A stretch of DNA of 61,230 nucleotides, taken from Thermodesulfobacteriota bacterium. GTDB taxonomy: Bacteria > Desulfobacterota > Desulfobulbia > Desulfobulbales > JBFMBH01. A model generated the notes under the pieces. The model worked only from the letters and a program-made list of their open reading frames with translations, did not search any database and was not told the DNA's origin. The first letter of the stretch is position 1; each line of letters begins with the position of its first letter. This document shows, piece after piece, positions 1-61,230 of the stretch. The position numbers and the translations under genes were made by a program. Location of the stretch: NCBI GenBank assembly GCA_040755095.1, contig JBFMBH010000008.1:1-61230 (forward strand). The letters are read 5' to 3'.

Positions 1-360
1 CCGATTCCGGACTAACGGCCCCTGGCCCACGGGTGCCAAAGAGCTGCACCGCCTCTCCTGTGTTGCCACGCAGGAGAGCAAAGGGAGAGGTGTTGCCGAA
101 ATCGGCCAGCGCGGCCGCGATTTCAGGCGATCAGGCTCAGACCACCGACTGTCGGGGCTCCCTTGGGCACGAGACAACGGGGATCTGGGCACTCAGACGG
201 TCAACTCCCTGCTCAACTTGGCCAAATCGGGAATTGCTGGCCGAACCCAACCGAATATTGTGACCATAGGAAAAAATCCTCGACCTGGATCACGGCCATG
301 GGCTTGAGGCCAGAAAGTTGCTATCCAGGCGGATGCCATCTTTATACCGGGTGAACACGG
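1..360. other. Left edge, no supported gene
   Basis: No reading frame here has a convincing start, ribosome site or recognisable family. A short frame that ends near 310 on the plus strand could be the tail of a gene that starts outside the window, but the match to anything known is too weak to call. I see no clear promoter either. Confidence 0.3.
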
Positions 361-2187
361 GTGACTTGGCTCTTCGAACGACGCATGTTGTCGGTACTGG
401 TCTTCATCCTGCTGGCCACGTGCCCCGCGGCCGGGGCGGCTTCGCCGGCCGCGATCTACAGCTCGGCCCGCCAGCAGGTGGTGGCGGTCGAGGTTCTCGA
501 CGATGACGGCGAGATGGTCGCGGCCCTGTCGGCGGTGGTCGTTGCCCCGGAGCAGTTGGTCACTCTGTGCAGCCTGGTGGACGGCGCGGGTGGCCTGCGG
601 CTTGTTTACGGCGACCACCGGGCGCAAGCGGTGGTGACCGGGCGGGACCCGGGCCGCGACCTGTGTCAGCTGGGGGCTGCGGAATTGCCGGATGTCACGC
701 CAGCGGTGGTGGCGGCGGAGGATCCTGCAGTCGGTGCCTCGGTCTACGCGGTGGGCAATACCCTTGGCCTGGGAGTCGGTATCTCGGAGGGGGTGGTGTC
801 GGCGGTCTGGAGCCAGCCGGCGGCGGGCGAGGCCGCCATCCAGTTCACCGCACCCATCGGCCCTGGCTCCGGGGGAGGCGGGCTCTACGACGCAGCCGGC
901 CGGCTGGTGGGCATCGTCCAGTTCCGGAATCTGGACGGCCAGAACATCAACTTCGCTTGCCCGGCCCGCTGGATCCACGAGCTGTCGTCCCGGGCCGCGG
1001 CGACGGCGACCCAGCCGGCCTGGCGCGGGACGGCCATGCGGCTGGCAGCTGCCTCTGACTGGACCGCCCTGGCGGAGCATGGCCGGGCCTGGACCGCCGC
1101 CCTGCCTGACCACGCCGAAGCCTGGTACTGGCTGGGCACGGCCGCCAACGCCATGGAGGAGTGGCCGGCCGCCGAAAAGGCGTTCCGGATGGCCCTGGCG
1201 GAGAACCCTGCTGCCGTTGCCGCCGGTCATGGCCTTGCCGTGGCCCTTGTCCGGCAATCCCGGCCCGAGGAGGCACTGGAGGTGACGCGCGGTCTCTTGG
1301 CCTTTCGGCGGGAGGACGCCGCGGTCTGGCTGGACATCGGCCTCATCGAGATGGCCCTGGCACACCCCACCCAGGCCAAGCAGGCCCTGGCGCAGGCAGC
1401 CCAGCTGGCGCCGTGGGATCCGCGCCCCCAGGGCGGCCTGGTGGATATCGCCCGGGGCGAAGGCAACTGGATCGGCGTGGTGGCGGCCCTCAACCGAGTG
1501 ACTCATATCGATCCCGGAGCCGTCCAGGTCTGGATCGAGCTGGCAGAAGCCTTGTGCAAGCTGCACCGGTACACCCGGGGGCTGGCGGCAGCCGACCGGG
1601 CGCTGGCTCTCGCCCCCGGCCAGCCCGATGCCCTCCTGCTCAAAGGTATGGCCCTGGCGGCGCTGGGGCGCATGCGGGAGGCCATCGACACCCTGCGCGC
1701 CGGGCTCGATGGCCAGCCGGCGAATCCGGCGTGGGGCTGGAACAGTCTTGGTCGCATCTATTCCTTCCTTGGCCTCTGGCCCGAAGCCATTGAGGCCTTC
1801 CGCGAGGCAGTACGACTGGACCCGGCCAACCTCGCCTGGACCGGAGAGCTGGGGGTCGCCCTCAAGGATGGCGGCCTTCGCCAGGAGGCGCTCTTTCTCT
1901 TCGAAAGGCTTGCCGACCAGAAGCCGGAGGACCCGTTTCCCTGGCGTCAACTTGGCTACACCAATGCCCTTCTCTTCCGGCCCGAGGCGGCTATCCCGGC
2001 CCTGGAGCGGTCCCTGGCTCTCGACCCCAGGGATCCCAAGGTCTGGAACGCCCTCCTGGAGATGTACCACGCGGCCGGCCGGACGGACGATGTCCGCCGG
2101 GGCTTCCAGCGCCTCTTTGTCCTGGATCGAGCCTGGGCTGACGACGCGTACCGCCGGCTGCTGCTGCCCTACGAGGCCCGGCCATGA
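361..2187 (+). CDS. Secreted trypsin-fold pseudoprotease with TPR repeats
   Basis: About 608 residues if the GTG at 361 is used; the ATG at 385 gives a cleaner signal peptide (hydrophobic run ending AAGAAS), and no ribosome site decides between them. Residues about 30-210 have the layout of an S1C (HtrA-like) protease domain; the rest is a string of TPR motifs with the usual W-x-x-L-G and A-x-x-x-F-x-x-A patterns. The domain looks catalytically dead: the His position of the usual NCHV motif reads CSLV (Ser71), and the serine loop reads PGSGGGG with Gly171 in place of the nucleophile, while Asp100 is kept. Its stop overlaps the start of the next gene, an intact paralogue, by an ATGA, so the two are probably translated together. 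Likely envelope scaffold or regulator rather than enzyme (inference). Confidence 0.8.
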   Translation: MTWLFERRMLSVLVFILLATCPAAGAASPAAIYSSARQQVVAVEVLDDDGEMVAALSAVVVAPEQLVTLCSLVDGAGGLRLVYGDHRAQAVVTGRDPGRDLCQLGAAELPDVTPAVVAAEDPAVGASVYAVGNTLGLGVGISEGVVSAVWSQPAAGEAAIQFTAPIGPGSGGGGLYDAAGRLVGIVQFRNLDGQNINFACPARWIHELSSRAAATATQPAWRGTAMRLAAASDWTALAEHGRAWTAALPDHAEAWYWLGTAANAMEEWPAAEKAFRMALAENPAAVAAGHGLAVALVRQSRPEEALEVTRGLLAFRREDAAVWLDIGLIEMALAHPTQAKQALAQAAQLAPWDPRPQGGLVDIARGEGNWIGVVAALNRVTHIDPGAVQVWIELAEALCKLHRYTRGLAAADRALALAPGQPDALLLKGMALAALGRMREAIDTLRAGLDGQPANPAWGWNSLGRIYSFLGLWPEAIEAFREAVRLDPANLAWTGELGVALKDGGLRQEALFLFERLADQKPEDPFPWRQLGYTNALLFRPEAAIPALERSLALDPRDPKVWNALLEMYHAAGRTDDVRRGFQRLFVLDRAWADDAYRRLLLPYEARP

Positions 2188-4511
2188 AGGGCCTGGTGCT
2201 GCTTGTTCTGGGAATAGCCACGCCGGCCGCGGCCGGTGAGGCCGAGCTGGTCTTCGACCAGGTGCGGCGCTCCGTGGTGACCGTCACGGCCTTGGATGAG
2301 CGCGGGCAGGCGGAGTGGGAGGGCAGCGGTGTCGCCGTCGCCGAGGGCCAGGTGCTCACCAACTGCCATGTGATCGACGACGCCCAGGAGGTTCGGGTGC
2401 ACCTGGCGGATCAGGATCTTCCTGCCCGGCCGCATCTCGCTGACCGGCCGCGGGACCTGTGCGTCCTTGCCGTCCCGGGCCTCGCCGCCGCCCCCGTTCG
2501 GACGCGGCCGTTCGCCGCCGTGTTTGTCGGCGAACGGGTCTATGCCGTGGGCAACCCTCTGGGGTTGGGCCTGGCGGTGAGCGCTGGTCTCATTGCGGCG
2601 CTGGACCAGGAGGAGCCAGGCATCTACACCACGGCTCCCTTGTCGCCCGGCTCCAGCGGTGGTGGTCTCTTTGACGCCCAGGGCCGGCTGGTCGGCATCA
2701 CCACCCGGGTTCTGGCCTTTGCCCAGAATTTCAACCTCGCTCTGCCCGCCGACTGGGTGGCCGAAGTCGCCAGCCGCGGGGTCGTGGTGACAGACCCGCC
2801 GGCACCGCCCGAGCCGGACCCCAACTGGCTCGCCCGGGCCGAGGCCCTGCGTCTGGCCGCTGAATGGCCAGGGCTGGTCGACTGGGCCGCCCGCTGGCGC
2901 AGCGAGTATCCCACCTCAGCCGTGGCCGCCACCTTTCAGGGGCAGGCCCTGTCCAACCTTGGCCGCCCTGTGGAGGCCAAGGTCGCGCTCCTGGAGGCGG
3001 CAGGCCTTGAGCCCAGGAATGAGCTGGTCTGGCCGTACCTGGCGATCGTTCGCCGCACCCTGGGGGAAGAGGAGGCCGCCCAGGACCTTGGCCACGCCAT
3101 GGCCCTGGCGCCAAAGCTCGGCTATCTCTGGCGGATTCAGGCCGAGTGGCAGCTGCAGGATGGCGACCTGCCGGCGTCTCTGGTCTCCCTGCAGGAATCC
3201 CTGCGGCGAGAGCCGGGTGACCCGGAGACCTGGGCGCTCCTGGGCCAGGTCCAATTCAGGCTCGGGGATCAGACAGCGGCGGTCGAGGCCTACCGGGCAG
3301 CGGTGCGCCTCAAGCCGGCCGATGCGGTTGCCCAGAGTGGCCTGGCCATGGCCCTGGCCGCCGCGGGACGCCTGGACGAGGCCCGCTCGGTGCTGGCGGC
3401 CGCCGCCGGGCTGCCCGAGCGCGATGCCAGGGTCTGGCTGCGGATTGGCGAGCTGCTGGAGCAGCAGAGCTCCCACGGGCAGGCGGAGGAGGCCTTCCGT
3501 CAGGCCTTGTCCCTGGATCCCGCGCTCGTGGAGGCGGCACACCGATTGGCTGGATCTTTGAGGAAGACCAGACGCCTGGCCGAGGCGGCCGCAGTGCTCC
3601 GGCAGGCCCTGGGCAGCCAGTCGGAGAACGCGTCTCTGTGGATGGACCTGGGCCGGACCCTCCTGGGGCAAGGGGACCCGGTCGCGGCCATGGCGGCCCT
3701 GGAACAGGCCTGCGCCCTCGACCGCAGCCTTGCCAGCGCCTGGCGTCTCCTGTCCGAGGTCCGATTCGACACCGGGGACCTGAGCGGCGCCTTGGCGGCC
3801 CTGGAGCAGGTGACCCGGCTGCGGCCCCAGGACGCCCAGGTGTGGGCCGAGCTGGGGCGGGTGCAGCAGCGCATGGGGCGGCCCGAGGAGGCCTTCGTGG
3901 CCTTCACCGAGGCCGCCCGTCTCGACCCGGAGAACGAGATGGCCCTGCAAGGACTGACCGCTCACCACGGCTCGCGCCAGGAGCATGAGCGGTCTTTGGC
4001 CTATGCCGAGCGGAGCGTGGCGCTGTCCCCTGGCTCACCTGCGGCCTGGAGCAACAAGGGCTATGCCCTTCTCAAGCTGGGGCGCTATGCCGAGGCCGCC
4101 GAGGCCTTGGAGACAGCGGTCAGGCTGCAGCCGGACAGGAGCAACAGCCTGATCAACCTGGGTGAGGCGTTCTTGCGCCAGGGACAGCTGGGCCAAGCCA
4201 TCACCACCCTGGAGAAGGCCATCCGCGTGGCGCCTGCGGCCCCGGACGCCCGCCTCTTTGCAGCCCAGGCCTATGCCGCCAGCGGGCAGCTCGGCCCGGC
4301 AGCCCAGCATCTGACCGCCCTGACAGAGATCACCCCAGGCTTCGCACCGGGCTGGGCCATGCTGACCCTGGTCCTCCTGGACCAGAACCGGCCCCAGGAG
4401 GCGAAGACTGCCTACGGTCGCCTCCGGGACTTGAGCGCGGCCCTGGCCCAGGAGACACGGAGCCGGGCCCTGACCCAGGGCCTGCCCGGGGCAGCCGCGC
4501 TGGCGGAGTAA
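2184..4511 (+). CDS. Secreted trypsin-like serine protease with long TPR array
   Basis: 775 residues with a signal peptide (first ~18 residues ending PAAAGEA), a trypsin-fold domain to about residue 210 and then more than a dozen TPR units to the C terminus. The triad is complete: His62 in NCHVID, Asp91 in RDLCVL, Ser158 in PGSSGGG. There is no PDZ domain; the TPR array probably takes the substrate- or partner-binding role that PDZ has in DegP-like proteins. It begins inside the last codons of the upstream gene (ATGA overlap), which encodes a degenerate paralogue of the same design. The pair probably arose by tandem duplication. Substrate and partners cannot be read from the sequence. Confidence 0.85.
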   Translation: MKGLVLLVLGIATPAAAGEAELVFDQVRRSVVTVTALDERGQAEWEGSGVAVAEGQVLTNCHVIDDAQEVRVHLADQDLPARPHLADRPRDLCVLAVPGLAAAPVRTRPFAAVFVGERVYAVGNPLGLGLAVSAGLIAALDQEEPGIYTTAPLSPGSSGGGLFDAQGRLVGITTRVLAFAQNFNLALPADWVAEVASRGVVVTDPPAPPEPDPNWLARAEALRLAAEWPGLVDWAARWRSEYPTSAVAATFQGQALSNLGRPVEAKVALLEAAGLEPRNELVWPYLAIVRRTLGEEEAAQDLGHAMALAPKLGYLWRIQAEWQLQDGDLPASLVSLQESLRREPGDPETWALLGQVQFRLGDQTAAVEAYRAAVRLKPADAVAQSGLAMALAAAGRLDEARSVLAAAAGLPERDARVWLRIGELLEQQSSHGQAEEAFRQALSLDPALVEAAHRLAGSLRKTRRLAEAAAVLRQALGSQSENASLWMDLGRTLLGQGDPVAAMAALEQACALDRSLASAWRLLSEVRFDTGDLSGALAALEQVTRLRPQDAQVWAELGRVQQRMGRPEEAFVAFTEAARLDPENEMALQGLTAHHGSRQEHERSLAYAERSVALSPGSPAAWSNKGYALLKLGRYAEAAEALETAVRLQPDRSNSLINLGEAFLRQGQLGQAITTLEKAIRVAPAAPDARLFAAQAYAASGQLGPAAQHLTALTEITPGFAPGWAMLTLVLLDQNRPQEAKTAYGRLRDLSAALAQETRSRALTQGLPGAAALAE

Positions 4512-4540
4512 GAGACGTGGTAGCCAATGCCGGCGTGAGG

Positions 4541-4549
4541 TGCTATCAT
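4541..4549 (+). promoter_or_regulatory. Extended -10 promoter of the RHH/PIN pair
   Basis: TGCTATCAT is an extended -10 element about 35 bases upstream of the antitoxin start. It lies between the arms of a short inverted repeat, AATGCC at 4526-4531 and GGCATT at 4553-4558, a plausible operator for the ribbon-helix-helix antitoxin. No good -35 is needed with an extended -10. Confidence 0.45.
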
Positions 4550-4584
4550 GATGGCATTCAGACGCCAGCACAGGAGGTGAGCCC

Positions 4585-4845
4585 ATGCCCAATATCAGCA
4601 TCCGCGGCATCGATGCCGAAACCGATCGTCTACTCAGACAGGCGGCGAATCGCCGTGGGAAAAGCGTCAATGCCCAGGTGATCGAGCTTATCCGTCAGGG
4701 CTTGGGGGTCGGGAATTCCGCCAAGGGAATAACCTTGCATACCGACCTGGACCATCTGGCCGGAACCTGGAGCCAGGAAGATGCCGACGAGTTTTCTGCG
4801 CGTATCACGACCTTGTCGGAAGTGGACGAGACCCTGTGGAGATGA
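4585..4845 (+). CDS. Ribbon-helix-helix antitoxin (FitA/VapB type)
   Basis: 86 residues. The N-terminal half (NISIRGIDAETDRLLRQAA) followed by GKSVNAQVIELIRQGL is the Arc/FitA beta-helix-helix DNA-binding fold; the acidic C-terminal part should wrap and inhibit the toxin. A strong ribosome site (AGGAGGTGAG) precedes the ATG. The stop overlaps the start of the PIN toxin by ATGA, the usual coupling of such pairs. Expected to be autoregulated through the inverted repeat around the upstream -10 element. The partner and the fold are clear; the exact VapB/FitA subfamily is not. Confidence 0.85.
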   Translation: MPNISIRGIDAETDRLLRQAANRRGKSVNAQVIELIRQGLGVGNSAKGITLHTDLDHLAGTWSQEDADEFSARITTLSEVDETLWR

Positions 4846-5252
4846 GACAGGTGCTGTTGGACACCAATGCCTATGTGGCCTTCAAGCGAGGCATGCCGGA
4901 GGCCGTGAGCATCGTTCAGATGGCGGACAGGATCGGTCTGGCCAGCGTGGTCCTTGGTGAGCTGCTGGCCGGATTCTTGGGCGGGCGGCAGGAGGCCGTG
5001 AACCGGAGCGAGCTTGCCGAATTCGTGGCCTCCTCCCGGGTGCTTTGCTTGCAGGTGGGTGAGCGGACAGCCGAGTACTATGCGGCGGTCTTCCACAGCC
5101 TGCGTCGTAAGGGACGTCCCATTCCCACCAACGACTTGTGGATCGCAGCTACCGCACTTGAACACGGCTTCAAGCTCTTCTCCTTCGACAGCCATTTCTC
5201 AGCCATCGATGGGCTGTTGGTGGCCTGCCATCCCGAAGGCTTCCTCCCTTGA
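4842..5252 (+). CDS. vapC: PIN-domain toxin ribonuclease (VapC family)
   Basis: About 136 residues from the ATG at 4842, chosen over the GTG at 4836 because it gives the ATGA overlap with the antitoxin stop. PIN-fold acidic residues are visible: the first Asp in VLLDTNAYV, Glu in VVLGELLAG, Asp in PTNDLWIAATA and Asp in LFSFDSHF. Family members are Mg-dependent endoribonucleases that cut tRNA, rRNA or mRNA; which RNA this one cuts cannot be told. Forms a two-gene module with the RHH antitoxin immediately upstream. Confidence 0.88.
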   Translation: MRQVLLDTNAYVAFKRGMPEAVSIVQMADRIGLASVVLGELLAGFLGGRQEAVNRSELAEFVASSRVLCLQVGERTAEYYAAVFHSLRRKGRPIPTNDLWIAATALEHGFKLFSFDSHFSAIDGLLVACHPEGFLP

Positions 5253-5339
5253 CTCCCGCACCATCCTCCCGCCGTAGCTCCAGCCGGCCCGGAGGGCTCA
5301 CCAAATCTTCTGGAGAATGATTCCATCCATCGGCTGGAG

Positions 5340-5760
5340 TGTACGTGGGACACCGGGCTGCCATCATTGTAGCGCCCTTGTGATTCGAGATTGACCGCGT
5401 CCGCGACACATGGCTTGCCGGCACAGCGCAGCCGCACGAAAGAATTCTCTGCTGGTTGCAGCGGCACCGTCGCGATCTGCTTCCAGCGATCACCAACTTG
5501 GGTCTGGTCGATGACCTTGGCCGCCAGCACCTGCCCTTCGCTGACGATCTCGTAGGCTGCCGCGGGATGCCATGTGGATGCCGCCGGCACGGCGGGAACC
5601 CAAGCCGACACCGTGTAATAATCAGCCTGCTCGCTGGGAAGCTGCCAGCGGGCCTCCCCGGCAGCGCTCACCAGCTCGTGCGGATCCGACACCAGTCGTG
5701 GTCGAAAGATCCCACTGCCTGACAATTCCGTCCCCTGCCCTTCATCCCTGTCTCCTCCCC
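5340..5760 (-). pseudogene. Remnant of a golvesin/xanthan-lyase C-terminal-like domain
   Basis: On the minus strand, between the PIN toxin and nifE, one frame reads like the beta-sandwich domain at the C terminus of golvesins and xanthan lyases: YYTVSAWVPA, then an alanine-rich patch, VIDQTQVGDRWKQIATVPL, and the typical ending PCVADAVNLES. There is no start codon or ribosome site at its 5' side (towards nifE) and no stop just after the domain; the frame runs on into the antisense of the toxin gene. I read it as the surviving 3' part of a larger secreted protein gene, broken on both sides. The NifA-type site of the nif promoter lies at its 5' border. Confidence 0.5.
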
Positions 5761-5764
5761 GACA
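5749..5764. promoter_or_regulatory. NifA-type upstream activator site
   Basis: Perfect TGT-N10-ACA, the NifA enhancer consensus, about 97 bases upstream of the -24/-12 promoter of nifE, which is the usual distance for DNA-looping activation. No nifA gene is in the window, so the regulator would be encoded elsewhere. Confidence 0.65.
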
Positions 5765-5860
5765 CCCGCCGACTCCGACTTGGCCGCGAGGAAGGCCGCT
5801 ACCAGCGGACCGTCGAGACAACACACCGTAATCACGCGATAAATCCAGGCAGAATCCTCT

Positions 5861-5876
5861 TGGCATGCGGGTTGCT
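5861..5876 (+). promoter_or_regulatory. Sigma-54 (-24/-12) promoter of the nifENBX cluster
   Basis: TGGCATGCGGGTTGCT fits the TGGCAC-N5-TTGCW consensus with invariant GG and GC at the right spacing. Transcription would begin near 5887, some 35 bases before the nifE start, just downstream of the TGT-N10-ACA site. Confidence 0.8.
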
Positions 5877-5920
5877 CTTTCGGGATCGGCAACCACAACC
5901 CGAGCCCCGAGGAGCCAGCC

Positions 5921-7306
5921 ATGGCCAAAGCCCCCATTCCCATCCTTGCCGAGCGTGCCCGCCAGATCATGGTCAGCGGCGATCCTGGCGCCGCCATGGA
6001 CTGCAACAAGGACAGCCTGGCCGGGGCGGTGAGCCAGCGGGCCTGCGTCTTCTGCGGCTCCCGGGTGGTGCTCTACCCCATCGCCGATGCCCTCCATCTC
6101 GTCCACGGCCCCATCGGCTGTGCAGTCTACACCTGGGACATCCGCGGCGCCCTGTCCTCGGGACCGGAGCTGCACCGGCTGTCCTTTTCCACCGACCTCG
6201 CGGAGCGGGACGTGATCTTCGGCGGCGAGAAGAAGCTCTACCGCTCCCTCATCGAGCTCATCGACCGCCATCAGCCCAAGGCAGCCTTTGTCTACGCCAC
6301 CTGCATCGTCGGCCTCATCGGCGATGATCTGGCAGCGATCTGCCGGCAGGTGGCCAAGGAGAGAGGCATCCCGGTGCTGCCCGTGCAGTCGGAAGGCTTC
6401 AAGGGCAACAAGCGGGCCGGCTACCAGGCGGCCTGCAAGGCGATGTTCCAGCTGGTGGGCACCGGCGACCCGGCCGGCATCAGCCCGCACAGCATCAACA
6501 TCCTGGGCGATTTCAACCTGGCCGGCGAGACCTGGCTGATCCGGGACTACTTCGCCCGCATGGGGGTGGAGGTGGTGGCCAACATCACCGGTGATGGCCG
6601 GGTGGATGCCATCCGGCGCTGCCATGGCGCGGCCCTCAACGTGGTGCAGTGCTCGGGGGCGACCATGGAGCTGGCGCGGATGATGGAGGAGCGCTACGGG
6701 GTGCCGTCCATCCGGGTCTCCTATTTCGGCATCGAGGACATGAGCGATGCCCTGTACCGGGTGGCGGCGTTCTTCGGCGAGCCGGCGATGCTGGCCCGGA
6801 CCCGGGAGCTGGTCCGCACCGAGACCGCGGCCCTGCTGCCGGAGCTGGAGCATTACCGCCAGGCCCTGGCCGGCAAGAAGGCGGCCATCTATGTGGGCGG
6901 CGCCTTCAAGGCCTTTTCCCTGGTCAAGGCCTTCCGGCTCCTGGGCATGCAGGTGGTGCTGGTAGGCTCCCAGACCGGCACCGCCGAGGATTATGCGGAG
7001 CTGGCCGCCATCACCGATCCCGGCACCATCATCGTCGACGACGCCAACCCCCTGGAGCTGTCCGGCTTCCTGGCGGCCCGGGGAGCGGACATCTTCGTGG
7101 GCGGGGTCAAGGAGCGGCCCATCGCCTACAAGCTGGGGGTGGCCTTCTGCGACCACAACCACGAGCGCAAGGAGTGCCTGGCCGGCTTCGCCGGTATGAG
7201 GAACTTCGCAAGAGAGGTCTACGCCTCGATCATGAGTCCGGTGTGGCGCCTGGTGCCCCGGCAGGAAACGGCGGAGGCCGCGGTGGCCAGCGAGGAGGTG
7301 CGGTGA
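5921..7306 (+). CDS. nifE: Nitrogenase FeMo-cofactor scaffold subunit NifE
   Basis: 461 residues. NifE pairs with NifN in a NifDK-like heterotetramer in the cytoplasm on which the NifB-co precursor is matured into FeMo-co by adding Mo and homocitrate. Hallmarks: N-terminal DCNKDSLAGAVSQRACVFCG, HGPIGCAVYTWDIRG, VYATCIVGLIGDD and QSEGFKGNKRAGY, the cluster-binding cysteine layout of NifE rather than NifD. A ribosome site (GAGGAG) precedes the ATG. The stop TGA overlaps the nifN ATG. A NifA-type site and sigma-54 promoter lie directly upstream. nifH, nifD and nifK are absent from the window on both sides. Confidence 0.95.
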   Translation: MAKAPIPILAERARQIMVSGDPGAAMDCNKDSLAGAVSQRACVFCGSRVVLYPIADALHLVHGPIGCAVYTWDIRGALSSGPELHRLSFSTDLAERDVIFGGEKKLYRSLIELIDRHQPKAAFVYATCIVGLIGDDLAAICRQVAKERGIPVLPVQSEGFKGNKRAGYQAACKAMFQLVGTGDPAGISPHSINILGDFNLAGETWLIRDYFARMGVEVVANITGDGRVDAIRRCHGAALNVVQCSGATMELARMMEERYGVPSIRVSYFGIEDMSDALYRVAAFFGEPAMLARTRELVRTETAALLPELEHYRQALAGKKAAIYVGGAFKAFSLVKAFRLLGMQVVLVGSQTGTAEDYAELAAITDPGTIIVDDANPLELSGFLAARGADIFVGGVKERPIAYKLGVAFCDHNHERKECLAGFAGMRNFAREVYASIMSPVWRLVPRQETAEAAVASEEVR

Positions 7307-8676
7307 TGGCAACGATGGCAGTCAAGACTGGTGCGGCGGTCTCCACCACCAACGCCTGCAAGCTGTGCGCCCCCCTGGGCGCGGCACTCGCCTTCCGGGG
7401 CATCGAGGCCACGGTCCCCTTCCTGCACGGCTCCCAGGGCTGCGCCACCTACATGCGGCGCTACATCATCAGCCATTTCAACGAGCCCATCGATATCGCC
7501 TCTTCCGCCCTGGGCGAAAAGCAGGCCGTGTTCGGCGGCGGCCCCAACCTCATGCAGGGGCTGGCCAACGTCATCCGCAAATACCGGCCGCGCCTGATCG
7601 GCGTCGCCACCACCTGCCTCACCGAGACCATCGGCGACGACGTGCCGCGGCTCCTGAAGGATTTCGCCCGGGAGCAGGGGGACGATTCGGAGCTGCCGCT
7701 TCTGGTGCCGGTCTCCACCCCCAGCTACGTGGGCACCCACATGGAGGGCTTCCACGCTGCCACCCGAGCGGTGGTGGCAGCCCTGGCCGAGCCTGGGCCG
7801 CGGCATGGCGGCGTGAACCTGCTGCCCGGCCTGGTGTCGCCCGCTGACCTGAGGCATCTGACGGAGATCTTTCGGGAGATGGAGACGAAGGTCACGATCC
7901 TGCCGGACTTCGCCGCCACCCTGGACGGCCCAGCCCTGGCCCACTATCCCCTGATCCCGGCGGGCGGCACTCCGCTGGCCGCCATCCGCCGGTCCGGTAG
8001 CGCCGCAGCCAGCCTGGAGCTCGGCCGCACCCTGGCCGGCAAGGACACCGCCGGCGGCCTCCTGCAGCAGGCCTGCGGCATCCCCTGCCTGCGCCTGGGA
8101 TTGCCCATCGGCATCCACGAGACCGACCGCTTCCTGGCCGAGCTGACCAGGATCTCCGGCCGGCCGGTGCCGGCCCGGATCAAGGAAGAGCGCGGCCGGC
8201 TGGTGGACGCCTACGTGGACGGCCACAAGTATGTCTTCGGCAAGCGGGCGGTGGTGTACGGCGAAGAGGATCTGGTGGTCGGGCTTGCCGCCTTTCTGGC
8301 CGAGATCGGGGTACAGCCGGTGCTGTGCGCCTCCGGCGGCACCAGCGGTCAGCTCGCCCAGGCGGTCGCGGCCGCCACCGCCGACCTGACCCGGGAGGCA
8401 CCCGTGGTGCGGGAGGGCGTGGACTTCTTCGAGATCGAGGAGCTGGCCGCCGCCCTGGAGCCGGATCTCCTGGTGGGCCACAGCAAGGGCTATTCCCTGG
8501 CCCGGCGGCGGCGGATTCCCCTCATCCGGGTGGGCTTTCCCATCCATGACCGGCTGGGAGGGCAAAGGATCCTGCATCTGGGCTACCGGGGGGCCCAGGC
8601 CCTCTTCGACACCGTGGCCAATGCCCTGATTGCTGCCAAGCAGGACGGAAGCCCGGTCGGCTACAGCTACATGTAA
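7306..8676 (+). CDS. nifN: Nitrogenase FeMo-cofactor scaffold subunit NifN
   Basis: 456 residues; the second subunit of the NifEN scaffold. Seen: ACKLCAPLGAALAFRGIE, PFLHGSQGCATYMRRY, and the TTCLTETIGDD segment, all typical of NifN. The start is the ATG at 7306, one base overlapping the nifE stop (TGATG), so expression is coupled. The C-terminal half shows the repeated Rossmann-like domains of the NifD/K/E/N superfamily (VVYGEEDLVVGLAAFL, VGHSKGYSLA). It ends 24 bases before nifB, within the same transcription unit. Confidence 0.94.
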   Translation: MATMAVKTGAAVSTTNACKLCAPLGAALAFRGIEATVPFLHGSQGCATYMRRYIISHFNEPIDIASSALGEKQAVFGGGPNLMQGLANVIRKYRPRLIGVATTCLTETIGDDVPRLLKDFAREQGDDSELPLLVPVSTPSYVGTHMEGFHAATRAVVAALAEPGPRHGGVNLLPGLVSPADLRHLTEIFREMETKVTILPDFAATLDGPALAHYPLIPAGGTPLAAIRRSGSAAASLELGRTLAGKDTAGGLLQQACGIPCLRLGLPIGIHETDRFLAELTRISGRPVPARIKEERGRLVDAYVDGHKYVFGKRAVVYGEEDLVVGLAAFLAEIGVQPVLCASGGTSGQLAQAVAAATADLTREAPVVREGVDFFEIEELAAALEPDLLVGHSKGYSLARRRRIPLIRVGFPIHDRLGGQRILHLGYRGAQALFDTVANALIAAKQDGSPVGYSYM

Positions 8677-8700
8677 ACCCCATCTCCCCAGGAGACGGCC

Positions 8701-9972
8701 ATGAACGAGATCAAGCGCGATTCCTCCCGGCACCCCTGCTTCAACCCGCAGGTGAAGGGCGAGTGCGGCCGGGTGCACCTGCCGGTGGCCCCCAGCTGCA
8801 ACATCCGCTGCAACTACTGCAACCGGCGCTTCGACTGCGTGAACGAAAGCCGGCCCGGCGTCACCAGCGCCCTGCTGCGGCCGGAGCAGGCCAGGTCCTA
8901 CCTGGCCGAGGTGCTGGCCCGGGAGCCCCGGATCACCGTGGCGGGGATCGCAGGACCCGGCGACCCCTTCGCCAACCCCCAGGAGACCATGACCACCCTG
9001 CGGCTGGTGCGCCAGGATTTCCCGGCCCTTCTCCTGTGCCTGGCCACCAACGGCTTGGGGATCATGCCGTATGTGGACGAGCTGGCGGAGCTTGGAGTGT
9101 CCCACGTCACCGTCACCGTCAACGCGGTCGATCCGGCGATTGGCGCCAGGATCTACGGCTGGGTGCGGGAGGGCAAGGTGATCTACCGGGGTGCGACCGG
9201 GGCCCAGCTCCTCCTGGCCCGCCAGGAGGAAGCCATCCGGCGCCTCAGCGCCCATGGCCTCACGATCAAGATCAACACCGTCATCATCCCCGGCATCAAC
9301 GATCAGCATGCGCCGGCGGTGGCGGCCCGGATGCGGGAGCTGGGGGCGAGCCTGCACAATTGTATGGCCATGGTGCCCAACGCCGACACGCCGCTCGCCG
9401 AGGTCGTTCCCCCGGCCCCGGCGGCTCTGGAGGCGATTCGAGAGAAGTGCGGCCAGCATCTGCCCCAGATGCGCCATTGCACCCGCTGCCGGGCTGACGC
9501 CGTCGGCCTGTTGGGCGACGACCGGCAGCAGGAATTCGGTGCCTGCCTGGCCACCCATTCCCGCCGGGTGCCGGCGACCGCCGATCGTCCCCACGTGGCG
9601 GTGGCCACCATGGAGGGTATGCTGGTCAACGAGCACCTCGGCGCGGCGGGGCGCTTCCAGATCTGGACCCGGACCGCGGATGGCTTCCAGCTCCTGGAGG
9701 AACGGCCAGCGCCGGCCCCCGGTGGCGGTGAAGGCCGCTGGCAGGCCCTGGCCCGCACCCTCGGTGACTGCCGAGCCGTGCTGGTGAGTGGCATCGGCGA
9801 CACCCCCGAAAGGATCCTGCGCGCCGCAGGCATCGAGCCGGTGACCATGGCCGGCTTCATCGCCAGCGGCCTGGCGGCGGTGTATGGCGGCGGCAGCGTC
9901 AGCCACCTGCGGGTACGGCGCGCCAGCGGTGCCGGCAGTGGCTGCAGCGGCAAGGGCGGCGGCTGCCTGTAA
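8701..9972 (+). CDS. nifB: Radical SAM FeMo-cofactor core synthase NifB with NifX-like tail
   Basis: 423 residues. NifB fuses two [4Fe-4S] units and inserts the central carbide from SAM to make NifB-co. The radical SAM motif is C33-x3-C37-x2-C40 in PSCNIRCNYC, after the HPCFNPQVKG leader of the family. About residues 300-405 form a fused NifX/NafY-like cofactor-binding domain (HVAVATMEGMLVNEHLG). The very C terminus is Gly/Cys-rich (GSGCSGKGGGC), possibly metal binding. A ribosome site AGGAGA precedes the ATG. Placed between nifN and nifX in one operon, matching its position at the head of the cofactor pathway. Confidence 0.95.
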   Translation: MNEIKRDSSRHPCFNPQVKGECGRVHLPVAPSCNIRCNYCNRRFDCVNESRPGVTSALLRPEQARSYLAEVLAREPRITVAGIAGPGDPFANPQETMTTLRLVRQDFPALLLCLATNGLGIMPYVDELAELGVSHVTVTVNAVDPAIGARIYGWVREGKVIYRGATGAQLLLARQEEAIRRLSAHGLTIKINTVIIPGINDQHAPAVAARMRELGASLHNCMAMVPNADTPLAEVVPPAPAALEAIREKCGQHLPQMRHCTRCRADAVGLLGDDRQQEFGACLATHSRRVPATADRPHVAVATMEGMLVNEHLGAAGRFQIWTRTADGFQLLEERPAPAPGGGEGRWQALARTLGDCRAVLVSGIGDTPERILRAAGIEPVTMAGFIASGLAAVYGGGSVSHLRVRRASGAGSGCSGKGGGCL

Positions 9973-10043
9973 CCGAACGAAACCTCCATCACCCGCGCCG
10001 CCCCCTCTCTTGCCGGAGGGAGCGGCCCCCAGGGAGAACGACC

Positions 10044-10352
10044 ATGCGCATTGCCGTGGCAACATCCGACACCGTCCACGTGAACGAGCACTTCGGCCGC
10101 GCCGACCGCTTCCTCATCTACGACCTCGTGGGCCCGACCCCGCGCTACATCGAGACGCGGCCGGTCACCCGCCTGTCCACCGGCGACCCGGATCACCCCT
10201 TCGATCCCGCCCGGCTGGCCGCCATCGTCCAGGTGCTGGCAGACTGCAGCCGGGTATATGTGACCGCCATCGGCGAGCGCCCCGCCGCCGAGCTTGCGGC
10301 CCGCGGTATTACGCCGGTGCTCTACGAGGGTGCCATCGCGACCCTGGCCTGA
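10044..10352 (+). CDS. nifX: NifX-family FeMo-cofactor carrier protein
   Basis: 102 residues forming a single dinitrogenase iron-molybdenum cofactor-binding domain: MRIAVATSDTVHVNEHFGRADRF carries the conserved N-E-H-F-G loop. Proteins of this family hold and pass NifB-co or VK-cluster between NifB and NifEN. The domain is closely related to the tail of the NifB just upstream, so the operon carries the carrier fold twice. Naming it NifX rather than NafY or another orphan carrier rests on the neighbourhood. Confidence 0.8.
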   Translation: MRIAVATSDTVHVNEHFGRADRFLIYDLVGPTPRYIETRPVTRLSTGDPDHPFDPARLAAIVQVLADCSRVYVTAIGERPAAELAARGITPVLYEGAIATLA

Positions 10353-10547
10353 GCCCCTGCCCGGACGGGGCCTGGCCGCGCTCGGCCCGATACCCGCCGC
10401 GGCGGGCCGGGCGCGGCACCCCGTGCGGGCCGTTGCCACCGGCGTCTCATCCGGCACCTGGTCCCAGACGATCCGGAGCAGGCCGAGAGGGCGTTCCCGC
10501 CCATCGACGGGGCTGTCCCCCCGGCGAGAGGATTTCCCTTTTCTGTA

Positions 10548-10579
10548 ACATTCTTCCCCGCCGAGTCTTACAAGAATGT
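10548..10579. promoter_or_regulatory. Inverted repeat, candidate activator site for amtB
   Basis: ACATTCTT at 10548-10555 and AAGAATGT at 10572-10579 are exact inverted copies with a 16-base spacer, centred about 100 bases upstream of the amtB -24/-12 promoter. The distance fits an enhancer for a bacterial enhancer-binding protein. The sequence does not match the TGT-N10-ACA NifA site or the usual NtrC consensus. Confidence 0.45.
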
Positions 10580-10659
10580 GCTAGGCCAGCAACACGGCCC
10601 TTCGCACCCCATCGAAAAGAAGAGCGTGATCACAGCCGGTTAGCATACCCAGCCAGGCC

Positions 10660-10675
10660 TGGCACGGCCGTTGCT
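10660..10675 (+). promoter_or_regulatory. Sigma-54 (-24/-12) promoter of amtB-glnB
   Basis: TGGCACGGCCGTTGCT is an exact match to the sigma-54 consensus TGGCAC-N5-TTGCW. It would start transcription about 75 bases before the amtB ATG and links ammonium transport to nitrogen status. Confidence 0.85.
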
Positions 10676-10763
10676 TTTTGCCTGCAGCAGGACAGCAACC
10701 GGTGGCCAGCCGCTTCTGCGGCCCGGCCAACATCTTGTCGCTCAACTACGGGAGGAAGACCTC

Positions 10764-12369
<1,606 letters not shown>

Positions 12370-12394
12370 CCTTCTGGCCACCGGCCAAGAGACC

Positions 12395-12437
12395 AAAGGC
12401 TCCCTGGGCAGCGCAAGACTCGGCCCAGGGAGCCTTT
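12395..12437 (+). terminator. Terminator of the amtB-glnB unit
   Basis: Perfect 15-bp stem, 12395-12409 paired with 12423-12437, with a 13-base loop. On the plus strand the right arm ends in TTT followed by GCATTTC, a weak U tract. It separates glnB from the next gene. Confidence 0.8.
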
Positions 12438-12483
12438 GCATTTCTGGCCACATGCCCGTAAGGTATGGCCACTGGAGGCTCCC

Positions 12484-13788
12484 ATGACCGTTCGCAGCCA
12501 AAGCGGCATCGTGTTGATCCTGGACCAGGATGGCCCCTTCGCCACCCGGACCGCCCCGCCGGGCCATGCCCCCTTCGGCCGGGAGGCGCGCTCCTGGTGC
12601 CGCGCCATGGCCGCCGCCGACCTGGCCACCCGCTACCGGATCATCCGCAACCAGATCTTCGAGTTTCTCGACGTGCAGTCCTTCGCCGACATCCAGATCC
12701 TGATCCGGGACCAGCCCCGGCGGCGGCTGGTGAGCCAGCGGGCCAACCGCCTTCTGGCCAACCTGTTCGGCATCGAGGGCACGGAACGGGAGATTCTTTC
12801 CAAGATCGGGGCCTATTCCCGCACCGCCGACGCGGTCATCCGCTACCTGCAGGGCAAGGTGCTGTCCCGCTACGCCCCCCACATCGAGATGACCAACGAG
12901 ATCGACGCCATGAGCTCGCCGGTGGATCTTCTGCTCATCGTCTTCGACGATCGCTACCACCAGAAGGCTCGCTTCGAGGCCAAGCGCAAGCTGGTTCTCA
13001 TGAGCCTGGCCGGCTCCATCGACCAGCGGGAGCGGGAGACGGACATCGAGGCCAAGTTCTTGCAGTTTCTGGATTTTTTGAACGACCAGGTCTGGAGCCA
13101 GGAGGCGAAGATCGGCGAGCTGGAGGTCGCCTACCTCCTGTCCCACCACGACCCGGAGACCTTCGCCTGTCAGGAGGTCCGGGTGGTAAGCCTGGACGAG
13201 GGGCCGTCCCTGCGCCAGCCGGGAGCCAAGCTCACCCTCATCAAGCGCCGCCGCTTCCGGGCCAACGGCCGCCAGGTCCCCATCTACGTCAGCATCCGCA
13301 AGAAGGCACCGGAGGCCAAGGTGCTGAAGCTCCTCAGGAAGCGGGAAGAGAATCCGGCGGTGGCGGTGGACGACGAGCTGGGCCTGATGGCGGTCCTGGA
13401 TTCACCCATGGAGGTGAAGCTCTTCCAGACGCATCTGACCAGAAGCGCCATCCGTGCCTCGTCCTTCATGACCCTGGAGGAGGTGGCGGACACCCTGGGC
13501 GGCGGCCGCTACGAGAGTCGGGCCGTGGGCAGCTCCGCCCACACGCCGATGTTCAAGTTCTTCGCCCGCATGGGCGGCATGCGCGTGGAGTTCATCGTCC
13601 ACACCAACCGCTCCTACCTCAACTACATGTACCAGCGGGGCGTGGCCCACGACGAGTACGAGGTGCGGCGGATCTTCGACTCCGGGGTGGCCAGGCTCCT
13701 CTTTCCCCAGGCGATCTACGACCTGGACATGGACAGCCTCCGGGACGAAATCCTGGGCTGGTTCCGCCATCGCCTCGAACGGCCCTGA
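12484..13788 (+). CDS. Possible divergent RelA/SpoT-fold protein
   Basis: 434 residues from the ATG at 12484, which has GGAGG upstream; the frame is open further but would run through the glnB terminator. Not a recognised family. The N-terminal ~250 residues are charged and mostly helical with no clear motif. From about 260 to 395 the order of segments resembles the (p)ppGpp synthetase fold: NGRQVPIYVSIRKK (like GR.K..YSI.RK), VDDELGLMAVL (like the D-L-x-G-x-R strand), SSAHT at 350-354 (like YxSxHT), and VEFIVHTNRSYLNYMYQRGVAHDEY (like EIQIRT..MH..AE.G.AAH..Y). Several catalytic positions differ. Cytosolic, no membrane segment. The function is unproven; the resemblance is by eye. Confidence 0.6.
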   Translation: MTVRSQSGIVLILDQDGPFATRTAPPGHAPFGREARSWCRAMAAADLATRYRIIRNQIFEFLDVQSFADIQILIRDQPRRRLVSQRANRLLANLFGIEGTEREILSKIGAYSRTADAVIRYLQGKVLSRYAPHIEMTNEIDAMSSPVDLLLIVFDDRYHQKARFEAKRKLVLMSLAGSIDQRERETDIEAKFLQFLDFLNDQVWSQEAKIGELEVAYLLSHHDPETFACQEVRVVSLDEGPSLRQPGAKLTLIKRRRFRANGRQVPIYVSIRKKAPEAKVLKLLRKREENPAVAVDDELGLMAVLDSPMEVKLFQTHLTRSAIRASSFMTLEEVADTLGGGRYESRAVGSSAHTPMFKFFARMGGMRVEFIVHTNRSYLNYMYQRGVAHDEYEVRRIFDSGVARLLFPQAIYDLDMDSLRDEILGWFRHRLERP

Positions 13789-13808
13789 CTGACCCTCCAA
13801 AAAGGATA

Positions 13809-13840
13809 CGGCCGGCGGGACCCCCTGGTCCCGCCGGCCG
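13809..13840 (-). terminator. Terminator of the ndvB-like gene
   Basis: Perfect 14-bp GC stem, 13809-13822 paired with 13827-13840, with a 4-base loop. Read on the minus strand it is followed after five bases by TTTTT, so it most likely ends the minus-strand glucan synthase gene. It lies between two convergent genes. Confidence 0.75.
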
Positions 13841-13870
13841 CACGCGCACCGGACCGTCCCTCTCCCGGGA

Positions 13871-16525
13871 TCAAGGCTTGTTGGCAGGCACGTTCACCGT
13901 CTGGGTCGCCAGCTTGGCCGCCGCCGGCACCACCCGCCGGCGCCAATCCACAGCCAGCAGGCGACGCCAGGACAACTGGGGCATGGCGTTGGCCAGGGAG
14001 GTGGCCAAGGCGCTGCCGTAGGGGGCCGACTGCACGATCAGCACCGCGCTCCACAGCACCGCTTCCGGGAAGTCCAGACCATAGCGGAAGAGGATGCACA
14101 GGGCCGACAGCCAGAGGATGCCAAAGAGCTCCAGCTCCTCCCAGGCCATGAGGAAGCCTTTGACCAGCGCCGGCTTGTCCTCGGCCTTGGGGGTGCGCAG
14201 GAAGGGACGGCCGTTGGTGGTCAGACCGGTCAGGACCGCCCGGGCGATGATATGGGTCAGCCCCATGCCCGCCACGGCTGCCCCCAGCCGCTGCTTCACC
14301 GTGCAGCGCACCCTGGCCCGGTAGAGCACCAGGGCGTGCAGCATCTTGCCCACAAAGACAGCAAAGAGCGGCACGGTGAAGACCGTGAGCGGGAACTCGA
14401 AATGCTTGGGCCACAGGAGAATGCCCACCGTCCAGAAGACGCCGCCCATGGCAAAGATGAGATGCACGGCATCGGCGAACCAGGGCAGCCAGCCGGCCAG
14501 AAAATGGAACCGCTGGCCAGCCGTCAGGCGCCCGTCCCGGCCGGAAAGCAGGCTCCGCCAATGCCGCTTCACGATCTGTACCGCCCCGTACACCCAGCGG
14601 AAGCGCTGGGTCTTGTAGCCGGCAAAGGTCTCCGGCGTAAGCCCCCGGCCGAACTCGTGGTTGACGTAGACCGCTTCATAGTGCTCGGCCATCAGCCGCA
14701 GCCCCAGCTCGGCATCCTCGCAGATGCACCACTCGCTCCAGCCGCCCAGCCTGTCCATGGCCGCCTTGCGGATCAGGGTCATGGTGCCGTGCTGGATGAT
14801 GGCGTTGCGCTCGTTGCGCTGCACCATGCCGATCTGGAAGAAGCCGTTGTACTCCCAGTTGATCATCTCCTTGAAGGTGTTGCCCTCCCAGGCCCGGTTG
14901 TCCTGGGGGGCCTGGACGAAGCCCACCGAGGCCTTCTCGAAATAGGGCACCACCGCCCGCAGCCAGTTGGGCTCGACCACGTAATCCGAGTCGACCACCC
15001 CGAAGATCTCCGCCTCGGGACTCGTCTCCTTGAGGGCAAAATTGAGGGCGCCGGCCTTGTAGCCCGGCCACTTGGGCAGATGGAAGAAGCGGAAGCGGGG
15101 TCCCAGGGCGGCGCAATGCTCGGCCACCGGCTGCCAGAGGGCATCGTCCCTGGTGTTGTTGTCGATCACCAGGACCTCGAAGTTGGGATAATCCAGCCGG
15201 GCCAAAGCGCTCAGGGTCTCCTTGACCATCTCCGGCGGCTCGTTGCAGATGGCCAGGTGCAGCGATACCATCGGTGCCGCGCTCAGCTCATCGGTGCGGG
15301 CCGGGAAGAAACGGCGCCAGGTGCGGGTCCAGAGCATCTCGGCCAGCTCCAGGCCGTTGATGAGCACCACCGCCAGGAGCAGGAGCTGGGCGGGCAGCAG
15401 GAAGGCCCACACCACCTTGCCCACCGTGGTCAGGTCGTAGGTGAAGGGCACAAAGGCGCTCCAGACCACCAGGGAAGCGGTGGCCTGGATGAGAAAGGCC
15501 ATGAAGAGCCGGCCCTGCTGCCGCAGGTTCTGGAAATGGATGAGAAAGAGCACCATGGGCACCACGGCCAGCAGGCCGGCGGCACCGGCCTGCCACGGCC
15601 ACAGCGCCACCTCCACCACCTCGCCGACCATGGGGAACTTGGCCTGGCGGTTGACATCGAAGATGCCCCAGTGGCAGCCCACCACCCCTTCCAGGGTCCG
15701 CTTCCAGGGCTGGTCGAAGGCCTCCATGATGAAATAATCGTAGCCCCGCTCCTGGGCCAGGTTGAAGAAGGCGCGCAGGAACTTGGCCTCGCTGACCAGG
15801 CTGGCCCGGGCCTTGCCGAAGCGCTCGCCCTCGCTGGGCCAGCCCACCTCGCCGATCACCACATGCTTGCCGGGGAAGGCCTCTTTCACCCGATCGTACT
15901 GGGCGATGACCCACTCCAGGGCCTGGGGGGCCGGGATGGATTCCCAGTACGGCAGCAGGTGGATGGTGATGAAATCCACCTCCCGGGCCAGCTCCGGATA
16001 CTTGAGCCACACGTGCCAGGGCTCGGCGGTGCTCACGTCCAGCCGGGTGGCCTTGCGCACCTTGCGGATGTGGCCGATGAGCTCCCGCACCGGCATGTCC
16101 GCCCGCAGCATCACCTCGTTGCCCACCATCAGCCGGTCGATGTTGCTGGTGCCCCGGGTGCTGGCGATGAGGTTTTCGACCTCCTTGTCGTTGCGGTCCT
16201 TCCGGCGGTCGAGCCAGGCCCCGGCGGTGACCCTGAGACCGTGCCTGGCCGCCAGGGCCGGCACCTGGTCAAAGCCGTCGGTGGAGGTGTACGTCCGGAC
16301 CGACGCCACCTTGTCGGCCAGGAAGGCCAGATCCTGGTCGATCTCTTCCGCGCTGGGGAAGCGGTTGGCAAAGGGACTCTGGCCCTCGTGGTAAGGGCTG
16401 AAGGAGACACCGCGGATCGTGCCGGCCCAGGGCATGGCCGGCTGGGGGCGGTTGAAGAACGCCCAGACAAAGAGGTTGAGAGCCGCGACCACCGTGATGA
16501 TGGCAATGGACGACTTGGAGCGCAT
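13871..16525 (-). CDS. ndvB: NdvB-like beta-glucan synthase: GH17 transglycosylase fused to GT2
   Basis: 884 residues from the ATG at 16525; the open frame continues to 16774 but that would cross the promoter. An N-terminal membrane anchor (8-24) leads to a GH17 domain with acid/base Glu137 in VGNE and nucleophile Glu226 in IGEVGWPS. Two membrane segments near 310-390 precede a GT2 domain with D-S-D at 512-514, the ED of ICEDAELG at 603-604 and QRFRW at 640-644, then several further membrane segments. The architecture and length match Pseudomonas NdvB and related beta-1,3-glucan synthases/transglycosylases that make periplasmic cyclic glucans. Single-gene unit with its own promoter and terminator. 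The glucan linkage cannot be read from sequence. Confidence 0.85.
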   Translation of the reverse strand: MRSKSSIAIITVVAALNLFVWAFFNRPQPAMPWAGTIRGVSFSPYHEGQSPFANRFPSAEEIDQDLAFLADKVASVRTYTSTDGFDQVPALAARHGLRVTAGAWLDRRKDRNDKEVENLIASTRGTSNIDRLMVGNEVMLRADMPVRELIGHIRKVRKATRLDVSTAEPWHVWLKYPELAREVDFITIHLLPYWESIPAPQALEWVIAQYDRVKEAFPGKHVVIGEVGWPSEGERFGKARASLVSEAKFLRAFFNLAQERGYDYFIMEAFDQPWKRTLEGVVGCHWGIFDVNRQAKFPMVGEVVEVALWPWQAGAAGLLAVVPMVLFLIHFQNLRQQGRLFMAFLIQATASLVVWSAFVPFTYDLTTVGKVVWAFLLPAQLLLLAVVLINGLELAEMLWTRTWRRFFPARTDELSAAPMVSLHLAICNEPPEMVKETLSALARLDYPNFEVLVIDNNTRDDALWQPVAEHCAALGPRFRFFHLPKWPGYKAGALNFALKETSPEAEIFGVVDSDYVVEPNWLRAVVPYFEKASVGFVQAPQDNRAWEGNTFKEMINWEYNGFFQIGMVQRNERNAIIQHGTMTLIRKAAMDRLGGWSEWCICEDAELGLRLMAEHYEAVYVNHEFGRGLTPETFAGYKTQRFRWVYGAVQIVKRHWRSLLSGRDGRLTAGQRFHFLAGWLPWFADAVHLIFAMGGVFWTVGILLWPKHFEFPLTVFTVPLFAVFVGKMLHALVLYRARVRCTVKQRLGAAVAGMGLTHIIARAVLTGLTTNGRPFLRTPKAEDKPALVKGFLMAWEELELFGILWLSALCILFRYGLDFPEAVLWSAVLIVQSAPYGSALATSLANAMPQLSWRRLLAVDWRRRVVPAAAKLATQTVNVPANKP

Positions 16526-16753
16526 ACCGGTACCTGTCGAAGAAGAGGTGTTGGCGCAACGCCGGACGTTCGGCCGCGGGTGAAGACGCACTTCACCTTC
16601 CGGAGCTGGGGAGATCATGACGGCATGGGAAACAGGGCTGACCAGAACGGCCAATCCGTGGCAGAGGGCTCCGCAAGAGGAGGGGTGGGGGCTGACTTCT
16701 TCGCTTGTGACCGCAGCAAAGGGAACCAACTGCCAAAACAATGATGTTGGCAG

Positions 16754-16781
16754 ACTATACCCCGAAAACCGCAATTGTCAA
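16754..16781 (-). promoter_or_regulatory. Sigma-70 promoter of the ndvB-like gene
   Basis: On the minus strand TTGACA (16781-16776), a 16-base spacer and TATAGT (16759-16754): near consensus. The start site near 16747 leaves about 220 untranslated bases before the ATG. Confidence 0.7.
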
Positions 16782-16950
16782 GAGCCAGCCCGCGGCCCCG
16801 ATCGGGGACAACGCGGGGACGCCCGGCACACCTCCGCCCCTCGCCCCGCGGCCAGCTGGATGCGCTCCAGAAGGTCCCCGAAGTCGACCGGCTTCCGGCG
16901 GACGCCTTCCGCTGAGCCGCTCGGGATCAGGCCGCCTCTGTCCGGCTTTC

Positions 16951-16979
16951 TTGCTTCTGCCGGGGTGATAGGCTATGAT
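16951..16979 (+). promoter_or_regulatory. Sigma-70-like promoter of the HDOD gene
   Basis: TTGCTT, a 17-base spacer and TATGAT, about 75 bases upstream of the HDOD start. A fair but not perfect match. Confidence 0.45.
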
Positions 16980-17056
16980 GGGCTTACCGGTCAGGCCTCG
17001 GAAGCAGGGCGCAGGGCGCCAGCCGTCGCGGACTCTGCGGCCGGCCGTCTTGCCCC

Positions 17057-17950
17057 ATGACCACACCCCCTCCCCCCCCTGACCTGCGACTCAAACGGCT
17101 CCAGGATGCCATCGACCGGATGCCAAGCCTGTCGACCACGGTGACCCGGGTCCTGGAGATCTGCAACAACCCCACCACTTCCCCGAACGATCTCAACCGG
17201 GTGATCTCCCTGGATCCGGTGCTCACCGGTCAGGTCCTGAAGCTCATCAATTCCGCCTATTACAGCCTGCCCAACCAGGTGACGTCGCTGACCCGGGCCA
17301 TCATCATGCTCGGCCTCAATACGGTCAAGAACCTGGCCTTGAGCACCGCGGTGCTGCACAGCCTGGGGGGGGCCCGCTCGTTCCAGGCCCTGACCATGGA
17401 TGAGTTCTGGACCCACTCCATCGGCGTCGGCGTGCTGGCCAAGGCGATGGCGGCGGCCCTGGGCGTTCCGGCCGCCGAGCGGGAGGAGTATTTCGTGGCC
17501 GGCCTGCTCCACGATCTGGGCAAGATCCCCATGAACAACCGCTTTGCCGCCGAATACGGCCAGGCCGTACAGCTCGCCCGTCTCGAACAGGGGGCTTTGC
17601 TCCGGGCCGAGCTGACCATCCTCGGCCTCGAGCACTGCCAGGTCGGAGGACTCATCGCCGACAAGTGGCAGCTGAGCGTCCCCTTGCGGGGAAGCCTGCG
17701 CCACCATCATGACCCGGCCCAGGCTGACCAGGCAGCGCGTCCCCTGGTTGCCGTGGTGGGCCTGGCCAACCTTTATATCAACGCCTTTGAGATCGGCTCG
17801 GCCGCAGATCCCCATCCCGACCCTTACCTCCTGACCGACCTCCTGGGGCAGGTCGGGGTGACCTGGAGCCAGCTGACCGACCTGCACCCCACCGTGCTGG
17901 CCCAGATCGACAACGCCAAGATCTTTCTCAGAATCGCCCAACGGGGGTAG
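17057..17950 (+). CDS. HDOD-domain signalling protein
   Basis: 297 residues. The HDOD domain covers about residues 12-210: RMPSLSTTVTRVLEICNNP, ISLDPVLTGQVLKLINSAYYS and AIIMLGLNTVKNLALSTAV are typical, followed by AGLLHDLGKIPMNN, which keeps the HD pair many HDOD proteins have lost. HDOD proteins act in chemotaxis, cell-cycle and stress signalling, usually as non-catalytic scaffolds. No output domain is attached. Followed four bases later by a metallo-beta-lactamase-fold gene, so they are probably one transcript. Confidence 0.88.
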   Translation: MTTPPPPPDLRLKRLQDAIDRMPSLSTTVTRVLEICNNPTTSPNDLNRVISLDPVLTGQVLKLINSAYYSLPNQVTSLTRAIIMLGLNTVKNLALSTAVLHSLGGARSFQALTMDEFWTHSIGVGVLAKAMAAALGVPAAEREEYFVAGLLHDLGKIPMNNRFAAEYGQAVQLARLEQGALLRAELTILGLEHCQVGGLIADKWQLSVPLRGSLRHHHDPAQADQAARPLVAVVGLANLYINAFEIGSAADPHPDPYLLTDLLGQVGVTWSQLTDLHPTVLAQIDNAKIFLRIAQRG

Positions 17951-17954
17951 CTCG

Positions 17955-18884
17955 ATGCGGGTACGCTTCTGGGGGGTACGGGGCTCCATCCCCTGCCCTG
18001 GACCGACCACGGTGCGCTATGGCGGGAACACCCCCTGCCTGGAGCTCCGCCTTCCCGACCGGGACCGGCTGGTGATCATCGATGCCGGCAGCGGCCTCCG
18101 GGAGCTGGGCAATGCCCTCCTGGGCCGGGATCTGGCCCGGGGGCCCCTGGTCACCCAGCTTTTCCTCACCCACACCCACTGGGACCACATCATGGGCTTT
18201 CCCTTCTTCGTGCCCATCTACATCCCAGGCACCAGGCTGACGGTATACGGCCCGGCCACCTACGAGGACGAAAGCCTGGCGGACATCGTCGGCGGCCAGC
18301 TCACCTACCGCTACTTCCCGGTACGCCAGACCGATCTGGCGGCCAACATCCAGTACGTCCATCTCCGGGAGGGCCGCTACGACCTCGGGGAGGGCCTGGT
18401 CGTGTCCACCAAGTATCTCAACCATCCGGTGCTCTGCCTGGGCTACCGCTTCGAATACCGGGGGCTGACGCTGTGCACCGCCTACGACACCGAGCCCTTT
18501 GCCAATGTCTTCTGCACCGACCCTGGTGACCCGGCTTTCGACGAGGCCATAGCGGAGGAAGGGGCCCGGGCGGCTGCCGAGGAGAATGCCCGGGTTGAGG
18601 CCTTTTTTGCCGGCGCCGACCTGTTGATCTACGACGCCCAGTACACCCGGGAGGAATACCAGGCCAGCAAGCGGGGCTGGGGCCATTCGCCGATGGACCA
18701 CGCCGTGGCCGCCGCCCGCCGGGCCGGCGTCCGGCGGCTGGCCCTCTTCCACCACGAGCCCCTGCGCACCGACGACCAGCTGGACGCCCAGGCCGCCATC
18801 CATGCCTCGGGTCCGGATGACCCGGGACCCGAAATCTTCTTTGCCCGGGAGGGGACGGAGATTGACCTCGCCACCGGCTCTTGA
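17955..18884 (+). CDS. Metallo-beta-lactamase-fold hydrolase
   Basis: 309 residues. MRVRFWGVRGSIPCPGP and YGGNTPCLEL are the N terminus of the phosphodiesterase/RNase Z-like branch of the metallo-beta-lactamase superfamily. Metal ligands are in THTHWDHIMGFPFF, the Asp in YDTEPF and a late His in LFHHEP. The family cleaves phosphodiester or related bonds; some relatives act on cyclic nucleotides. An alanine-rich insert at about 195-215 contains AEENARVEAFF. Translated right after the HDOD gene and overlapping recD2 at its 3' end, suggesting joint expression. The substrate is unknown. Confidence 0.82.
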   Translation: MRVRFWGVRGSIPCPGPTTVRYGGNTPCLELRLPDRDRLVIIDAGSGLRELGNALLGRDLARGPLVTQLFLTHTHWDHIMGFPFFVPIYIPGTRLTVYGPATYEDESLADIVGGQLTYRYFPVRQTDLAANIQYVHLREGRYDLGEGLVVSTKYLNHPVLCLGYRFEYRGLTLCTAYDTEPFANVFCTDPGDPAFDEAIAEEGARAAAEENARVEAFFAGADLLIYDAQYTREEYQASKRGWGHSPMDHAVAAARRAGVRRLALFHHEPLRTDDQLDAQAAIHASGPDDPGPEIFFAREGTEIDLATGS

Positions 18885-21039
18885 AACCGCTGCCGCCCCC
18901 CCTGTCGAGATCCAGGGGGTTCTGGAGCGGATCACCTTCCAGAACGAGGACAGCGGCTTCACGGTGGCCCGCCTGGCCGAGGCCGGGAAGCCCTCCCGGG
19001 ACCTGACCACGGTGGTGGGCACCCTGGCCGGCGTGCCGGTAGGCTCAACCGTGGCCCTTTCCGGCTGGTGGGTGAAGGATGCCCGCCACGGCTGGCAGTT
19101 CAAGGTCAACACCTGGCAGCTGCTGACCCCCAACACCGTCAACGGCATCGAGCGCTACCTGGGCTCCGGCCTCATCAAGGGGGTGGGCCCCCGCTTCGCT
19201 GCCCGCATCGTCAAGGCCTTCGGCCTCGACACCCTCACCATCCTGGAGAACGAGCCCGAAGAGCTCCTCAAGGTGCCTGGCCTGGGAGCCAAGCGGCTGG
19301 CCGGCATCAGGGCGGCCTGGCAGGAGCAGAAGGCGATCCACGCCATCATGATCTTCCTCCAGGGCCACGGGATTCCTGCCACCTACGCGGTCCGGATCTG
19401 GAAGACGTACGGCCAGGAGGCCCTGGTCAAGGTCACCGAGAACCCGTACCGCCTGGCCGAAGACATCTGGGGGATCGGCTTTGTTACCGCCGACAGGATC
19501 GCCCAGGCCCTGGGCATCCCCAGCCAGGACCCGCGCCGGGCCAGGGCCGGCATCCTCCACGCCCTCAACGAGGCGGCCGGTGACGGCCACTGCTTCCTGC
19601 CCGCGGACGAGCTGCTGGCCAGCGCCGAGCAGCTCCTGGCCGTGCCGCGGCACCTGGTTGCCGACCAGATCGCGCCCCTGGCCGCCGATGGCCGGCTGGT
19701 CGTCGACCAGGACGCCGTCTATCCCGCGCCCCTGTACCATGCCGAGCGGGGAGCCGCCCGCAGCCTCGGCGCCCTGGTGTCTGGCGGCACCACCTTTGCC
19801 ATCAACCCGGCTCAGGCCATACCCTGGGCCGCGACCCGTCTCAAGCTGGCCTTTGCGCCAGAGCAGGCGCAGGCCGTGGAGGTGGCGCTCAGCCACAAGG
19901 CGGCGGTCCTCACCGGCGGTCCGGGCACCGGCAAGACCACCATCCTCACCGCCCTGCTCCTGATCCTGGAGGCCAAGGGCGCCACGGTGCAGCTGGCGGC
20001 CCCCACCGGTCGTGCCGCCAAGCGGCTCGCCGAGGCCACGGGCCGGGAGGCCAAGACCATCCACCGGCTCCTGGAGTTCGATCCCTCAGTCCGCGGCTTC
20101 CGGCGCCAGGCCGACAACCCGTTGTCCGTGGACCACCTGGTGGTGGACGAGGCGTCGATGCTGGACATCGTCCTGGCCAACGCCTTGTTCCGGGCGATAC
20201 CGCCGGCCGCCTCGCTGCTCCTGGTGGGAGACGTGGATCAGCTGCCCTCGGTGGGCCCCGGGGCAGTGCTCCGGGAGATCATCGCCTCCGGCCGCCTGCC
20301 GGTGGTGCGCCTGACCCGCATCTTCCGCCAGGGGGAGGGATCGCTCATCAGTGTCAACGCCGCCCGCATCAACCGGGGCGAGCCCCTGGAGCTGCTCCCG
20401 GACTTCAAGGGCGACAAGGACTTCTACGCCATCTTCCGGGACGAGCCGGAGGCCATCGAAGCCGAGATCCTCTCCCTGTGCCGAGACCGGCTGCCCCGGC
20501 GCTACGGCTTCGATCCGGTGGCTGAGATCCAGATTCTGGCCCCCATGCGCCGGGGGCTGGCCGGCACCGATCATCTCAACAGCCGTCTCCAGGAGGTGCT
20601 CAACCCCCGCGGGGCCACCCTGGGGGGCCGCTCCGTCTTCCGGGTCGGCGACAAGGTGATGCAAATCCGCAACAACTACGATAAAGAAGTGTTCAATGGT
20701 GATCTCGGCCTGGTGCAGGCCATGGACCGGGAGGAGGGTACCCTGACCGTGAGCTTCGATGGCCGGCGGGTGACCTACGAGCTGTCCGAGCTGTCCGAGC
20801 TGGTGCTGGCCTACGCCATCACCGTCCACAAGTCCCAGGGCAGCGAGTTTCCGTGCATCATCCTGCCCATCCACACCAGCCACTACCCGATGCTGCAGCG
20901 GAACCTCCTCTACACGGGGGTCACCCGAGGCCGGCGGCTGGTGGTCCTGGTCGGCAGCGCCAAGGCGGTGCGGATGGCCATCCGCAGCCAGCGGGAAGAC
21001 TGCCGCCACACCCGCCTCGCGACTCGGCTCAAGGCCTGA
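18862..21039 (+). CDS. recD2: RecD2-type ATP-dependent DNA helicase
   Basis: About 725 residues from a TTG start at 18862 with GGGAGGGG upstream; the alternative ATGs at 18802 and 18817 lie deep in the preceding gene and lack a ribosome site. RecD2 is a 5'-3' superfamily 1B helicase that acts without RecBC. N-terminal OB-like part (IQGVLERITFQNEDSGFTVARL), helix-hairpin-helix repeats (GVGPRFAARIVKAFG, VPGLGAKRLAGIR), Walker A GGPGTGKTT at about 352-360, Walker B VVDEASM, Q-L-P-S-V-G-P-G motif III, and the C-terminal AITVHKSQGSEF and NLLYTGVTRGRR motifs are all present. Complete and typical. Confidence 0.93.
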   Translation: MTSPPALETAAAPPVEIQGVLERITFQNEDSGFTVARLAEAGKPSRDLTTVVGTLAGVPVGSTVALSGWWVKDARHGWQFKVNTWQLLTPNTVNGIERYLGSGLIKGVGPRFAARIVKAFGLDTLTILENEPEELLKVPGLGAKRLAGIRAAWQEQKAIHAIMIFLQGHGIPATYAVRIWKTYGQEALVKVTENPYRLAEDIWGIGFVTADRIAQALGIPSQDPRRARAGILHALNEAAGDGHCFLPADELLASAEQLLAVPRHLVADQIAPLAADGRLVVDQDAVYPAPLYHAERGAARSLGALVSGGTTFAINPAQAIPWAATRLKLAFAPEQAQAVEVALSHKAAVLTGGPGTGKTTILTALLLILEAKGATVQLAAPTGRAAKRLAEATGREAKTIHRLLEFDPSVRGFRRQADNPLSVDHLVVDEASMLDIVLANALFRAIPPAASLLLVGDVDQLPSVGPGAVLREIIASGRLPVVRLTRIFRQGEGSLISVNAARINRGEPLELLPDFKGDKDFYAIFRDEPEAIEAEILSLCRDRLPRRYGFDPVAEIQILAPMRRGLAGTDHLNSRLQEVLNPRGATLGGRSVFRVGDKVMQIRNNYDKEVFNGDLGLVQAMDREEGTLTVSFDGRRVTYELSELSELVLAYAITVHKSQGSEFPCIILPIHTSHYPMLQRNLLYTGVTRGRRLVVLVGSAKAVRMAIRSQREDCRHTRLATRLKA

Positions 21040-21074
21040 CCGCCGCAGCCCTGGCGACCAGGCGAGCCTGTCTC

Positions 21075-21473
21075 ATGGTGGACTACCCGGAAATCCCGGT
21101 GCCGCCGCCGGTTGGCCAGACGCCGCTGGTGCTGCCGGGCCAGGTCCGGCTCCGGATCTTCCGCCGGCCCCGGGGCCAGGGGCAGCCAGCCGGGCCCCGG
21201 CCGGAGCGCCGCGGCCGCAGCGGCGCCGACCTGGCGGCCGAAGACCTCCGGGAGACCGTGCAGGCGCTCAACGCCGCCATGGAGGACCGGGGGGTGCCTT
21301 TGCACCTGACGCTGTTGGCAACCGCCAGCGGGCTGGTCCTGGAGATCTACGACTGCTCCGGCCAGGAGCTGTGCGCGGTGATCAAAGAGGAGAGGGTCGC
21401 CCTGGCCGAGCTGCCCGAGCTGCTGCGCCGTCTGGAGACCCGGGCCGGCCTGCTGGTGGACACCACGTCATAA
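21075..21473 (+). CDS. Small FlaG-like protein
   Basis: 132 residues from the ATG at 21075; the frame is open upstream but overlaps recD2. The first ~55 residues are Pro/Arg-rich and look disordered. The second half (LRETVQALNAAMEDRGVPLHL, then LEIYDCSGQELCAVIKEE and RAGLLVD at the end) follows the FlaG pattern of an amphipathic helix, two beta strands around a D-x-x-T/S-G-E turn and a terminal LLVD. FlaG proteins modulate flagellar filament length, yet no flagellin or cap gene is nearby. It could equally be an unrelated small regulator with the same fold. Sits 24 bases before pgi. Confidence 0.55.
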   Translation: MVDYPEIPVPPPVGQTPLVLPGQVRLRIFRRPRGQGQPAGPRPERRGRSGADLAAEDLRETVQALNAAMEDRGVPLHLTLLATASGLVLEIYDCSGQELCAVIKEERVALAELPELLRRLETRAGLLVDTTS

Positions 21474-21496
21474 GGCATACACGAAGGAGAGCACCC

Positions 21497-23158
21497 ATGT
21501 CCTTTCATCCCCTTGGCATCCCCCTCCACCGGCAGCCGGTCTGCAGCCTTCTCCGGGAGCTGGCCCAGGAGCCGTTCGATCTCACCCGGCCCGGGGCCCT
21601 GTCGCCGGAGCGGATCGCAGGCCTCATCTGCCGCTCCGGGCCGGTGGACGTGCTGTACGCCTGCCAGCGGGTCGACGGCGCGGTGCTGGACGCCCTGCAG
21701 GAGCTGGCGGACAGCAGCCGGGCCGTGGACCAGTTTCTGCTCATGAAGGCCGGCGTGGTCATGAACCGCATCGAAGGGGTGGAGAGCGAGAACCGGCAGG
21801 TGCTGCACACCGCGGTCCGGGACATCTTCCAGGACCGGCCCGCCGAGCCGGCGGCCACGGCCAAGGCCCGGCAGCAGCTGTTCCGGCTGGCCACCTTCCT
21901 GGATCGCCTGGACTCCGGCGGCCTGACCAACGCTGCCGGCCAGCCCTTCACCGACCTGGTGCAGATCGGCATCGGCGGCTCCGATCTGGGCCCCCGCGCC
22001 CTCTGCCACGCCCTGGCCGCCTTCCGCCGGCCGGAGCGGCGGGTGCACTTCATTGCCAACGTCGATCCGGACGATGCCGCCGGAGTGCTCGCCAGCCTGG
22101 ACCTGTCCCGGTCCCTGGTCCTGGTCGTCTCCAAGAGCGGCAGCACCCTGGAAACCCTGACCAACGAGGCGCTGGCCCGGGAGGCCTTCCAGCAGGCCGG
22201 CCTCGATCCGGCCCGGCATTTCCTGGCCGTCACCGGCCCCGGCAGCCCCATGGACGACCCTGGCCGCTACCTGGAATCCTTCCACATGGAGGAGTCGGTG
22301 GGCGGCCGCTTCAGCGCCACCTCCATGGTGGGCGGGGTGGCGCTGGGGTTTGCCCTGGGCTACGACGCCTTTCTCGATATCCTGCGCGGGGCCAACGACA
22401 TGGATCTGGCCGCCGAGGAGCGGGACCTCCGCCGCAATCCGGCCCTGCTGCTGGCGCTTCTGGGCGTCTGGAACCGCAGCTTCCTGGGCTGCGAGACCCT
22501 GGCGGTGCTACCCTACAGCCAGGCCCTGCACCGGTTCACCGCCCACCTGCAGCAGTGCGACATGGAGTCCAACGGCAAGGGCATCACCCGCCAGGGCCAG
22601 CCCGTGGTCGGGGGCACCGGACCGGTGGTGTGGGGGGAGCCGGGCACCAACGGCCAGCACGCCTTCTACCAGCTCCTCCATCAAGGGACAACCCTGGTGC
22701 CGGTGGAATTCATTGGCTTTCGCCACAGCCAGCGCGACATTGACCTCCTGGTGCAGGGCACCACCTGCCAGGACAAGCTCCTGGCCAATCTCCTGGCCCA
22801 GGCCCAGGCCATGGCCTGCGGTCAGAAGAGCGCCAACCCCAACCGGGCCTTTGCCGGCAACCGGCCAAGCTCCATCATCATGGCCGAACGGCTCACCCCT
22901 TACACCATGGGCGCGATCCTGGCCCTCTACGAGGCCAAGATCGTCTTCATGGGCTTCATCTGGGATATCAACTCCTTCGACCAGGAGGGCGTGCAGCTGG
23001 GCAAGAAGCTGGCCTCCCGCCTGCTTGGCCATCTTGAGGCCCGGCGCCAGAATCCGCGCCACGATGGCGCGGCCGGAGACCCGGTGGGCTGGGCCCTGCT
23101 GGCCGCCGCCGATCTCGTGCCCCCCTCCAGCCAACCTAGCCCGACACGGGAGCCTTGA
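21497..23158 (+). CDS. pgi: Glucose-6-phosphate isomerase
   Basis: 553 residues. Interconverts glucose 6-phosphate and fructose 6-phosphate. Signatures: VQIGIGGSDLGPRA, VVSKSGSTLETLTNE, the GGRFSATSMVGG loop, ESNGKG, GEPGTNGQHAFYQLLHQG with the catalytic His/Glu region, and QLGKKLA near the end with the catalytic Lys. A good ribosome site (AAGGAGA) precedes the ATG. Its product feeds GlmS and the sugar-nucleotide operon found further right, though they are not in one unit. Followed after six bases by a PilZ gene. Confidence 0.95.
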   Translation: MSFHPLGIPLHRQPVCSLLRELAQEPFDLTRPGALSPERIAGLICRSGPVDVLYACQRVDGAVLDALQELADSSRAVDQFLLMKAGVVMNRIEGVESENRQVLHTAVRDIFQDRPAEPAATAKARQQLFRLATFLDRLDSGGLTNAAGQPFTDLVQIGIGGSDLGPRALCHALAAFRRPERRVHFIANVDPDDAAGVLASLDLSRSLVLVVSKSGSTLETLTNEALAREAFQQAGLDPARHFLAVTGPGSPMDDPGRYLESFHMEESVGGRFSATSMVGGVALGFALGYDAFLDILRGANDMDLAAEERDLRRNPALLLALLGVWNRSFLGCETLAVLPYSQALHRFTAHLQQCDMESNGKGITRQGQPVVGGTGPVVWGEPGTNGQHAFYQLLHQGTTLVPVEFIGFRHSQRDIDLLVQGTTCQDKLLANLLAQAQAMACGQKSANPNRAFAGNRPSSIIMAERLTPYTMGAILALYEAKIVFMGFIWDINSFDQEGVQLGKKLASRLLGHLEARRQNPRHDGAAGDPVGWALLAAADLVPPSSQPSPTREP

Positions 23159-23164
23159 CGATCC

Positions 23165-23830
23165 ATGGGCGACGAAAACGTCATCTCTTCGACCAAGAAG
23201 GAACTGCCGCTGGCCATCGGCCTGGCCTTGAGCCTCAGCCCGATGAAGCAGCAGAACATCCGCGGCCAGACCCTGGTCATCGGCGCCAAGGTCAAGGAGT
23301 TCATCCTGGTCGAAACCCCGAAGATCGGCTTCAGCGAGCGGCTGGTGATCCCCATCGAGGAGGATTTCCTCCACTGCATCTTCACCAATGGCGGCTGGTC
23401 CTACAATTTCATCAGCAAGTATGTACGGACGTTGGACGATGAGCGGCTGACCCTGATCGAATACCCCAGCCGCTACACCGCCAGCCGGCTCCGCAAGCAC
23501 GACCGGATCCCCATCCATCTCAAGGGGCAGGCCGTCTTCCCCAACCACCGGCCGGTGCCGATCACGGTCCGGGATCTGTGCGAAACCGGCTGCGGGCTCA
23601 CGGCGGCAGGACTTCTGGCCGTGACCAAGAACATGGACTGCCAGCTGGATTTTCCCCTGCCCAACGGCCGCAAGGTGACCGGCATCCCGGCCAAAATCCG
23701 GAAGATCGAGCGATCGGATCTCAAGAGGACCACAACGGTGGGCGTGGAGTTCGTGGCCGGCCATGAAGAGCTGGAGAAGGTGATCGGCTTCTGCCAGCTC
23801 TACCGGACCTTCTTCGAGGCCGGGGAGTGA
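23165..23830 (+). CDS. YcgR-like PilZ c-di-GMP receptor
   Basis: 221 residues: an N-terminal YcgR-N/PilZN-like beta domain (about 25-105, beginning GQTLVIGAKVKEFILVE) and a C-terminal PilZ domain. The PilZ arginine motif is present as RKHDR (RxxxR), and the second motif reads DLCETG, with Cys in place of the usual Ser of D/N-x-S-x-x-G. c-di-GMP binding is therefore likely but with altered detail. YcgR-type proteins brake flagellar motors or tune secretion when c-di-GMP rises. Six bases after pgi, convergent with aroA with an 18-base gap. Confidence 0.8.
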   Translation: MGDENVISSTKKELPLAIGLALSLSPMKQQNIRGQTLVIGAKVKEFILVETPKIGFSERLVIPIEEDFLHCIFTNGGWSYNFISKYVRTLDDERLTLIEYPSRYTASRLRKHDRIPIHLKGQAVFPNHRPVPITVRDLCETGCGLTAAGLLAVTKNMDCQLDFPLPNGRKVTGIPAKIRKIERSDLKRTTTVGVEFVAGHEELEKVIGFCQLYRTFFEAGE

Positions 23831-23848
23831 AAAAGACTGTTGGGAGGC

Positions 23849-25129
23849 CTATTCCCGGCACGCCTCCTCGAAGCGCGACCAGAAATCAGGGAAGGACTTG
23901 GCCACACACGCGTCGCCGGTGATCCGCACCCCGGGCACGAAGAGGCTGGCCACCGCGAAGCTCATGGCAATGCGGTGATCGTTGTAGGTCTCGATGGTCG
24001 CCCCGGCAAGGGGGGTGGCACCACCGGCACTGCCCTCGATCACCAGGCCGTCCGGCAGCTCCTCCACCCGCACCCCCAGCTTGCCCAGCTCCACCGCCAT
24101 GGCGTGCAGGCGGTCGCTTTCCTTGATCCGCAGGTGGGCGACATTCCGGATCACCGTCCGGCCCCGGGCCCGGGCTGCCACCACCGCCAAGGTGGGGACC
24201 ACATCCGGCCAGTCCCCCATGTCCACATCGATCCCCCGCAGGACCGGCGGCCCGAACACCGTCACCCCCCGGCCCTCGTGCATCACCCGGCAGCCCATCC
24301 GGGCCAGCAGGCGAGTGAAGGCGGCGTCGCCCTGCAAGGACGGCTCCGGCACGTTGGCCACAGTCACCCGGCCACCGCTCACCGCCGCCGCAGCCCAGAA
24401 GTAGGAGGCGCTGGAGGCATCGCCCTCGATGCAGTAGTCCTGGGCCCGATACGAGGCCGGCTCGATCCGGAAGAGGTCGAAGGCGGGCCCGGCCTGCACC
24501 TGCACCCCGAACTGCGCCATCACCGCACAGGTCATGGCCACGTAGGGACGGGACAAAACCTCCCCTTCCACCACCAGCTCCGAGGCCGTCCGGGCGCACG
24601 GCGCCACCAGGAGGAGGGAGGACAGGTACTGACTGCTCCTGCCGGCCGGCAGCACGGTCCGGCCGCCGGCCAGTCCCTGGGCGCGGATCTCCAGAGGCGG
24701 GCAACCGGTGCCCCGGAGCGAGCGGATGTCCACCCCCCAGCCGGCCAGGGCTCGCAGCAGGGGGCCAATGGGCCGCTGGGCCATCCGTTCGTCCCCGGTG
24801 ATGGTGACGGTGCCTGAGCTCAAGGCCGCCACCGAGGTCAGAAAGCGGGTGGCGGTACCGTTGTTGCCGAGGTAAATCGCCTCGGCCGGAGCCGTTAAAC
24901 GGCCCCCCTGACCGTGCACCCGCCACAGCTGCGGCTCCTGCTCAATGGCGACCCCAAAGGCCCGGAGCGCGGTTACCAGATGGGCGGTATCCTCGCTGGC
25001 CAGGGGGCCGTGCAGGCTGGAGACCCCGTCCGCCAGGGCGGCAGCGATCAGGGCCCGCTGGGTGATGCTCTTGGAGCCAGGCACCGACACGGTGGCGTCG
25101 ACGAAGCGGGCAGGGGTGATCTCCTTCAT
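23849..25129 (-). CDS. aroA: 3-phosphoshikimate 1-carboxyvinyltransferase (EPSP synthase)
   Basis: 426 residues from the ATG at 25129. Transfers enolpyruvyl from PEP to shikimate 3-phosphate. Motifs: VPGSKSITQRAL for the phosphate-binding Lys, LGNNGTATRFL, DERMAQRPIGPLL, IEGDASSASYFWAAAA, MGDWPDVVPTLAV, RIKESDRLHAMA and YNDHRIAMSFA. The NNGTATR loop differs slightly from the common GNAGTAMR, as in class II-like enzymes. Last gene of a minus-strand run of shikimate genes, separated from aroE by 180 bases that contain a GGAC-type repeat. Confidence 0.95.
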   Translation of the reverse strand: MKEITPARFVDATVSVPGSKSITQRALIAAALADGVSSLHGPLASEDTAHLVTALRAFGVAIEQEPQLWRVHGQGGRLTAPAEAIYLGNNGTATRFLTSVAALSSGTVTITGDERMAQRPIGPLLRALAGWGVDIRSLRGTGCPPLEIRAQGLAGGRTVLPAGRSSQYLSSLLLVAPCARTASELVVEGEVLSRPYVAMTCAVMAQFGVQVQAGPAFDLFRIEPASYRAQDYCIEGDASSASYFWAAAAVSGGRVTVANVPEPSLQGDAAFTRLLARMGCRVMHEGRGVTVFGPPVLRGIDVDMGDWPDVVPTLAVVAARARGRTVIRNVAHLRIKESDRLHAMAVELGKLGVRVEELPDGLVIEGSAGGATPLAGATIETYNDHRIAMSFAVASLFVPGVRITGDACVAKSFPDFWSRFEEACRE

Positions 25130-25174
25130 GGACTTCTTCTGGCCTCTTCCGGTTTCTGTTGGGTCCCATGGGAC

Positions 25175-25256
25175 GCCATGGACGGAGCACGGACCCGATG
25201 GACAAAACGGGCCTCTCCCCGGTCCATGCCGTCCATCGTGTCCGCACCGTCCAGGC
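25175..25256. repeat. GGAC/GTCC hexamer repeats forming a large imperfect hairpin
   Basis: Between aroA and aroE the left arm 25175-25203 carries several ATGGAC/GGAC units and the right arm 25231-25256 the complementary GTCCAT/GTCC units; they can pair over about 25 bases with a few mismatches around a 27-base loop. More GTCCAT copies continue to 25264. It has no coding start and no U-run. It looks like an intergenic repeat element of the short-unit kind. Confidence 0.55.
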
Positions 25257-25310
25257 CGTCCATCCACAGCCTGATGCAATCGCGGTTGCCTGCGGTCGGG
25301 GGGGGGGCGG

Positions 25311-26141
25311 TCAGACCCCAGCCGCCCGGGCCGCGAGGCCGTCCTCCAGGGCCTGGCGCATCACCGCCACTGGCGCCGCCAGACCGGTCCAGAGCTCGAA
25401 CTGAGCCACGCCCTGATACAAGAGCATGCCCAGACCGTCCACGGTGCGGCAGCCCGCCCGCCCGGCCTCGGCCAGCAGGCGGGTCTGACGGGGTGCGTAG
25501 ACGATATCCATCACCACCGGGAAACGGTCCAGGAGCGCTGCCGGCACCGGGCTCTCCTCCTGCCGGGGCGCCATGCCCACCGAGGTGGCGTTGACGAGGC
25601 CATCGGCAGCCAGGCTCCCCACCTGGCCCAGGGGGCACCATTCGGCCTCCAGCTGTCGGGCCAGATCCTCGCCCCGCTCCCGGGAGCGGCTGGCCAGGAC
25701 CACCTGGGCGCCGGCGGCTCGGAGTCCGAAGCCCACCGCCCGCGCCGCTCCCCCCGAGCCCAGCAGGCAGAAGCGCTTGCCCGCCAGGGCCGTGACCTCG
25801 GCCAGGGCGCGATTGGCTCCCAGCCAGTCGGTGTTGGCCCCCAGGATGCGCCCCGCCTCCAGGCAAAGCGTGTTGACAGCGCCGATCCGCGCCGCCACCG
25901 GCTCCAGCTGATCACACAAGGGGAGGATGGCCTGTTTGTGGGGCACGGTCACCGAGACGCCGGCAAATCCCAGGGCGCGCAGCCCGGCCACTGCCGGCGC
26001 CAAGTCACGGACCGCCAGGGCCACGTAGAGCTTGTTGAGCCCCAGGGCCCGGAAGGCGGCGTTGTGCATGGCCGGGCTCAGGGAGTGACCCACCGGTTGG
26101 CCGATGATGGCGTAGACCTCGGTATGGCTGTCCGGGATCAT
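25311..26141 (-). CDS. aroE: Shikimate dehydrogenase
   Basis: 276 residues from the ATG at 26141, whose first bases overlap the aroD stop (ATGA). Reduces 3-dehydroshikimate with NADPH. IGQPVGHSLSPAMHNAAF binds shikimate; VTVPHKQAILP carries the catalytic Lys, and GANTDWLGA the conserved N-T-D; LLGSGGAARAVGFGL is the nucleotide-binding glycine loop, followed by a basic VLASRSRERGE that favours NADP. The C-terminal DGLGMLLYQGVAQFELWTG is standard. Downstream of aroD in the same operon. Confidence 0.95.
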   Translation of the reverse strand: MIPDSHTEVYAIIGQPVGHSLSPAMHNAAFRALGLNKLYVALAVRDLAPAVAGLRALGFAGVSVTVPHKQAILPLCDQLEPVAARIGAVNTLCLEAGRILGANTDWLGANRALAEVTALAGKRFCLLGSGGAARAVGFGLRAAGAQVVLASRSRERGEDLARQLEAEWCPLGQVGSLAADGLVNATSVGMAPRQEESPVPAALLDRFPVVMDIVYAPRQTRLLAEAGRAGCRTVDGLGMLLYQGVAQFELWTGLAAPVAVMRQALEDGLAARAAGV

Positions 26142-26812
26142 GACGGGAAATGGGCCAGCAGCGCCAAGAGGGCATCCACCGTCAGCTGGCCAGGGGCGGT
26201 GGCCCGTTCCGGCGTTGGCGCGGCATAGGTCATGGCGCTGCCCAGTCGCAGGCAGGCCAGGCGGCTGATGGCGCCCAGCGGCCCCATGGCAAAGGCAATG
26301 AGAGGAAAGCCCAGGGCGGCGGCCTCGGTCTGCAGGCCGAGGACGCGCAGCACATCCAGATGGTGGCAGGCCATGGTCACCACCTTGCCCAGGCTGGCAC
26401 CGGTGGCCTGCTGCCGGCGGAGGATGGCGGCCAGCGCCTCCTGGCCCGGGGTGCTGGCAAAATCGTGCCAGGAGACGATGACCCGGGTGGCGCTGCCCGC
26501 CGCCGCCTGCACCAGCCGCTGCCGCACCGGCTCCCCGCATCCCAGCTCCACATCCACGTAGGCCGCGCCCAGCGCAATGGCCTCATGGAGCGGCGCCAGC
26601 CGCTGGGCATCCGGCAAGGGGCTTGCCCCCCCTTCCCAGTTGGGCCGGTTGGTGAACAGGAGCGGCCGGGCAAGGCCGGAGACGAACGGCGCCACCGCCG
26701 GCTGGTCCAGGGCGTCGAGGCGGATCTCCAGCAGGTCCGCCCGGTCCTGGACCGCGCGGGCTGCCGCCAGGGCGGCGGGCACCGTCGGCTCGGCGATGGA
26801 GACGCAGATCAT
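26138..26812 (-). CDS. aroD: Type I 3-dehydroquinate dehydratase
   Basis: 224 residues, the short form of the type I (class I aldolase-like) enzyme. Catalytic Lys in LGKVVTMA forms the Schiff base; the active-site His is in VSWHDFAS. DLLEIRLDALDQP and LLFTNRPNWEGG are the usual substrate-binding segments. Dehydrates 3-dehydroquinate to 3-dehydroshikimate. Overlaps aroE by ATGA and follows the DHQ synthase II gene by 16 bases, so it is the third gene of the operon and acts in pathway order. Confidence 0.93.
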   Translation of the reverse strand: MICVSIAEPTVPAALAAARAVQDRADLLEIRLDALDQPAVAPFVSGLARPLLFTNRPNWEGGASPLPDAQRLAPLHEAIALGAAYVDVELGCGEPVRQRLVQAAAGSATRVIVSWHDFASTPGQEALAAILRRQQATGASLGKVVTMACHHLDVLRVLGLQTEAAALGFPLIAFAMGPLGAISRLACLRLGSAMTYAAPTPERATAPGQLTVDALLALLAHFPS

Positions 26813-26828
26813 GGGCTGAGCCAGCGCG

Positions 26829-27824
26829 CTACCGCTCCTGGATCGTCTCCTGGACCTGGAAGCCGAAATGGCGACCCGCCGCCTCCCGGGCCACCAGGAT
26901 CTCGTCGCCAGCGACGAGCTCCACCACCGAGATCGGCTGGCCGTCCGGCCTGGTGAGGCGAATGGTCTCGGCGTTCTGCAGGATGGTGGCGCAGGGGGTC
27001 CCTTCCACCTCCGCCTCCACCAGAAGCAAAGGCCGGCGCTCGATCTTCACCCGGCCCACCACCACCGGCAGGGCGCGGCCGGTGTGGTCCACGGCCAGCA
27101 CCTCGTCGCCGGCCGCCAGCTCGCTCAGATACCGGGTCCGGTCGCCCGGCACCCGGATATAGGCGTGCACCGCGCCGGCATTGACCCGGAAGGGCCGGGT
27201 GGCCACGTACGGGTTCTCCACCGTCTCCGCATGCACCAGAAACAAGGTCTGGCTGGAGTTGCCCACGAGCATCCCCTGCCCTTTCCTGAGGTTGGTGCAG
27301 GTGTCCACGCAGACCCGATCCCCCATCCCCAGGGCGCGGACCCGGAGCACCCGGGCGCAGGTCAGGCCGACCTGGCCGCCCATGCCCTTGAGGCTGGCCA
27401 AGTCGCGCTTCAGGGCTCCCGGGCTTTCGGCGGCGAGGATCACCCCGGCTACCCCCTGTTCCAGGATGCCCAAAGCGGTACGCGCCTCATCGGCGGAACG
27501 GACCCGGGTGAAGACCGCCGCCCCGCGGGCGATGAGGTTCTCCAGCGGGATGATCGTCCAGTCGAAAGCCTCGACCACCACGGTCTGCTGCCGCGCCAGG
27601 CGCACGATCTCGTCCTCGTCGGCGCTGCCGGTGATGGTGTGGATGATCACATCCCGGCCCGGCACCAGGTCGCCGTCCGGGGCCACCACCGTAATCCGGC
27701 CCAGGGCCTTGGCCTCCTCGGCGTGGCCGTCCGGCAGAACCAGGGCATCAGCGCCACCCTCCAAGGCGGTGGTGACGAGCTTCTTGTCCCAGGGGTCGAT
27801 CGCAACCCAGATCGGTCTGTCCAT
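26829..27824 (-). CDS. aroB': 3-dehydroquinate synthase II (archaeal type)
   Basis: 331 residues from the ATG at 27824, with GAGG nine bases upstream; a GTG at 27842 is the alternative. This is the AroB' family that converts 2-amino-3,7-dideoxy-D-threo-hept-6-ulosonate (ADH) to 3-dehydroquinate by NAD-dependent oxidative deamination, not the classical AroB. Seen: VRSADEARTALGILEQGVAGVIL, ALGMGDRVCVDTCTNL, GMLVGNSSQTLFLVHAET and RPFRVNAGAVHAY, all typical of the archaeal enzyme. It partners the ADH synthase gene directly upstream. Confidence 0.93.
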   Translation of the reverse strand: MDRPIWVAIDPWDKKLVTTALEGGADALVLPDGHAEEAKALGRITVVAPDGDLVPGRDVIIHTITGSADEDEIVRLARQQTVVVEAFDWTIIPLENLIARGAAVFTRVRSADEARTALGILEQGVAGVILAAESPGALKRDLASLKGMGGQVGLTCARVLRVRALGMGDRVCVDTCTNLRKGQGMLVGNSSQTLFLVHAETVENPYVATRPFRVNAGAVHAYIRVPGDRTRYLSELAAGDEVLAVDHTGRALPVVVGRVKIERRPLLLVEAEVEGTPCATILQNAETIRLTRPDGQPISVVELVAGDEILVAREAAGRHFGFQVQETIQER

Positions 27825-27859
27825 TAAGCGTGCCTCGCACACTGGGCGCCGCTCCCCGA

Positions 27860-28666
27860 CTACCGCCGGCCGGTGCTGGCCAGGTAGCCCAGGGCGTCGT
27901 CAACGCTGGCTTTGCGGTTGATGATCCGGGACATGGCGCCGATCATCCGGGCAGGATCCTCGTGCTGGAAGACGTTGCGGCCGATGGACACCCCGGCGCT
28001 GCCGGCGGCCATCGCCCCGTGCACCATCTCCAGGATGTCCCGGTCCGAGGTCATCTTCGGGCCGCCGGCGATCACCACCGGCACGTGGCAGCCCTCGATC
28101 ACGGTGCGGAAGCTGTCCGGGTCGCCGGTGTAGGGCACCTTGACGATGTCGGCTCCCAGCTCCGCCCCCAGACGGGCGGCGTGGCGGATCAGCTTGACGT
28201 CGTATTCGTTAGTGATGTTCTTGCCCCGGGGGTACATCATGGCCAGCAGCGGGATGCCCCAGGACAGGGCGCTGCCGGCCGCAGCCCCCAGGTCGTTCAA
28301 CATGTCCCGCTCGGTATCGTCGCCGATGTTGATGTGCACGGATACGGCATCGGCACCCAGGCGGATCGCCTCCTCCACGGTGCAGACCATGGTCTTGGCG
28401 TTGGGGAAGGGGGAAAGGGTGGTGCTGGCCGACAGGTGGATGATGAGGCCGACGTCCTTGCCCCGGCCCCGGTGTCCGGCCTGGACAATGCCCTTGTGGA
28501 TGACAATGGCGTTGGCACCGCCGGCGGCCATGGCATTGACGGTGGTCTTCATGTCGATCAGGCCCTGCACCGGGCCGATGCTCACCCCGTGATCCATGGG
28601 CACGATGATGGTCTTGCCGGTATTGCGGTTGAAGATCCTTTCCATGCGAATCTGTTTGCCAACCAT
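27860..28666 (-). CDS. aroA': ADH synthase, class I aldolase family (archaeal-type shikimate entry)
   Basis: 268 residues. AroA' condenses 6-deoxy-5-ketofructose 1-phosphate with aspartate semialdehyde to give ADH, replacing DAHP synthase. [33 protein letters not shown] and [10 protein letters not shown] are typical; [10 protein letters not shown] carries the Schiff-base Lys. The tail [15 protein letters not shown] and [14 protein letters not shown] binds phosphate. First gene of the aro operon, preceded by a sigma-70-like promoter and AGGAGG-like ribosome site. Fructose-bisphosphate aldolase activity is the main alternative, but the adjacent AroB' argues for ADH synthase. Confidence 0.92.
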
Positions 28667-28746
28667 AACGAGCCTCCTGACGGAGCGGGCCGAAAAAGGT
28701 TTTGTGCTCGCCCGGGAAACGAGCTAGAAAGGGCCTGAACTGGCGC

Positions 28747-28776
28747 AACCTAGTCCACTCGGGCCATCATTGTCAA
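28747..28776 (-). promoter_or_regulatory. Sigma-70-like promoter of the shikimate operon
   Basis: On the minus strand TTGACA (28776-28771), 18-base spacer, TAGGTT (28752-28747). The leader of about 75 bases holds a small hairpin (28706-28724) followed by ACAAAACCTTTTT, which could be a weak attenuator. Confidence 0.5.
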
Positions 28777-28818
28777 GCGCGGCCGCCGGCCGCCACCACC
28801 GTTGAAAGGGTTGTCCCC

Positions 28819-29445
28819 ATGCCAAGACTGTTCGTGGCCATCGATCTGCCGAAGGCCGCCAAGGAAGAGCTGGCCGGCCTGGCCCAGGGGCTGCCCGGCG
28901 TCCACTGGGTGGAGACGGAGCAGCTGCATCTGACCCTGCGCTTCGTAGGCGAGGTGGACGACCCGATGTTCCGGGCGTTGCGGGCCCGGCTGGCCGAAAT
29001 CCAGGCCCCGGCCTTCTCCCTGGGCCTGACCGGTCTTGGCACCTTTCCGCCCCGGGGCACCCCCCGGGTGCTGTGGGTGGGTCTGACGCCGGTGCCGGAG
29101 CTGTTCGCCCTGCAAGCCCAGATCGAGGCCATGGTGCAGGCCGGTGGCCTGCCAGCCGAGGAGCGACCGTTCACCCCCCATATCACCCTGGCCCGCCTGC
29201 GGCCAGAGGAAGGCCACGGGCAACCTGGCCGGCGGGAGCGCTTCCGCCCACCCCGCCGGGAGCGCAGCCGGACCGCGGAGCTGGTTGCCAGGCTCCTGGC
29301 GCGCCACCAGGCCTTCGGCAGCCCCCCCTTTCCAGTGGCGGAGCTCCACCTCTACTCGAGCCTCCTGACCCCCCGTGGCGCCCTGCACCGCCGAGAAGCC
29401 AGCTACCCCCTGGCCGAGCCCCCGTCCTCCCCGGAAACCGGCTGA
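28819..29445 (+). CDS. thpR: RNA 2',3'-cyclic phosphodiesterase / 2'-5' RNA ligase-like
   Basis: 208 residues from the ATG at 28819. Both HxTx motifs of the 2H phosphoesterase superfamily are present: HLTL at 37-40 and HITL at 121-124, with MPRLFVAIDLP at the start as in ThpR. Family members open 2',3'-cyclic phosphates on RNA and in vitro ligate tRNA halves by a 2'-5' bond. An Arg-rich stretch near 138-155 is probably a surface loop. Stands alone between the divergent aro operon and a PilZ gene; the biological RNA target is unknown in the family. Confidence 0.9.
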   Translation: MPRLFVAIDLPKAAKEELAGLAQGLPGVHWVETEQLHLTLRFVGEVDDPMFRALRARLAEIQAPAFSLGLTGLGTFPPRGTPRVLWVGLTPVPELFALQAQIEAMVQAGGLPAEERPFTPHITLARLRPEEGHGQPGRRERFRPPRRERSRTAELVARLLARHQAFGSPPFPVAELHLYSSLLTPRGALHRREASYPLAEPPSSPETG

Positions 29446-29468
29446 GCGTCCCAGGGCCAGCTCACCCC

Positions 29469-29498
29469 TTGACTGGCCGTTTCGAACCGCGGTATGAA
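29469..29498 (+). promoter_or_regulatory. Possible promoter of the single-domain PilZ gene
   Basis: TTGACT, an 18-base spacer and TATGAA, ending about 95 bases before the PilZ start. Fair match only. Confidence 0.35.
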
Positions 29499-29594
29499 GG
29501 CACATGCAGGTCACGGACCGGGCCGTGGCCACCCGGAAGCAGGCTCGGCCCCCGCCACCGAACCCAGGAAGCCTCTGACCCGGGAGGGACGACC

Positions 29595-29927
29595 ATGGGC
29601 CATACACGTGAGCACCCCCGCCTGGCCACGCCACCCAACATGATCGTCTTCCGACAAGTCGCCCGCCGCGGCCGCGGCGAGCTGGCCAACATCTCCCTGG
29701 GTGGCCTGGGCATGCGCACCTTGGACCGGACCGAGCTGGGGGCCATCGACATGACCTTCAAGCTGCCAGCCACCCGGGAGCCCCTGGCCGTAACCGGCGA
29801 GGTGGTGCGGGTGCAGGAGCGGCCCTCGGGGGAGCTCGAAGTGGGGATCCGCTTCCATCTGGTCAATCCCCCGGCTCGGGAGGGTATCTCCCAGTTCATG
29901 GCCTGGGCGCGGTCCTCCGACCGATGA
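29595..29927 (+). CDS. Single-domain PilZ protein
   Basis: 110 residues consisting of one PilZ domain. Both c-di-GMP motifs are intact: RxxxR at residues 5-9 (REHPR) and N-x-S-x-x-G at 32-37 (NISLGG), followed by the beta-barrel strands LAVTGEVVRVQE and LEVGIRFHLV. No other domain, so it should act as a c-di-GMP-dependent adaptor that binds a partner. Start chosen at the ATG after GGGAGGGACGACC. The next gene, 58 bases on, encodes a secreted protein; whether they act together is not known. Confidence 0.85.
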   Translation: MGHTREHPRLATPPNMIVFRQVARRGRGELANISLGGLGMRTLDRTELGAIDMTFKLPATREPLAVTGEVVRVQERPSGELEVGIRFHLVNPPAREGISQFMAWARSSDR

Positions 29928-29985
29928 CGACCCGGCCAGGGGGGCAGGACGAACAGCCTGATCACACGAGACAGGAGGGGTTGTC

Positions 29986-30813
29986 ATGAAACGATTTCCG
30001 ATCTTCCTGGTAGGAATGCTGCTGGCAACAGCGCCGGTGGTGACGGCAGCCACGGCCGACAGGGCCGGCAAGCCGATGCCGCGCCTGTTCGGCACCTTCG
30101 CTCCGGAGCTGGGGGTGTGGGCCGAGTACGACATCGCCGACAAGGCCACCAGCCATCACGCCAGCATGCGCATGGCCATTGTCGGCCAGGAGGGGGAGGC
30201 CTTCTGGTACGAAGTCACCAACCAGGAGGGGGACGCGAAGAACATCGTCAAGATGCTGGTCAAAGGCGATCCCAACGAGCCGGACAACATGCAGCGGCTG
30301 ATCATCAAGAGCGGCGATGCTCCGCCCCTGGAGATGCCCAAAGACCTGTTCATCATGGGCCGTCGCATGGCCCAGGCCATGTTCGAGCGCCGTAGCGGCG
30401 TGCCAGCCCAGCCGGCCATGGAGCTCAAGACCGAGGAGCTGGGCAAGGAGTCGGTCAACGTGCCCGCTGGCACCTTCGAGGTTTCGAAGCGCCGGATCGT
30501 GGATGGGAGCGGCAAGGTGTACGGCACCTACCGGTTCTCGCCGGCCGTCCGCCCCTTCGGGGTGATCAGCTCCGACACCGACACCACCACCATGACCCTC
30601 ACCGCCCATGGCAAGGACGCCAAGACGGCGATCACCGAGGAGCCGGTGGCCCTGGAAGCTCCCCCGGGGATGCCGGAGGGCATGCCGCGGGGCATGCCGC
30701 CGGGCATGATGGCGCCGCCCCGGGGCATGCCGCCCGACATGGCGCCGGGCATGATGGCGCCGCCCCAGGGTGGGTCACCGCCGGCTCCGCCTCCTGCTCC
30801 GCCGGCCAAGTAG
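29986..30813 (+). CDS. Secreted protein with Met/Pro/Gly-rich repeat tail
   Basis: 275 residues. A clear signal peptide (MKRFPIFLVGMLLATAPVVTAA) precedes a domain of about 190 residues with no family I recognise; it contains WAEYDIADKA, MLVKGDPNEPDNMQRLIIK and a lipoprotein-carrier-like beta pattern (VPAGTFEVSKRRI). The last ~55 residues are built on GMP/GMM repeats (PEGMPRGMPPGM and similar) and end in a PPAPP tail. A 21-bp exact DNA repeat (30701-30721 and 30746-30766) shows recent expansion of a 15-residue unit. Methionine-rich tails can bind copper or silver; that is only a guess here. Ribosome site AGGAGG; followed by a strong terminator. Confidence 0.75.
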   Translation: MKRFPIFLVGMLLATAPVVTAATADRAGKPMPRLFGTFAPELGVWAEYDIADKATSHHASMRMAIVGQEGEAFWYEVTNQEGDAKNIVKMLVKGDPNEPDNMQRLIIKSGDAPPLEMPKDLFIMGRRMAQAMFERRSGVPAQPAMELKTEELGKESVNVPAGTFEVSKRRIVDGSGKVYGTYRFSPAVRPFGVISSDTDTTTMTLTAHGKDAKTAITEEPVALEAPPGMPEGMPRGMPPGMMAPPRGMPPDMAPGMMAPPQGGSPPAPPPAPPAK

Positions 30814-30848
30814 GACCCGGAGTCCCTCAGGAGGGCGGTGGGGTGGTG

Positions 30849-30881
30849 AGGCCTGGCGCCGGCTGCGGCGCCAGGCCTTTC
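30849..30881 (+). terminator. Terminator after the Met/Pro-rich secreted protein gene
   Basis: Perfect 12-bp stem, 30849-30860 with 30867-30878, six-base loop, then TTCTT. Lies between convergent genes and slightly overlaps the 3' border of fmdE. Confidence 0.8.
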
Positions 30882-31475
30882 TTATGGCCGCCCCTCCCCG
30901 GCACAGGGGATGCAAACAATGCGGCCCTCCCGCACCCGGGCGCGGGTCTCCATGACCTGCTCGCCGCAGCGCTGGCAGGTGCGGCTGGGCAGGATGACCG
31001 CGGGCGGGGGAGGGTCGGCGACCACAGTGCGGACCGTCAGCAGCTCGGCCTCGCTGGCGGCCAGGATGGCGGCCAGCTTCCGGGATTTGCGCTGCTGCAC
31101 GAGGTCCGTGACCGCCGGCGAGCGGTCACCGGCGGCGTAACGGACCCAGGCCTCGGTCTCGGCCGCCGACTCGGGAGGCGGCTGCCAGGAGACCACGATC
31201 CGGAGGGCTTCTCCCTGCGGGCGGGAGAAGAAGGTGTAGACCTGCTTGCCCAGGTCCCGGAAGATCAGGTTGCCCTTGCCGAAGGTGCAGCCGGTGAGAA
31301 CCTGGATGGCGTCCACCGCGCAGGAATTGTTCTCCACCACCGCCACCAGCTCTTCGTCCCGGGGCCGGGGACCCAGCCGGCCGAGCGCCAGCAGCCCCAC
31401 CCGGAAGCCCAGGGCCAGCCCCGGGCAGGCATGGCCGTGAAAGCGCACCACCTCGTCGAAATCGGGCATGGCCAC
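30882..31475 (-). CDS. FmdE-family protein with C-terminal zinc finger
   Basis: 197 residues from the GTG at 31475 (ATG at 31469 also possible). The FmdE domain shows FHGHACPGLALGFRVG and NNSCAVDAIQVLTGCTFGKGN, the conserved metal-binding Cys/His set. The C terminus is a zinc finger of the form C-x2-C ... C-x2-C (CQRCGE and CIPC). FmdE was first seen with tungsten/molybdenum formylmethanofuran dehydrogenases, but stand-alone copies are common in anaerobic bacteria and probably act in molybdopterin metal handling. No formylmethanofuran dehydrogenase subunit is nearby. Four bases separate it from the PEBP gene upstream. Confidence 0.82.
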   Translation of the reverse strand: MAMPDFDEVVRFHGHACPGLALGFRVGLLALGRLGPRPRDEELVAVVENNSCAVDAIQVLTGCTFGKGNLIFRDLGKQVYTFFSRPQGEALRIVVSWQPPPESAAETEAWVRYAAGDRSPAVTDLVQQRKSRKLAAILAASEAELLTVRTVVADPPPPAVILPSRTCQRCGEQVMETRARVREGRIVCIPCAGEGRP

Positions 31476-31478
31476 GGG

Positions 31479-32204
31479 CTAACGGCGCTGGTAGGTGCCC
31501 ATCAGCTCGGCCTGCGCGAGAATCCGGCCCTTGATGGCCGACAGCACCTCGCTCCGGGTGGCACCCGGGGCCAGATCCAGGAGGCTGTCCAGGGCATAGA
31601 GCCGGAAGAAGTAGCGGTGAGACTTGCCCCGGGGGGGGCACGGCCCCCCGTAGCCGATCCGCCGGAAGTCGTTGAGGCCCTGGCGGGCCCGGTTGGGCAG
31701 CTCCTTCTTCGCCGGCACCCCCTCCGCCAGCCCGACCTCTGTAGCCGGCAGGTTGAAGAGCAGCCAGTGCGTCCAGGTGCCGGCCGGCGCATCCGGGTCG
31801 TCCACCACCAGCACCAGGCTCTTGGCTGCTGCCGGCACCCCGGCCCAGGTCAAGGCCGGCGACTGGTCGGCGTCGTCGCAGGTATGCTTCTCGGGAATCT
31901 CTCCGTTGGCGACAAAGGCGGTGGTGGTCAAGCTCAGCTTCATGGCCTTCTCCCTCCTGTCCAGATCGGGACTGACCGCGACCGCCTCCGGGGGAGCGGT
32001 CGCGGCAGCACCTGTCCGGGAGCCGGGCGCAGGGGGCCGGTCCCCGGGCAGGGTCGCCTCGCCACCGGAGGCCAGCTGAGGGCCGACAACCAGCGTCAGG
32101 CCCAGGAGCAAGCCTGGCAGCCCCGGCCAGCGCCGCCGGCCCCAGGCTGCCAGGGCCTCGGGGAAATGCCGTCTGTCCACCAAGTCCGTCATCACTCGCC
32201 TCAT
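31479..32204 (-). CDS. YbhB/YbcL (PEBP) family protein
   Basis: 241 residues from the ATG at 32204, or 154 from the ATG at 31943. The PEBP domain is the second part: KHTCDDADQSPALTWAGVP, LVLVVDDPDAPAGTWTHWLLFNLP and GYGGPCPPRGKSHRYFFRLYAL hold the ligand-pocket Asp, His and the DPDAP and GPCPP motifs. The internal ATG has a strong GGAGGGAGAAGG site and gives a normal cytosolic YbhB. The longer form would add a signal-like N terminus (LLLGLTLVVGPQLASGG), as in the periplasmic YbcL. Both may be made. Biochemical role in bacteria is unclear. Confidence 0.8.
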   Translation of the reverse strand: MRRVMTDLVDRRHFPEALAAWGRRRWPGLPGLLLGLTLVVGPQLASGGEATLPGDRPPAPGSRTGAAATAPPEAVAVSPDLDRREKAMKLSLTTTAFVANGEIPEKHTCDDADQSPALTWAGVPAAAKSLVLVVDDPDAPAGTWTHWLLFNLPATEVGLAEGVPAKKELPNRARQGLNDFRRIGYGGPCPPRGKSHRYFFRLYALDSLLDLAPGATRSEVLSAIKGRILAQAELMGTYQRR

Positions 32205-32207
32205 GAG

Positions 32208-33008
32208 CTACTTGCTGGTAGCGCTGGCCCCCGGGGCCAGGGACCATTCGGAAAGGGTGAACATCTCCGAAAAGGAGAAGCCGGGCAGCCAGGAGCGCCA
32301 GGAGCGGGACGGCGGGTTGCCGGCCTTGAGGTCGGCCAGCAGGTCCCTGGCCAGGGGCGCCACCGTGGAGTCGGGATAGTTGGCCAAGAGGGACTCGAGC
32401 CGGGCCTCGGCCTGGGTGTGGCTGCCGGTGCGTACGTAGAAGCCGACCACGTACATCTCATGGCTGGCCAGGTGATCCCGAGCCGCGGCCAGCCCCTCCC
32501 GGGCCTCCGCACTGTACGGCGAGTCGGGATAGGTCTTGAGGAGACGGCCGAAGGCCTGGACCGCCTGAGCCGCAGCGCCGGTGTCCCGATCGATTGTCCC
32601 GATCTGTTTGGCGTGCGAGAAGGCGATCTGGAAGAGCACGTAGGGCATGGCCTCGTTGGCCGGATGCCGCTCTTCGAATTCCCGGTAGAGGCTGCGGGCC
32701 TCTTCGTAGTGCTCCTGGTAGAAGTGGCTGTCCGCCGCCTTGAGCTCGGCCATCATGGCCAGGGGATGAAACGGGTAGGAGGATTTGAGGTCCTCGAAGA
32801 CCTTGGCCGCCTCGTAGTAGCTGCCCTGGGAAAAGAACTCCATGCCCTCGTCGGCCATGGCCTCGGCCGATGGCGTCGCCCGCTCCCCATCTTCCCAGAT
32901 CTCGGCCCACCAGCGATCCGCCGTGGCGCAACCGGACAGGGCGACCAGAAGGATGAGACCGACGAGGGCGGCAACAGGCTTGCCAAAGGGACAGGTGCGC
33001 GGAAGCAT
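32208..33008 (-). CDS. bamD: BamD-like outer-membrane assembly lipoprotein
   Basis: 266 residues. A lipoprotein signal with lipobox LSGC precedes about five TPR-like helix pairs: EAMADEGMEFFSQGSYYEAAKVFEDLKSSYP, LKAADSHFYQEHYEEARSLYREFEERHPANE, AFGRLLKTYPDSPYS, which are the BamD/YfiO pattern. BamD is the essential lipoprotein partner of BamA in folding outer-membrane proteins. The start is the ATG at 33008; the longer frame overlaps trxB. The C-terminal ~40 residues are outside the TPR region. Three bases separate its stop from the first possible PEBP start. Confidence 0.88.
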   Translation of the reverse strand: MLPRTCPFGKPVAALVGLILLVALSGCATADRWWAEIWEDGERATPSAEAMADEGMEFFSQGSYYEAAKVFEDLKSSYPFHPLAMMAELKAADSHFYQEHYEEARSLYREFEERHPANEAMPYVLFQIAFSHAKQIGTIDRDTGAAAQAVQAFGRLLKTYPDSPYSAEAREGLAAARDHLASHEMYVVGFYVRTGSHTQAEARLESLLANYPDSTVAPLARDLLADLKAGNPPSRSWRSWLPGFSFSEMFTLSEWSLAPGASATSK

Positions 33009-33027
33009 GCCGGAATCTCCGGTAGGG

Positions 33028-33978
33028 TCAGGGGGTCTTGGGGGAGACAGACCGGGCCAGAGCGTGGCCTTCGGCGGCCAAGGCTGCCACCGCCGCCTCG
33101 CCGACCGCGGTACTGATCTGACGAACATTCTTGCTGCGGATGTCCCCGGCGGCGAACACCCCCGGCACACTGGTCTGCATCTCGGCGTCGGTGATGAGAA
33201 AGCCCCACGGATCCACGGCCAGCGCACCGGACGGCAGGAACTCGTTGTTGGGGCGGATGCCGATGAACACGAACACCCCGTCCGCCGGCAGGATGGAGCG
33301 TTGGCCGGAGGGAATCGCCTCCAGTTCCACCCCTTCCACCTCTGTGGAGCCCAGGATCCGGATGACGCGGCTGTTCCAGCAAAAGGCGATCTTGTCGTTG
33401 GCGACGGCCCGCTCCTGGAGGACCTTGGCGGCCCGGAGGCTGTCCCGCCGGTGCACCACCGTCACTCGGCGGGCAAAACGGGTGAGGAAATGGGCCTCCT
33501 GGACGGCCGTGTCGCCGCCGCCCACCACCACGATCTCGCGGTCCCGGAAGAAGGGGCCATCACAGGTGGCGCAATAGGAGACGCCGCGGCCCCGCAGCTC
33601 GGCCTCGCCGGGCACGCCCAGGGCGGTTGGCCGGGCGCCGCTGGCGATAATCAGACTGCGGCAGGCCAGTGTCTCGGCCTCGGCCAGCCGGATCTGCGGC
33701 TGCGGCCCGGTCAGATCCAGGCCCTCCACCTCGGCCTGCCGGATGGCGAGCCCGAAGCGCTCGGCCTGGGCCCGCATCCGTTCCACCAGATCGGGACCGG
33801 CGATCCCGTCCGGGAAACCGGGGTAGTTGTCCACCCATTCGGTGACCAGGACCTGGCCCCCCACCCCGACCTTTTCCAGAAGCACTAGCTCCAACCGGGC
33901 CCGCGCCCCGTAGAGCCCAGCGGTGAGCCCTGCCGGGCCGCCGCCGATGATGACCAGGTCGAGCACCCGCTCCGTCAT
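33028..33978 (-). CDS. trxB: Thioredoxin-disulfide reductase
   Basis: 316 residues. Reduces thioredoxin with NADPH through FAD. FAD-binding IIGGGPAGLTAGLYGARA, redox CATC in VSYCATCDGPFF, NADPH-binding VVVGGGDTAVQEA followed by VVHRRD, and the C-terminal VFAAGDIRSKNVRQISTAVGEAA. All residues are in place. Follows trxA by 12 bases on the minus strand, so reductase and substrate are made from one transcript. Confidence 0.95.
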   Translation of the reverse strand: MTERVLDLVIIGGGPAGLTAGLYGARARLELVLLEKVGVGGQVLVTEWVDNYPGFPDGIAGPDLVERMRAQAERFGLAIRQAEVEGLDLTGPQPQIRLAEAETLACRSLIIASGARPTALGVPGEAELRGRGVSYCATCDGPFFRDREIVVVGGGDTAVQEAHFLTRFARRVTVVHRRDSLRAAKVLQERAVANDKIAFCWNSRVIRILGSTEVEGVELEAIPSGQRSILPADGVFVFIGIRPNNEFLPSGALAVDPWGFLITDAEMQTSVPGVFAAGDIRSKNVRQISTAVGEAAVAALAAEGHALARSVSPKTP

Positions 33979-33990
33979 CGCGACGGCCGG

Positions 33991-34317
33991 CTACAGGGCC
34001 TTGTTGAGCATGGCCACCAGGGCGCTCTTGCCCACCACCCCGGTAACCTGCTCCAGCACCTGCCCCTTCTTGAACAGGATCAGGGTGGGGATAGCCCGGA
34101 TGGAGTACTTGCCTGGGGTGGCCGGGCTCTCGTCGACATTCATCTTGGCGATCTGGATGCGGCCTGCATACTCGTCGGCCAGCTCCTCGACCACTGGCCC
34201 GATCGCCCGGCAGGGGCCACACCACGGGGCCCAGAAGTCCACCAGGGTGGGGAGGTCGGCATCGAGAACCTGGGCCTGGAAGCTTGCATCCGAGACAACG
34301 ACTGCCTTGCCTGCCAT
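33991..34317 (-). CDS. trxA: Thioredoxin
   Basis: 108 residues from the ATG at 34317, which has AAGGAGTGG upstream; the frame could extend six codons further. The redox motif is in DFWAPWCGPCRAIGP, with the buried Asp of TLVDFWA and cis-Pro in IRAIPTLILFKKG. Standard cytosolic disulfide reductant. First gene of a minus-strand run trxA-trxB-bamD-PEBP-fmdE, with a sigma-70-like promoter about 130 bases upstream. Confidence 0.95.
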   Translation of the reverse strand: MAGKAVVVSDASFQAQVLDADLPTLVDFWAPWCGPCRAIGPVVEELADEYAGRIQIAKMNVDESPATPGKYSIRAIPTLILFKKGQVLEQVTGVVGKSALVAMLNKAL

Positions 34318-34335
34318 GGCTGTCCACTCCTTCAA

Positions 34336-34655
34336 GATCGATGAGGTGAGATCAATATGGGGCCAAGCTCACCGGGCCAGCGAGGGGGGGCACGGAATCC
34401 TGAAGCCCTCTTCCAGCGCCGGACACGGGGCCGCACGAGGCTGCCCCATACTACCGGCTCCCGGGAGGGCTGACAAGGGAAATTGGCCTATCGCTCCCGC
34501 TTGCCTCCCTGCGCCTTGTATGGTACCGTGCCCCTCTTAGGCGCTGCCGGCCGCTCTGGCTCCGGCCGCTTGGAGCGCTTGCAAATGCACGCCCAGGGGA
34601 TGCCCGGCATCCCCCCATTGGCGACCACGACTGACCGTCCGGCATGAGGAGAGGA
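34336..34655. other. Divergent intergenic region trxA / biotin carboxylase
   Basis: About 320 bases without a gene. It holds a good minus-strand promoter for trxA (34448-34476). I did not find an equally good plus promoter for the carboxylase gene. Confidence 0.55.
34448..34476 (-). promoter_or_regulatory. Sigma-70 promoter of the trxA operon
   Basis: Minus strand TTGTCA (34476-34471), 17-base spacer, TAGTAT (34453-34448). Confidence 0.6.
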
Positions 34656-36107
34656 ATGGCCTTGAAGAAGAGAATCCTTGTCGCCAACCGCGGAGAGATC
34701 GCCCTCAGGATTATCCGGGCGATCCAGGAGCTGGGGCACACCGCCGTGGCCCTCTACGAAACGCCAGACAGCGAGGGCCTGCACATCCGCAGTGCCGATG
34801 AGGCGGTTTGGCTGGGGGACGGACCGCGGGTGGACTATCTGAATATCGACAAGGTGATGAAGGCGGCCAAGAAGACCAAGGCCGACGCCATCCACCCCGG
34901 CTACGGCTTTCTGGCCGAGAATCCGGCCCTGTCCCGAGCCTGCGAGGAGGCGGGCATCATCTTCATCGGCCCCACCTCCGAGGTGATCCACAACCTGGGC
35001 AACAAGGTGATCGCCCGCCGGCTGATGCGGGATGCCGGCATCCCGGTGGTGCCGGGCACCGAGGACCTGGTCCATGGCGAAGAAGGCCTGATGCAGGCCC
35101 GGGCCTTCATATCCCAGCACGGCTTTCCGGTCATGCTCAAGGCCACCGCCGGCGGCGGCGGCCGGGGCATCCGCCGGCTGGACAGCGACGCCCAGCTGGT
35201 CGCCGAGCTGCCGGTGGCGCGCAACGAGGCCCGGGCGGCCTTCAACGACGATTCCGTCTATCTGGAAAAGATGGTGGACAAGCCCAAGCATGTGGAGGTG
35301 CAGATCCTGGCCGACAAGTTCGGCAAGATCGTCCACCTGGGCTCCCGGGACTGCTCCATCCAGCGCCGCAACCAGAAGCTGGTGGAGATCGCACCCTCCC
35401 TGGTGGGGGACCAGGAGGTCGTCGACCGGATCTGCGCCACCGCCGTCAAGGCGGCCCAGGTGGCCGGCTACACCAACGCCGGCACCGTCGAGTTCCTGTT
35501 TGACCGCACCACCAAACAGTTCTACTTCATGGAGATCAACACCCGGCTGCAGGTGGAGCACACCGTCTCCGAGATGGTGACCGGCATCGATATCGTCCGC
35601 GCCCAGATCAAGCTGGCCCTGGGCCGTCCTCTCGCCTTCGGCCAGGCGGATATCAACATCCGCGGCTATGCCATCGAGATGCGGATCAATGCCGAGGACC
35701 CCAAGAACAACTTCATGCCTGAAGGCGGCAAGACGGTGACCGTCTACCGGTCGCCGGGTGGCTACGGCGTCCGTCTGGACGGCTTCGTCTACCAGGGCTT
35801 CACGGTGCCCCAGGTCTACGACTCGCTCCTGGTCAAGCTCACGGTGCACGGCTTCTCCTGGAATGAAACCGTGGACCGGCTGCGCCGCTGCCTCAGGAAC
35901 TTCGTCATCATCGGCCCCAGGACCACCATCCCCTTCTATATGAATCTGGTCCAGGACAAGGACTTCCGGGACGGCAACTTCGACACCTCCTATCTCGACA
36001 CCCACCCCCACCTCCTGAACTACCGGGAGCACAATGTCGAGGTGAACAAGCTGGCGAGCCTCATCGCCGAGATCCACCACAAGGGCTTCAACCCCCACGG
36101 CATCTGA
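34656..36107 (+). CDS. Biotin carboxylase subunit (AccC/PycA type)
   Basis: 483 residues from the ATG at 34656, preceded by GAGGAGAGG. Carboxylates biotin with bicarbonate and ATP. KRILVANRGEIALRIIRA, IHPGYGFLAENPA, KATAGGGGRGIRR (ATP grasp glycine loop), EVQILADKFGKIVHLGSRDCSIQRRNQKLVEIAPS, and FYFMEINTRLQVEHTVSEMVTGIDIV are all intact. A C-terminal tail of about 30 residues extends past the usual domain. The next gene encodes a carboxyltransferase with its own biotinyl domain, so the pair should form a two-subunit carboxylase similar to PycA/PycB. The substrate is open because the partner is unusual. Confidence 0.9.
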   Translation: MALKKRILVANRGEIALRIIRAIQELGHTAVALYETPDSEGLHIRSADEAVWLGDGPRVDYLNIDKVMKAAKKTKADAIHPGYGFLAENPALSRACEEAGIIFIGPTSEVIHNLGNKVIARRLMRDAGIPVVPGTEDLVHGEEGLMQARAFISQHGFPVMLKATAGGGGRGIRRLDSDAQLVAELPVARNEARAAFNDDSVYLEKMVDKPKHVEVQILADKFGKIVHLGSRDCSIQRRNQKLVEIAPSLVGDQEVVDRICATAVKAAQVAGYTNAGTVEFLFDRTTKQFYFMEINTRLQVEHTVSEMVTGIDIVRAQIKLALGRPLAFGQADINIRGYAIEMRINAEDPKNNFMPEGGKTVTVYRSPGGYGVRLDGFVYQGFTVPQVYDSLLVKLTVHGFSWNETVDRLRRCLRNFVIIGPRTTIPFYMNLVQDKDFRDGNFDTSYLDTHPHLLNYREHNVEVNKLASLIAEIHHKGFNPHGI

Positions 36108-36160
36108 CCTGTGGCTCCGGCCTTGCAGCCGGGCGGCCATCACCCTTTCGAGGAGCAGCC

Positions 36161-38071
36161 ATGGAGCGTATCGTCCCCGGCATGGGCGCCAGCGAGGTGT
36201 TGGCTCGCCTGCGCGCCGCAGACGGCTACTTCGTCACCAACACCATCCGCGATCTGTCCCAGGCCGACTTCAAGAATCGGATCCTCCTGCACACCGATTT
36301 GTTGGCGGCCCCCAGCCGCGATCGCGTCGGTCTCTTCTCTCTGGAGATCACCGGCGGCGCCTCGGTGCACGTGGACATCCTGCGCAAGCAGGTGGATCCG
36401 TTCTTGAAGCTGGAACTGCTCCGCAAGGAGATGCCCCACACCATGTTCCAGACCCTGTGCCGGGGGGTCAATCTTTTCGGCTACCGGCCCTATCCCCAGA
36501 ACGTCATCCGCCTGACGGTGCGGGAATTCGCCCGCTACGTGGACGTCTGGCGGGTCTTCGACTTCCTCAACCACGTGCCCAACATGCAGGCTGTATTCGA
36601 GGAGGTGCAGCGGGCCGGCAAGATCCTGGAACCCAGTATCTGCTTTTCCACCGGCCCCGAGCACACCGATGCCTATTACGTCAAGAAGGTGGCCGAGATC
36701 CTGGCCGTGACCGGCCCGGAGATCACCCTGTGCATCAAGAACCACGGGGGGCTGGGCTCCCCGCAACGGATCGGCGAACTGGTGGCGGCCCTGAAGCAGG
36801 CCTATCCGGATCTCGTCATCCACTACCACGGCCACAACACGGACGGCAACGACATCGGCCGCATCACCGCCGCGGTGCTGAACGGCGCCACCATCATCGA
36901 TGCCTCCGATCATGCCTTCACCGGCTACTACGGGCCGCCGCCGCTGCTCACCGTCATCCAGACCCTGAAGGCTTACGGCAAGAAAGCGGTGGGCCTGGAC
37001 GAGAAGGCGGTGATCGAGACCTCGGAAGTCCTGCGGCCGGAGCGGGAGCACTACGCCTATTTCGAGTCCCAGTTCAAGGGCTTCTCGCCCACGGTGCAGA
37101 TCCACAAGCTGCCTGGCGGCGCCATGGGCAGCTCCTTCGAGCAGGCGGTGAAGGGCAGGTTCCTGCATCTTATGCCCCAGATCCTCCATGAGGAGCTGCC
37201 CAAGGTCCAGGTCGAGCTGGGCAACTGGTGGAGCGTCACCCCGGGCTCCCAGATCCTGTGGACCACGGCGGTGACGAACGTCCAGACCGGCGATCGCTAC
37301 GCCAATGCCTCCGGCGATCTCCGGAACCTCCTGCTGGGTCGTTATGGACCGTTCCCCTTCTACCGGCCCGCAGACTGGATCTACGAGAAGGTCTTCGGTC
37401 CGGACTGGGAGAAGGTGGTGGGCGCCGAGGGCGGCATCGCGATCATCGAGGACGTGGATCTGGACAAGGAGTGGCAGGCCCTGGCGGAGAAGCTCAACTT
37501 CGAGCCGACCACCCAGCAGCTGGTCACCTATCTCCAGCATCCCAACGACGCGGTGGCCTTCTTCAAGTTCGAGGAGCAGTACGGCCGCAGCTATGTGCTG
37601 CCGCCCAGTGTCTGGTTCCGGCGCGGCGGCTTCCGGCTCGGCGAGACCCTGGCCTTCGATGATCACTTCGGCAAGTCCCACCTCCTCGAGATCGGTCCCA
37701 GCCACCAGGCGGAGAACGGCCAGTGGCTGGTCTACCTCAAGGTGGACCACCACCAGGAGATCTTTGGCCTGGAGCCGGAGGAGAAGGTGGGCGGTCCCGC
37801 CAAGCAGCCGGCCCTGTCCAAGGAGGAGATCGCCGAGCTGGCGGCGGTGGGCGACATCCGGGCGCCCTTTGCCGCCACCGTCTGCCAGATCGACATCCTG
37901 GCCGGCAAGGAGATTGCCCGGGAAGACCGCCTGCTGATCCTGGAGGCGATGAAGATGCAGACCCCCATTGCCAGTCAGATCAGGGGCAAGGTTGGCCAGG
38001 TCTTCGTGAAGCTGGGCCAGAGCGTCCAGCCGGGGGACAAGCTGGTGAAGATCATCCCCGCCGCGGACTAG
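36161..38071 (+). CDS. Divergent HMGL-like carboxyltransferase with biotinyl domain
   Basis: 636 residues. The TIM-barrel half follows pyruvate carboxylase B/transcarboxylase 5S order: TNTIRDLSQ, LEITGGASVHVDIL, RGVNLFGYRPYPQNV, WRVFDFLNHVPNM, TLCIKNHGG, IHYHGHNTDGND and KLPGGAMGS. A conserved carboxylase domain follows, and the end is a biotinyl domain with Lys598 in LEAMKMQT. Differences stand out: the usual RDxHQS active-site loop reads RDLSQA, with the His lost, the KDxAG loop reads KNHGG, and the DTA strand reads DASDHAF. So it is a distinct branch, and pyruvate or oxaloacetate as substrate is not certain. Ends at a strong hairpin. Confidence 0.8.
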   Translation: MERIVPGMGASEVLARLRAADGYFVTNTIRDLSQADFKNRILLHTDLLAAPSRDRVGLFSLEITGGASVHVDILRKQVDPFLKLELLRKEMPHTMFQTLCRGVNLFGYRPYPQNVIRLTVREFARYVDVWRVFDFLNHVPNMQAVFEEVQRAGKILEPSICFSTGPEHTDAYYVKKVAEILAVTGPEITLCIKNHGGLGSPQRIGELVAALKQAYPDLVIHYHGHNTDGNDIGRITAAVLNGATIIDASDHAFTGYYGPPPLLTVIQTLKAYGKKAVGLDEKAVIETSEVLRPEREHYAYFESQFKGFSPTVQIHKLPGGAMGSSFEQAVKGRFLHLMPQILHEELPKVQVELGNWWSVTPGSQILWTTAVTNVQTGDRYANASGDLRNLLLGRYGPFPFYRPADWIYEKVFGPDWEKVVGAEGGIAIIEDVDLDKEWQALAEKLNFEPTTQQLVTYLQHPNDAVAFFKFEEQYGRSYVLPPSVWFRRGGFRLGETLAFDDHFGKSHLLEIGPSHQAENGQWLVYLKVDHHQEIFGLEPEEKVGGPAKQPALSKEEIAELAAVGDIRAPFAATVCQIDILAGKEIAREDRLLILEAMKMQTPIASQIRGKVGQVFVKLGQSVQPGDKLVKIIPAAD

Positions 38072-38088
38072 CCAGGGGAGAGAGAAAC

Positions 38089-38130
38089 CGCGAAGGCCCG
38101 CCCTCCCCCGAGGGAAGGCGGGCCTTCGCG
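38089..38130. terminator. Hairpin terminator between convergent genes
   Basis: Perfect 14-bp stem, 38089-38102 with 38117-38130, 14-base loop that can add three more pairs. No U-run on the plus strand; on the minus strand it is followed by GTTTCTCTC. Probably serves both directions. Confidence 0.6.
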
Positions 38131-38163
38131 CTTGACCGGGCGGGGCCGGAGTCGCCCCCCGTT

Positions 38164-38493
38164 CTAGCCTGCCATCTCCACCAGGGAGTTTTCGGTGCCG
38201 AAGGTGTTGCCGATCCGGTTGGGGTTGGCGGGATCGGTCCACCAGACGCCGTCCACCACGAACTGGTACTCGTAGCGGCCCGGGGCCAGCCTGATCTTCT
38301 TCTTCCAGACCCCGCCCTTGTACTTGCGCATCCGCGAATGATCGTCCAGGGCCCAGCCGTTGAACGTCCCGGCCACGTAGACCTCCTGGGCGTCAACTGC
38401 CTGCAGGACGAACTCGTGGGATGAATCCGTTGCCTTCTTGGCGGTGCTGGCCCTCTTGGTGGTTGCTGCCTTGGTCCCTTCCTTCCCGGCCAT
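38164..38493 (-). CDS. Stand-alone glycogen-binding (CBM48/AMPK-type) domain protein
   Basis: 109 residues from the ATG at 38493 with GAGGAGAG upstream. The first 25 are Lys/Ala/Thr-rich and basic. The rest is one CBM48-like beta sandwich: VYVAGTFNGWALDDHSRMRKYKGGVWKKKIRLAPGRYEYQFVVDGVWWTDP has the Trp and Lys/Asn residues that bind alpha-glucan in AMPK beta subunits. No catalytic domain is attached and no glycogen gene is adjacent. Likely a carbohydrate-binding adaptor, perhaps targeting a partner to glycogen (inference). Confidence 0.8.
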   Translation of the reverse strand: MAGKEGTKAATTKRASTAKKATDSSHEFVLQAVDAQEVYVAGTFNGWALDDHSRMRKYKGGVWKKKIRLAPGRYEYQFVVDGVWWTDPANPNRIGNTFGTENSLVEMAG

Positions 38494-38618
38494 GTGTGCT
38501 CTCCTCACGTATGTGGACGCCCATGATTGGCCACTTGCCCAGCAGCCGTTTCTCCGTTCCCCGAAGCCCCACCTGTTGGCGAGATCCTTGACAGGATGAG
38601 GAAAACCCGGATCCCTTG

Positions 38619-39068
38619 TCAAGGGGATTTCATGCCGAACTCCAGCCGGCTGAACTGCAGGGCCTCCTGCCAAGGCCGGCCAAGATCGATGCCAACCACC
38701 TCGACGATGCAGACCTCCAGCACCAGATAGACCGTGGTGTCCTTGCGTACACAGCCGGTCAGGGTCTCCCCGTGCAGTCCCAGGGCCGCGTGCAGATGGA
38801 TGCGGGGCTCGTCGCCCTCCCAGGCGATGCTGCCAAAGCCCAGCACCTCCCGGGAGCCGTCCAGATGGCGCCAGACCGGGTCCGGCGGCACCACCGGCTC
38901 CCGCGGTCCGGTCACCACTGCCGCCTGGCGGATCCCGCCCAGGATGTGCAGCCAACCGCCACGGATCCGCTCGGCCACCACCAGCTGCTTGATCTCCTGC
39001 CAGAAATCCTCGCCGTCATCCAGGCGAGCCACCACCACCCGACCGATCTGTCCTACCCGGTAGTCCAT
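38619..39068 (-). CDS. PPC/DUF296-domain protein
   Basis: 149 residues from the ATG at 39068. The PPC (plants and prokaryotes conserved) fold is seen in LDDGEDFWQEIKQLVVAERIRGGWLHILGGIRQAAVV, GSIAWEGDEPRIHLHAALG and LTGCVRKDTTVYLVLEVCIVEV. Three His in the HLHAALG region could bind metal, as in several bacterial members. In plants the domain is tied to AT-hook proteins; in bacteria it is usually stand-alone with unknown role. Divergent from nnr. Confidence 0.82.
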   Translation of the reverse strand: MDYRVGQIGRVVVARLDDGEDFWQEIKQLVVAERIRGGWLHILGGIRQAAVVTGPREPVVPPDPVWRHLDGSREVLGFGSIAWEGDEPRIHLHAALGLHGETLTGCVRKDTTVYLVLEVCIVEVVGIDLGRPWQEALQFSRLEFGMKSP

Positions 39069-39114
39069 TGCGCCCTCCCACTGGCCAGCCCCTGGCCGCG
39101 CCTGGTCTTTTCTC

Positions 39115-39144
39115 TTGAGCGTTCCGGAGCGAGCCCCGTATACT
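39115..39144 (+). promoter_or_regulatory. Sigma-70-like promoter of nnr
   Basis: TTGAGC, an 18-base spacer and TATACT, about 60 bases upstream of the nnr start. Confidence 0.5.
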
Positions 39145-39204
39145 GGCCACCGGTCAGAAGGACAGAAACTGCCCCGCCCTCCCTGCCACCGGACGGATAC
39201 CGTC

Positions 39205-40794
39205 ATGCAGCTCGCCAGTGCCGAAGAGATGCGGGCCATCGACCGCGCCACCATCGAAGAGATGGGGCTGCCGGGGGTGGTGCTCATGGAGAACGCCGGC
39301 CGGCAGACCGTTGCCGCCATGGGCCGCCTGTTCGACCCCTTGGCCGGCAAACGGGTGAGCCTGGTGATCGGCCCCGGCAACAACGGCGGTGACGGCCTGG
39401 TCATCGCCCGCCTGCTCCAGCAGCAAGGCTGCCGGCCGGAGGTGGAGCTCCTGGTGCCCGGCGAGCGCCTGACCGGCGACGCCGGCACCAATCTGGCCAT
39501 CGTCGAGGGCCTGCCTGTCCCCATCCGGCTGGTCCTGGGCGAGGAGGCCATCCCGGCCCTGGCCGAGCGACTGGGCCGCAGCGACCTGGTGGTGGACGCC
39601 ATCTTCGGCACCGGCCTGACCCGCCACGTGGGCGGCCATTTTGCCGCCGCCATCGAGGCCATGAACAGCTGCGGCCGGCCGGTGGTGGCAGTGGACATCC
39701 CCTCCGGGCTGGATGCCGACAGCGGCCAGCCCCTGGGGGTGGCCGTGCGGGCGACCCTTACCGTCACCTTCGGTCTCGCCAAGCCAGGCCTGGTGGTCAC
39801 CCCCGGCTGCCTCCTGGCCGGCCGGCTGGAGGTGGCCGATATCGGCCTCCTGCGGGAGGCGGTGGCCGCCGTCGGACCCCGGCGGCGGCTGCTGGACGAG
39901 CCGTGGGCCGGGTCCCTGGTACCGGCCCGGCCCGAGGACGGGCACAAGGGCACCTTCGGCCACCTTCTCGTTGTGGCCGGCTCCCAGGGCCACACCGGTG
40001 CCGCCCTTCTCGCCGGCCTGGGCGGACTGCGAGCCGGCGCCGGGCTGGTCAGCCTCGCCGTGCCCTCCTTCCTCAACCCGATTTTCGAAACCCGCCTCCT
40101 GGAGGCGATGACCGTGCCCTTGCCGGCCGCTGGCGGCGGACTGGCCGCCGAGGCCCTGCCGGAGATCCGGGCCGCCCTGACCGGCAAGTCCGCCCTGGTG
40201 ATCGGTCCCGGGCTGGGCACCGGGCCGGCCATCCGCCTTCTTCTGGCCGGCCTCCTGGAGGATCTTGCGCTGCCGGTGGTCCTGGACGCCGACGCCCTGA
40301 CCATCCTGGCCCAGGAGCGGTCCCTCCTGGATGGCCTGGCTCGGCTGGCGGGGCGGGTGGTTCTCACCCCCCACCCGGGCGAGATGGGCCGCCTGACCGG
40401 TACCAGTGCCAAGGCGGTGCAGGGGGCCCGGATCGCCCAGGCCGAGGCCTTGGCCCGGCGTCACGGTGTGGTGCTGGCGCTCAAGGGCAGCCGGACCCTG
40501 ATCGCGGGTCCGGAGGGCGACCTGGCCGTCTGCCCGGCCGGCAACCCCGGCATGGCGTGTGGCGGCATGGGGGACGTCCTGGCCGGCATCATTGGCGGGC
40601 TTCTGGCCCAGGGCGTCCCGTCCTGGCAAGCGGCCTGCCTGGGGGTATACGCCCATGGCCTGGCCGGCGACCGGCTCGCCCGGCGGCTGGGCGGCCACCG
40701 CGGCCTCCTGGCCTCGGAGCTGGCGGACGAGCTGCCCGGGGTGCTGGAAGGGCTGGCGACGGCCGCCGATCAGTTGCGACCCACCCCCACGTAG
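39205..40794 (+). CDS. nnr: Bifunctional NAD(P)H-hydrate epimerase/dehydratase
   Basis: 529 residues. Repairs hydrated NAD(P)H. The N-terminal YjeF_N epimerase (to about 215) has VVLMENAGRQTV, VIGPGNNGGDGLVIARLL and VDAIFGTGLTR; the C-terminal ribokinase-like dehydratase has HKGTFGHLLVVAGS, LVIGPGLGTG, LTPHPGEMGRL, LKGSRTLI and the catalytic GMACGGMGDVLAG. Both halves look complete. Convergent with ugd; the last 25 bases of the two genes overlap tail to tail. Confidence 0.95.
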   Translation: MQLASAEEMRAIDRATIEEMGLPGVVLMENAGRQTVAAMGRLFDPLAGKRVSLVIGPGNNGGDGLVIARLLQQQGCRPEVELLVPGERLTGDAGTNLAIVEGLPVPIRLVLGEEAIPALAERLGRSDLVVDAIFGTGLTRHVGGHFAAAIEAMNSCGRPVVAVDIPSGLDADSGQPLGVAVRATLTVTFGLAKPGLVVTPGCLLAGRLEVADIGLLREAVAAVGPRRRLLDEPWAGSLVPARPEDGHKGTFGHLLVVAGSQGHTGAALLAGLGGLRAGAGLVSLAVPSFLNPIFETRLLEAMTVPLPAAGGGLAAEALPEIRAALTGKSALVIGPGLGTGPAIRLLLAGLLEDLALPVVLDADALTILAQERSLLDGLARLAGRVVLTPHPGEMGRLTGTSAKAVQGARIAQAEALARRHGVVLALKGSRTLIAGPEGDLAVCPAGNPGMACGGMGDVLAGIIGGLLAQGVPSWQAACLGVYAHGLAGDRLARRLGGHRGLLASELADELPGVLEGLATAADQLRPTPT

Positions 40795-42077
40795 GTGAAG
40801 CCCAGGCCCTTGAGCCGGGCCGGCTCGTAAACGTTGCGCAGGTCGATGAAAACCGGCGTCCGCACCAGGGCCCGCACCCGCTCCAGGTCCAGGGCCCGGT
40901 ACTGGTTCCACTCGGTGAGCAGCACCACCGCATCCGCCCCCCGGCAGGCCTCGTAGGGGTTGGCCACATAGGTCAGGTCCGGCAGGTACTTGGCGGCCTC
41001 GGGCATCCCCTGGGGGTCGTGGGCCTGGATGACCGCCCCCCGCTCCTGGAGGGCCGGCAGGATGGTCAGGGCCGGGGCGTCCCGCATGTCGTCGGTCTCG
41101 GGCTTGAAGGTGAGCCCCAGGACGCCGATGGTCTTGCCCGCCTCGACGCCGCCCAGGGCGTCCCGGATCTTCTTGGCCATCCGGGCCTTCTGGGCCGCGT
41201 TCACCTCCACCGCCGCCTCCACCAGCCGCACCGCCACCCCATTCTCCTGGGCTACCCGCATCAGGGCGACCGTGTCCTTGGGAAAGCAGGAGCCGCCGTA
41301 GCCCGGGCCGGCGTGCAGGAACTTCCTGCCGATCCGGCCATCGAGCCCCACCGCCTTGGCCAGGGTCACCACATCCGCCCCCACCGCCTCGCACATGGCC
41401 GCCATCTCGTTGATGAAGCTGACCTTCATGGCCAGAAAGGCGTTGGCCGCGTACTTGATGAGCTCTGCCGTTTCGAGGTTGGCGATCACGAAGGGGGTTT
41501 CGATGAGGTAGAGGGGCTTGTAGATCTCCTTGAGGAGGACGATGGCCCGCTCCGAGCTGGAGCCGATCACCACCCGGTCCGGCCGCATGAAGTCATTGAT
41601 CGCCGCTCCTTCCCGCAGAAACTCGGGATTGGAAGCGATATCGAAGCTGGCCCCGGGGCTGGTCTCCTGGATGATCCGCGCCACCTGCCGCCCCGTACCC
41701 ACCGGCACCGTGCTCTTGGTGACCACCACCGTGTAGCCATCGAGATGGCCGGCCAGCTCCCGGGCAGCGTCGTAGACGAAGGACAGGTTGGCGTAGCCGT
41801 CTCCCCGGCGACTGGAGGGGGTGCCGACCGCGATGAACACCGCCTTGGCGCCCGCCACCGCCTGCCCCAGATCGGTGGTGAAAAAGAGCCGCTCCTCGCC
41901 GCTGTTCTTGCGGACCAGCTCCGCCAGCCCCGGCTCGTAGATGGGGAGCCGGCCGGAGGTCAGGATCTCGATCTTGGCCGCGTCCTTGTCCACGCAGGTG
42001 ACCCGGTGGCCAAGCTCGGACAGACAGGTGCCGGTGACCAGCCCCACGTAGCCGGTGCCGATCATGCAGATGTTCAT
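40770..42077 (-). CDS. ugd: UDP-glucose 6-dehydrogenase
   Basis: 435 residues. Oxidises UDP-glucose to UDP-glucuronate with two NAD. MNICMIGTGYVGLVTGTCLSELGH binds NAD; VGTPSSRRGDGYANLSFV, SNPEFLREGAAINDFMRPDRVVIG, and KYAANAFLAMKVSFINEMA follow; the catalytic Cys is in YGGSCFPKDTVAL, and the C-terminal domain has LGLTFKPETDDMRDAPAL. Last gene of the sugar-nucleotide operon, 15 bases after a UDP-glucuronate epimerase, so the two supply UDP-galacturonate together. Confidence 0.95.
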   Translation of the reverse strand: MNICMIGTGYVGLVTGTCLSELGHRVTCVDKDAAKIEILTSGRLPIYEPGLAELVRKNSGEERLFFTTDLGQAVAGAKAVFIAVGTPSSRRGDGYANLSFVYDAARELAGHLDGYTVVVTKSTVPVGTGRQVARIIQETSPGASFDIASNPEFLREGAAINDFMRPDRVVIGSSSERAIVLLKEIYKPLYLIETPFVIANLETAELIKYAANAFLAMKVSFINEMAAMCEAVGADVVTLAKAVGLDGRIGRKFLHAGPGYGGSCFPKDTVALMRVAQENGVAVRLVEAAVEVNAAQKARMAKKIRDALGGVEAGKTIGVLGLTFKPETDDMRDAPALTILPALQERGAVIQAHDPQGMPEAAKYLPDLTYVANPYEACRGADAVVLLTEWNQYRALDLERVRALVRTPVFIDLRNVYEPARLKGLGFTYVGVGRN

Positions 42078-42092
42078 GGGCTTCTCCCCGGG

Positions 42093-43103
42093 TCAGACCC
42101 GGTAATAGGCGCGGTACCAGTCCACGAAGCGCCGGATGCCGGTCTCCACCGAGGTGGCGGGCTTGAAGCCCACCGCGGCCTCCAGATCCTGGACATCGGC
42201 ATAGGTGGCTGGCACGTCCCCTGGCTGCAACGGCAGGAAGTTCTTCTGGGCGGTCCTGCCCAGACACGCCTCCAGAACCTCGATGTAGCGCATCAGCTCC
42301 ACCGGCTGGTTGTTGCCGATGTTGTACACCCGGTGGCGACAGGAGCTGGTGGCCGGATCCGGGGCCTCACCGGTCCATTCGGGATTGGGCGCCGGCAGAT
42401 GATCGATGACCCGCACCACCCCTTCGACGATATCATCGATGTAGGTGAAATCCCGCCGCATCTGGCCGTGGTTGAAGACATCGATGGGGCGGTCTTCCAG
42501 GATGGCCTTGGTGAAGAGGAAGAGAGCCATGTCCGGCCGGCCCCAGGGGCCGTAGACGGTAAAGAAGCGCAAGCCGGTGGCGGCCAGGCCATAAAGTTGG
42601 CAGTAGACATGGGCCATGAGCTCGTTGGCCTTCTTGCTGGCCGCGTACAGGGAGACGGGGTGATCGACGTTGTCGTGCACGGAAAACGGCATCCTCGTGT
42701 TGGCGCCGTAGACCGAGCTGGAGGAGGCGTAGACCAGATGCCTGACCCCGGTGTGGCGGCAGCCCTCGAGGATGTTGACGAAGCCCACCAGGTTGGTATC
42801 CACATAGGCGTGGGGGTTGACGAGGGAATAGCGCACCCCCGCCTGGGCCGCCAAGTTGACCACGGCGTCGAAGGCCTGCTCCTGGAACAACTGCGCCATG
42901 CCCGCCCGGTCGGCCAGGTCCAGACGCACATCGGTGAAGGCCGGATGGGGCAGGAGCTGATCCAGCCGCGCCTGCTTGAGGCCGGGATCGTAGTAGTCGT
43001 TGAGGTTGTCCAGGCCGACCACCTGCCAGCCGTCGGCCAAGAGCCGCCGGCTGAGATGGAAGCCGATGAAGCCGGCAGCGCCGGTGATGAGGATTCGGGG
43101 CAT
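42093..43103 (-). CDS. UDP-glucuronate 4-epimerase family protein
   Basis: 336 residues from the ATG at 43103, with AGGAG nine bases upstream; a GTG at 43112 is possible. Extended SDR fold: [19 protein letters not shown] for NAD, the [17 protein letters not shown] signature that marks UDP-glucuronate epimerases, [13 protein letters not shown], Ser triad SSSSVYG and the [10 protein letters not shown] catalytic Tyr-Lys, then [15 protein letters not shown]. It should convert the product of ugd to UDP-galacturonate. Third from the end of the operon order glmS to ugd. Confidence 0.9.
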
Positions 43104-43119
43104 GGCGGGCACTCCTGGG

Positions 43120-44442
43120 TCAGGCCGACACCACCTTGGCTACCGCGCCAGGGCGGCCGGCAAAGGCGTTGCGGGTATCGATGATGAGCGAGGCGTGCTG
43201 GAGGATGAAGTCGTAATCGTAGGCGGAATGATCCGTGGCCAGCAGCACGCAGTCGAAACCGGCCAGGGCCTCGGCGGTCAGGGGCACCGACTCCCAGTCG
43301 AAGGCGTAGTGGCGGCCCGGCCACAGCTTGGGGATGTGGGGATCGTTGTAGGCAACCTGGGCGCCCTTGGCCAGGAGCAGCTCGATCAGCTTGAAGGAAG
43401 GCGACTCCCGGGGATCATCCACGTCCTTTTTGTAGGCCACCCCCAGAAGCAGCACCCGGGCGCCGTTGAGGGCCCGGCCCCGGTCGTTCAAAGCCTCCAT
43501 GGCCCGCTGCACCACGTAATACGGCATGGCCGAGTTCACCTCCCCGGCCAGCTCGATGAACTTGGTGGGGAAATCGAACTCCCGGGCCTTCCAGGTCAGG
43601 TAAAAGGGGTCGATGGGGATGCAGTGGCCGCCCAGGCCAGGCCCGGGATAGAACGGCATGAAGCCGAAGGGCTTGGTGGAGGCGGCCCGGATCACCTCGA
43701 AGACGTCGATGCCCATGCGGTGGCACAAGAGCTTGAGCTCATTGACCAGGGCGATATTGACGCTGCGGAAGATGTTCTCCAGAAGCTTGGTCAGCTCCGC
43801 CACCTGGGTGGAGGAGACCGGCACCACCTGGTCGAGGCCGCTTTGGTACAGGCGCACCGCCAGATCGGTGCACCGGGGGTCGATGCCGCCCACCACCTTG
43901 GGGATGTCGGCGGTGGCGAAGCGGGGATTGCCCGGATCCTCCCGCTCCGGCGAGAAGGCCAGGGCAAAATCGCTACCAGCCGTAAGCCCCCCCGCCTCCA
44001 GGATCGGCTGTACCACCTCGACAGTGGTGCCCGGATAGGTGGTGCTCTCCAGCGCCACCAGCTGCCCGGGCCGCAAGCGCATGCTGATGGCGCGGGCGGT
44101 GTCCTCGATGTAGGACAGATCCGGCTCCCGGCTCCTGGTGAGCGGGGTAGGCACACAGATGACGATGGCGTCCGGCTCCCCCAGGCGGCCGAAATCGGCG
44201 GTGGCGGTGAAGCGGCCCTCCTGCCGGAAACCGTCCAGCTCGGCAGCGGGCACATGCTTGATGTAGCTCTCCCCGCGGTCAAGCTTGGCCACCTTGGCGG
44301 GGTCGACATCGAAGCCCAGCACCCGCACCCCGCGGCGCAGGAAGGTCAGGCTCAAGGGCAGACCCACATAGCCCAGGCCAACCACCCCCAGAAGATGGGT
44401 CCGGGAATCGATCCGTTCCTGCAAGGTATCGAGCGCGCTCAT
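43120..44442 (-). CDS. wbpA: UDP-N-acetylhexosamine 6-dehydrogenase (WbpA/TviB type)
   Basis: 440 residues from the ATG at 44442, with GAGGAAGG upstream. [21 protein letters not shown] binds [42 protein letters not shown] and [21 protein letters not shown] are typical of the UDP-GlcNAc/ManNAc dehydrogenase branch rather than ugd. The catalytic Cys is in [16 protein letters not shown]. Makes a UDP-N-acetylhexosaminuronic acid for surface glycans. A DegT aminotransferase at 58619, far downstream, is of the kind that acts on this product after oxidation. Confidence 0.9.
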
Positions 44443-44472
44443 CGTGGCCTTCCTCAAGAAGAATAAGGGGAT

Positions 44473-45423
44473 TCAGGACAGCCGCCAGTCCAGGGTCTTC
44501 GCCAGGCCTTCCTCCAGGCTGGTCCTGGCCTGCCAGCCCAGTCCCGCGGCCGCCGCCTCGACCTGGAGGCAGCTCCGGGACAGGTCCCCTGGCCGGGCCG
44601 GCTGGCAGGAGAGATCGGCGAGGCCCGCCGGCAGATCCGGCCGCCGGCGGCGCACCGCGGCAAGGATGGCGTTGAAAAGCTCCCGGGTGCGGGTGGGCCG
44701 GCCAGTGCCGATATTGAAGGCCTGGCCGCTGCCTTGCTCCAGGGCGGCCAGATTGGCGGCGGTGACGTCGCCGACAAAACAGTAGTCCCGGGTCATGCCC
44801 GCCGGCTCGCCGGCGAAATGGAACAGGGTGCAGCCCTGACCGGCCAGGAGCCGGTCCATGAAGATGGCCACCACCCCGGCCTCGCCGTGGGGCACCTGCC
44901 GGGGGCCGTAGATGTTGGCGTAGCGGAGCACCGTGTAGTCCAGACCGTACTGGTGCCGGTAGAAGGCCAGGTACTGCTCGGAGACCGCCTTGGTGATGGC
45001 GTACGGCGACAGGGGCTGGGGCGGGCAGGCCTCGGAGGTGGGGTATTCCGCTGCCTCGCCGTAAATGGCGCCGCCAGAGGAGATGAAGATCACCTTCCGC
45101 ACGCCGTGCCGCCGGCTGGCCTCCAGGAGGTTGATGAAGCCCCGGACATTGACATCGGCGTCGAAGGCCGGATCCGCCACCGAGGCGGGCACCGACATCT
45201 GGGCCGCGTGGTGGTTGACGAGGTCGAACCGCTCCCGGACAAAGAGCTTGTCGACCTCGGCGGCCCGCACGTCCATGAGAACGAACCGGGCCTGCGGGTG
45301 CAGGTTCTCCCAGCGGCCGGTGAACAGGTTGTCCACCACCGTCACCTCATGGCCCGCCGCGACATAGGCGTCGACGACATTGGAGCCGATGAAGCCGGCC
45401 CCACCGGTAACCAGGATCTTCAT
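44473..45423 (-). CDS. UDP-glucose 4-epimerase-like SDR
   Basis: 316 residues. KILVTGGAGFIGSNVVDAYVAAGHEVTVVDNL binds NAD; HHAAQMSVPASVADPAFDADVNV, ISSGGAIYGEA and the catalytic SPYAITKAVSEQYL follow, with RYANIYGPRQ and GMTRDYCFVGDV. This is the GalE-like subgroup common in polysaccharide loci, shorter than E. coli GalE; substrate could be UDP-Glc or UDP-GlcNAc. Between glmS (10 bases) and the dehydrogenase (30 bases) in the operon. Confidence 0.88.
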   Translation of the reverse strand: MKILVTGGAGFIGSNVVDAYVAAGHEVTVVDNLFTGRWENLHPQARFVLMDVRAAEVDKLFVRERFDLVNHHAAQMSVPASVADPAFDADVNVRGFINLLEASRRHGVRKVIFISSGGAIYGEAAEYPTSEACPPQPLSPYAITKAVSEQYLAFYRHQYGLDYTVLRYANIYGPRQVPHGEAGVVAIFMDRLLAGQGCTLFHFAGEPAGMTRDYCFVGDVTAANLAALEQGSGQAFNIGTGRPTRTRELFNAILAAVRRRRPDLPAGLADLSCQPARPGDLSRSCLQVEAAAAGLGWQARTSLEEGLAKTLDWRLS

Positions 45424-45433
45424 GGGCGGTCTC

Positions 45434-47281
45434 CTATTCCACGGTGACGCTCTTGGCCAGATTCCGGGGCTGATCCACGTCGCAGCCCCGGAGGGTGGCG
45501 ATCTCGTAGGCCAGGAGCTGCAACGGGATGGTGGCCAGGATCGGGGTCAGGGCCTCCTGGATCACCGGCAGGAGGAGGACGTGCTCGCTGATCCGGGCCA
45601 GGGCGGTGTCGCCGGCCGAGCCGATCAGGATAATCCGTCCGTGGCGGGAGCGCACCTCCTCAACGTTGGAGATCACCTTTTCATAAACCGCATCCCGGGG
45701 CGCCAGGGTCAGGACCGGCATGTCCCGGTCGATGAGGGCAATGGGGCCGTGCTTCATCTCGCCAGCGGCATAGCCTTCGGCGTGGATATACGAGATCTCC
45801 TTGAGCTTCAATGCCCCTTCCAGGGCAATGGGGAAGTGGAGCCCCCGGCCCAGGTAGAGAAAGTCCCGGCTGTCGGCGAAGGCCCGGGCCAGGGCCTGGC
45901 TTTCGGCCTGGATGCGGGGCAGCTCCTGCTCGAGGATGGCTGGCAGCTCGACCAGGCCGTGCACCAGCACCCGTTGCTCCTCCCGGGACAAGGTGCCCCG
46001 CACCTGGGCCAGCTGGAGGGCCAGAAGGGCCAGCGCCGCCAGCTGGCTGGTGAAGGCCTTGGTGGAGGCGACCCCGATCTCCGGACCGGCGTGGGTATAG
46101 AGGGTGCCATCCGCCTCCCGGGTCATGGTGGAGCCGACGACATTGCAGATGGCCAGGATCGGCGAGCCCAACCTCTTGGCCAGCCGCATCCCGGCCAGGG
46201 TGTCTGCCGTCTCGCCGGACTGGGAGATGGGCACGGTGATCACCCGCTCATCCAGGACCAGCGAGCGGTAGCGGAATTCGGAGGCGATATCCACCTCCAC
46301 CGGCAGCCGCGCCCAGCGCTCGATCCAGTACTTGCCCACCAGGGCCGCATGCCAGGAGGTGCCGCAGGCGACGAAACAGACCCGCTCCGCCCGCTGCCAG
46401 ACCTCGGCCGGCAGGCCGATCTCGGACAGATCCACCAGCCCGGTCTCCGGATTCAGGCGGCCCCGGAGGGTGCTCTGGACGGCCTGGGGCTGCTCGAAGA
46501 TCTCCTTGAGCATGAAATGCTTGAAGCCGGCCTTCTCGGCCATGGCAGCGTTCCAGTCGATGTGCTGCACCGGCTTGTCCACCGGTATCCCATCCGCCAG
46601 CCGGCTGACCGCGATGCGATCGGCCGAAAGCTCCGCCATCTCCTGGTCGTCCAGGTACAGCACCTCCCGGGTGTACGGCAGCAGGGCCGGGACGTCCGAG
46701 GCCATGAAGGCGCCACCGCCCTCCTTCACCCCCAGCACCAGGGGGCTCTGGTTGCGGGCTGCGATCAGCCGGTCCGGCGCGCCCTGCCACAACACCCCCA
46801 CCGCGTACGAGCCGTCCACCCGGCCCAGGGCCTGCCGCACCGCCGCTGCCAGCGCCAGCCCCTGGGCCAGGGCCTCCTCCACCAGATGCGCCACCACCTC
46901 GGTGTCCGTCTCCGAGGCAAAGACATGGCCGCGGCCTTTCAGCTCCTCCCGCAAGGAATGGTAGTTCTCGATGATGCCGTTATGGACCACCACCAGCCGG
47001 CCGGTGCAGTCGCTGTGGGGGTGGGCATTGGCCTCGGTGGGCGCGCCATGGGTGGCCCAGCGGGTATGGCCGAGCCCGATGTGGCTGGCCAGATCCTGGC
47101 GTCCCTCCAGGGCCTCCTCCAGATTCACCAGCTTGCCCTGGCAGCGCTGCCGCACCAGCTCACCGCCGTGCAGAAAGACCACCCCTGCCGAGTCGTAGCC
47201 CCGGTATTCCAGCCGCTTCAGGCCCTCCACCAGCACGGGCACGGCCTGCCGTGGCCCCACGTAGCCAACGATCCCACACAT
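45434..47281 (-). CDS. glmS: Glutamine-fructose-6-phosphate aminotransferase
   Basis: 615 residues. Makes glucosamine 6-phosphate from fructose 6-phosphate and glutamine. The N-terminal nucleophile Cys is directly after Met (MCGIVGYVG); HTRWATHGAPTEANAHPH and GSYAVGVLW belong to the glutaminase; two SIS domains carry CGTSWHAALVGKYWIE, SQSGETADTLAGMRLAK and the tail DVDQPRNLAKSVTVE. A ribosome site AAGGAGG precedes the ATG. First gene of the minus-strand sugar-nucleotide operon. Its leader contains a 28-bp palindrome; there is no sign of a glmS ribozyme. Confidence 0.96.
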   Translation of the reverse strand: MCGIVGYVGPRQAVPVLVEGLKRLEYRGYDSAGVVFLHGGELVRQRCQGKLVNLEEALEGRQDLASHIGLGHTRWATHGAPTEANAHPHSDCTGRLVVVHNGIIENYHSLREELKGRGHVFASETDTEVVAHLVEEALAQGLALAAAVRQALGRVDGSYAVGVLWQGAPDRLIAARNQSPLVLGVKEGGGAFMASDVPALLPYTREVLYLDDQEMAELSADRIAVSRLADGIPVDKPVQHIDWNAAMAEKAGFKHFMLKEIFEQPQAVQSTLRGRLNPETGLVDLSEIGLPAEVWQRAERVCFVACGTSWHAALVGKYWIERWARLPVEVDIASEFRYRSLVLDERVITVPISQSGETADTLAGMRLAKRLGSPILAICNVVGSTMTREADGTLYTHAGPEIGVASTKAFTSQLAALALLALQLAQVRGTLSREEQRVLVHGLVELPAILEQELPRIQAESQALARAFADSRDFLYLGRGLHFPIALEGALKLKEISYIHAEGYAAGEMKHGPIALIDRDMPVLTLAPRDAVYEKVISNVEEVRSRHGRIILIGSAGDTALARISEHVLLLPVIQEALTPILATIPLQLLAYEIATLRGCDVDQPRNLAKSVTVE

Positions 47282-47318
47282 AGTGCCTCCTTGTCGCTCC
47301 ACAGGACTGGATCTCGAT

Positions 47319-47346
47319 ATCGGGCGCGCCGGCCGGCGCGCCCGAT
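47319..47346. repeat. 28-bp perfect palindrome at the glmS start site
   Basis: An uninterrupted 28-base palindrome made of two abutting GGCGCGCC-containing halves, AT at both ends. It covers the predicted glmS transcription start (near 47341) and the first transcribed bases. As DNA it could be an operator; as RNA it would form a very stable 5' hairpin. Confidence 0.65.
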
Positions 47347-47347
47347 C

Positions 47348-47376
47348 GTTATAGCCTATCGGCCACCTTTTTGAAA
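47348..47376 (-). promoter_or_regulatory. Sigma-70 promoter of the glmS operon
   Basis: Minus strand TTTCAA (47376-47371), 17-base spacer, TATAAC (47353-47348). The palindrome starts two bases downstream. Confidence 0.55.
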
Positions 47377-47408
47377 CAGGATGATCTTGCCGTGCAAAAC
47401 GAACCGCA

Positions 47409-47457
47409 GAATGTCCAACAAGGGATTTCGAAGGTTGAAGGGAGCGGTTGGACATTC
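47409..47457. repeat. Inverted repeat in AT-richer intergenic DNA
   Basis: GAATGTCCAAC at 47409-47419 and its exact complement GTTGGACATTC at 47447-47457 enclose 27 bases; further ATTC/TTGTT-type short units follow to about 47490. The region is AT-richer than its surroundings and has no gene. It resembles dispersed ATTC-type intergenic repeats seen in some deltaproteobacterial genomes. With the glmS promoter it fills most of the 47282-47654 gap. Confidence 0.45.
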
Positions 47458-47568
47458 CTTGTTCGGTATTCTGCATTCGTTGTTGGAGCCCTACGTCAGC
47501 CAGGCGCGGCCCCTGGCTCCTCCCATCGAAAGGCCCATGACTTGCCCCGGGGCGGCCAGGGCCGAAGG

Positions 47569-47597
47569 TTGACACTCCCTGGGCCCGTCCGTATAAT
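47569..47597 (+). promoter_or_regulatory. Perfect sigma-70 consensus promoter
   Basis: TTGACA, 17-base spacer, TATAAT: exact consensus in all twelve positions with the optimal spacer. It drives the sigma-54 activator gene. The start near 47604 rules out the upstream GTG at 47601 as start codon. Confidence 0.85.
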
Positions 47598-47654
47598 GCG
47601 GTGGCCTTCTTTGACCCCAGCGGTCCGCCCCTCAACCTGGTGCCCCACCCATTC

Positions 47655-49535
<1,881 letters not shown>

Positions 49536-49656
49536 CAACCGGCATGGCACTTGCAAACCTTGTTGACCCAGACAAACGTCGTATCGCCACCATGGCGATG
49601 ACAGGCCCGCCGCCACAAGAGCGCATGCCGTGCCGCATTCCACCGGGGGACCGACC

Positions 49657-50181
49657 ATGAAGGACTGCTGCCCGTACTGGGACCTCCGCCGCCATGACTG
49701 TATGATGACCGGTGCCGGGGTGTTCATCCCCCTGCCGGACCACATCGACGCCTTCTGCCGCACGCTCGAGTTCGCCTCCTGCAAGCATTTCCGCCGCAGC
49801 TGTGAGCTGCAGCGGGCCCGGGCCGAGGAGCGGGGCATCCTGTTCACCGACGGCCGGCGCCGCTACCCCCGGCTGCCCAGCCGGGTGAGCGTTGCTCTTG
49901 CCGCCGCCAATGGGAACGGCCAGGGCCAGATCCTCGCTGACCAGGCCCATACGGTGGATCTGTCCATCGGCGGCATGCGGGTCGAGACCCCCACCTCGCT
50001 GCCGGCGGAGAAGATGGTGCTGTTCACCTTCGGTGAGGGGTTCGCCCGGCCTGCCTTCCAGGGGCTGGGGCAGATCCGCTGGGCCGATCGGGTCCCCGAC
50101 GGTACCTTCCAGGCCGGGGTGGCGTTTCTGGACTATCAGACCAGCCAGGCCGTGAGCCAGCACCTGGGATTGGCCAGCTGA
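49657..50181 (+). CDS. PilZ protein with N-terminal cysteine cluster
   Basis: 174 residues from the ATG at 49657. The first ~55 residues carry seven Cys (MKDCCPYWDLRRHDC, then CRTLEFASCKHFRRSC), suited to a zinc or iron-sulfur site. The C-terminal PilZ domain has RxxxR in GRRRYPRLPSR and D-x-S-x-x-G in VDLSIGGMRVET, both intact, so c-di-GMP binding is expected. A combined metal/redox and c-di-GMP input would be unusual. Follows the sigma-54 activator by 121 bases and may share its transcript. Confidence 0.82.
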   Translation: MKDCCPYWDLRRHDCMMTGAGVFIPLPDHIDAFCRTLEFASCKHFRRSCELQRARAEERGILFTDGRRRYPRLPSRVSVALAAANGNGQGQILADQAHTVDLSIGGMRVETPTSLPAEKMVLFTFGEGFARPAFQGLGQIRWADRVPDGTFQAGVAFLDYQTSQAVSQHLGLAS

Positions 50182-50190
50182 TTCAGAACG

Positions 50191-50227
50191 TTCCGGATTT
50201 CAGGAAAATCTGTTCAGCAATCCGGAA
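50191..50227. terminator. Possible bidirectional hairpin between convergent genes
   Basis: TTCCGGATT at 50191-50199 pairs with AATCCGGAA at 50219-50227 around a 19-base loop. No U-run, so termination is uncertain. Lies between the PilZ gene and the convergent CheZ-like gene. Confidence 0.35.
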
Positions 50228-50383
50228 ATCCTCCGGGTTGACGAACAGCCGCCCCCGCGCCCAATCAAGGGCAAGCCTACTCAACCCAGCCAACAGCTCG
50301 GTCTTTCTGCGCTGGCGGCGGCCCGCCACCGGGCGAGCCGGCGGTGCCCCGGATCCTCCGCCCAGGACCGGCCTGCCCTCGGC

Positions 50384-51937
50384 TCAGAACCCCATCCCGG
50401 CCAGCATCCGGTTGACGGTGTCCTGGTCCAGGATCCCTTTCTCCCCCACGGCCTCGCCGGACAGACCGCCCATGAGGTCGTCCACGTCCTTCTGGGCCAG
50501 GGCCTTGCTCTCCTCCACGGTCAGGCCCCGGTTCTGCTCCCGGTTCTTGAGCTGGGAGCCGAAGGAGACGACGATGGCCAGGAGCTGGACCTCGAAATCG
50601 GTCAGCAGCTTGATGATCTTCATGATCTGCTGGCCGGACAGATCCTGAAAGCTCAAGGTCTCGAGGATGCGGGCCACATCCTCGCTGATGCCGGCCACCA
50701 TGCCGAAGGCCGCCCCCACCTTGTCCAGGATCTCGTCCCGCGCCTCCCGCGTCATGGGCGCGTAGGCGAAGGTGGCGGGAGCCGACTCGCTGCCCACCGC
50801 CTCCCGGTCGATCATGCCGGCCAATCGCTTGAGGCTGCGCCCCAGAAGGTCATCCAGGTCCTGGAGGCGGCTGTCCGAGGCCTGGATGCCCTCCTCGGCT
50901 GCCGCCGCCATCTGGCCGGCGGCCGGCACCAGGGGCGGCATTTCGATAGGCAGGGTGCTGTCCAGGAAGATGGAGGCCCGGTTCTCCTTCATCTTGCCCA
51001 CCAGCTTGCGGAAGGCCTCCGCCTGGCAGGCCTCGGCCAGCACATCCAGCAGGCTGTCCAGGGGGATGTTCAGAAAGTTGTCCCCGTCGGGAGCCATTCC
51101 TGCGGCCACGGCATTCATGCCGCCCTGGAAGGTCTCCGTCACGAAGATCTCCGCCGCCTTCTGGCGGGCGGTGCTGAGATGCTTCTTGACCCCCTCGTTG
51201 GTGCAGAACTCGTACAGGGTCTGGAAGATGACATCCAGCTGGAAATCCAGGCGGTCGGCGGCGGGCATGGGAGCCGCCGGCTCGCCGGGGGTGCGCAGGG
51301 AGGCGATGATGCCCCTGGCTTCCTGCGCCAGGCCCCGCAGCTCCGCCAGCTCCGTCCCCAGGGACGATGGCACCGGTGCGACGGCATAAAGCTCGCCCTC
51401 GGGCAGCTCCTGATCCCGGAAGGCGTGGTGGTCCTTGAGATGGGAGAGCAGATCCCGGGCCGCGATCGTCTCCCTTTGGATCTTCTCCACCGAGTCCATG
51501 ATCTCCATGGTGGCCCGCTCGGTCATCTCGACGATGTCCTTGAGCTGGCTCTTGGCGGTCTCCAGCTTGTCACCGGCCTCGTCCAGCTGGGCCCGCTTCA
51601 GCCGCCGGTCCTCGGCAGGGATGGTCATGAGGGTGCTGGAGAGCTTGCGCGCCAGGCCGCCGATGTCCCGGTAGAGATCGGTGGAGATGTCCTTGTAATA
51701 GGACTCCTCGGCAAAGCCGGTCGGCTCGGGCTCGGGAGCCGGAGCAGGCGGCGGTGGCGGTGGGACCGGCGGCGGCGCGGCCGGGGGCTCAGCGGCCAGG
51801 ATCCGCTCCACGACGCGGGTGGCGCTGGACTCCTGCTCGGCCACCACGGTGATGTGGTAGATCACATCGGTGGTCGCGATCCGGAAGGAGCCGGAGGTGA
51901 TCTCCAGGAAGACCTCGGGCTTGTTCGCCGCAGGCAT
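50384..51937 (-). CDS. CheZ-like protein phosphatase with large insertion
   Basis: 517 residues from the ATG at 51937, with GGGGGGAGGG upstream. An N-terminal ~48-residue beta segment (EVFLEITSGSFRIATTDVIYHITVV) and a Pro-rich linker (51-72) precede the first CheZ helix (LYRDIGGLARKLSSTL ... AKSQLKDIVEMTERATMEIMDSVE, about 88-155). The second CheZ helix, with the catalytic FQDLSGQQ at 430-437 and the VQLLAIVVSFG continuation, comes only after about 250 further residues, where E. coli CheZ has a short turn. The tail has two copies of a CheY-binding-like peptide, QKDVDDLMGGL and the terminal TVNRMLAGMGF. Expected to dephosphorylate a CheY-like protein. No che gene is nearby; a PilZ gene lies 52 bases upstream on the same strand. 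Confidence 0.8.
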   Translation of the reverse strand: MPAANKPEVFLEITSGSFRIATTDVIYHITVVAEQESSATRVVERILAAEPPAAPPPVPPPPPPAPAPEPEPTGFAEESYYKDISTDLYRDIGGLARKLSSTLMTIPAEDRRLKRAQLDEAGDKLETAKSQLKDIVEMTERATMEIMDSVEKIQRETIAARDLLSHLKDHHAFRDQELPEGELYAVAPVPSSLGTELAELRGLAQEARGIIASLRTPGEPAAPMPAADRLDFQLDVIFQTLYEFCTNEGVKKHLSTARQKAAEIFVTETFQGGMNAVAAGMAPDGDNFLNIPLDSLLDVLAEACQAEAFRKLVGKMKENRASIFLDSTLPIEMPPLVPAAGQMAAAAEEGIQASDSRLQDLDDLLGRSLKRLAGMIDREAVGSESAPATFAYAPMTREARDEILDKVGAAFGMVAGISEDVARILETLSFQDLSGQQIMKIIKLLTDFEVQLLAIVVSFGSQLKNREQNRGLTVEESKALAQKDVDDLMGGLSGEAVGEKGILDQDTVNRMLAGMGF

Positions 51938-51989
51938 GTTCTGCACCCTCCCCCCTCGGGTTGTCTCCCCGCCCATACGCCTCGATGGC

Positions 51990-52370
51990 TTACAGCCGGA
52001 TCCGGCCGGAAAAGCGCACCGCCACCTCGGCGTGACCATTCTGCTGCCCGCTGGCCGTCACCCGCAGGACCTGGCCGATAACCTTGAGAACGCCGATCTC
52101 GGACTGGCTTGGCCGCGGCTGCCAGTCGTCCTCCTGCTCGGCCCAGCCGGGAAACTCCATCCGGAGAATGAGCTGCATGCCTTGCCGGACATCCCGGGCG
52201 GTCAGGAAGCGCAGGCCCCCGCCGCCAAGATCGACGACCACCCCCTCTCCTGACCAGGACTCGGCCCCAAGGTCCCACAAGGGCGAAAAACGAACCTTGA
52301 GATCCTTGCGCACCCGGGTGTGCCGCCGTCGCTCCTCGGGTCCTCTTTCCGGCTCCTGGGAGATCTTCAT
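51990..52370 (-). CDS. PilZ-domain protein
   Basis: 126 residues. PilZ signature R-motif in ERRRHTRVRKDLKVRFSPL and second motif DLGGGGLRF, where Gly replaces the Ser of D-x-S-x-x-G; binding of c-di-GMP may be weakened. Strands VIGQVLRVTASG and AEVAVRFSG complete the barrel. Start codon at 52370 after a ribosome-site-like GAACTCAG-poor context, so the exact start is less sure. Transcribed towards the CheZ-like gene 52 bases on; the two are probably co-expressed, joining c-di-GMP sensing to a CheY-type phosphatase. Confidence 0.78.
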   Translation of the reverse strand: MKISQEPERGPEERRRHTRVRKDLKVRFSPLWDLGAESWSGEGVVVDLGGGGLRFLTARDVRQGMQLILRMEFPGWAEQEDDWQPRPSQSEIGVLKVIGQVLRVTASGQQNGHAEVAVRFSGRIRL

Positions 52371-52397
52371 GATGATCGCACCTGTAACCCACTGAGT

Positions 52398-52425
52398 TTG
52401 CAGTCAAAAGCTTTCAGAGTATTCT
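52398..52425 (+). promoter_or_regulatory. Possible promoter of the DUF748 gene
   Basis: TTGCAG, a 16-base spacer and TATTCT in a short AT-rich stretch, about 40 bases before the start of the large envelope protein. Confidence 0.4.
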
Positions 52426-52466
52426 TGCTACCTTAACAAGATCCACCGCAGCTTGCCAAGGATGAA

Positions 52467-55400
52467 ATGCGGCCCCGCCCCCCGGGCATGCTCAGCCGCC
52501 ATCTTGGCGCCCGCGGCGGCACATCGAAACCTCTGGTCGGCCTCCCCATGTCCCCTACCCCGTCCCAGGATTCCCGCACCACCACGGCCCTCGGCGGCGG
52601 TCCACCGCCGGTCTCGCCCGGCCGCCGGCGGACCCCGAACCGCCGCATCCGCCGCCATCCCTGGCACCGGGGCCTTTCCGTAGCCGCCCTTTTCGTCCTC
52701 CTGGCCGGGCTCGGCCTTCTGGGCCTGGGCCTCGCCGTGCCCTGGCTCCTGACCCAGGCCGGGCCGCCCCGGCTCGCAGGGCTTCTCCGGCAGCCGGTGT
52801 CCCTGGACTACGCCGCCTTTGATCCTCTTGCCCTGCGCCTGCGGCTCACGGGCGGCCGGATCGGCGCCCCGGCGGCCGCCGGCCGCATGTCGGCCCTCGC
52901 TTTCCGGTCCCTGGTCCTGGAGCTGGACTGGCGCTCGGTGCTTGCCGGCCGGCCCCGTACCCGGCTTGAGCTGGACGACCTGCGCCTGGCCTGCCAGCAG
53001 CAGCCCTCCGGGACGATCCTGCCTGCCATCCGGCTGCCATCCGGCCAGGACCGCTTGCCTCTGCCCTGGCCGCTGCCGGCCCTGGGCGAGCTGGCGGTCC
53101 GCCACAGCCGGCTGACCGTGCTGCCCGCCCAGGGGCCGGAGGGCCTGGTGCTGGAGATTGAGGAGCTGGCCCTGGCCGGCCTCGGCTCCCGCCGGGCCCA
53201 GGGCCGGCTTGCGGCCAGCCTGGCCGGCCGGCCCCTGACCCTGACCACCCTGCCGGCCGAGCCGGCCGATCCCCAGCATCTCCTCTTCCGCGGTGGCATC
53301 ACCGGCCTCGATCTGGGCCTCCTCTCCCCGCTGCTGCCGGCTGGCCGCCGGGAGTCCGGCTCCTGGACCGGCCAGGCCGACCTGGATCTGGTCTGCCGGC
53401 TGCCGCTGGCGCCCGGGCGCCTGGGCTCCCTGTCCCTGGCGGTGCGGGCCCGGCTGGGTCGCACCGCCATCAGCGACCGCCAGGGCCGGCCCTGGCTCAC
53501 AGCGGCGGCTGGCCAGGCGATGGTGGATGACTGGCGGCCATTGGCCGCCGCCTGGCGTCTTGCCAGGCTGGACTGGCAGGAGCCGCAACTGCAGCTGCCG
53601 GCCGCCGCAGCCGGCGACCAGACCGCCCTGGATGCGGCCCACAAGGCCCTGCCGGCTGCCGTCCTGTGGGCCGGGACGGTGGCCGATGAGGTCCACCTGC
53701 AGGACGGCTCCCTGCTCGATCCCGGGGGCCAGGCCATCCTCTCTCATCTCCACCTGGGCCTCCGGGGTCTGCGCGCGGACCCGGCCGCCCCGGCCGAGGT
53801 GACGCTGGCGGCCGGCGCGGAGGCCGGCCTGGCCGTGACCCTGACCGGTGAGGTCCGCCGGCAGCCGTTCCGGCTGGCGGCCGACCTCGCCGCCTCCGGT
53901 CTGCCTCTGGCCATGCTGGTGCCGGGGCCGGATGACGCCGGCCCCCGTGTCACCGGGGCGGCCACTGCGACTGGCCACCTGACCATGACCGCTGGCAGCG
54001 ATGGCCAACCCTTCTGGCAGCTGGCCGATCTGACGGCAGACCTCGCGGACCTGACCGCGACCAGGGCCGGCCAGGCCTGGCTGCACCTGCCGGCGGCCCG
54101 GATGGAGAACGGCCGCCTGGGCAGCGACGGGATCCTGGACCTCGGGGACTTGGCCGCCCAGGGCGGCGATCTCACCCTGGACTGGCGGCCGGCCGCCGGC
54201 AGCCTCGCCTCAGGGGAAGATCCATGGCCAGCCTGCATCCTGCCCGGCTGGCGTCTGCAGGGCCAGTCCCTGACGCTGTCGCCGGCCGCTATTCGGGTCC
54301 TGGTGAGCGATAGCGAGAGCCTCCCACCCTGGTTCCTTGAGGCGGCGACCCTGGAGCTGGGCCCCCTGTCCGCGTCCGGCGGGACCCCCATGACCCTGCG
54401 GGTGGCCGGCACACTGCAGGGCGGCCGCCTGCGCCTGGAAGGCGAGACCGACCCGTCCCTGGCCAGCGGCCGCTTCCGGCTCGAGGTGGCGGACCTGGAT
54501 CTGGCGGCGCGGCCGGAGCTGTTCGCCGGCTGGTGGCGCCCGGGGATCAGCCAGGCCCGACTCGATGCCCAGGGCGAGCTGTCGGTTTCGCCCGCTGCAG
54601 CCGGCGGCCGGATCTGCGCCTTTGCCGGCCAGGCCCGTCTCGGTCCCACTGCCACGGCAGCGGCGGGCCCGGACGGTCCCCTCCTCGCCTGGCAGGAAGG
54701 CGTGGCCGAGGGGATCGTCGTCCACAGCCGACCGCCAGCCCTGGCTATCAGCCGTCTGGCCATCCGTGCCCCCCGGCTGCAATGGCCGGCCAGCACCACC
54801 GGCAGCGCGGCGACCGGGCTCTTTCCTCCGCCAGCCGCTGCCCCCCAGCTGCCGGTGACCGTCTCCCACCTGGAGGTGGAGGACGGCACCCTGACCGTGA
54901 CCGACCAGCGCCTGGAGCCGGCCTTGAAGATGACCGTGGAGGGCCTTTCGGCCTCGGCCGACAACCTGACGCGCCAGCCTGGGGCGGTCACCGGCTTCTT
55001 CGCCCAGGGCCGGCTGGCCCCCGGGGCCGCACTCCGGTGCCAGGGCCAGATCACCCGGCCGGAGGGTGGACCGGAGCTGGCCGGCCGCCTGGAGGTAACG
55101 GACTGGGACCTCGCTGCCCTGGCACCCTGGGTGGAGCGGGAGCTGCCGCTGGCCGTTGCCGGCGCGCGGGCGGAGATGACAGTTTCGTTCGGCGCGCGCC
55201 CGGACGGCTTCTGGCGGGAGCTGTCCATCGCCGCCACCGGCCTGGAGCTTCACCCCAGCGATCACCGGGGCCACGCCCTGCCCCTGCCGCTGGCCCTGGC
55301 CCTTTGGACCGATGCCGAGGGCGTGACCCGGATACCAGTCGCGGTCCGGACCATTGCCGGCCAGGAGCCGCTGCCCCTGGTCCAGGCTGCCCTCAGGGCC

Positions 55401-55862
55401 GCCCGCAGCCAGGTGCTCAAGGCGGCCGTGTCGCCCTTCGCCCTCCTGCCGGCCGGCGGCCTGGACAGCGACGATCCATCGGCCCGCCAGCGGGTGGGCT
55501 TCGCCCCGGGCGCGGCCCTGCTCGATGACATCGCCCTGGCGCAGCTGACCTGGCTGGGCGAGATGCTGGCCGGCCGGCCGCGTCTTCTTCTCACCGTCCG
55601 TGGCCTGGCGGATCCGGAGCAGGACCGCGCCGCCCCTGCCGCCCAGGAGGGGCCAGCGCCCCGCCGGCGGCCGATCGGCGAGCCGGAGCTGATCCGCCTG
55701 GCCGAGGACCGGGCCGAGGCGGTACGCACCTTCCTGCTGGAGGTGTCCGGCCTGCCGCCGGAGCGGCTGCGACGGCTGCCCGCGCTGCTCGCCGCCACCG
55801 CCACCGGCGGGGTGTCCGGCTGCCGGGCCGAGCTGGTCCTGACCCTGACCGAAGGCCCCTGA
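52467..55862 (+). CDS. Large AsmA/DUF748-type envelope protein
   Basis: 1131 residues, start at the ATG after AAGGATGAA (ATG 52548 is an alternative). After a disordered Pro/Arg-rich cytoplasmic head, one membrane segment lies at about 71-95 (SVAALFVLLAGLGLLGLGLAVPWLL). The remainder is a long periplasmic beta-rich protein with repeated LxLxDLRL, LEVADLDL and VTDQRLEPALKMTVEGLSA-type strands, as in DUF748/AsmA-like proteins that bridge the envelope and carry phospholipid. The C-terminal ~150 residues contain ERLAED-like LAEDRAEAVRTFLL and VSGLPPERLR, an OmpA-like helix pattern. Very high GC even for this window. Confidence 0.8.
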   Translation: MRPRPPGMLSRHLGARGGTSKPLVGLPMSPTPSQDSRTTTALGGGPPPVSPGRRRTPNRRIRRHPWHRGLSVAALFVLLAGLGLLGLGLAVPWLLTQAGPPRLAGLLRQPVSLDYAAFDPLALRLRLTGGRIGAPAAAGRMSALAFRSLVLELDWRSVLAGRPRTRLELDDLRLACQQQPSGTILPAIRLPSGQDRLPLPWPLPALGELAVRHSRLTVLPAQGPEGLVLEIEELALAGLGSRRAQGRLAASLAGRPLTLTTLPAEPADPQHLLFRGGITGLDLGLLSPLLPAGRRESGSWTGQADLDLVCRLPLAPGRLGSLSLAVRARLGRTAISDRQGRPWLTAAAGQAMVDDWRPLAAAWRLARLDWQEPQLQLPAAAAGDQTALDAAHKALPAAVLWAGTVADEVHLQDGSLLDPGGQAILSHLHLGLRGLRADPAAPAEVTLAAGAEAGLAVTLTGEVRRQPFRLAADLAASGLPLAMLVPGPDDAGPRVTGAATATGHLTMTAGSDGQPFWQLADLTADLADLTATRAGQAWLHLPAARMENGRLGSDGILDLGDLAAQGGDLTLDWRPAAGSLASGEDPWPACILPGWRLQGQSLTLSPAAIRVLVSDSESLPPWFLEAATLELGPLSASGGTPMTLRVAGTLQGGRLRLEGETDPSLASGRFRLEVADLDLAARPELFAGWWRPGISQARLDAQGELSVSPAAAGGRICAFAGQARLGPTATAAAGPDGPLLAWQEGVAEGIVVHSRPPALAISRLAIRAPRLQWPASTTGSAATGLFPPPAAAPQLPVTVSHLEVEDGTLTVTDQRLEPALKMTVEGLSASADNLTRQPGAVTGFFAQGRLAPGAALRCQGQITRPEGGPELAGRLEVTDWDLAALAPWVERELPLAVAGARAEMTVSFGARPDGFWRELSIAATGLELHPSDHRGHALPLPLALALWTDAEGVTRIPVAVRTIAGQEPLPLVQAALRAARSQVLKAAVSPFALLPAGGLDSDDPSARQRVGFAPGAALLDDIALAQLTWLGEMLAGRPRLLLTVRGLADPEQDRAAPAAQEGPAPRRRPIGEPELIRLAEDRAEAVRTFLLEVSGLPPERLRRLPALLAATATGGVSGCRAELVLTLTEGP

Positions 55863-55969
55863 TCCGTTCCCCGGCCCTTGCTCGCCGGCCGCCCCCGGGG
55901 TATGCTGCCGGCCGCGCCTGGCCGTGCCGAGCCGAGCACCGTTTCCGGCGTCATCGAGAGCTCTTCGCC

Positions 55970-56797
55970 ATGCTCCGTCCACCCTACGAGCGCTACCAGC
56001 GCCTGCACATCTCCTTTCTGGACCGGATCGGCCTGCCGGCGGTGGACGATCCGGACCTCATTGGCGTCTGGGAGGAGGACGGCCACACCGTGCTCTTCTT
56101 CCACCAGCCCAAGGAGGCACTGGTCGAGGCCCTGTGCCAAGCCAGCGGCGCGGCCGTGACCTACCGCGCCGACCTGGACTACCAGGACTGGGAGGCGGGC
56201 CGGCCCCTCACGCCATTCTCGGTGGCTGGCCTTGCCATAGCGCCGGTCTGGGCCGAGGGGCCGGCGGATATCCGGCTCGATCCGGGGGTTGCCTTCGGCA
56301 GCGGCAGCCACCCCACCACCCGGTGCTGCCTGACCCTGGTGCTGGAGCTGCTCGCCGATCCCGGCTGCGGGGTGCGACGCCTGGCCGATCTGGGCACCGG
56401 CACCGGCATCGTGGCCGTGGCCGCTGCCTTCCGCCACCCCGACCTCACGGTGGAGGCCTTCGACCACAACCCCCTGGCCTGCGCCGTGGCCCGGGCCAAC
56501 GCCGCCCGAAACGGCGTCGCCGGCCGGGTCCGGGTCCGGCAGGTGGACCTGCGCCAGACCTGGCCTGTCCAAGAGGCCGACCTGATCGTGGCCAACCTCT
56601 ACCGGGAGCTGCTCCTGGCCCTCATGGCCCGGCCAGCCTTCTGGCAGGCCCGCTGGCACATCCTGTCCGGATTCCGCAGTGAAATGGAGCCGGACCTGCT
56701 GGCCGCCCTGCCGGCCGGCGTCTGCTGCCGGCGCCGCCTCCGCGAGGACGGCTGGGTGCTGTGGCTGCTGGAGCAGCCCGCCCGGTGTCGCCGATGA
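55970..56797 (+). CDS. prmA: Ribosomal protein L11 methyltransferase (PrmA family)
   Basis: 275 residues, normal length. RLDPGVAFGSGSHPTTRCCLTLVLE is the PrmA signature (GxAFGTGxHxTT with Ser for Thr); LADLGTGTGIVAVAAA is the SAM-binding motif I, FDHNPLACAVARANAARNG motif II and ADLIVANLYRELLL motif IV. PrmA trimethylates L11; the N-terminal substrate-recognition domain is shorter and divergent here, so another target is possible. Its stop overlaps the start of the next gene by ATGA. Confidence 0.85.
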   Translation: MLRPPYERYQRLHISFLDRIGLPAVDDPDLIGVWEEDGHTVLFFHQPKEALVEALCQASGAAVTYRADLDYQDWEAGRPLTPFSVAGLAIAPVWAEGPADIRLDPGVAFGSGSHPTTRCCLTLVLELLADPGCGVRRLADLGTGTGIVAVAAAFRHPDLTVEAFDHNPLACAVARANAARNGVAGRVRVRQVDLRQTWPVQEADLIVANLYRELLLALMARPAFWQARWHILSGFRSEMEPDLLAALPAGVCCRRRLREDGWVLWLLEQPARCRR

Positions 56798-57345
56798 GCC
56801 TTCCATCCCGCCTGGCCCGCCTGGACGAAGCCCCCCTGGCCGACAAGCTGCGCCAGGCGGAGGCATTGCTGCCCTGGGCCCGGGCGGAATGGGCCGCGGC
56901 CGGCAGCGGCCTGGCAGGCCTGGCCGAGCTGGCCGATCATCTGACAGCCCTCGCCCAGGTCATGACCGATCTCGGACTGCCCGGCCTGTGCGCCGCCTGC
57001 GGCTCCCGACCGGGAGGCGGCTGCTGCAGCGCCGAGATGGGCGAGGCCGCCGATGTCATCCTGCTCCTCCTCAACCGCCTCTTGGGGGCGGAGATACGCC
57101 TCGCGCCCGGCGCCGACGGCGGCTGCCCCTTCCTGGCTGCCGGCGGCTGCCGCCTCCTGGTCAAGCCGGTCTTCTGCCTGGGCTACAACTGCGGCGCCAT
57201 CCATGCCCGGCTGGCGCCCACCGGCTGGGCGCGCCTGGACCAGGCCACCGGCCCGGTGCAGAGCTGCCAGTATCGTCTGGAGCAGGAGATCCTCGGCTGC
57301 CTCCGAAGCGCCGGCGCGTTTGTGAAGTTGGGGGGCAGCACATGA
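56794..57345 (+). CDS. Cysteine-rich protein translationally coupled to PrmA
   Basis: 183 residues from the ATG at 56794, overlapping the prmA stop. Not a family I can name. A helical first half (about 1-65) is followed by a Cys-rich half: LCAACGSRPGGGCC, GGCPFLAAGGCRLL and FCLGYNCG, with two more Cys near the end, ten in all. The order is reminiscent of YkgJ-type zinc/iron cluster proteins (CxxCCx..C..C), but the spacing differs. Likely binds a metal or an Fe-S cluster. The overlap suggests a function linked to the methyltransferase. Confidence 0.65.
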   Translation: MSLPSRLARLDEAPLADKLRQAEALLPWARAEWAAAGSGLAGLAELADHLTALAQVMTDLGLPGLCAACGSRPGGGCCSAEMGEAADVILLLLNRLLGAEIRLAPGADGGCPFLAAGGCRLLVKPVFCLGYNCGAIHARLAPTGWARLDQATGPVQSCQYRLEQEILGCLRSAGAFVKLGGST

Positions 57346-57364
57346 GTCCGATGGGGGTGCTCGT

Positions 57365-57392
57365 TTGACAAAACCGACCCAGCACGTACAAT
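57365..57392 (+). promoter_or_regulatory. Promoter giving a leaderless toxin mRNA
   Basis: TTGACA, 16-base spacer, TACAAT. Only six bases separate the -10 from the ATG of the PIN toxin, so the transcript should begin at or next to the start codon. No ribosome site is present. Confidence 0.7.
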
Positions 57393-57398
57393 GCGGAC

Positions 57399-57791
57399 AT
57401 GAAGATCGTTGCTGATACCAATGTTTTCTTGGCGGTGGCGCTTAATGAGCCGGAAAGGAGTGCGATCATTGCCCGAACCGTTGGTCACGAACTGATCGCT
57501 CCGGCAATCCTGCCCTTCGAAATTGGCAACGCCCTGTCTGCTCTGGTGAAGCGAAAGAGAATGTCCCGAGATGAAGCCTTGGCAGCCTGGGCTGTCTGTC
57601 GGTCTATTCCTGTTGATTTGAAGCCTGTCGATATCGAAGACGCTTTGCTCGCCGCCGCAAACCACGGCATATATGCCTATGATGCATACTTTCTCGAATG
57701 CGCAGCAGGATTTCGCTGCCCATTGTTGACTCTTGATCGTCACTTGCGAACGGTAGGCGTCAAGATCGGCATCAAGATCCTGGAGGTCTAG
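57399..57791 (+). CDS. vapC: PIN-domain toxin (VapC family)
   Basis: 130 residues. PIN acidic residues: Asp in IVADTNVFLA, Glu in LPFEIGNAL, Asp in IYAYDAYFLE and Asp in LLTLDRHL. Putative Mg-dependent RNase. Base composition is clearly lower in GC than the neighbours, suggesting recent gain. Gene order is toxin first, antitoxin second, the reverse of the pair at 4585. No ribosome site; the promoter position implies a leaderless mRNA. The antitoxin start follows two bases after the stop. Confidence 0.85.
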   Translation: MKIVADTNVFLAVALNEPERSAIIARTVGHELIAPAILPFEIGNALSALVKRKRMSRDEALAAWAVCRSIPVDLKPVDIEDALLAAANHGIYAYDAYFLECAAGFRCPLLTLDRHLRTVGVKIGIKILEV

Positions 57792-57792
57792 A

Positions 57793-58008
57793 ATGAAGGT
57801 CTACACATACTCCGAGGCCAGACAGCAGTTGTCGCGTCTCCTGGATATTGCCCGCGAAGAAGAGGTGGTCATCAAGCGCAAGGGCGGAGAGATCTTCTCT
57901 CTTTTCTTGAAGAAGACTCCCGTGTCACCTTTTGATGTTCCCGGGGTCAAAACTTCGGTCACGACCCGTGATCTGGTGGACGCGGTCAGGGCGTCGAGAT
58001 CGCGTTAG
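57793..58008 (+). CDS. Phd/YefM-type antitoxin
   Basis: 71 residues. KVYTYSEARQQLSRLLDIAREEEVVIKRKGGE is the Phd/YefM N-terminal DNA-binding fold; the C-terminal part (PFDVPGVKTSVTTRDLVDAVRASR) should be the toxin-wrapping helix. GGAGGT ten bases before the ATG is a strong ribosome site, unlike the toxin, which has none; this would favour antitoxin excess. Pairs with the PIN toxin upstream. Confidence 0.82.
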   Translation: MKVYTYSEARQQLSRLLDIAREEEVVIKRKGGEIFSLFLKKTPVSPFDVPGVKTSVTTRDLVDAVRASRSR

Positions 58009-58109
58009 TTGTTCGGTATCAGACGGAGAGCGGCCGGACCAATCGAGCGGACGCGGCGGCACCTGGGCGCCGGGGGTGCCGTTCGCTCGGGAGCCTGGGC
58101 CGGGCCCGT

Positions 58110-58137
58110 TTGACAACTGAGACCAAGCGCGTACTAA
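58110..58137 (+). promoter_or_regulatory. Promoter of the MNT nucleotidyltransferase gene
   Basis: TTGACA, 16-base spacer, TACTAA. The stretch from GTTTGACAA to CGTAC is similar to the toxin promoter at 57365 (same spacer length, several shared spacer bases), suggesting the two cassettes share origin or control. Confidence 0.6.
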
Positions 58138-58165
58138 TGATGGCCACGTTACGCGAGGGGTGAGC

Positions 58166-58462
58166 ATGGACCAAGACCATCCGGACATTCTGGCCCGGCT
58201 GCGCCAGGAGATGCCCTATCTGACGCAGCGTTATCACCTTGCCACCATGGATCTCTTCGGCTCCACGGTTCGAGGTGAAGAGCACCCAGGCAGCGACCTC
58301 GATCTATTGGTCACGTTCCGAACCCCCCCTTCCTTGTTCCAGTTCGTGGAGATGGAGAACTATTTGACCGATCGCCTGGGGGTGAAGGTGGACCTGGTTC
58401 TGGCCAGCGCCCTGAAGCCGGGCATCGGCCAGCGGATCAGGGCCGAGGCCAGACGGATATGA
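58166..58462 (+). CDS. MNT-type minimal nucleotidyltransferase
   Basis: 98 residues from the ATG at 58166, with GAGGGG upstream; a GTG lies at 58160. The polymerase-beta-like motif LFGSTVRGEEHPGSDLDLLVTF holds the G-S and D-x-D residues, and the third Asp is in VKVDLVLAS. Such proteins are the MNT (MntA) half of HEPN/MNT toxin-antitoxin systems and AMPylate the HEPN toxin. Its stop overlaps a start codon (ATGA), but the following 51-codon frame does not resemble HEPN. Confidence 0.85.
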   Translation: MDQDHPDILARLRQEMPYLTQRYHLATMDLFGSTVRGEEHPGSDLDLLVTFRTPPSLFQFVEMENYLTDRLGVKVDLVLASALKPGIGQRIRAEARRI

Positions 58463-58614
58463 CCAGGGCCACAGCTGACCGCGACTGGGATGATGCCCTC
58501 CGGAACAAGGGCACTGGACAACCTGTCCACCAGCCACCGCCGGAGAGGCGCTTGTCTTGTCGAGCCGGCGTGTCCCGCCCCTTTGTTATCCCTCCTCCAG
58601 AGGAACTACCCTGA
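58459..58614 (+). CDS. 51-residue frame in the position of a HEPN partner
   Basis: Starts with ATG overlapping the MNT stop (ATGA) and runs to TGA at 58612-58614. Only the first part (MTRATADRDWDDALRNKG) looks protein-like; the rest is Pro/Arg-rich. A HEPN toxin would be over 100 residues with an R-x4-6-H motif, not seen here. Either the stump of a deleted HEPN gene or non-coding DNA. Confidence 0.25.
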   Translation: MTRATADRDWDDALRNKGTGQPVHQPPPERRLSCRAGVSRPFVIPPPEELP

Positions 58615-58618
58615 GCCT

Positions 58619-59791
58619 ATGCAATTCATCGATCTTGCCGCCCAGCAGCGCCGCCTGCGCCAGACCATCGAGGCCAATCTCCGGGCCGTGCTCGACCACG
58701 GCCAGTACATCATGGGCCCTGAGGTGGCGGCCCTGGAGCGGCGCCTAGCCGAGTTCGTGGGCGTGCGCCACGCCATCGGCTGCGCCTCCGGCACCGACGC
58801 CCTGCTCATGGCCCTCATGGCCCTGGGGATCGGTCCCGGCGACGCGGTCTTCACCACCCCTTTCACCTTCTTCGCCACCGCGGAGGTCATCCGCCTCCTG
58901 GGGGCCGTGCCGGTCTTTGTGGACATCGACCCGGCGACCCAGAATCTCTCCGCCGGCGCCCTGGAAGAGGCGGTGCTGGCCCTGGAGACGGCGGATGCCC
59001 GCCGCCATCCCTTGCCGCGCCAGGCACTGAGCCTGGAGCCCCGGGCAGTGCTGACCGTGGATCTTTTCGGGGTGCTGGCGGACTACGATGGCGTGGGGAG
59101 GGTGGCCAAGCAGCACGGCCTGGCGGTGGTCCAGGATGCGGCCCAGTCCTTCGGTGCCGAGCTGCGGGGGGAGCGGAGCTGCCGGCAGGGGCTGGTGGGC
59201 TGCACCTCGTTCTTCCCGGCCAAGCCCCTGGGCGCCTACGGCGATGCCGGCATGTGCTTCACCGACGACGAGGCCCTGGCGGCCGACCTGGATTCCATCC
59301 GCCAGCACGGCAAGGGCAGCCACCGCTACGAGCACATCCGCCTGGGCCTGAACGGCCGTCTCGATACCCTGCAGGCCGCGGTGCTCCTGGCCAAGATCGA
59401 GATCTTTCCGGAGGAGCTGGAGCTCAGGCAGGCGGCGGCGGACCGCTATCAGGAGCTGCTGGCACCGGCCGGCGACGCCTTTGTCCTGCCGGCCGTGCCG
59501 GCGGATCGCCGCTCGGCCTGGGCCCAGTACTCGCTCCTTGCCGCCAGCGAGGAGGCGAGATCCGCGGCCCTGGCCGCCCTTACGGCCGCGACCATCCCCT
59601 ACGCCATCCACTACCCCCTGCCCGTGCACCGGCAGGCGGCCCTGGCCAACCTCGGCTACCGGCCGGGCGATTTCCCGGTGGCCGAGGACCACGCCCGCCG
59701 GATCTTCAGCCTGCCCATGCACCCGTATCTGCGCAAAGAGGACCAGGAGCAGGTGGCGGCGGCGCTGTTGGGGCTGGCGGCAAGGGAATAG
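58619..59791 (+). CDS. DegT/DnrJ/EryC1 sugar aminotransferase
   Basis: 390 residues from the ATG at 58619. PLP-dependent transamination of a keto-sugar nucleotide. MQFIDLAAQQRRLRQTIEANLRAVLDHGQYIMGPEV and CASGTDALLMAL resemble WbpE; VVQDAAQSFGAEL holds the PLP-contacting Asp, and SFFPAKPLGAYGDAG the Schiff-base Lys; HIRLGLNGRLDTLQAAVL follows. Together with the UDP-HexNAc dehydrogenase at 43120 it could make a diacetamido-uronic acid. The frame is open upstream but no better start is found. Confidence 0.9.
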   Translation: MQFIDLAAQQRRLRQTIEANLRAVLDHGQYIMGPEVAALERRLAEFVGVRHAIGCASGTDALLMALMALGIGPGDAVFTTPFTFFATAEVIRLLGAVPVFVDIDPATQNLSAGALEEAVLALETADARRHPLPRQALSLEPRAVLTVDLFGVLADYDGVGRVAKQHGLAVVQDAAQSFGAELRGERSCRQGLVGCTSFFPAKPLGAYGDAGMCFTDDEALAADLDSIRQHGKGSHRYEHIRLGLNGRLDTLQAAVLLAKIEIFPEELELRQAAADRYQELLAPAGDAFVLPAVPADRRSAWAQYSLLAASEEARSAALAALTAATIPYAIHYPLPVHRQAALANLGYRPGDFPVAEDHARRIFSLPMHPYLRKEDQEQVAAALLGLAARE

Positions 59792-59798
59792 GACGAGC

Positions 59799-60248
59799 TC
59801 AGATCTCCTCCTCGTGCCGTCGCCACGTCTGGGTCGTCTCATCGAAGCGCTTGATGATACGCATGCGCTGGCCCACCACCACCGATCCGGGAGGCACGTC
59901 TTTGCTCACCACCGTGCCAGCCCCGATGATGCTGTTCTCGCCGATGGTTACCCCGGGCAGCACCACGCAGTTCATGCCGATGAAGACCCGGGGGCCGATC
60001 ACCGTGGTCCGCGCCCCGGAATCCCCGGGACGGAGTCGTGCAGCCGTCCTGTCGTGAGAAAGCAGCTTGCAGCCATCGGTGATACTAACACCGTCGCCGA
60101 TCTTGAGATGGCCGCGACGGACATCCAGAGAAGCCCCCAAGCTGATGAACACCCCCTTCCCGACCTCCACCCCCATGAGTCGGTAGTAGGCTACCACTAT
60201 CCTCCTCAGGAGCTTACCCAGGTCGTTCCTCGCCTTGCGCAAGTTCAT
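59799..60248 (-). CDS. Hexapeptide-repeat acyltransferase
   Basis: 149 residues. Left-handed beta-helix repeats: GVFISLGASLDVRRGHLKIGDGVSITDGCKLLSHD, then VIGPRVFIGMNCVVLPGVTIGENSIIGAGTVVSKDVPPGSVVVG, which is the coenzyme-A-binding end of the family. The His in LSHD is the expected catalytic base. Probably an O- or N-acetyltransferase acting on a sugar of the surface polysaccharide. Overlaps the stop of the upstream SGNH hydrolase gene by ATGA. Confidence 0.85.
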   Translation of the reverse strand: MNLRKARNDLGKLLRRIVVAYYRLMGVEVGKGVFISLGASLDVRRGHLKIGDGVSITDGCKLLSHDRTAARLRPGDSGARTTVIGPRVFIGMNCVVLPGVTIGENSIIGAGTVVSKDVPPGSVVVGQRMRIIKRFDETTQTWRRHEEEI

Positions 60249-61003
60249 GGCGTCTTGGCCTCCGGTCCAGCCAGCACCGCCTTGACCAGGGGTGCGACCC
60301 CTTTGGCCCAGCGCCGATAGCCCTCGTCATTAAGGTGCACTCCGCCTTCGGTAAGTGCCGGATCGATGCCGCCTTGGCCGACGTTCAAGAACGTTGAGTG
60401 CAAATCTAAAAACTGCAGCCCACGCTCTTGGCACAGTGCGGCCAGCCCCTCGTTCAGCCGCCGGATCCGTTGGTTGGCCCAGCTGCGGCGGGACGCCACC
60501 GGCAGGATGCTCTGGACCACCACGCTTGCCGTCCCCTTTTCCCCAGCGCGGGCCAGCAAGGCCTCGACCAAACGACGGACGTTGGCCAGGATCTCCGAGT
60601 CGGCCCGGTATTTGAGGTCGTTGTAGCCAATCATCAGGAAGCAGACGTCGTTCGACGATCCGTTGGGCAGGGTATCCAGTCGCTGCAAAACGCCCCGCGT
60701 GGTATCGCCGCTGATCCCCCGGTTGACAAGACCGGGCTGCCGGAGGAGGCGCTCCAGGGGAAAGTTCTGGGTCAGGCTGTCGCCGAGGAACACCACCAGT
60801 GGTTGATCGGCCGAAAAAGACTCGGCGCGGTGCGCAGCCACCCGCCGCTGATACTTGCCGGCGGCAAACAGCCGCTCCTCGAGAGGTAACACCCGCGTCG
60901 CGCCGTAAGTAGCGAGATCCCGGAGGTTCGGCCATTGCACCACTGCAAGCCCGGCAGCCAGGACCAGGGACAGCCACACGACCGGACGAGTAACTATTCC
61001 CAT
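60245..61003 (-). CDS. SGNH/GDSL hydrolase, membrane-anchored
   Basis: 252 residues from the ATG at 61003 (TTG at 61009 possible). An N-terminal hydrophobic anchor (VVWLSLVLAAGLAVV) puts the domain outside the cytoplasm. Catalytic motifs: block I VVFLGDSLTQNFP (Ser), block II GISGDTTRGVL (Gly), block III IGYNDLKY (Asn) and block V EGGVHLNDEGY (His). Likely removes or transfers acyl groups on a polysaccharide. Coupled to an acyltransferase by ATGA, so together they could set the acylation pattern of one glycan. Confidence 0.85.
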   Translation of the reverse strand: MGIVTRPVVWLSLVLAAGLAVVQWPNLRDLATYGATRVLPLEERLFAAGKYQRRVAAHRAESFSADQPLVVFLGDSLTQNFPLERLLRQPGLVNRGISGDTTRGVLQRLDTLPNGSSNDVCFLMIGYNDLKYRADSEILANVRRLVEALLARAGEKGTASVVVQSILPVASRRSWANQRIRRLNEGLAALCQERGLQFLDLHSTFLNVGQGGIDPALTEGGVHLNDEGYRRWAKGVAPLVKAVLAGPEAKTP

Positions 61004-61064
61004 CTTCAAGCCTTATTGGGGGATCGCCCTCCAGATCAAAGGAAGCGGAACTGGTCAGGCACGT

Positions 61065-61230
61065 TCAGGAAAGAATATAGCGGAGCGCTGCCTGAAACCG
61101 CGGACTTCTGGCCTTCCCGAAATAGGAAGCCAGAAGGGCCTTGTCCTCGGGAGCCAGGGCTGCGTACTTGAGGTAAACCACGAAAGCTGCGGCAAACAGG
61201 ACTGCAGTGAGCGCCAGGCAGCTCAGGGGG
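61065..61230 (-). CDS. C-terminus of a membrane protein (cut by window end)
   Basis: The last 54 codons of a minus-strand gene ending at TGA 61067-61065. It starts inside a membrane segment (LALTAVLFAAAFVVYL) and ends in a short polar tail. From the neighbours it could be a polysaccharide flippase or similar exporter, but the fragment alone does not show it. Confidence 0.5.
   Translation of the reverse strand, partial: PLSCLALTAVLFAAAFVVYLKYAALAPEDKALLASYFGKARSPRFQAALRYILS

Follow-up and report, generated by a model that had tools for sequence, protein, structure and literature searches.

Two main intracellular signals on flagellar motors are c-di-GMP and CheY~P. The locus described here raised the question of what a much enlarged CheZ-like protein does beside a PilZ-domain protein, and whether such a pair could connect the two signals. 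Two minus-strand genes spanned positions 50384-52370 of the window, i.e. the whole stretch of 61,230 nt that was analysed. The cheZ-like gene (P0001, 517 aa; 50384..51937, minus strand) was read from an ATG at 51937 to a stop ending at 50384, with the Shine-Dalgarno sequence GGGGGGAGGG just 5' of the start. The listed ORF start at 52039 was rejected as an over-extension. The PilZ-domain gene (126 aa; 51990..52370, minus strand) ended 52 nt upstream of cheZ. Scans for Shine-Dalgarno and promoter patterns were uninformative. The initial annotation had placed a PilZ gene directly upstream on the same strand and had noted that no chemotaxis gene was near, and both statements held: the upstream protein matched Pfam PilZ, no chemotaxis genes were among the nearest neighbours, no flagellar gene was seen nearby and the 61,230 nt of the window contained no motAB. 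A second PilZ gene with a canonical DLSIGG motif (49660-50181, plus strand) was convergent with the cheZ 3' end; L048 was the single further named locus where a relative was found.

The CheZ family (PF04344) was recognized by Pfam in both halves of the 517-aa protein (57.5 bits against a cut-off of 30.7, E 2.2e-15), as two stretches approximately 235 residues apart. These stretches corresponded to hairpin helix 1 (residues 108-168; 51434..51616, minus strand) and helix 2 (residues 397-468; 50534..50749, minus strand). In CheZ the hairpin is antiparallel and builds a dimeric four-helix bundle; both long helices were also predicted in the full-length model, which was poor as a whole (pTM 0.32). 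The DxxxQ active site lay within SFQDLSGQ, and the motif FQDLSGQ (residues 430-436; 50630..50650, minus strand) contained D432 and Q436, which were invariant in 37 aligned sequences. Since the active site was intact, phosphatase activity towards CheY~P is expected for this protein, hereafter called long CheZ.

CheY-binding-like sites were scored along the protein with a matrix derived from the tails of eight CheZ proteins that do not belong to the long-CheZ family, and the scores were compared with those of 2000 shuffles. The best site was peptide 1 (residues 482-492; 50462..50494, minus strand) with 15.2 bits, a value reached by the best site in 0.25% of the shuffles. Peptide 2 (residues 505-517; 50387..50425, minus strand) was the second-best site and was weak alone, as its 8.1 bits were reached in 9.9% of the shuffles. 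Two sites of at least 8.1 bits occurred together in only 0.6% of them. Among 36 full-length relatives, A481, Q482, V485 and D486 were invariant around peptide 1, and L503, D504, Q505, V508, N509, L512, G516 and F517 around peptide 2. Peptide 1 kept AQxxVD and was weaker elsewhere; peptide 2 was nearly invariant.

The N-terminal part consisted of a front domain (residues 1-50; 51788..51937, minus strand) and a Pro-rich linker (residues 51-75; 51713..51787, minus strand; pLDDT <50). The low-confidence model of the front domain showed one helix and three strands within residues 8-48, with the Pro-rich segment after them, and the domain was conserved across the family, including variants without the CheZ active site. 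The architecture first annotated was confirmed. The hairpin was split as claimed, with about 235 rather than about 250 residues between the two stretches and an insert of about 220 residues, the short beta domain and Pro-linker were present ahead of CheZ, and the two putative CheY-binding peptides proposed at the end were the same two that the matrix ranked highest.

The ~220 additional residues were placed at the tip of the CheZ hairpin. The inserted domain (residues 226-340; 50918..51262, minus strand) was modelled confidently when taken alone (pLDDT 90, pTM 0.81). Because the two halves of its alignment matched each other (hhalign probability 96.9%, E 1.3e-10), the insert was regarded as a duplicated helix-helix unit. 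A PDB fold search with the insert model gave nothing at E<=0.001 (best 0.31), a search with the full-length model returned long-helix noise only, and Pfam assigned no consistent family to 61 inserts. An EF-hand identity was considered and rejected: the profile matches were weak (E 0.02 and up), the fold search gave no backing, and the D284-S295 loop, inspected by eye, was without a calcium-binding pattern.

The position of the insert was transferred from a phmmer alignment to E. coli CheZ (PDB 1kmi), where query residues 154 and 420 corresponded to E. coli residues 77 and 131. By ungapped stepping along the helices, query 174 fell at about E. coli 97 and query 397 at about 108, so that by this transferred alignment the insert stood in place of residues ~97-108, the apical loop. 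The apical loop of the E. coli protein, with Phe97 and Trp98, binds CheA-short and is the anchoring site, and residues 70-133 are enough for the polar position of CheZ (PMC7750401). As the hairpin-tip position matched the apical loop, the insert appeared to occupy the anchoring site of the E. coli protein. Two relatives (L079, L081) were without the insert; their front domain, hairpin and tail were retained, and PilZ lay upstream of them. In a tree calculated without the insert columns, these two, whose rows were gappy, nested in an insert-bearing family, suggesting that the absence was a loss, likelier than an ancestral state. Several insert-bearing proteins had no PilZ. The insert and PilZ were therefore not strictly linked, and the insert need not be a dock for PilZ.

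The 126-aa neighbour matched Pfam PilZ (PF07238) with E 1.9e-5 and 25.4 bits against a cut-off of 22.5. Its RxxxR motif was present, and the [DN]xSxxG region read DLGGGG, with Gly for Ser; relatives had a mixture of S and G. Among the PilZ proteins beside long cheZ, RxxxR was found in 38 of 39 and [DN]x[SG]xGG in 37 of 39. A survey of gene neighbourhoods, as suggested in the initial annotation, was carried out for the order Desulfobulbales. When only genomes with enough upstream sequence were counted (n=31), pilZ was the direct same-strand upstream neighbour of long cheZ in 24, representing all 11 testable families. It was missing in the other 7 and in most sampled families outside the order, where an upstream pilZ was found in family f48. 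Besides this gene, the window's own genome had 18 PilZ matches. With only about 19 PilZ genes among some 4000, chance adjacency was negligible, and so durable a pairing of the genes supported the view that PilZ and long CheZ are functionally linked. An apparent PilZ fusion in the N-terminal extensions of L064, L065, L068 and L069 was rejected, as it read as an upstream frame with a later ATG. In family f94 (L071, L072), an ORF of 110-115 aa occupied the PilZ position, and that of L071 had no Pfam match.

Further, motA was found upstream of long cheZ in ten genomes of the order (G002, G012, G015, G023, G029, G034, G042, G045, G049 and G056; families f3, f6, f8 and f13). In nine of these motB was also present, and the tenth ended at a contig edge. 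Four named loci (L034, L036, L040 and L048) had an upstream motA too. Pfam confirmed MotA_ExbB and OmpA/MotB_plug in the neighbours of relatives. In f13 the motA gene was ~3.6 kb from long cheZ, and motA could adjoin long cheZ directly where PilZ was missing. This linkage to motB-motA in the relatives suggests an association with the flagellar motor. In family f21 (L137, L138), motA-motB lay on the downstream side, ~2.7 kb from the long cheZ start.

The distribution of the family was analysed in the same order. Matches were found in 34 of 58 genomes, one of them to short CheZ only, and 22 loci were identified when named genomes were scanned. The 37 full-length sequences aligned over their whole length, the relatives having 42-50% identity to the window protein. 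Further full-length members in other families emerged when 297 genomes of the phylum were searched with a profile. FliM matches of the order fell into a first grade with E<1e-50 and a second with E between 1e-37 and 1e-25, and this split was drawn after the values had been seen. With the split, 31 of the 58 genomes had both long CheZ and FliM of the first grade, 24 had neither, and 2 and 1 were discordant (Fisher p 6e-13; 5e-12 without G056, which was counted as FliM-bearing and had fliM split over contigs; the statistics ignore kinship). For any FliM the value was 1e-4, again ignoring kinship. The window's own genome contained one FliM, 17 CheW and three CheX matches, and no other CheZ by Pfam or the short-CheZ profile.

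Some members of the family had no active site. Relatives with the front domain and the insert were found in six genomes of f6 and one of f10, and FQDxxGQ was absent from the eight full proteins that were read: five from f6, one from f10 and two from g79, a genus in another family. All five f6 proteins had PilZ upstream and ended in SQDDIDRLL, a CheY-tail-like end (SQDDIDRLLEELG). Such an end was kept in g79, and the f10 tail was degraded. Pfam found no CheZ at all in the f6 and f10 genomes. These proteins indicated that the front domain, the insert and mostly the tail can persist without the catalytic motif. Since eight genomes keep the protein without FQDxxGQ, phosphatase activity is not what it is retained for in every case. 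Such natural losses set CheY binding apart from CheY dephosphorylation.

Based on these comparisons, long CheZ was considered most likely to be a flagellar-motor CheY~P phosphatase or binder, with the neighbouring PilZ protein as its connection to c-di-GMP. It was proposed that the tail peptides would recruit CheY~P and that D432 and Q436 of the hairpin would catalyse its dephosphorylation. The duplicated insert, replacing the anchoring apical loop, would most likely direct the enzyme to another address, probably the motor or stator or their vicinity. The PilZ protein would most likely sense c-di-GMP and change the position or activity of long CheZ, presumably by contact, so that high c-di-GMP would lower local CheY~P and reduce direction switching. 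In its full form, with pilZ and long cheZ as a conserved flagellar module and a phosphatase at a new address modulated by PilZ and c-di-GMP, this reading was preferred tentatively, at somewhat less than even confidence. The initial annotation had suggested a phosphatase bringing a CheY-like regulator under c-di-GMP control. The lasting PilZ-CheZ adjacency and the intact active site bear out part of that suggestion, and direct control by c-di-GMP is putative.

The motAB linkage would also suit a conventional flagellar CheZ whose address domain is particular to the lineage, co-transcribed in a motility operon with a PilZ protein that acts separately as a YcgR-like brake on MotA/FliG. YcgR, a PilZ protein, acts with c-di-GMP on MotA/FliG and gives a CCW bias (PMC12713396), a precedent for this arrangement, and the direct motA neighbours where PilZ is missing agree with it, as does the loose association of PilZ with the insert. 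However, the PilZ-CheZ pair outlasts other neighbours, motAB included, in most families, and it persists even in proteins without the CheZ active site, which left the separate brake a possible but doubtful explanation. Alternatively, the main job of long CheZ might be to bind or position CheY, as a c-di-GMP-linked adaptor with catalytic activity in most lineages and a solely structural role in some. The f6, f10 and g79 proteins retain the front domain and insert, f6 and g79 have the CheY-tail-like end, f6 keeps PilZ, and no Pfam CheZ is found in f6 and f10 genomes. Yet every complete member sampled outside these three groups has FQDLSGQ, and such an adaptor was judged improbable. A target in another system (pili, matrix), i.e. 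a stand-alone CheY-like regulator instead of flagellar CheY, would fit the lack of chemotaxis genes near the window copy and the many CheW matches of its genome, which probably has several pathways. Against this stand the motAB linkage and the co-occurrence with one FliM type, and it was considered very improbable.

The preferred coupling of long CheZ to c-di-GMP through PilZ could also extend over the phylum as a junction of c-di-GMP and CheY, with PilZ directly controlling a motor-anchored CheZ that bears the new duplicated domain and in some lineages is a non-catalytic CheY binder. Such a general form was regarded as rather unlikely; if true, c-di-GMP would set CheY~P at the motor. In the papers that were searched, no pairing of a CheZ phosphatase with a PilZ protein was found described. 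The conserved PilZ-CheZ pair, often near motAB, makes the link between c-di-GMP and CheY~P directly testable, and the insert suggests a route for CheZ to gain a new address at the hairpin tip.

Long CheZ shared a predicted two-helix hairpin, DxxxQ and a putative C-terminal CheY-binding peptide with E. coli CheZ, whereas the ~220 residues at the tip, the front domain, the second tail peptide, the PilZ neighbour and, in relatives, the motAB neighbours were additional. The pilZ-cheZ pair resembled the YcgR-type flagellar brake in that a PilZ protein is linked with control of the flagellar motor. Unlike YcgR, the PilZ protein had a single PilZ domain and was paired with a cheZ gene; Pfam found PilZ only in the 126-aa protein and no YcgR N-terminal domain ahead of it. 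A c-di-GMP-activated CheZ would, by lowering CheY~P, push in the same CCW direction as YcgR. At 203-223 aa (alignment A4), the short CheZ found in the order shared DxxxQ and had one CheY tail, but both the insert and the front domain were absent. It had strong matches in 15 of 58 genomes, none being the window's genome, and short and long CheZ coexisted in several genomes. The DxxxQ of the short form, noted at L086, L090, L094 and L095, lay in ASQSYQDVARQ instead of FQDLTGQ. CheZ proteins of other families of the phylum (L100-L104, 438-478 aa) likewise combined CheZ with an add-on domain, but differed from long CheZ by an uninterrupted hairpin, a single tail and an unrelated extension. That extension was N-terminal and 230-270 aa long, and Pfam named only CheZ in these proteins. 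Two further proteins (L083, L084) had CheZ with an N-terminal extension of ~140 residues and a weak Ppx_C match.
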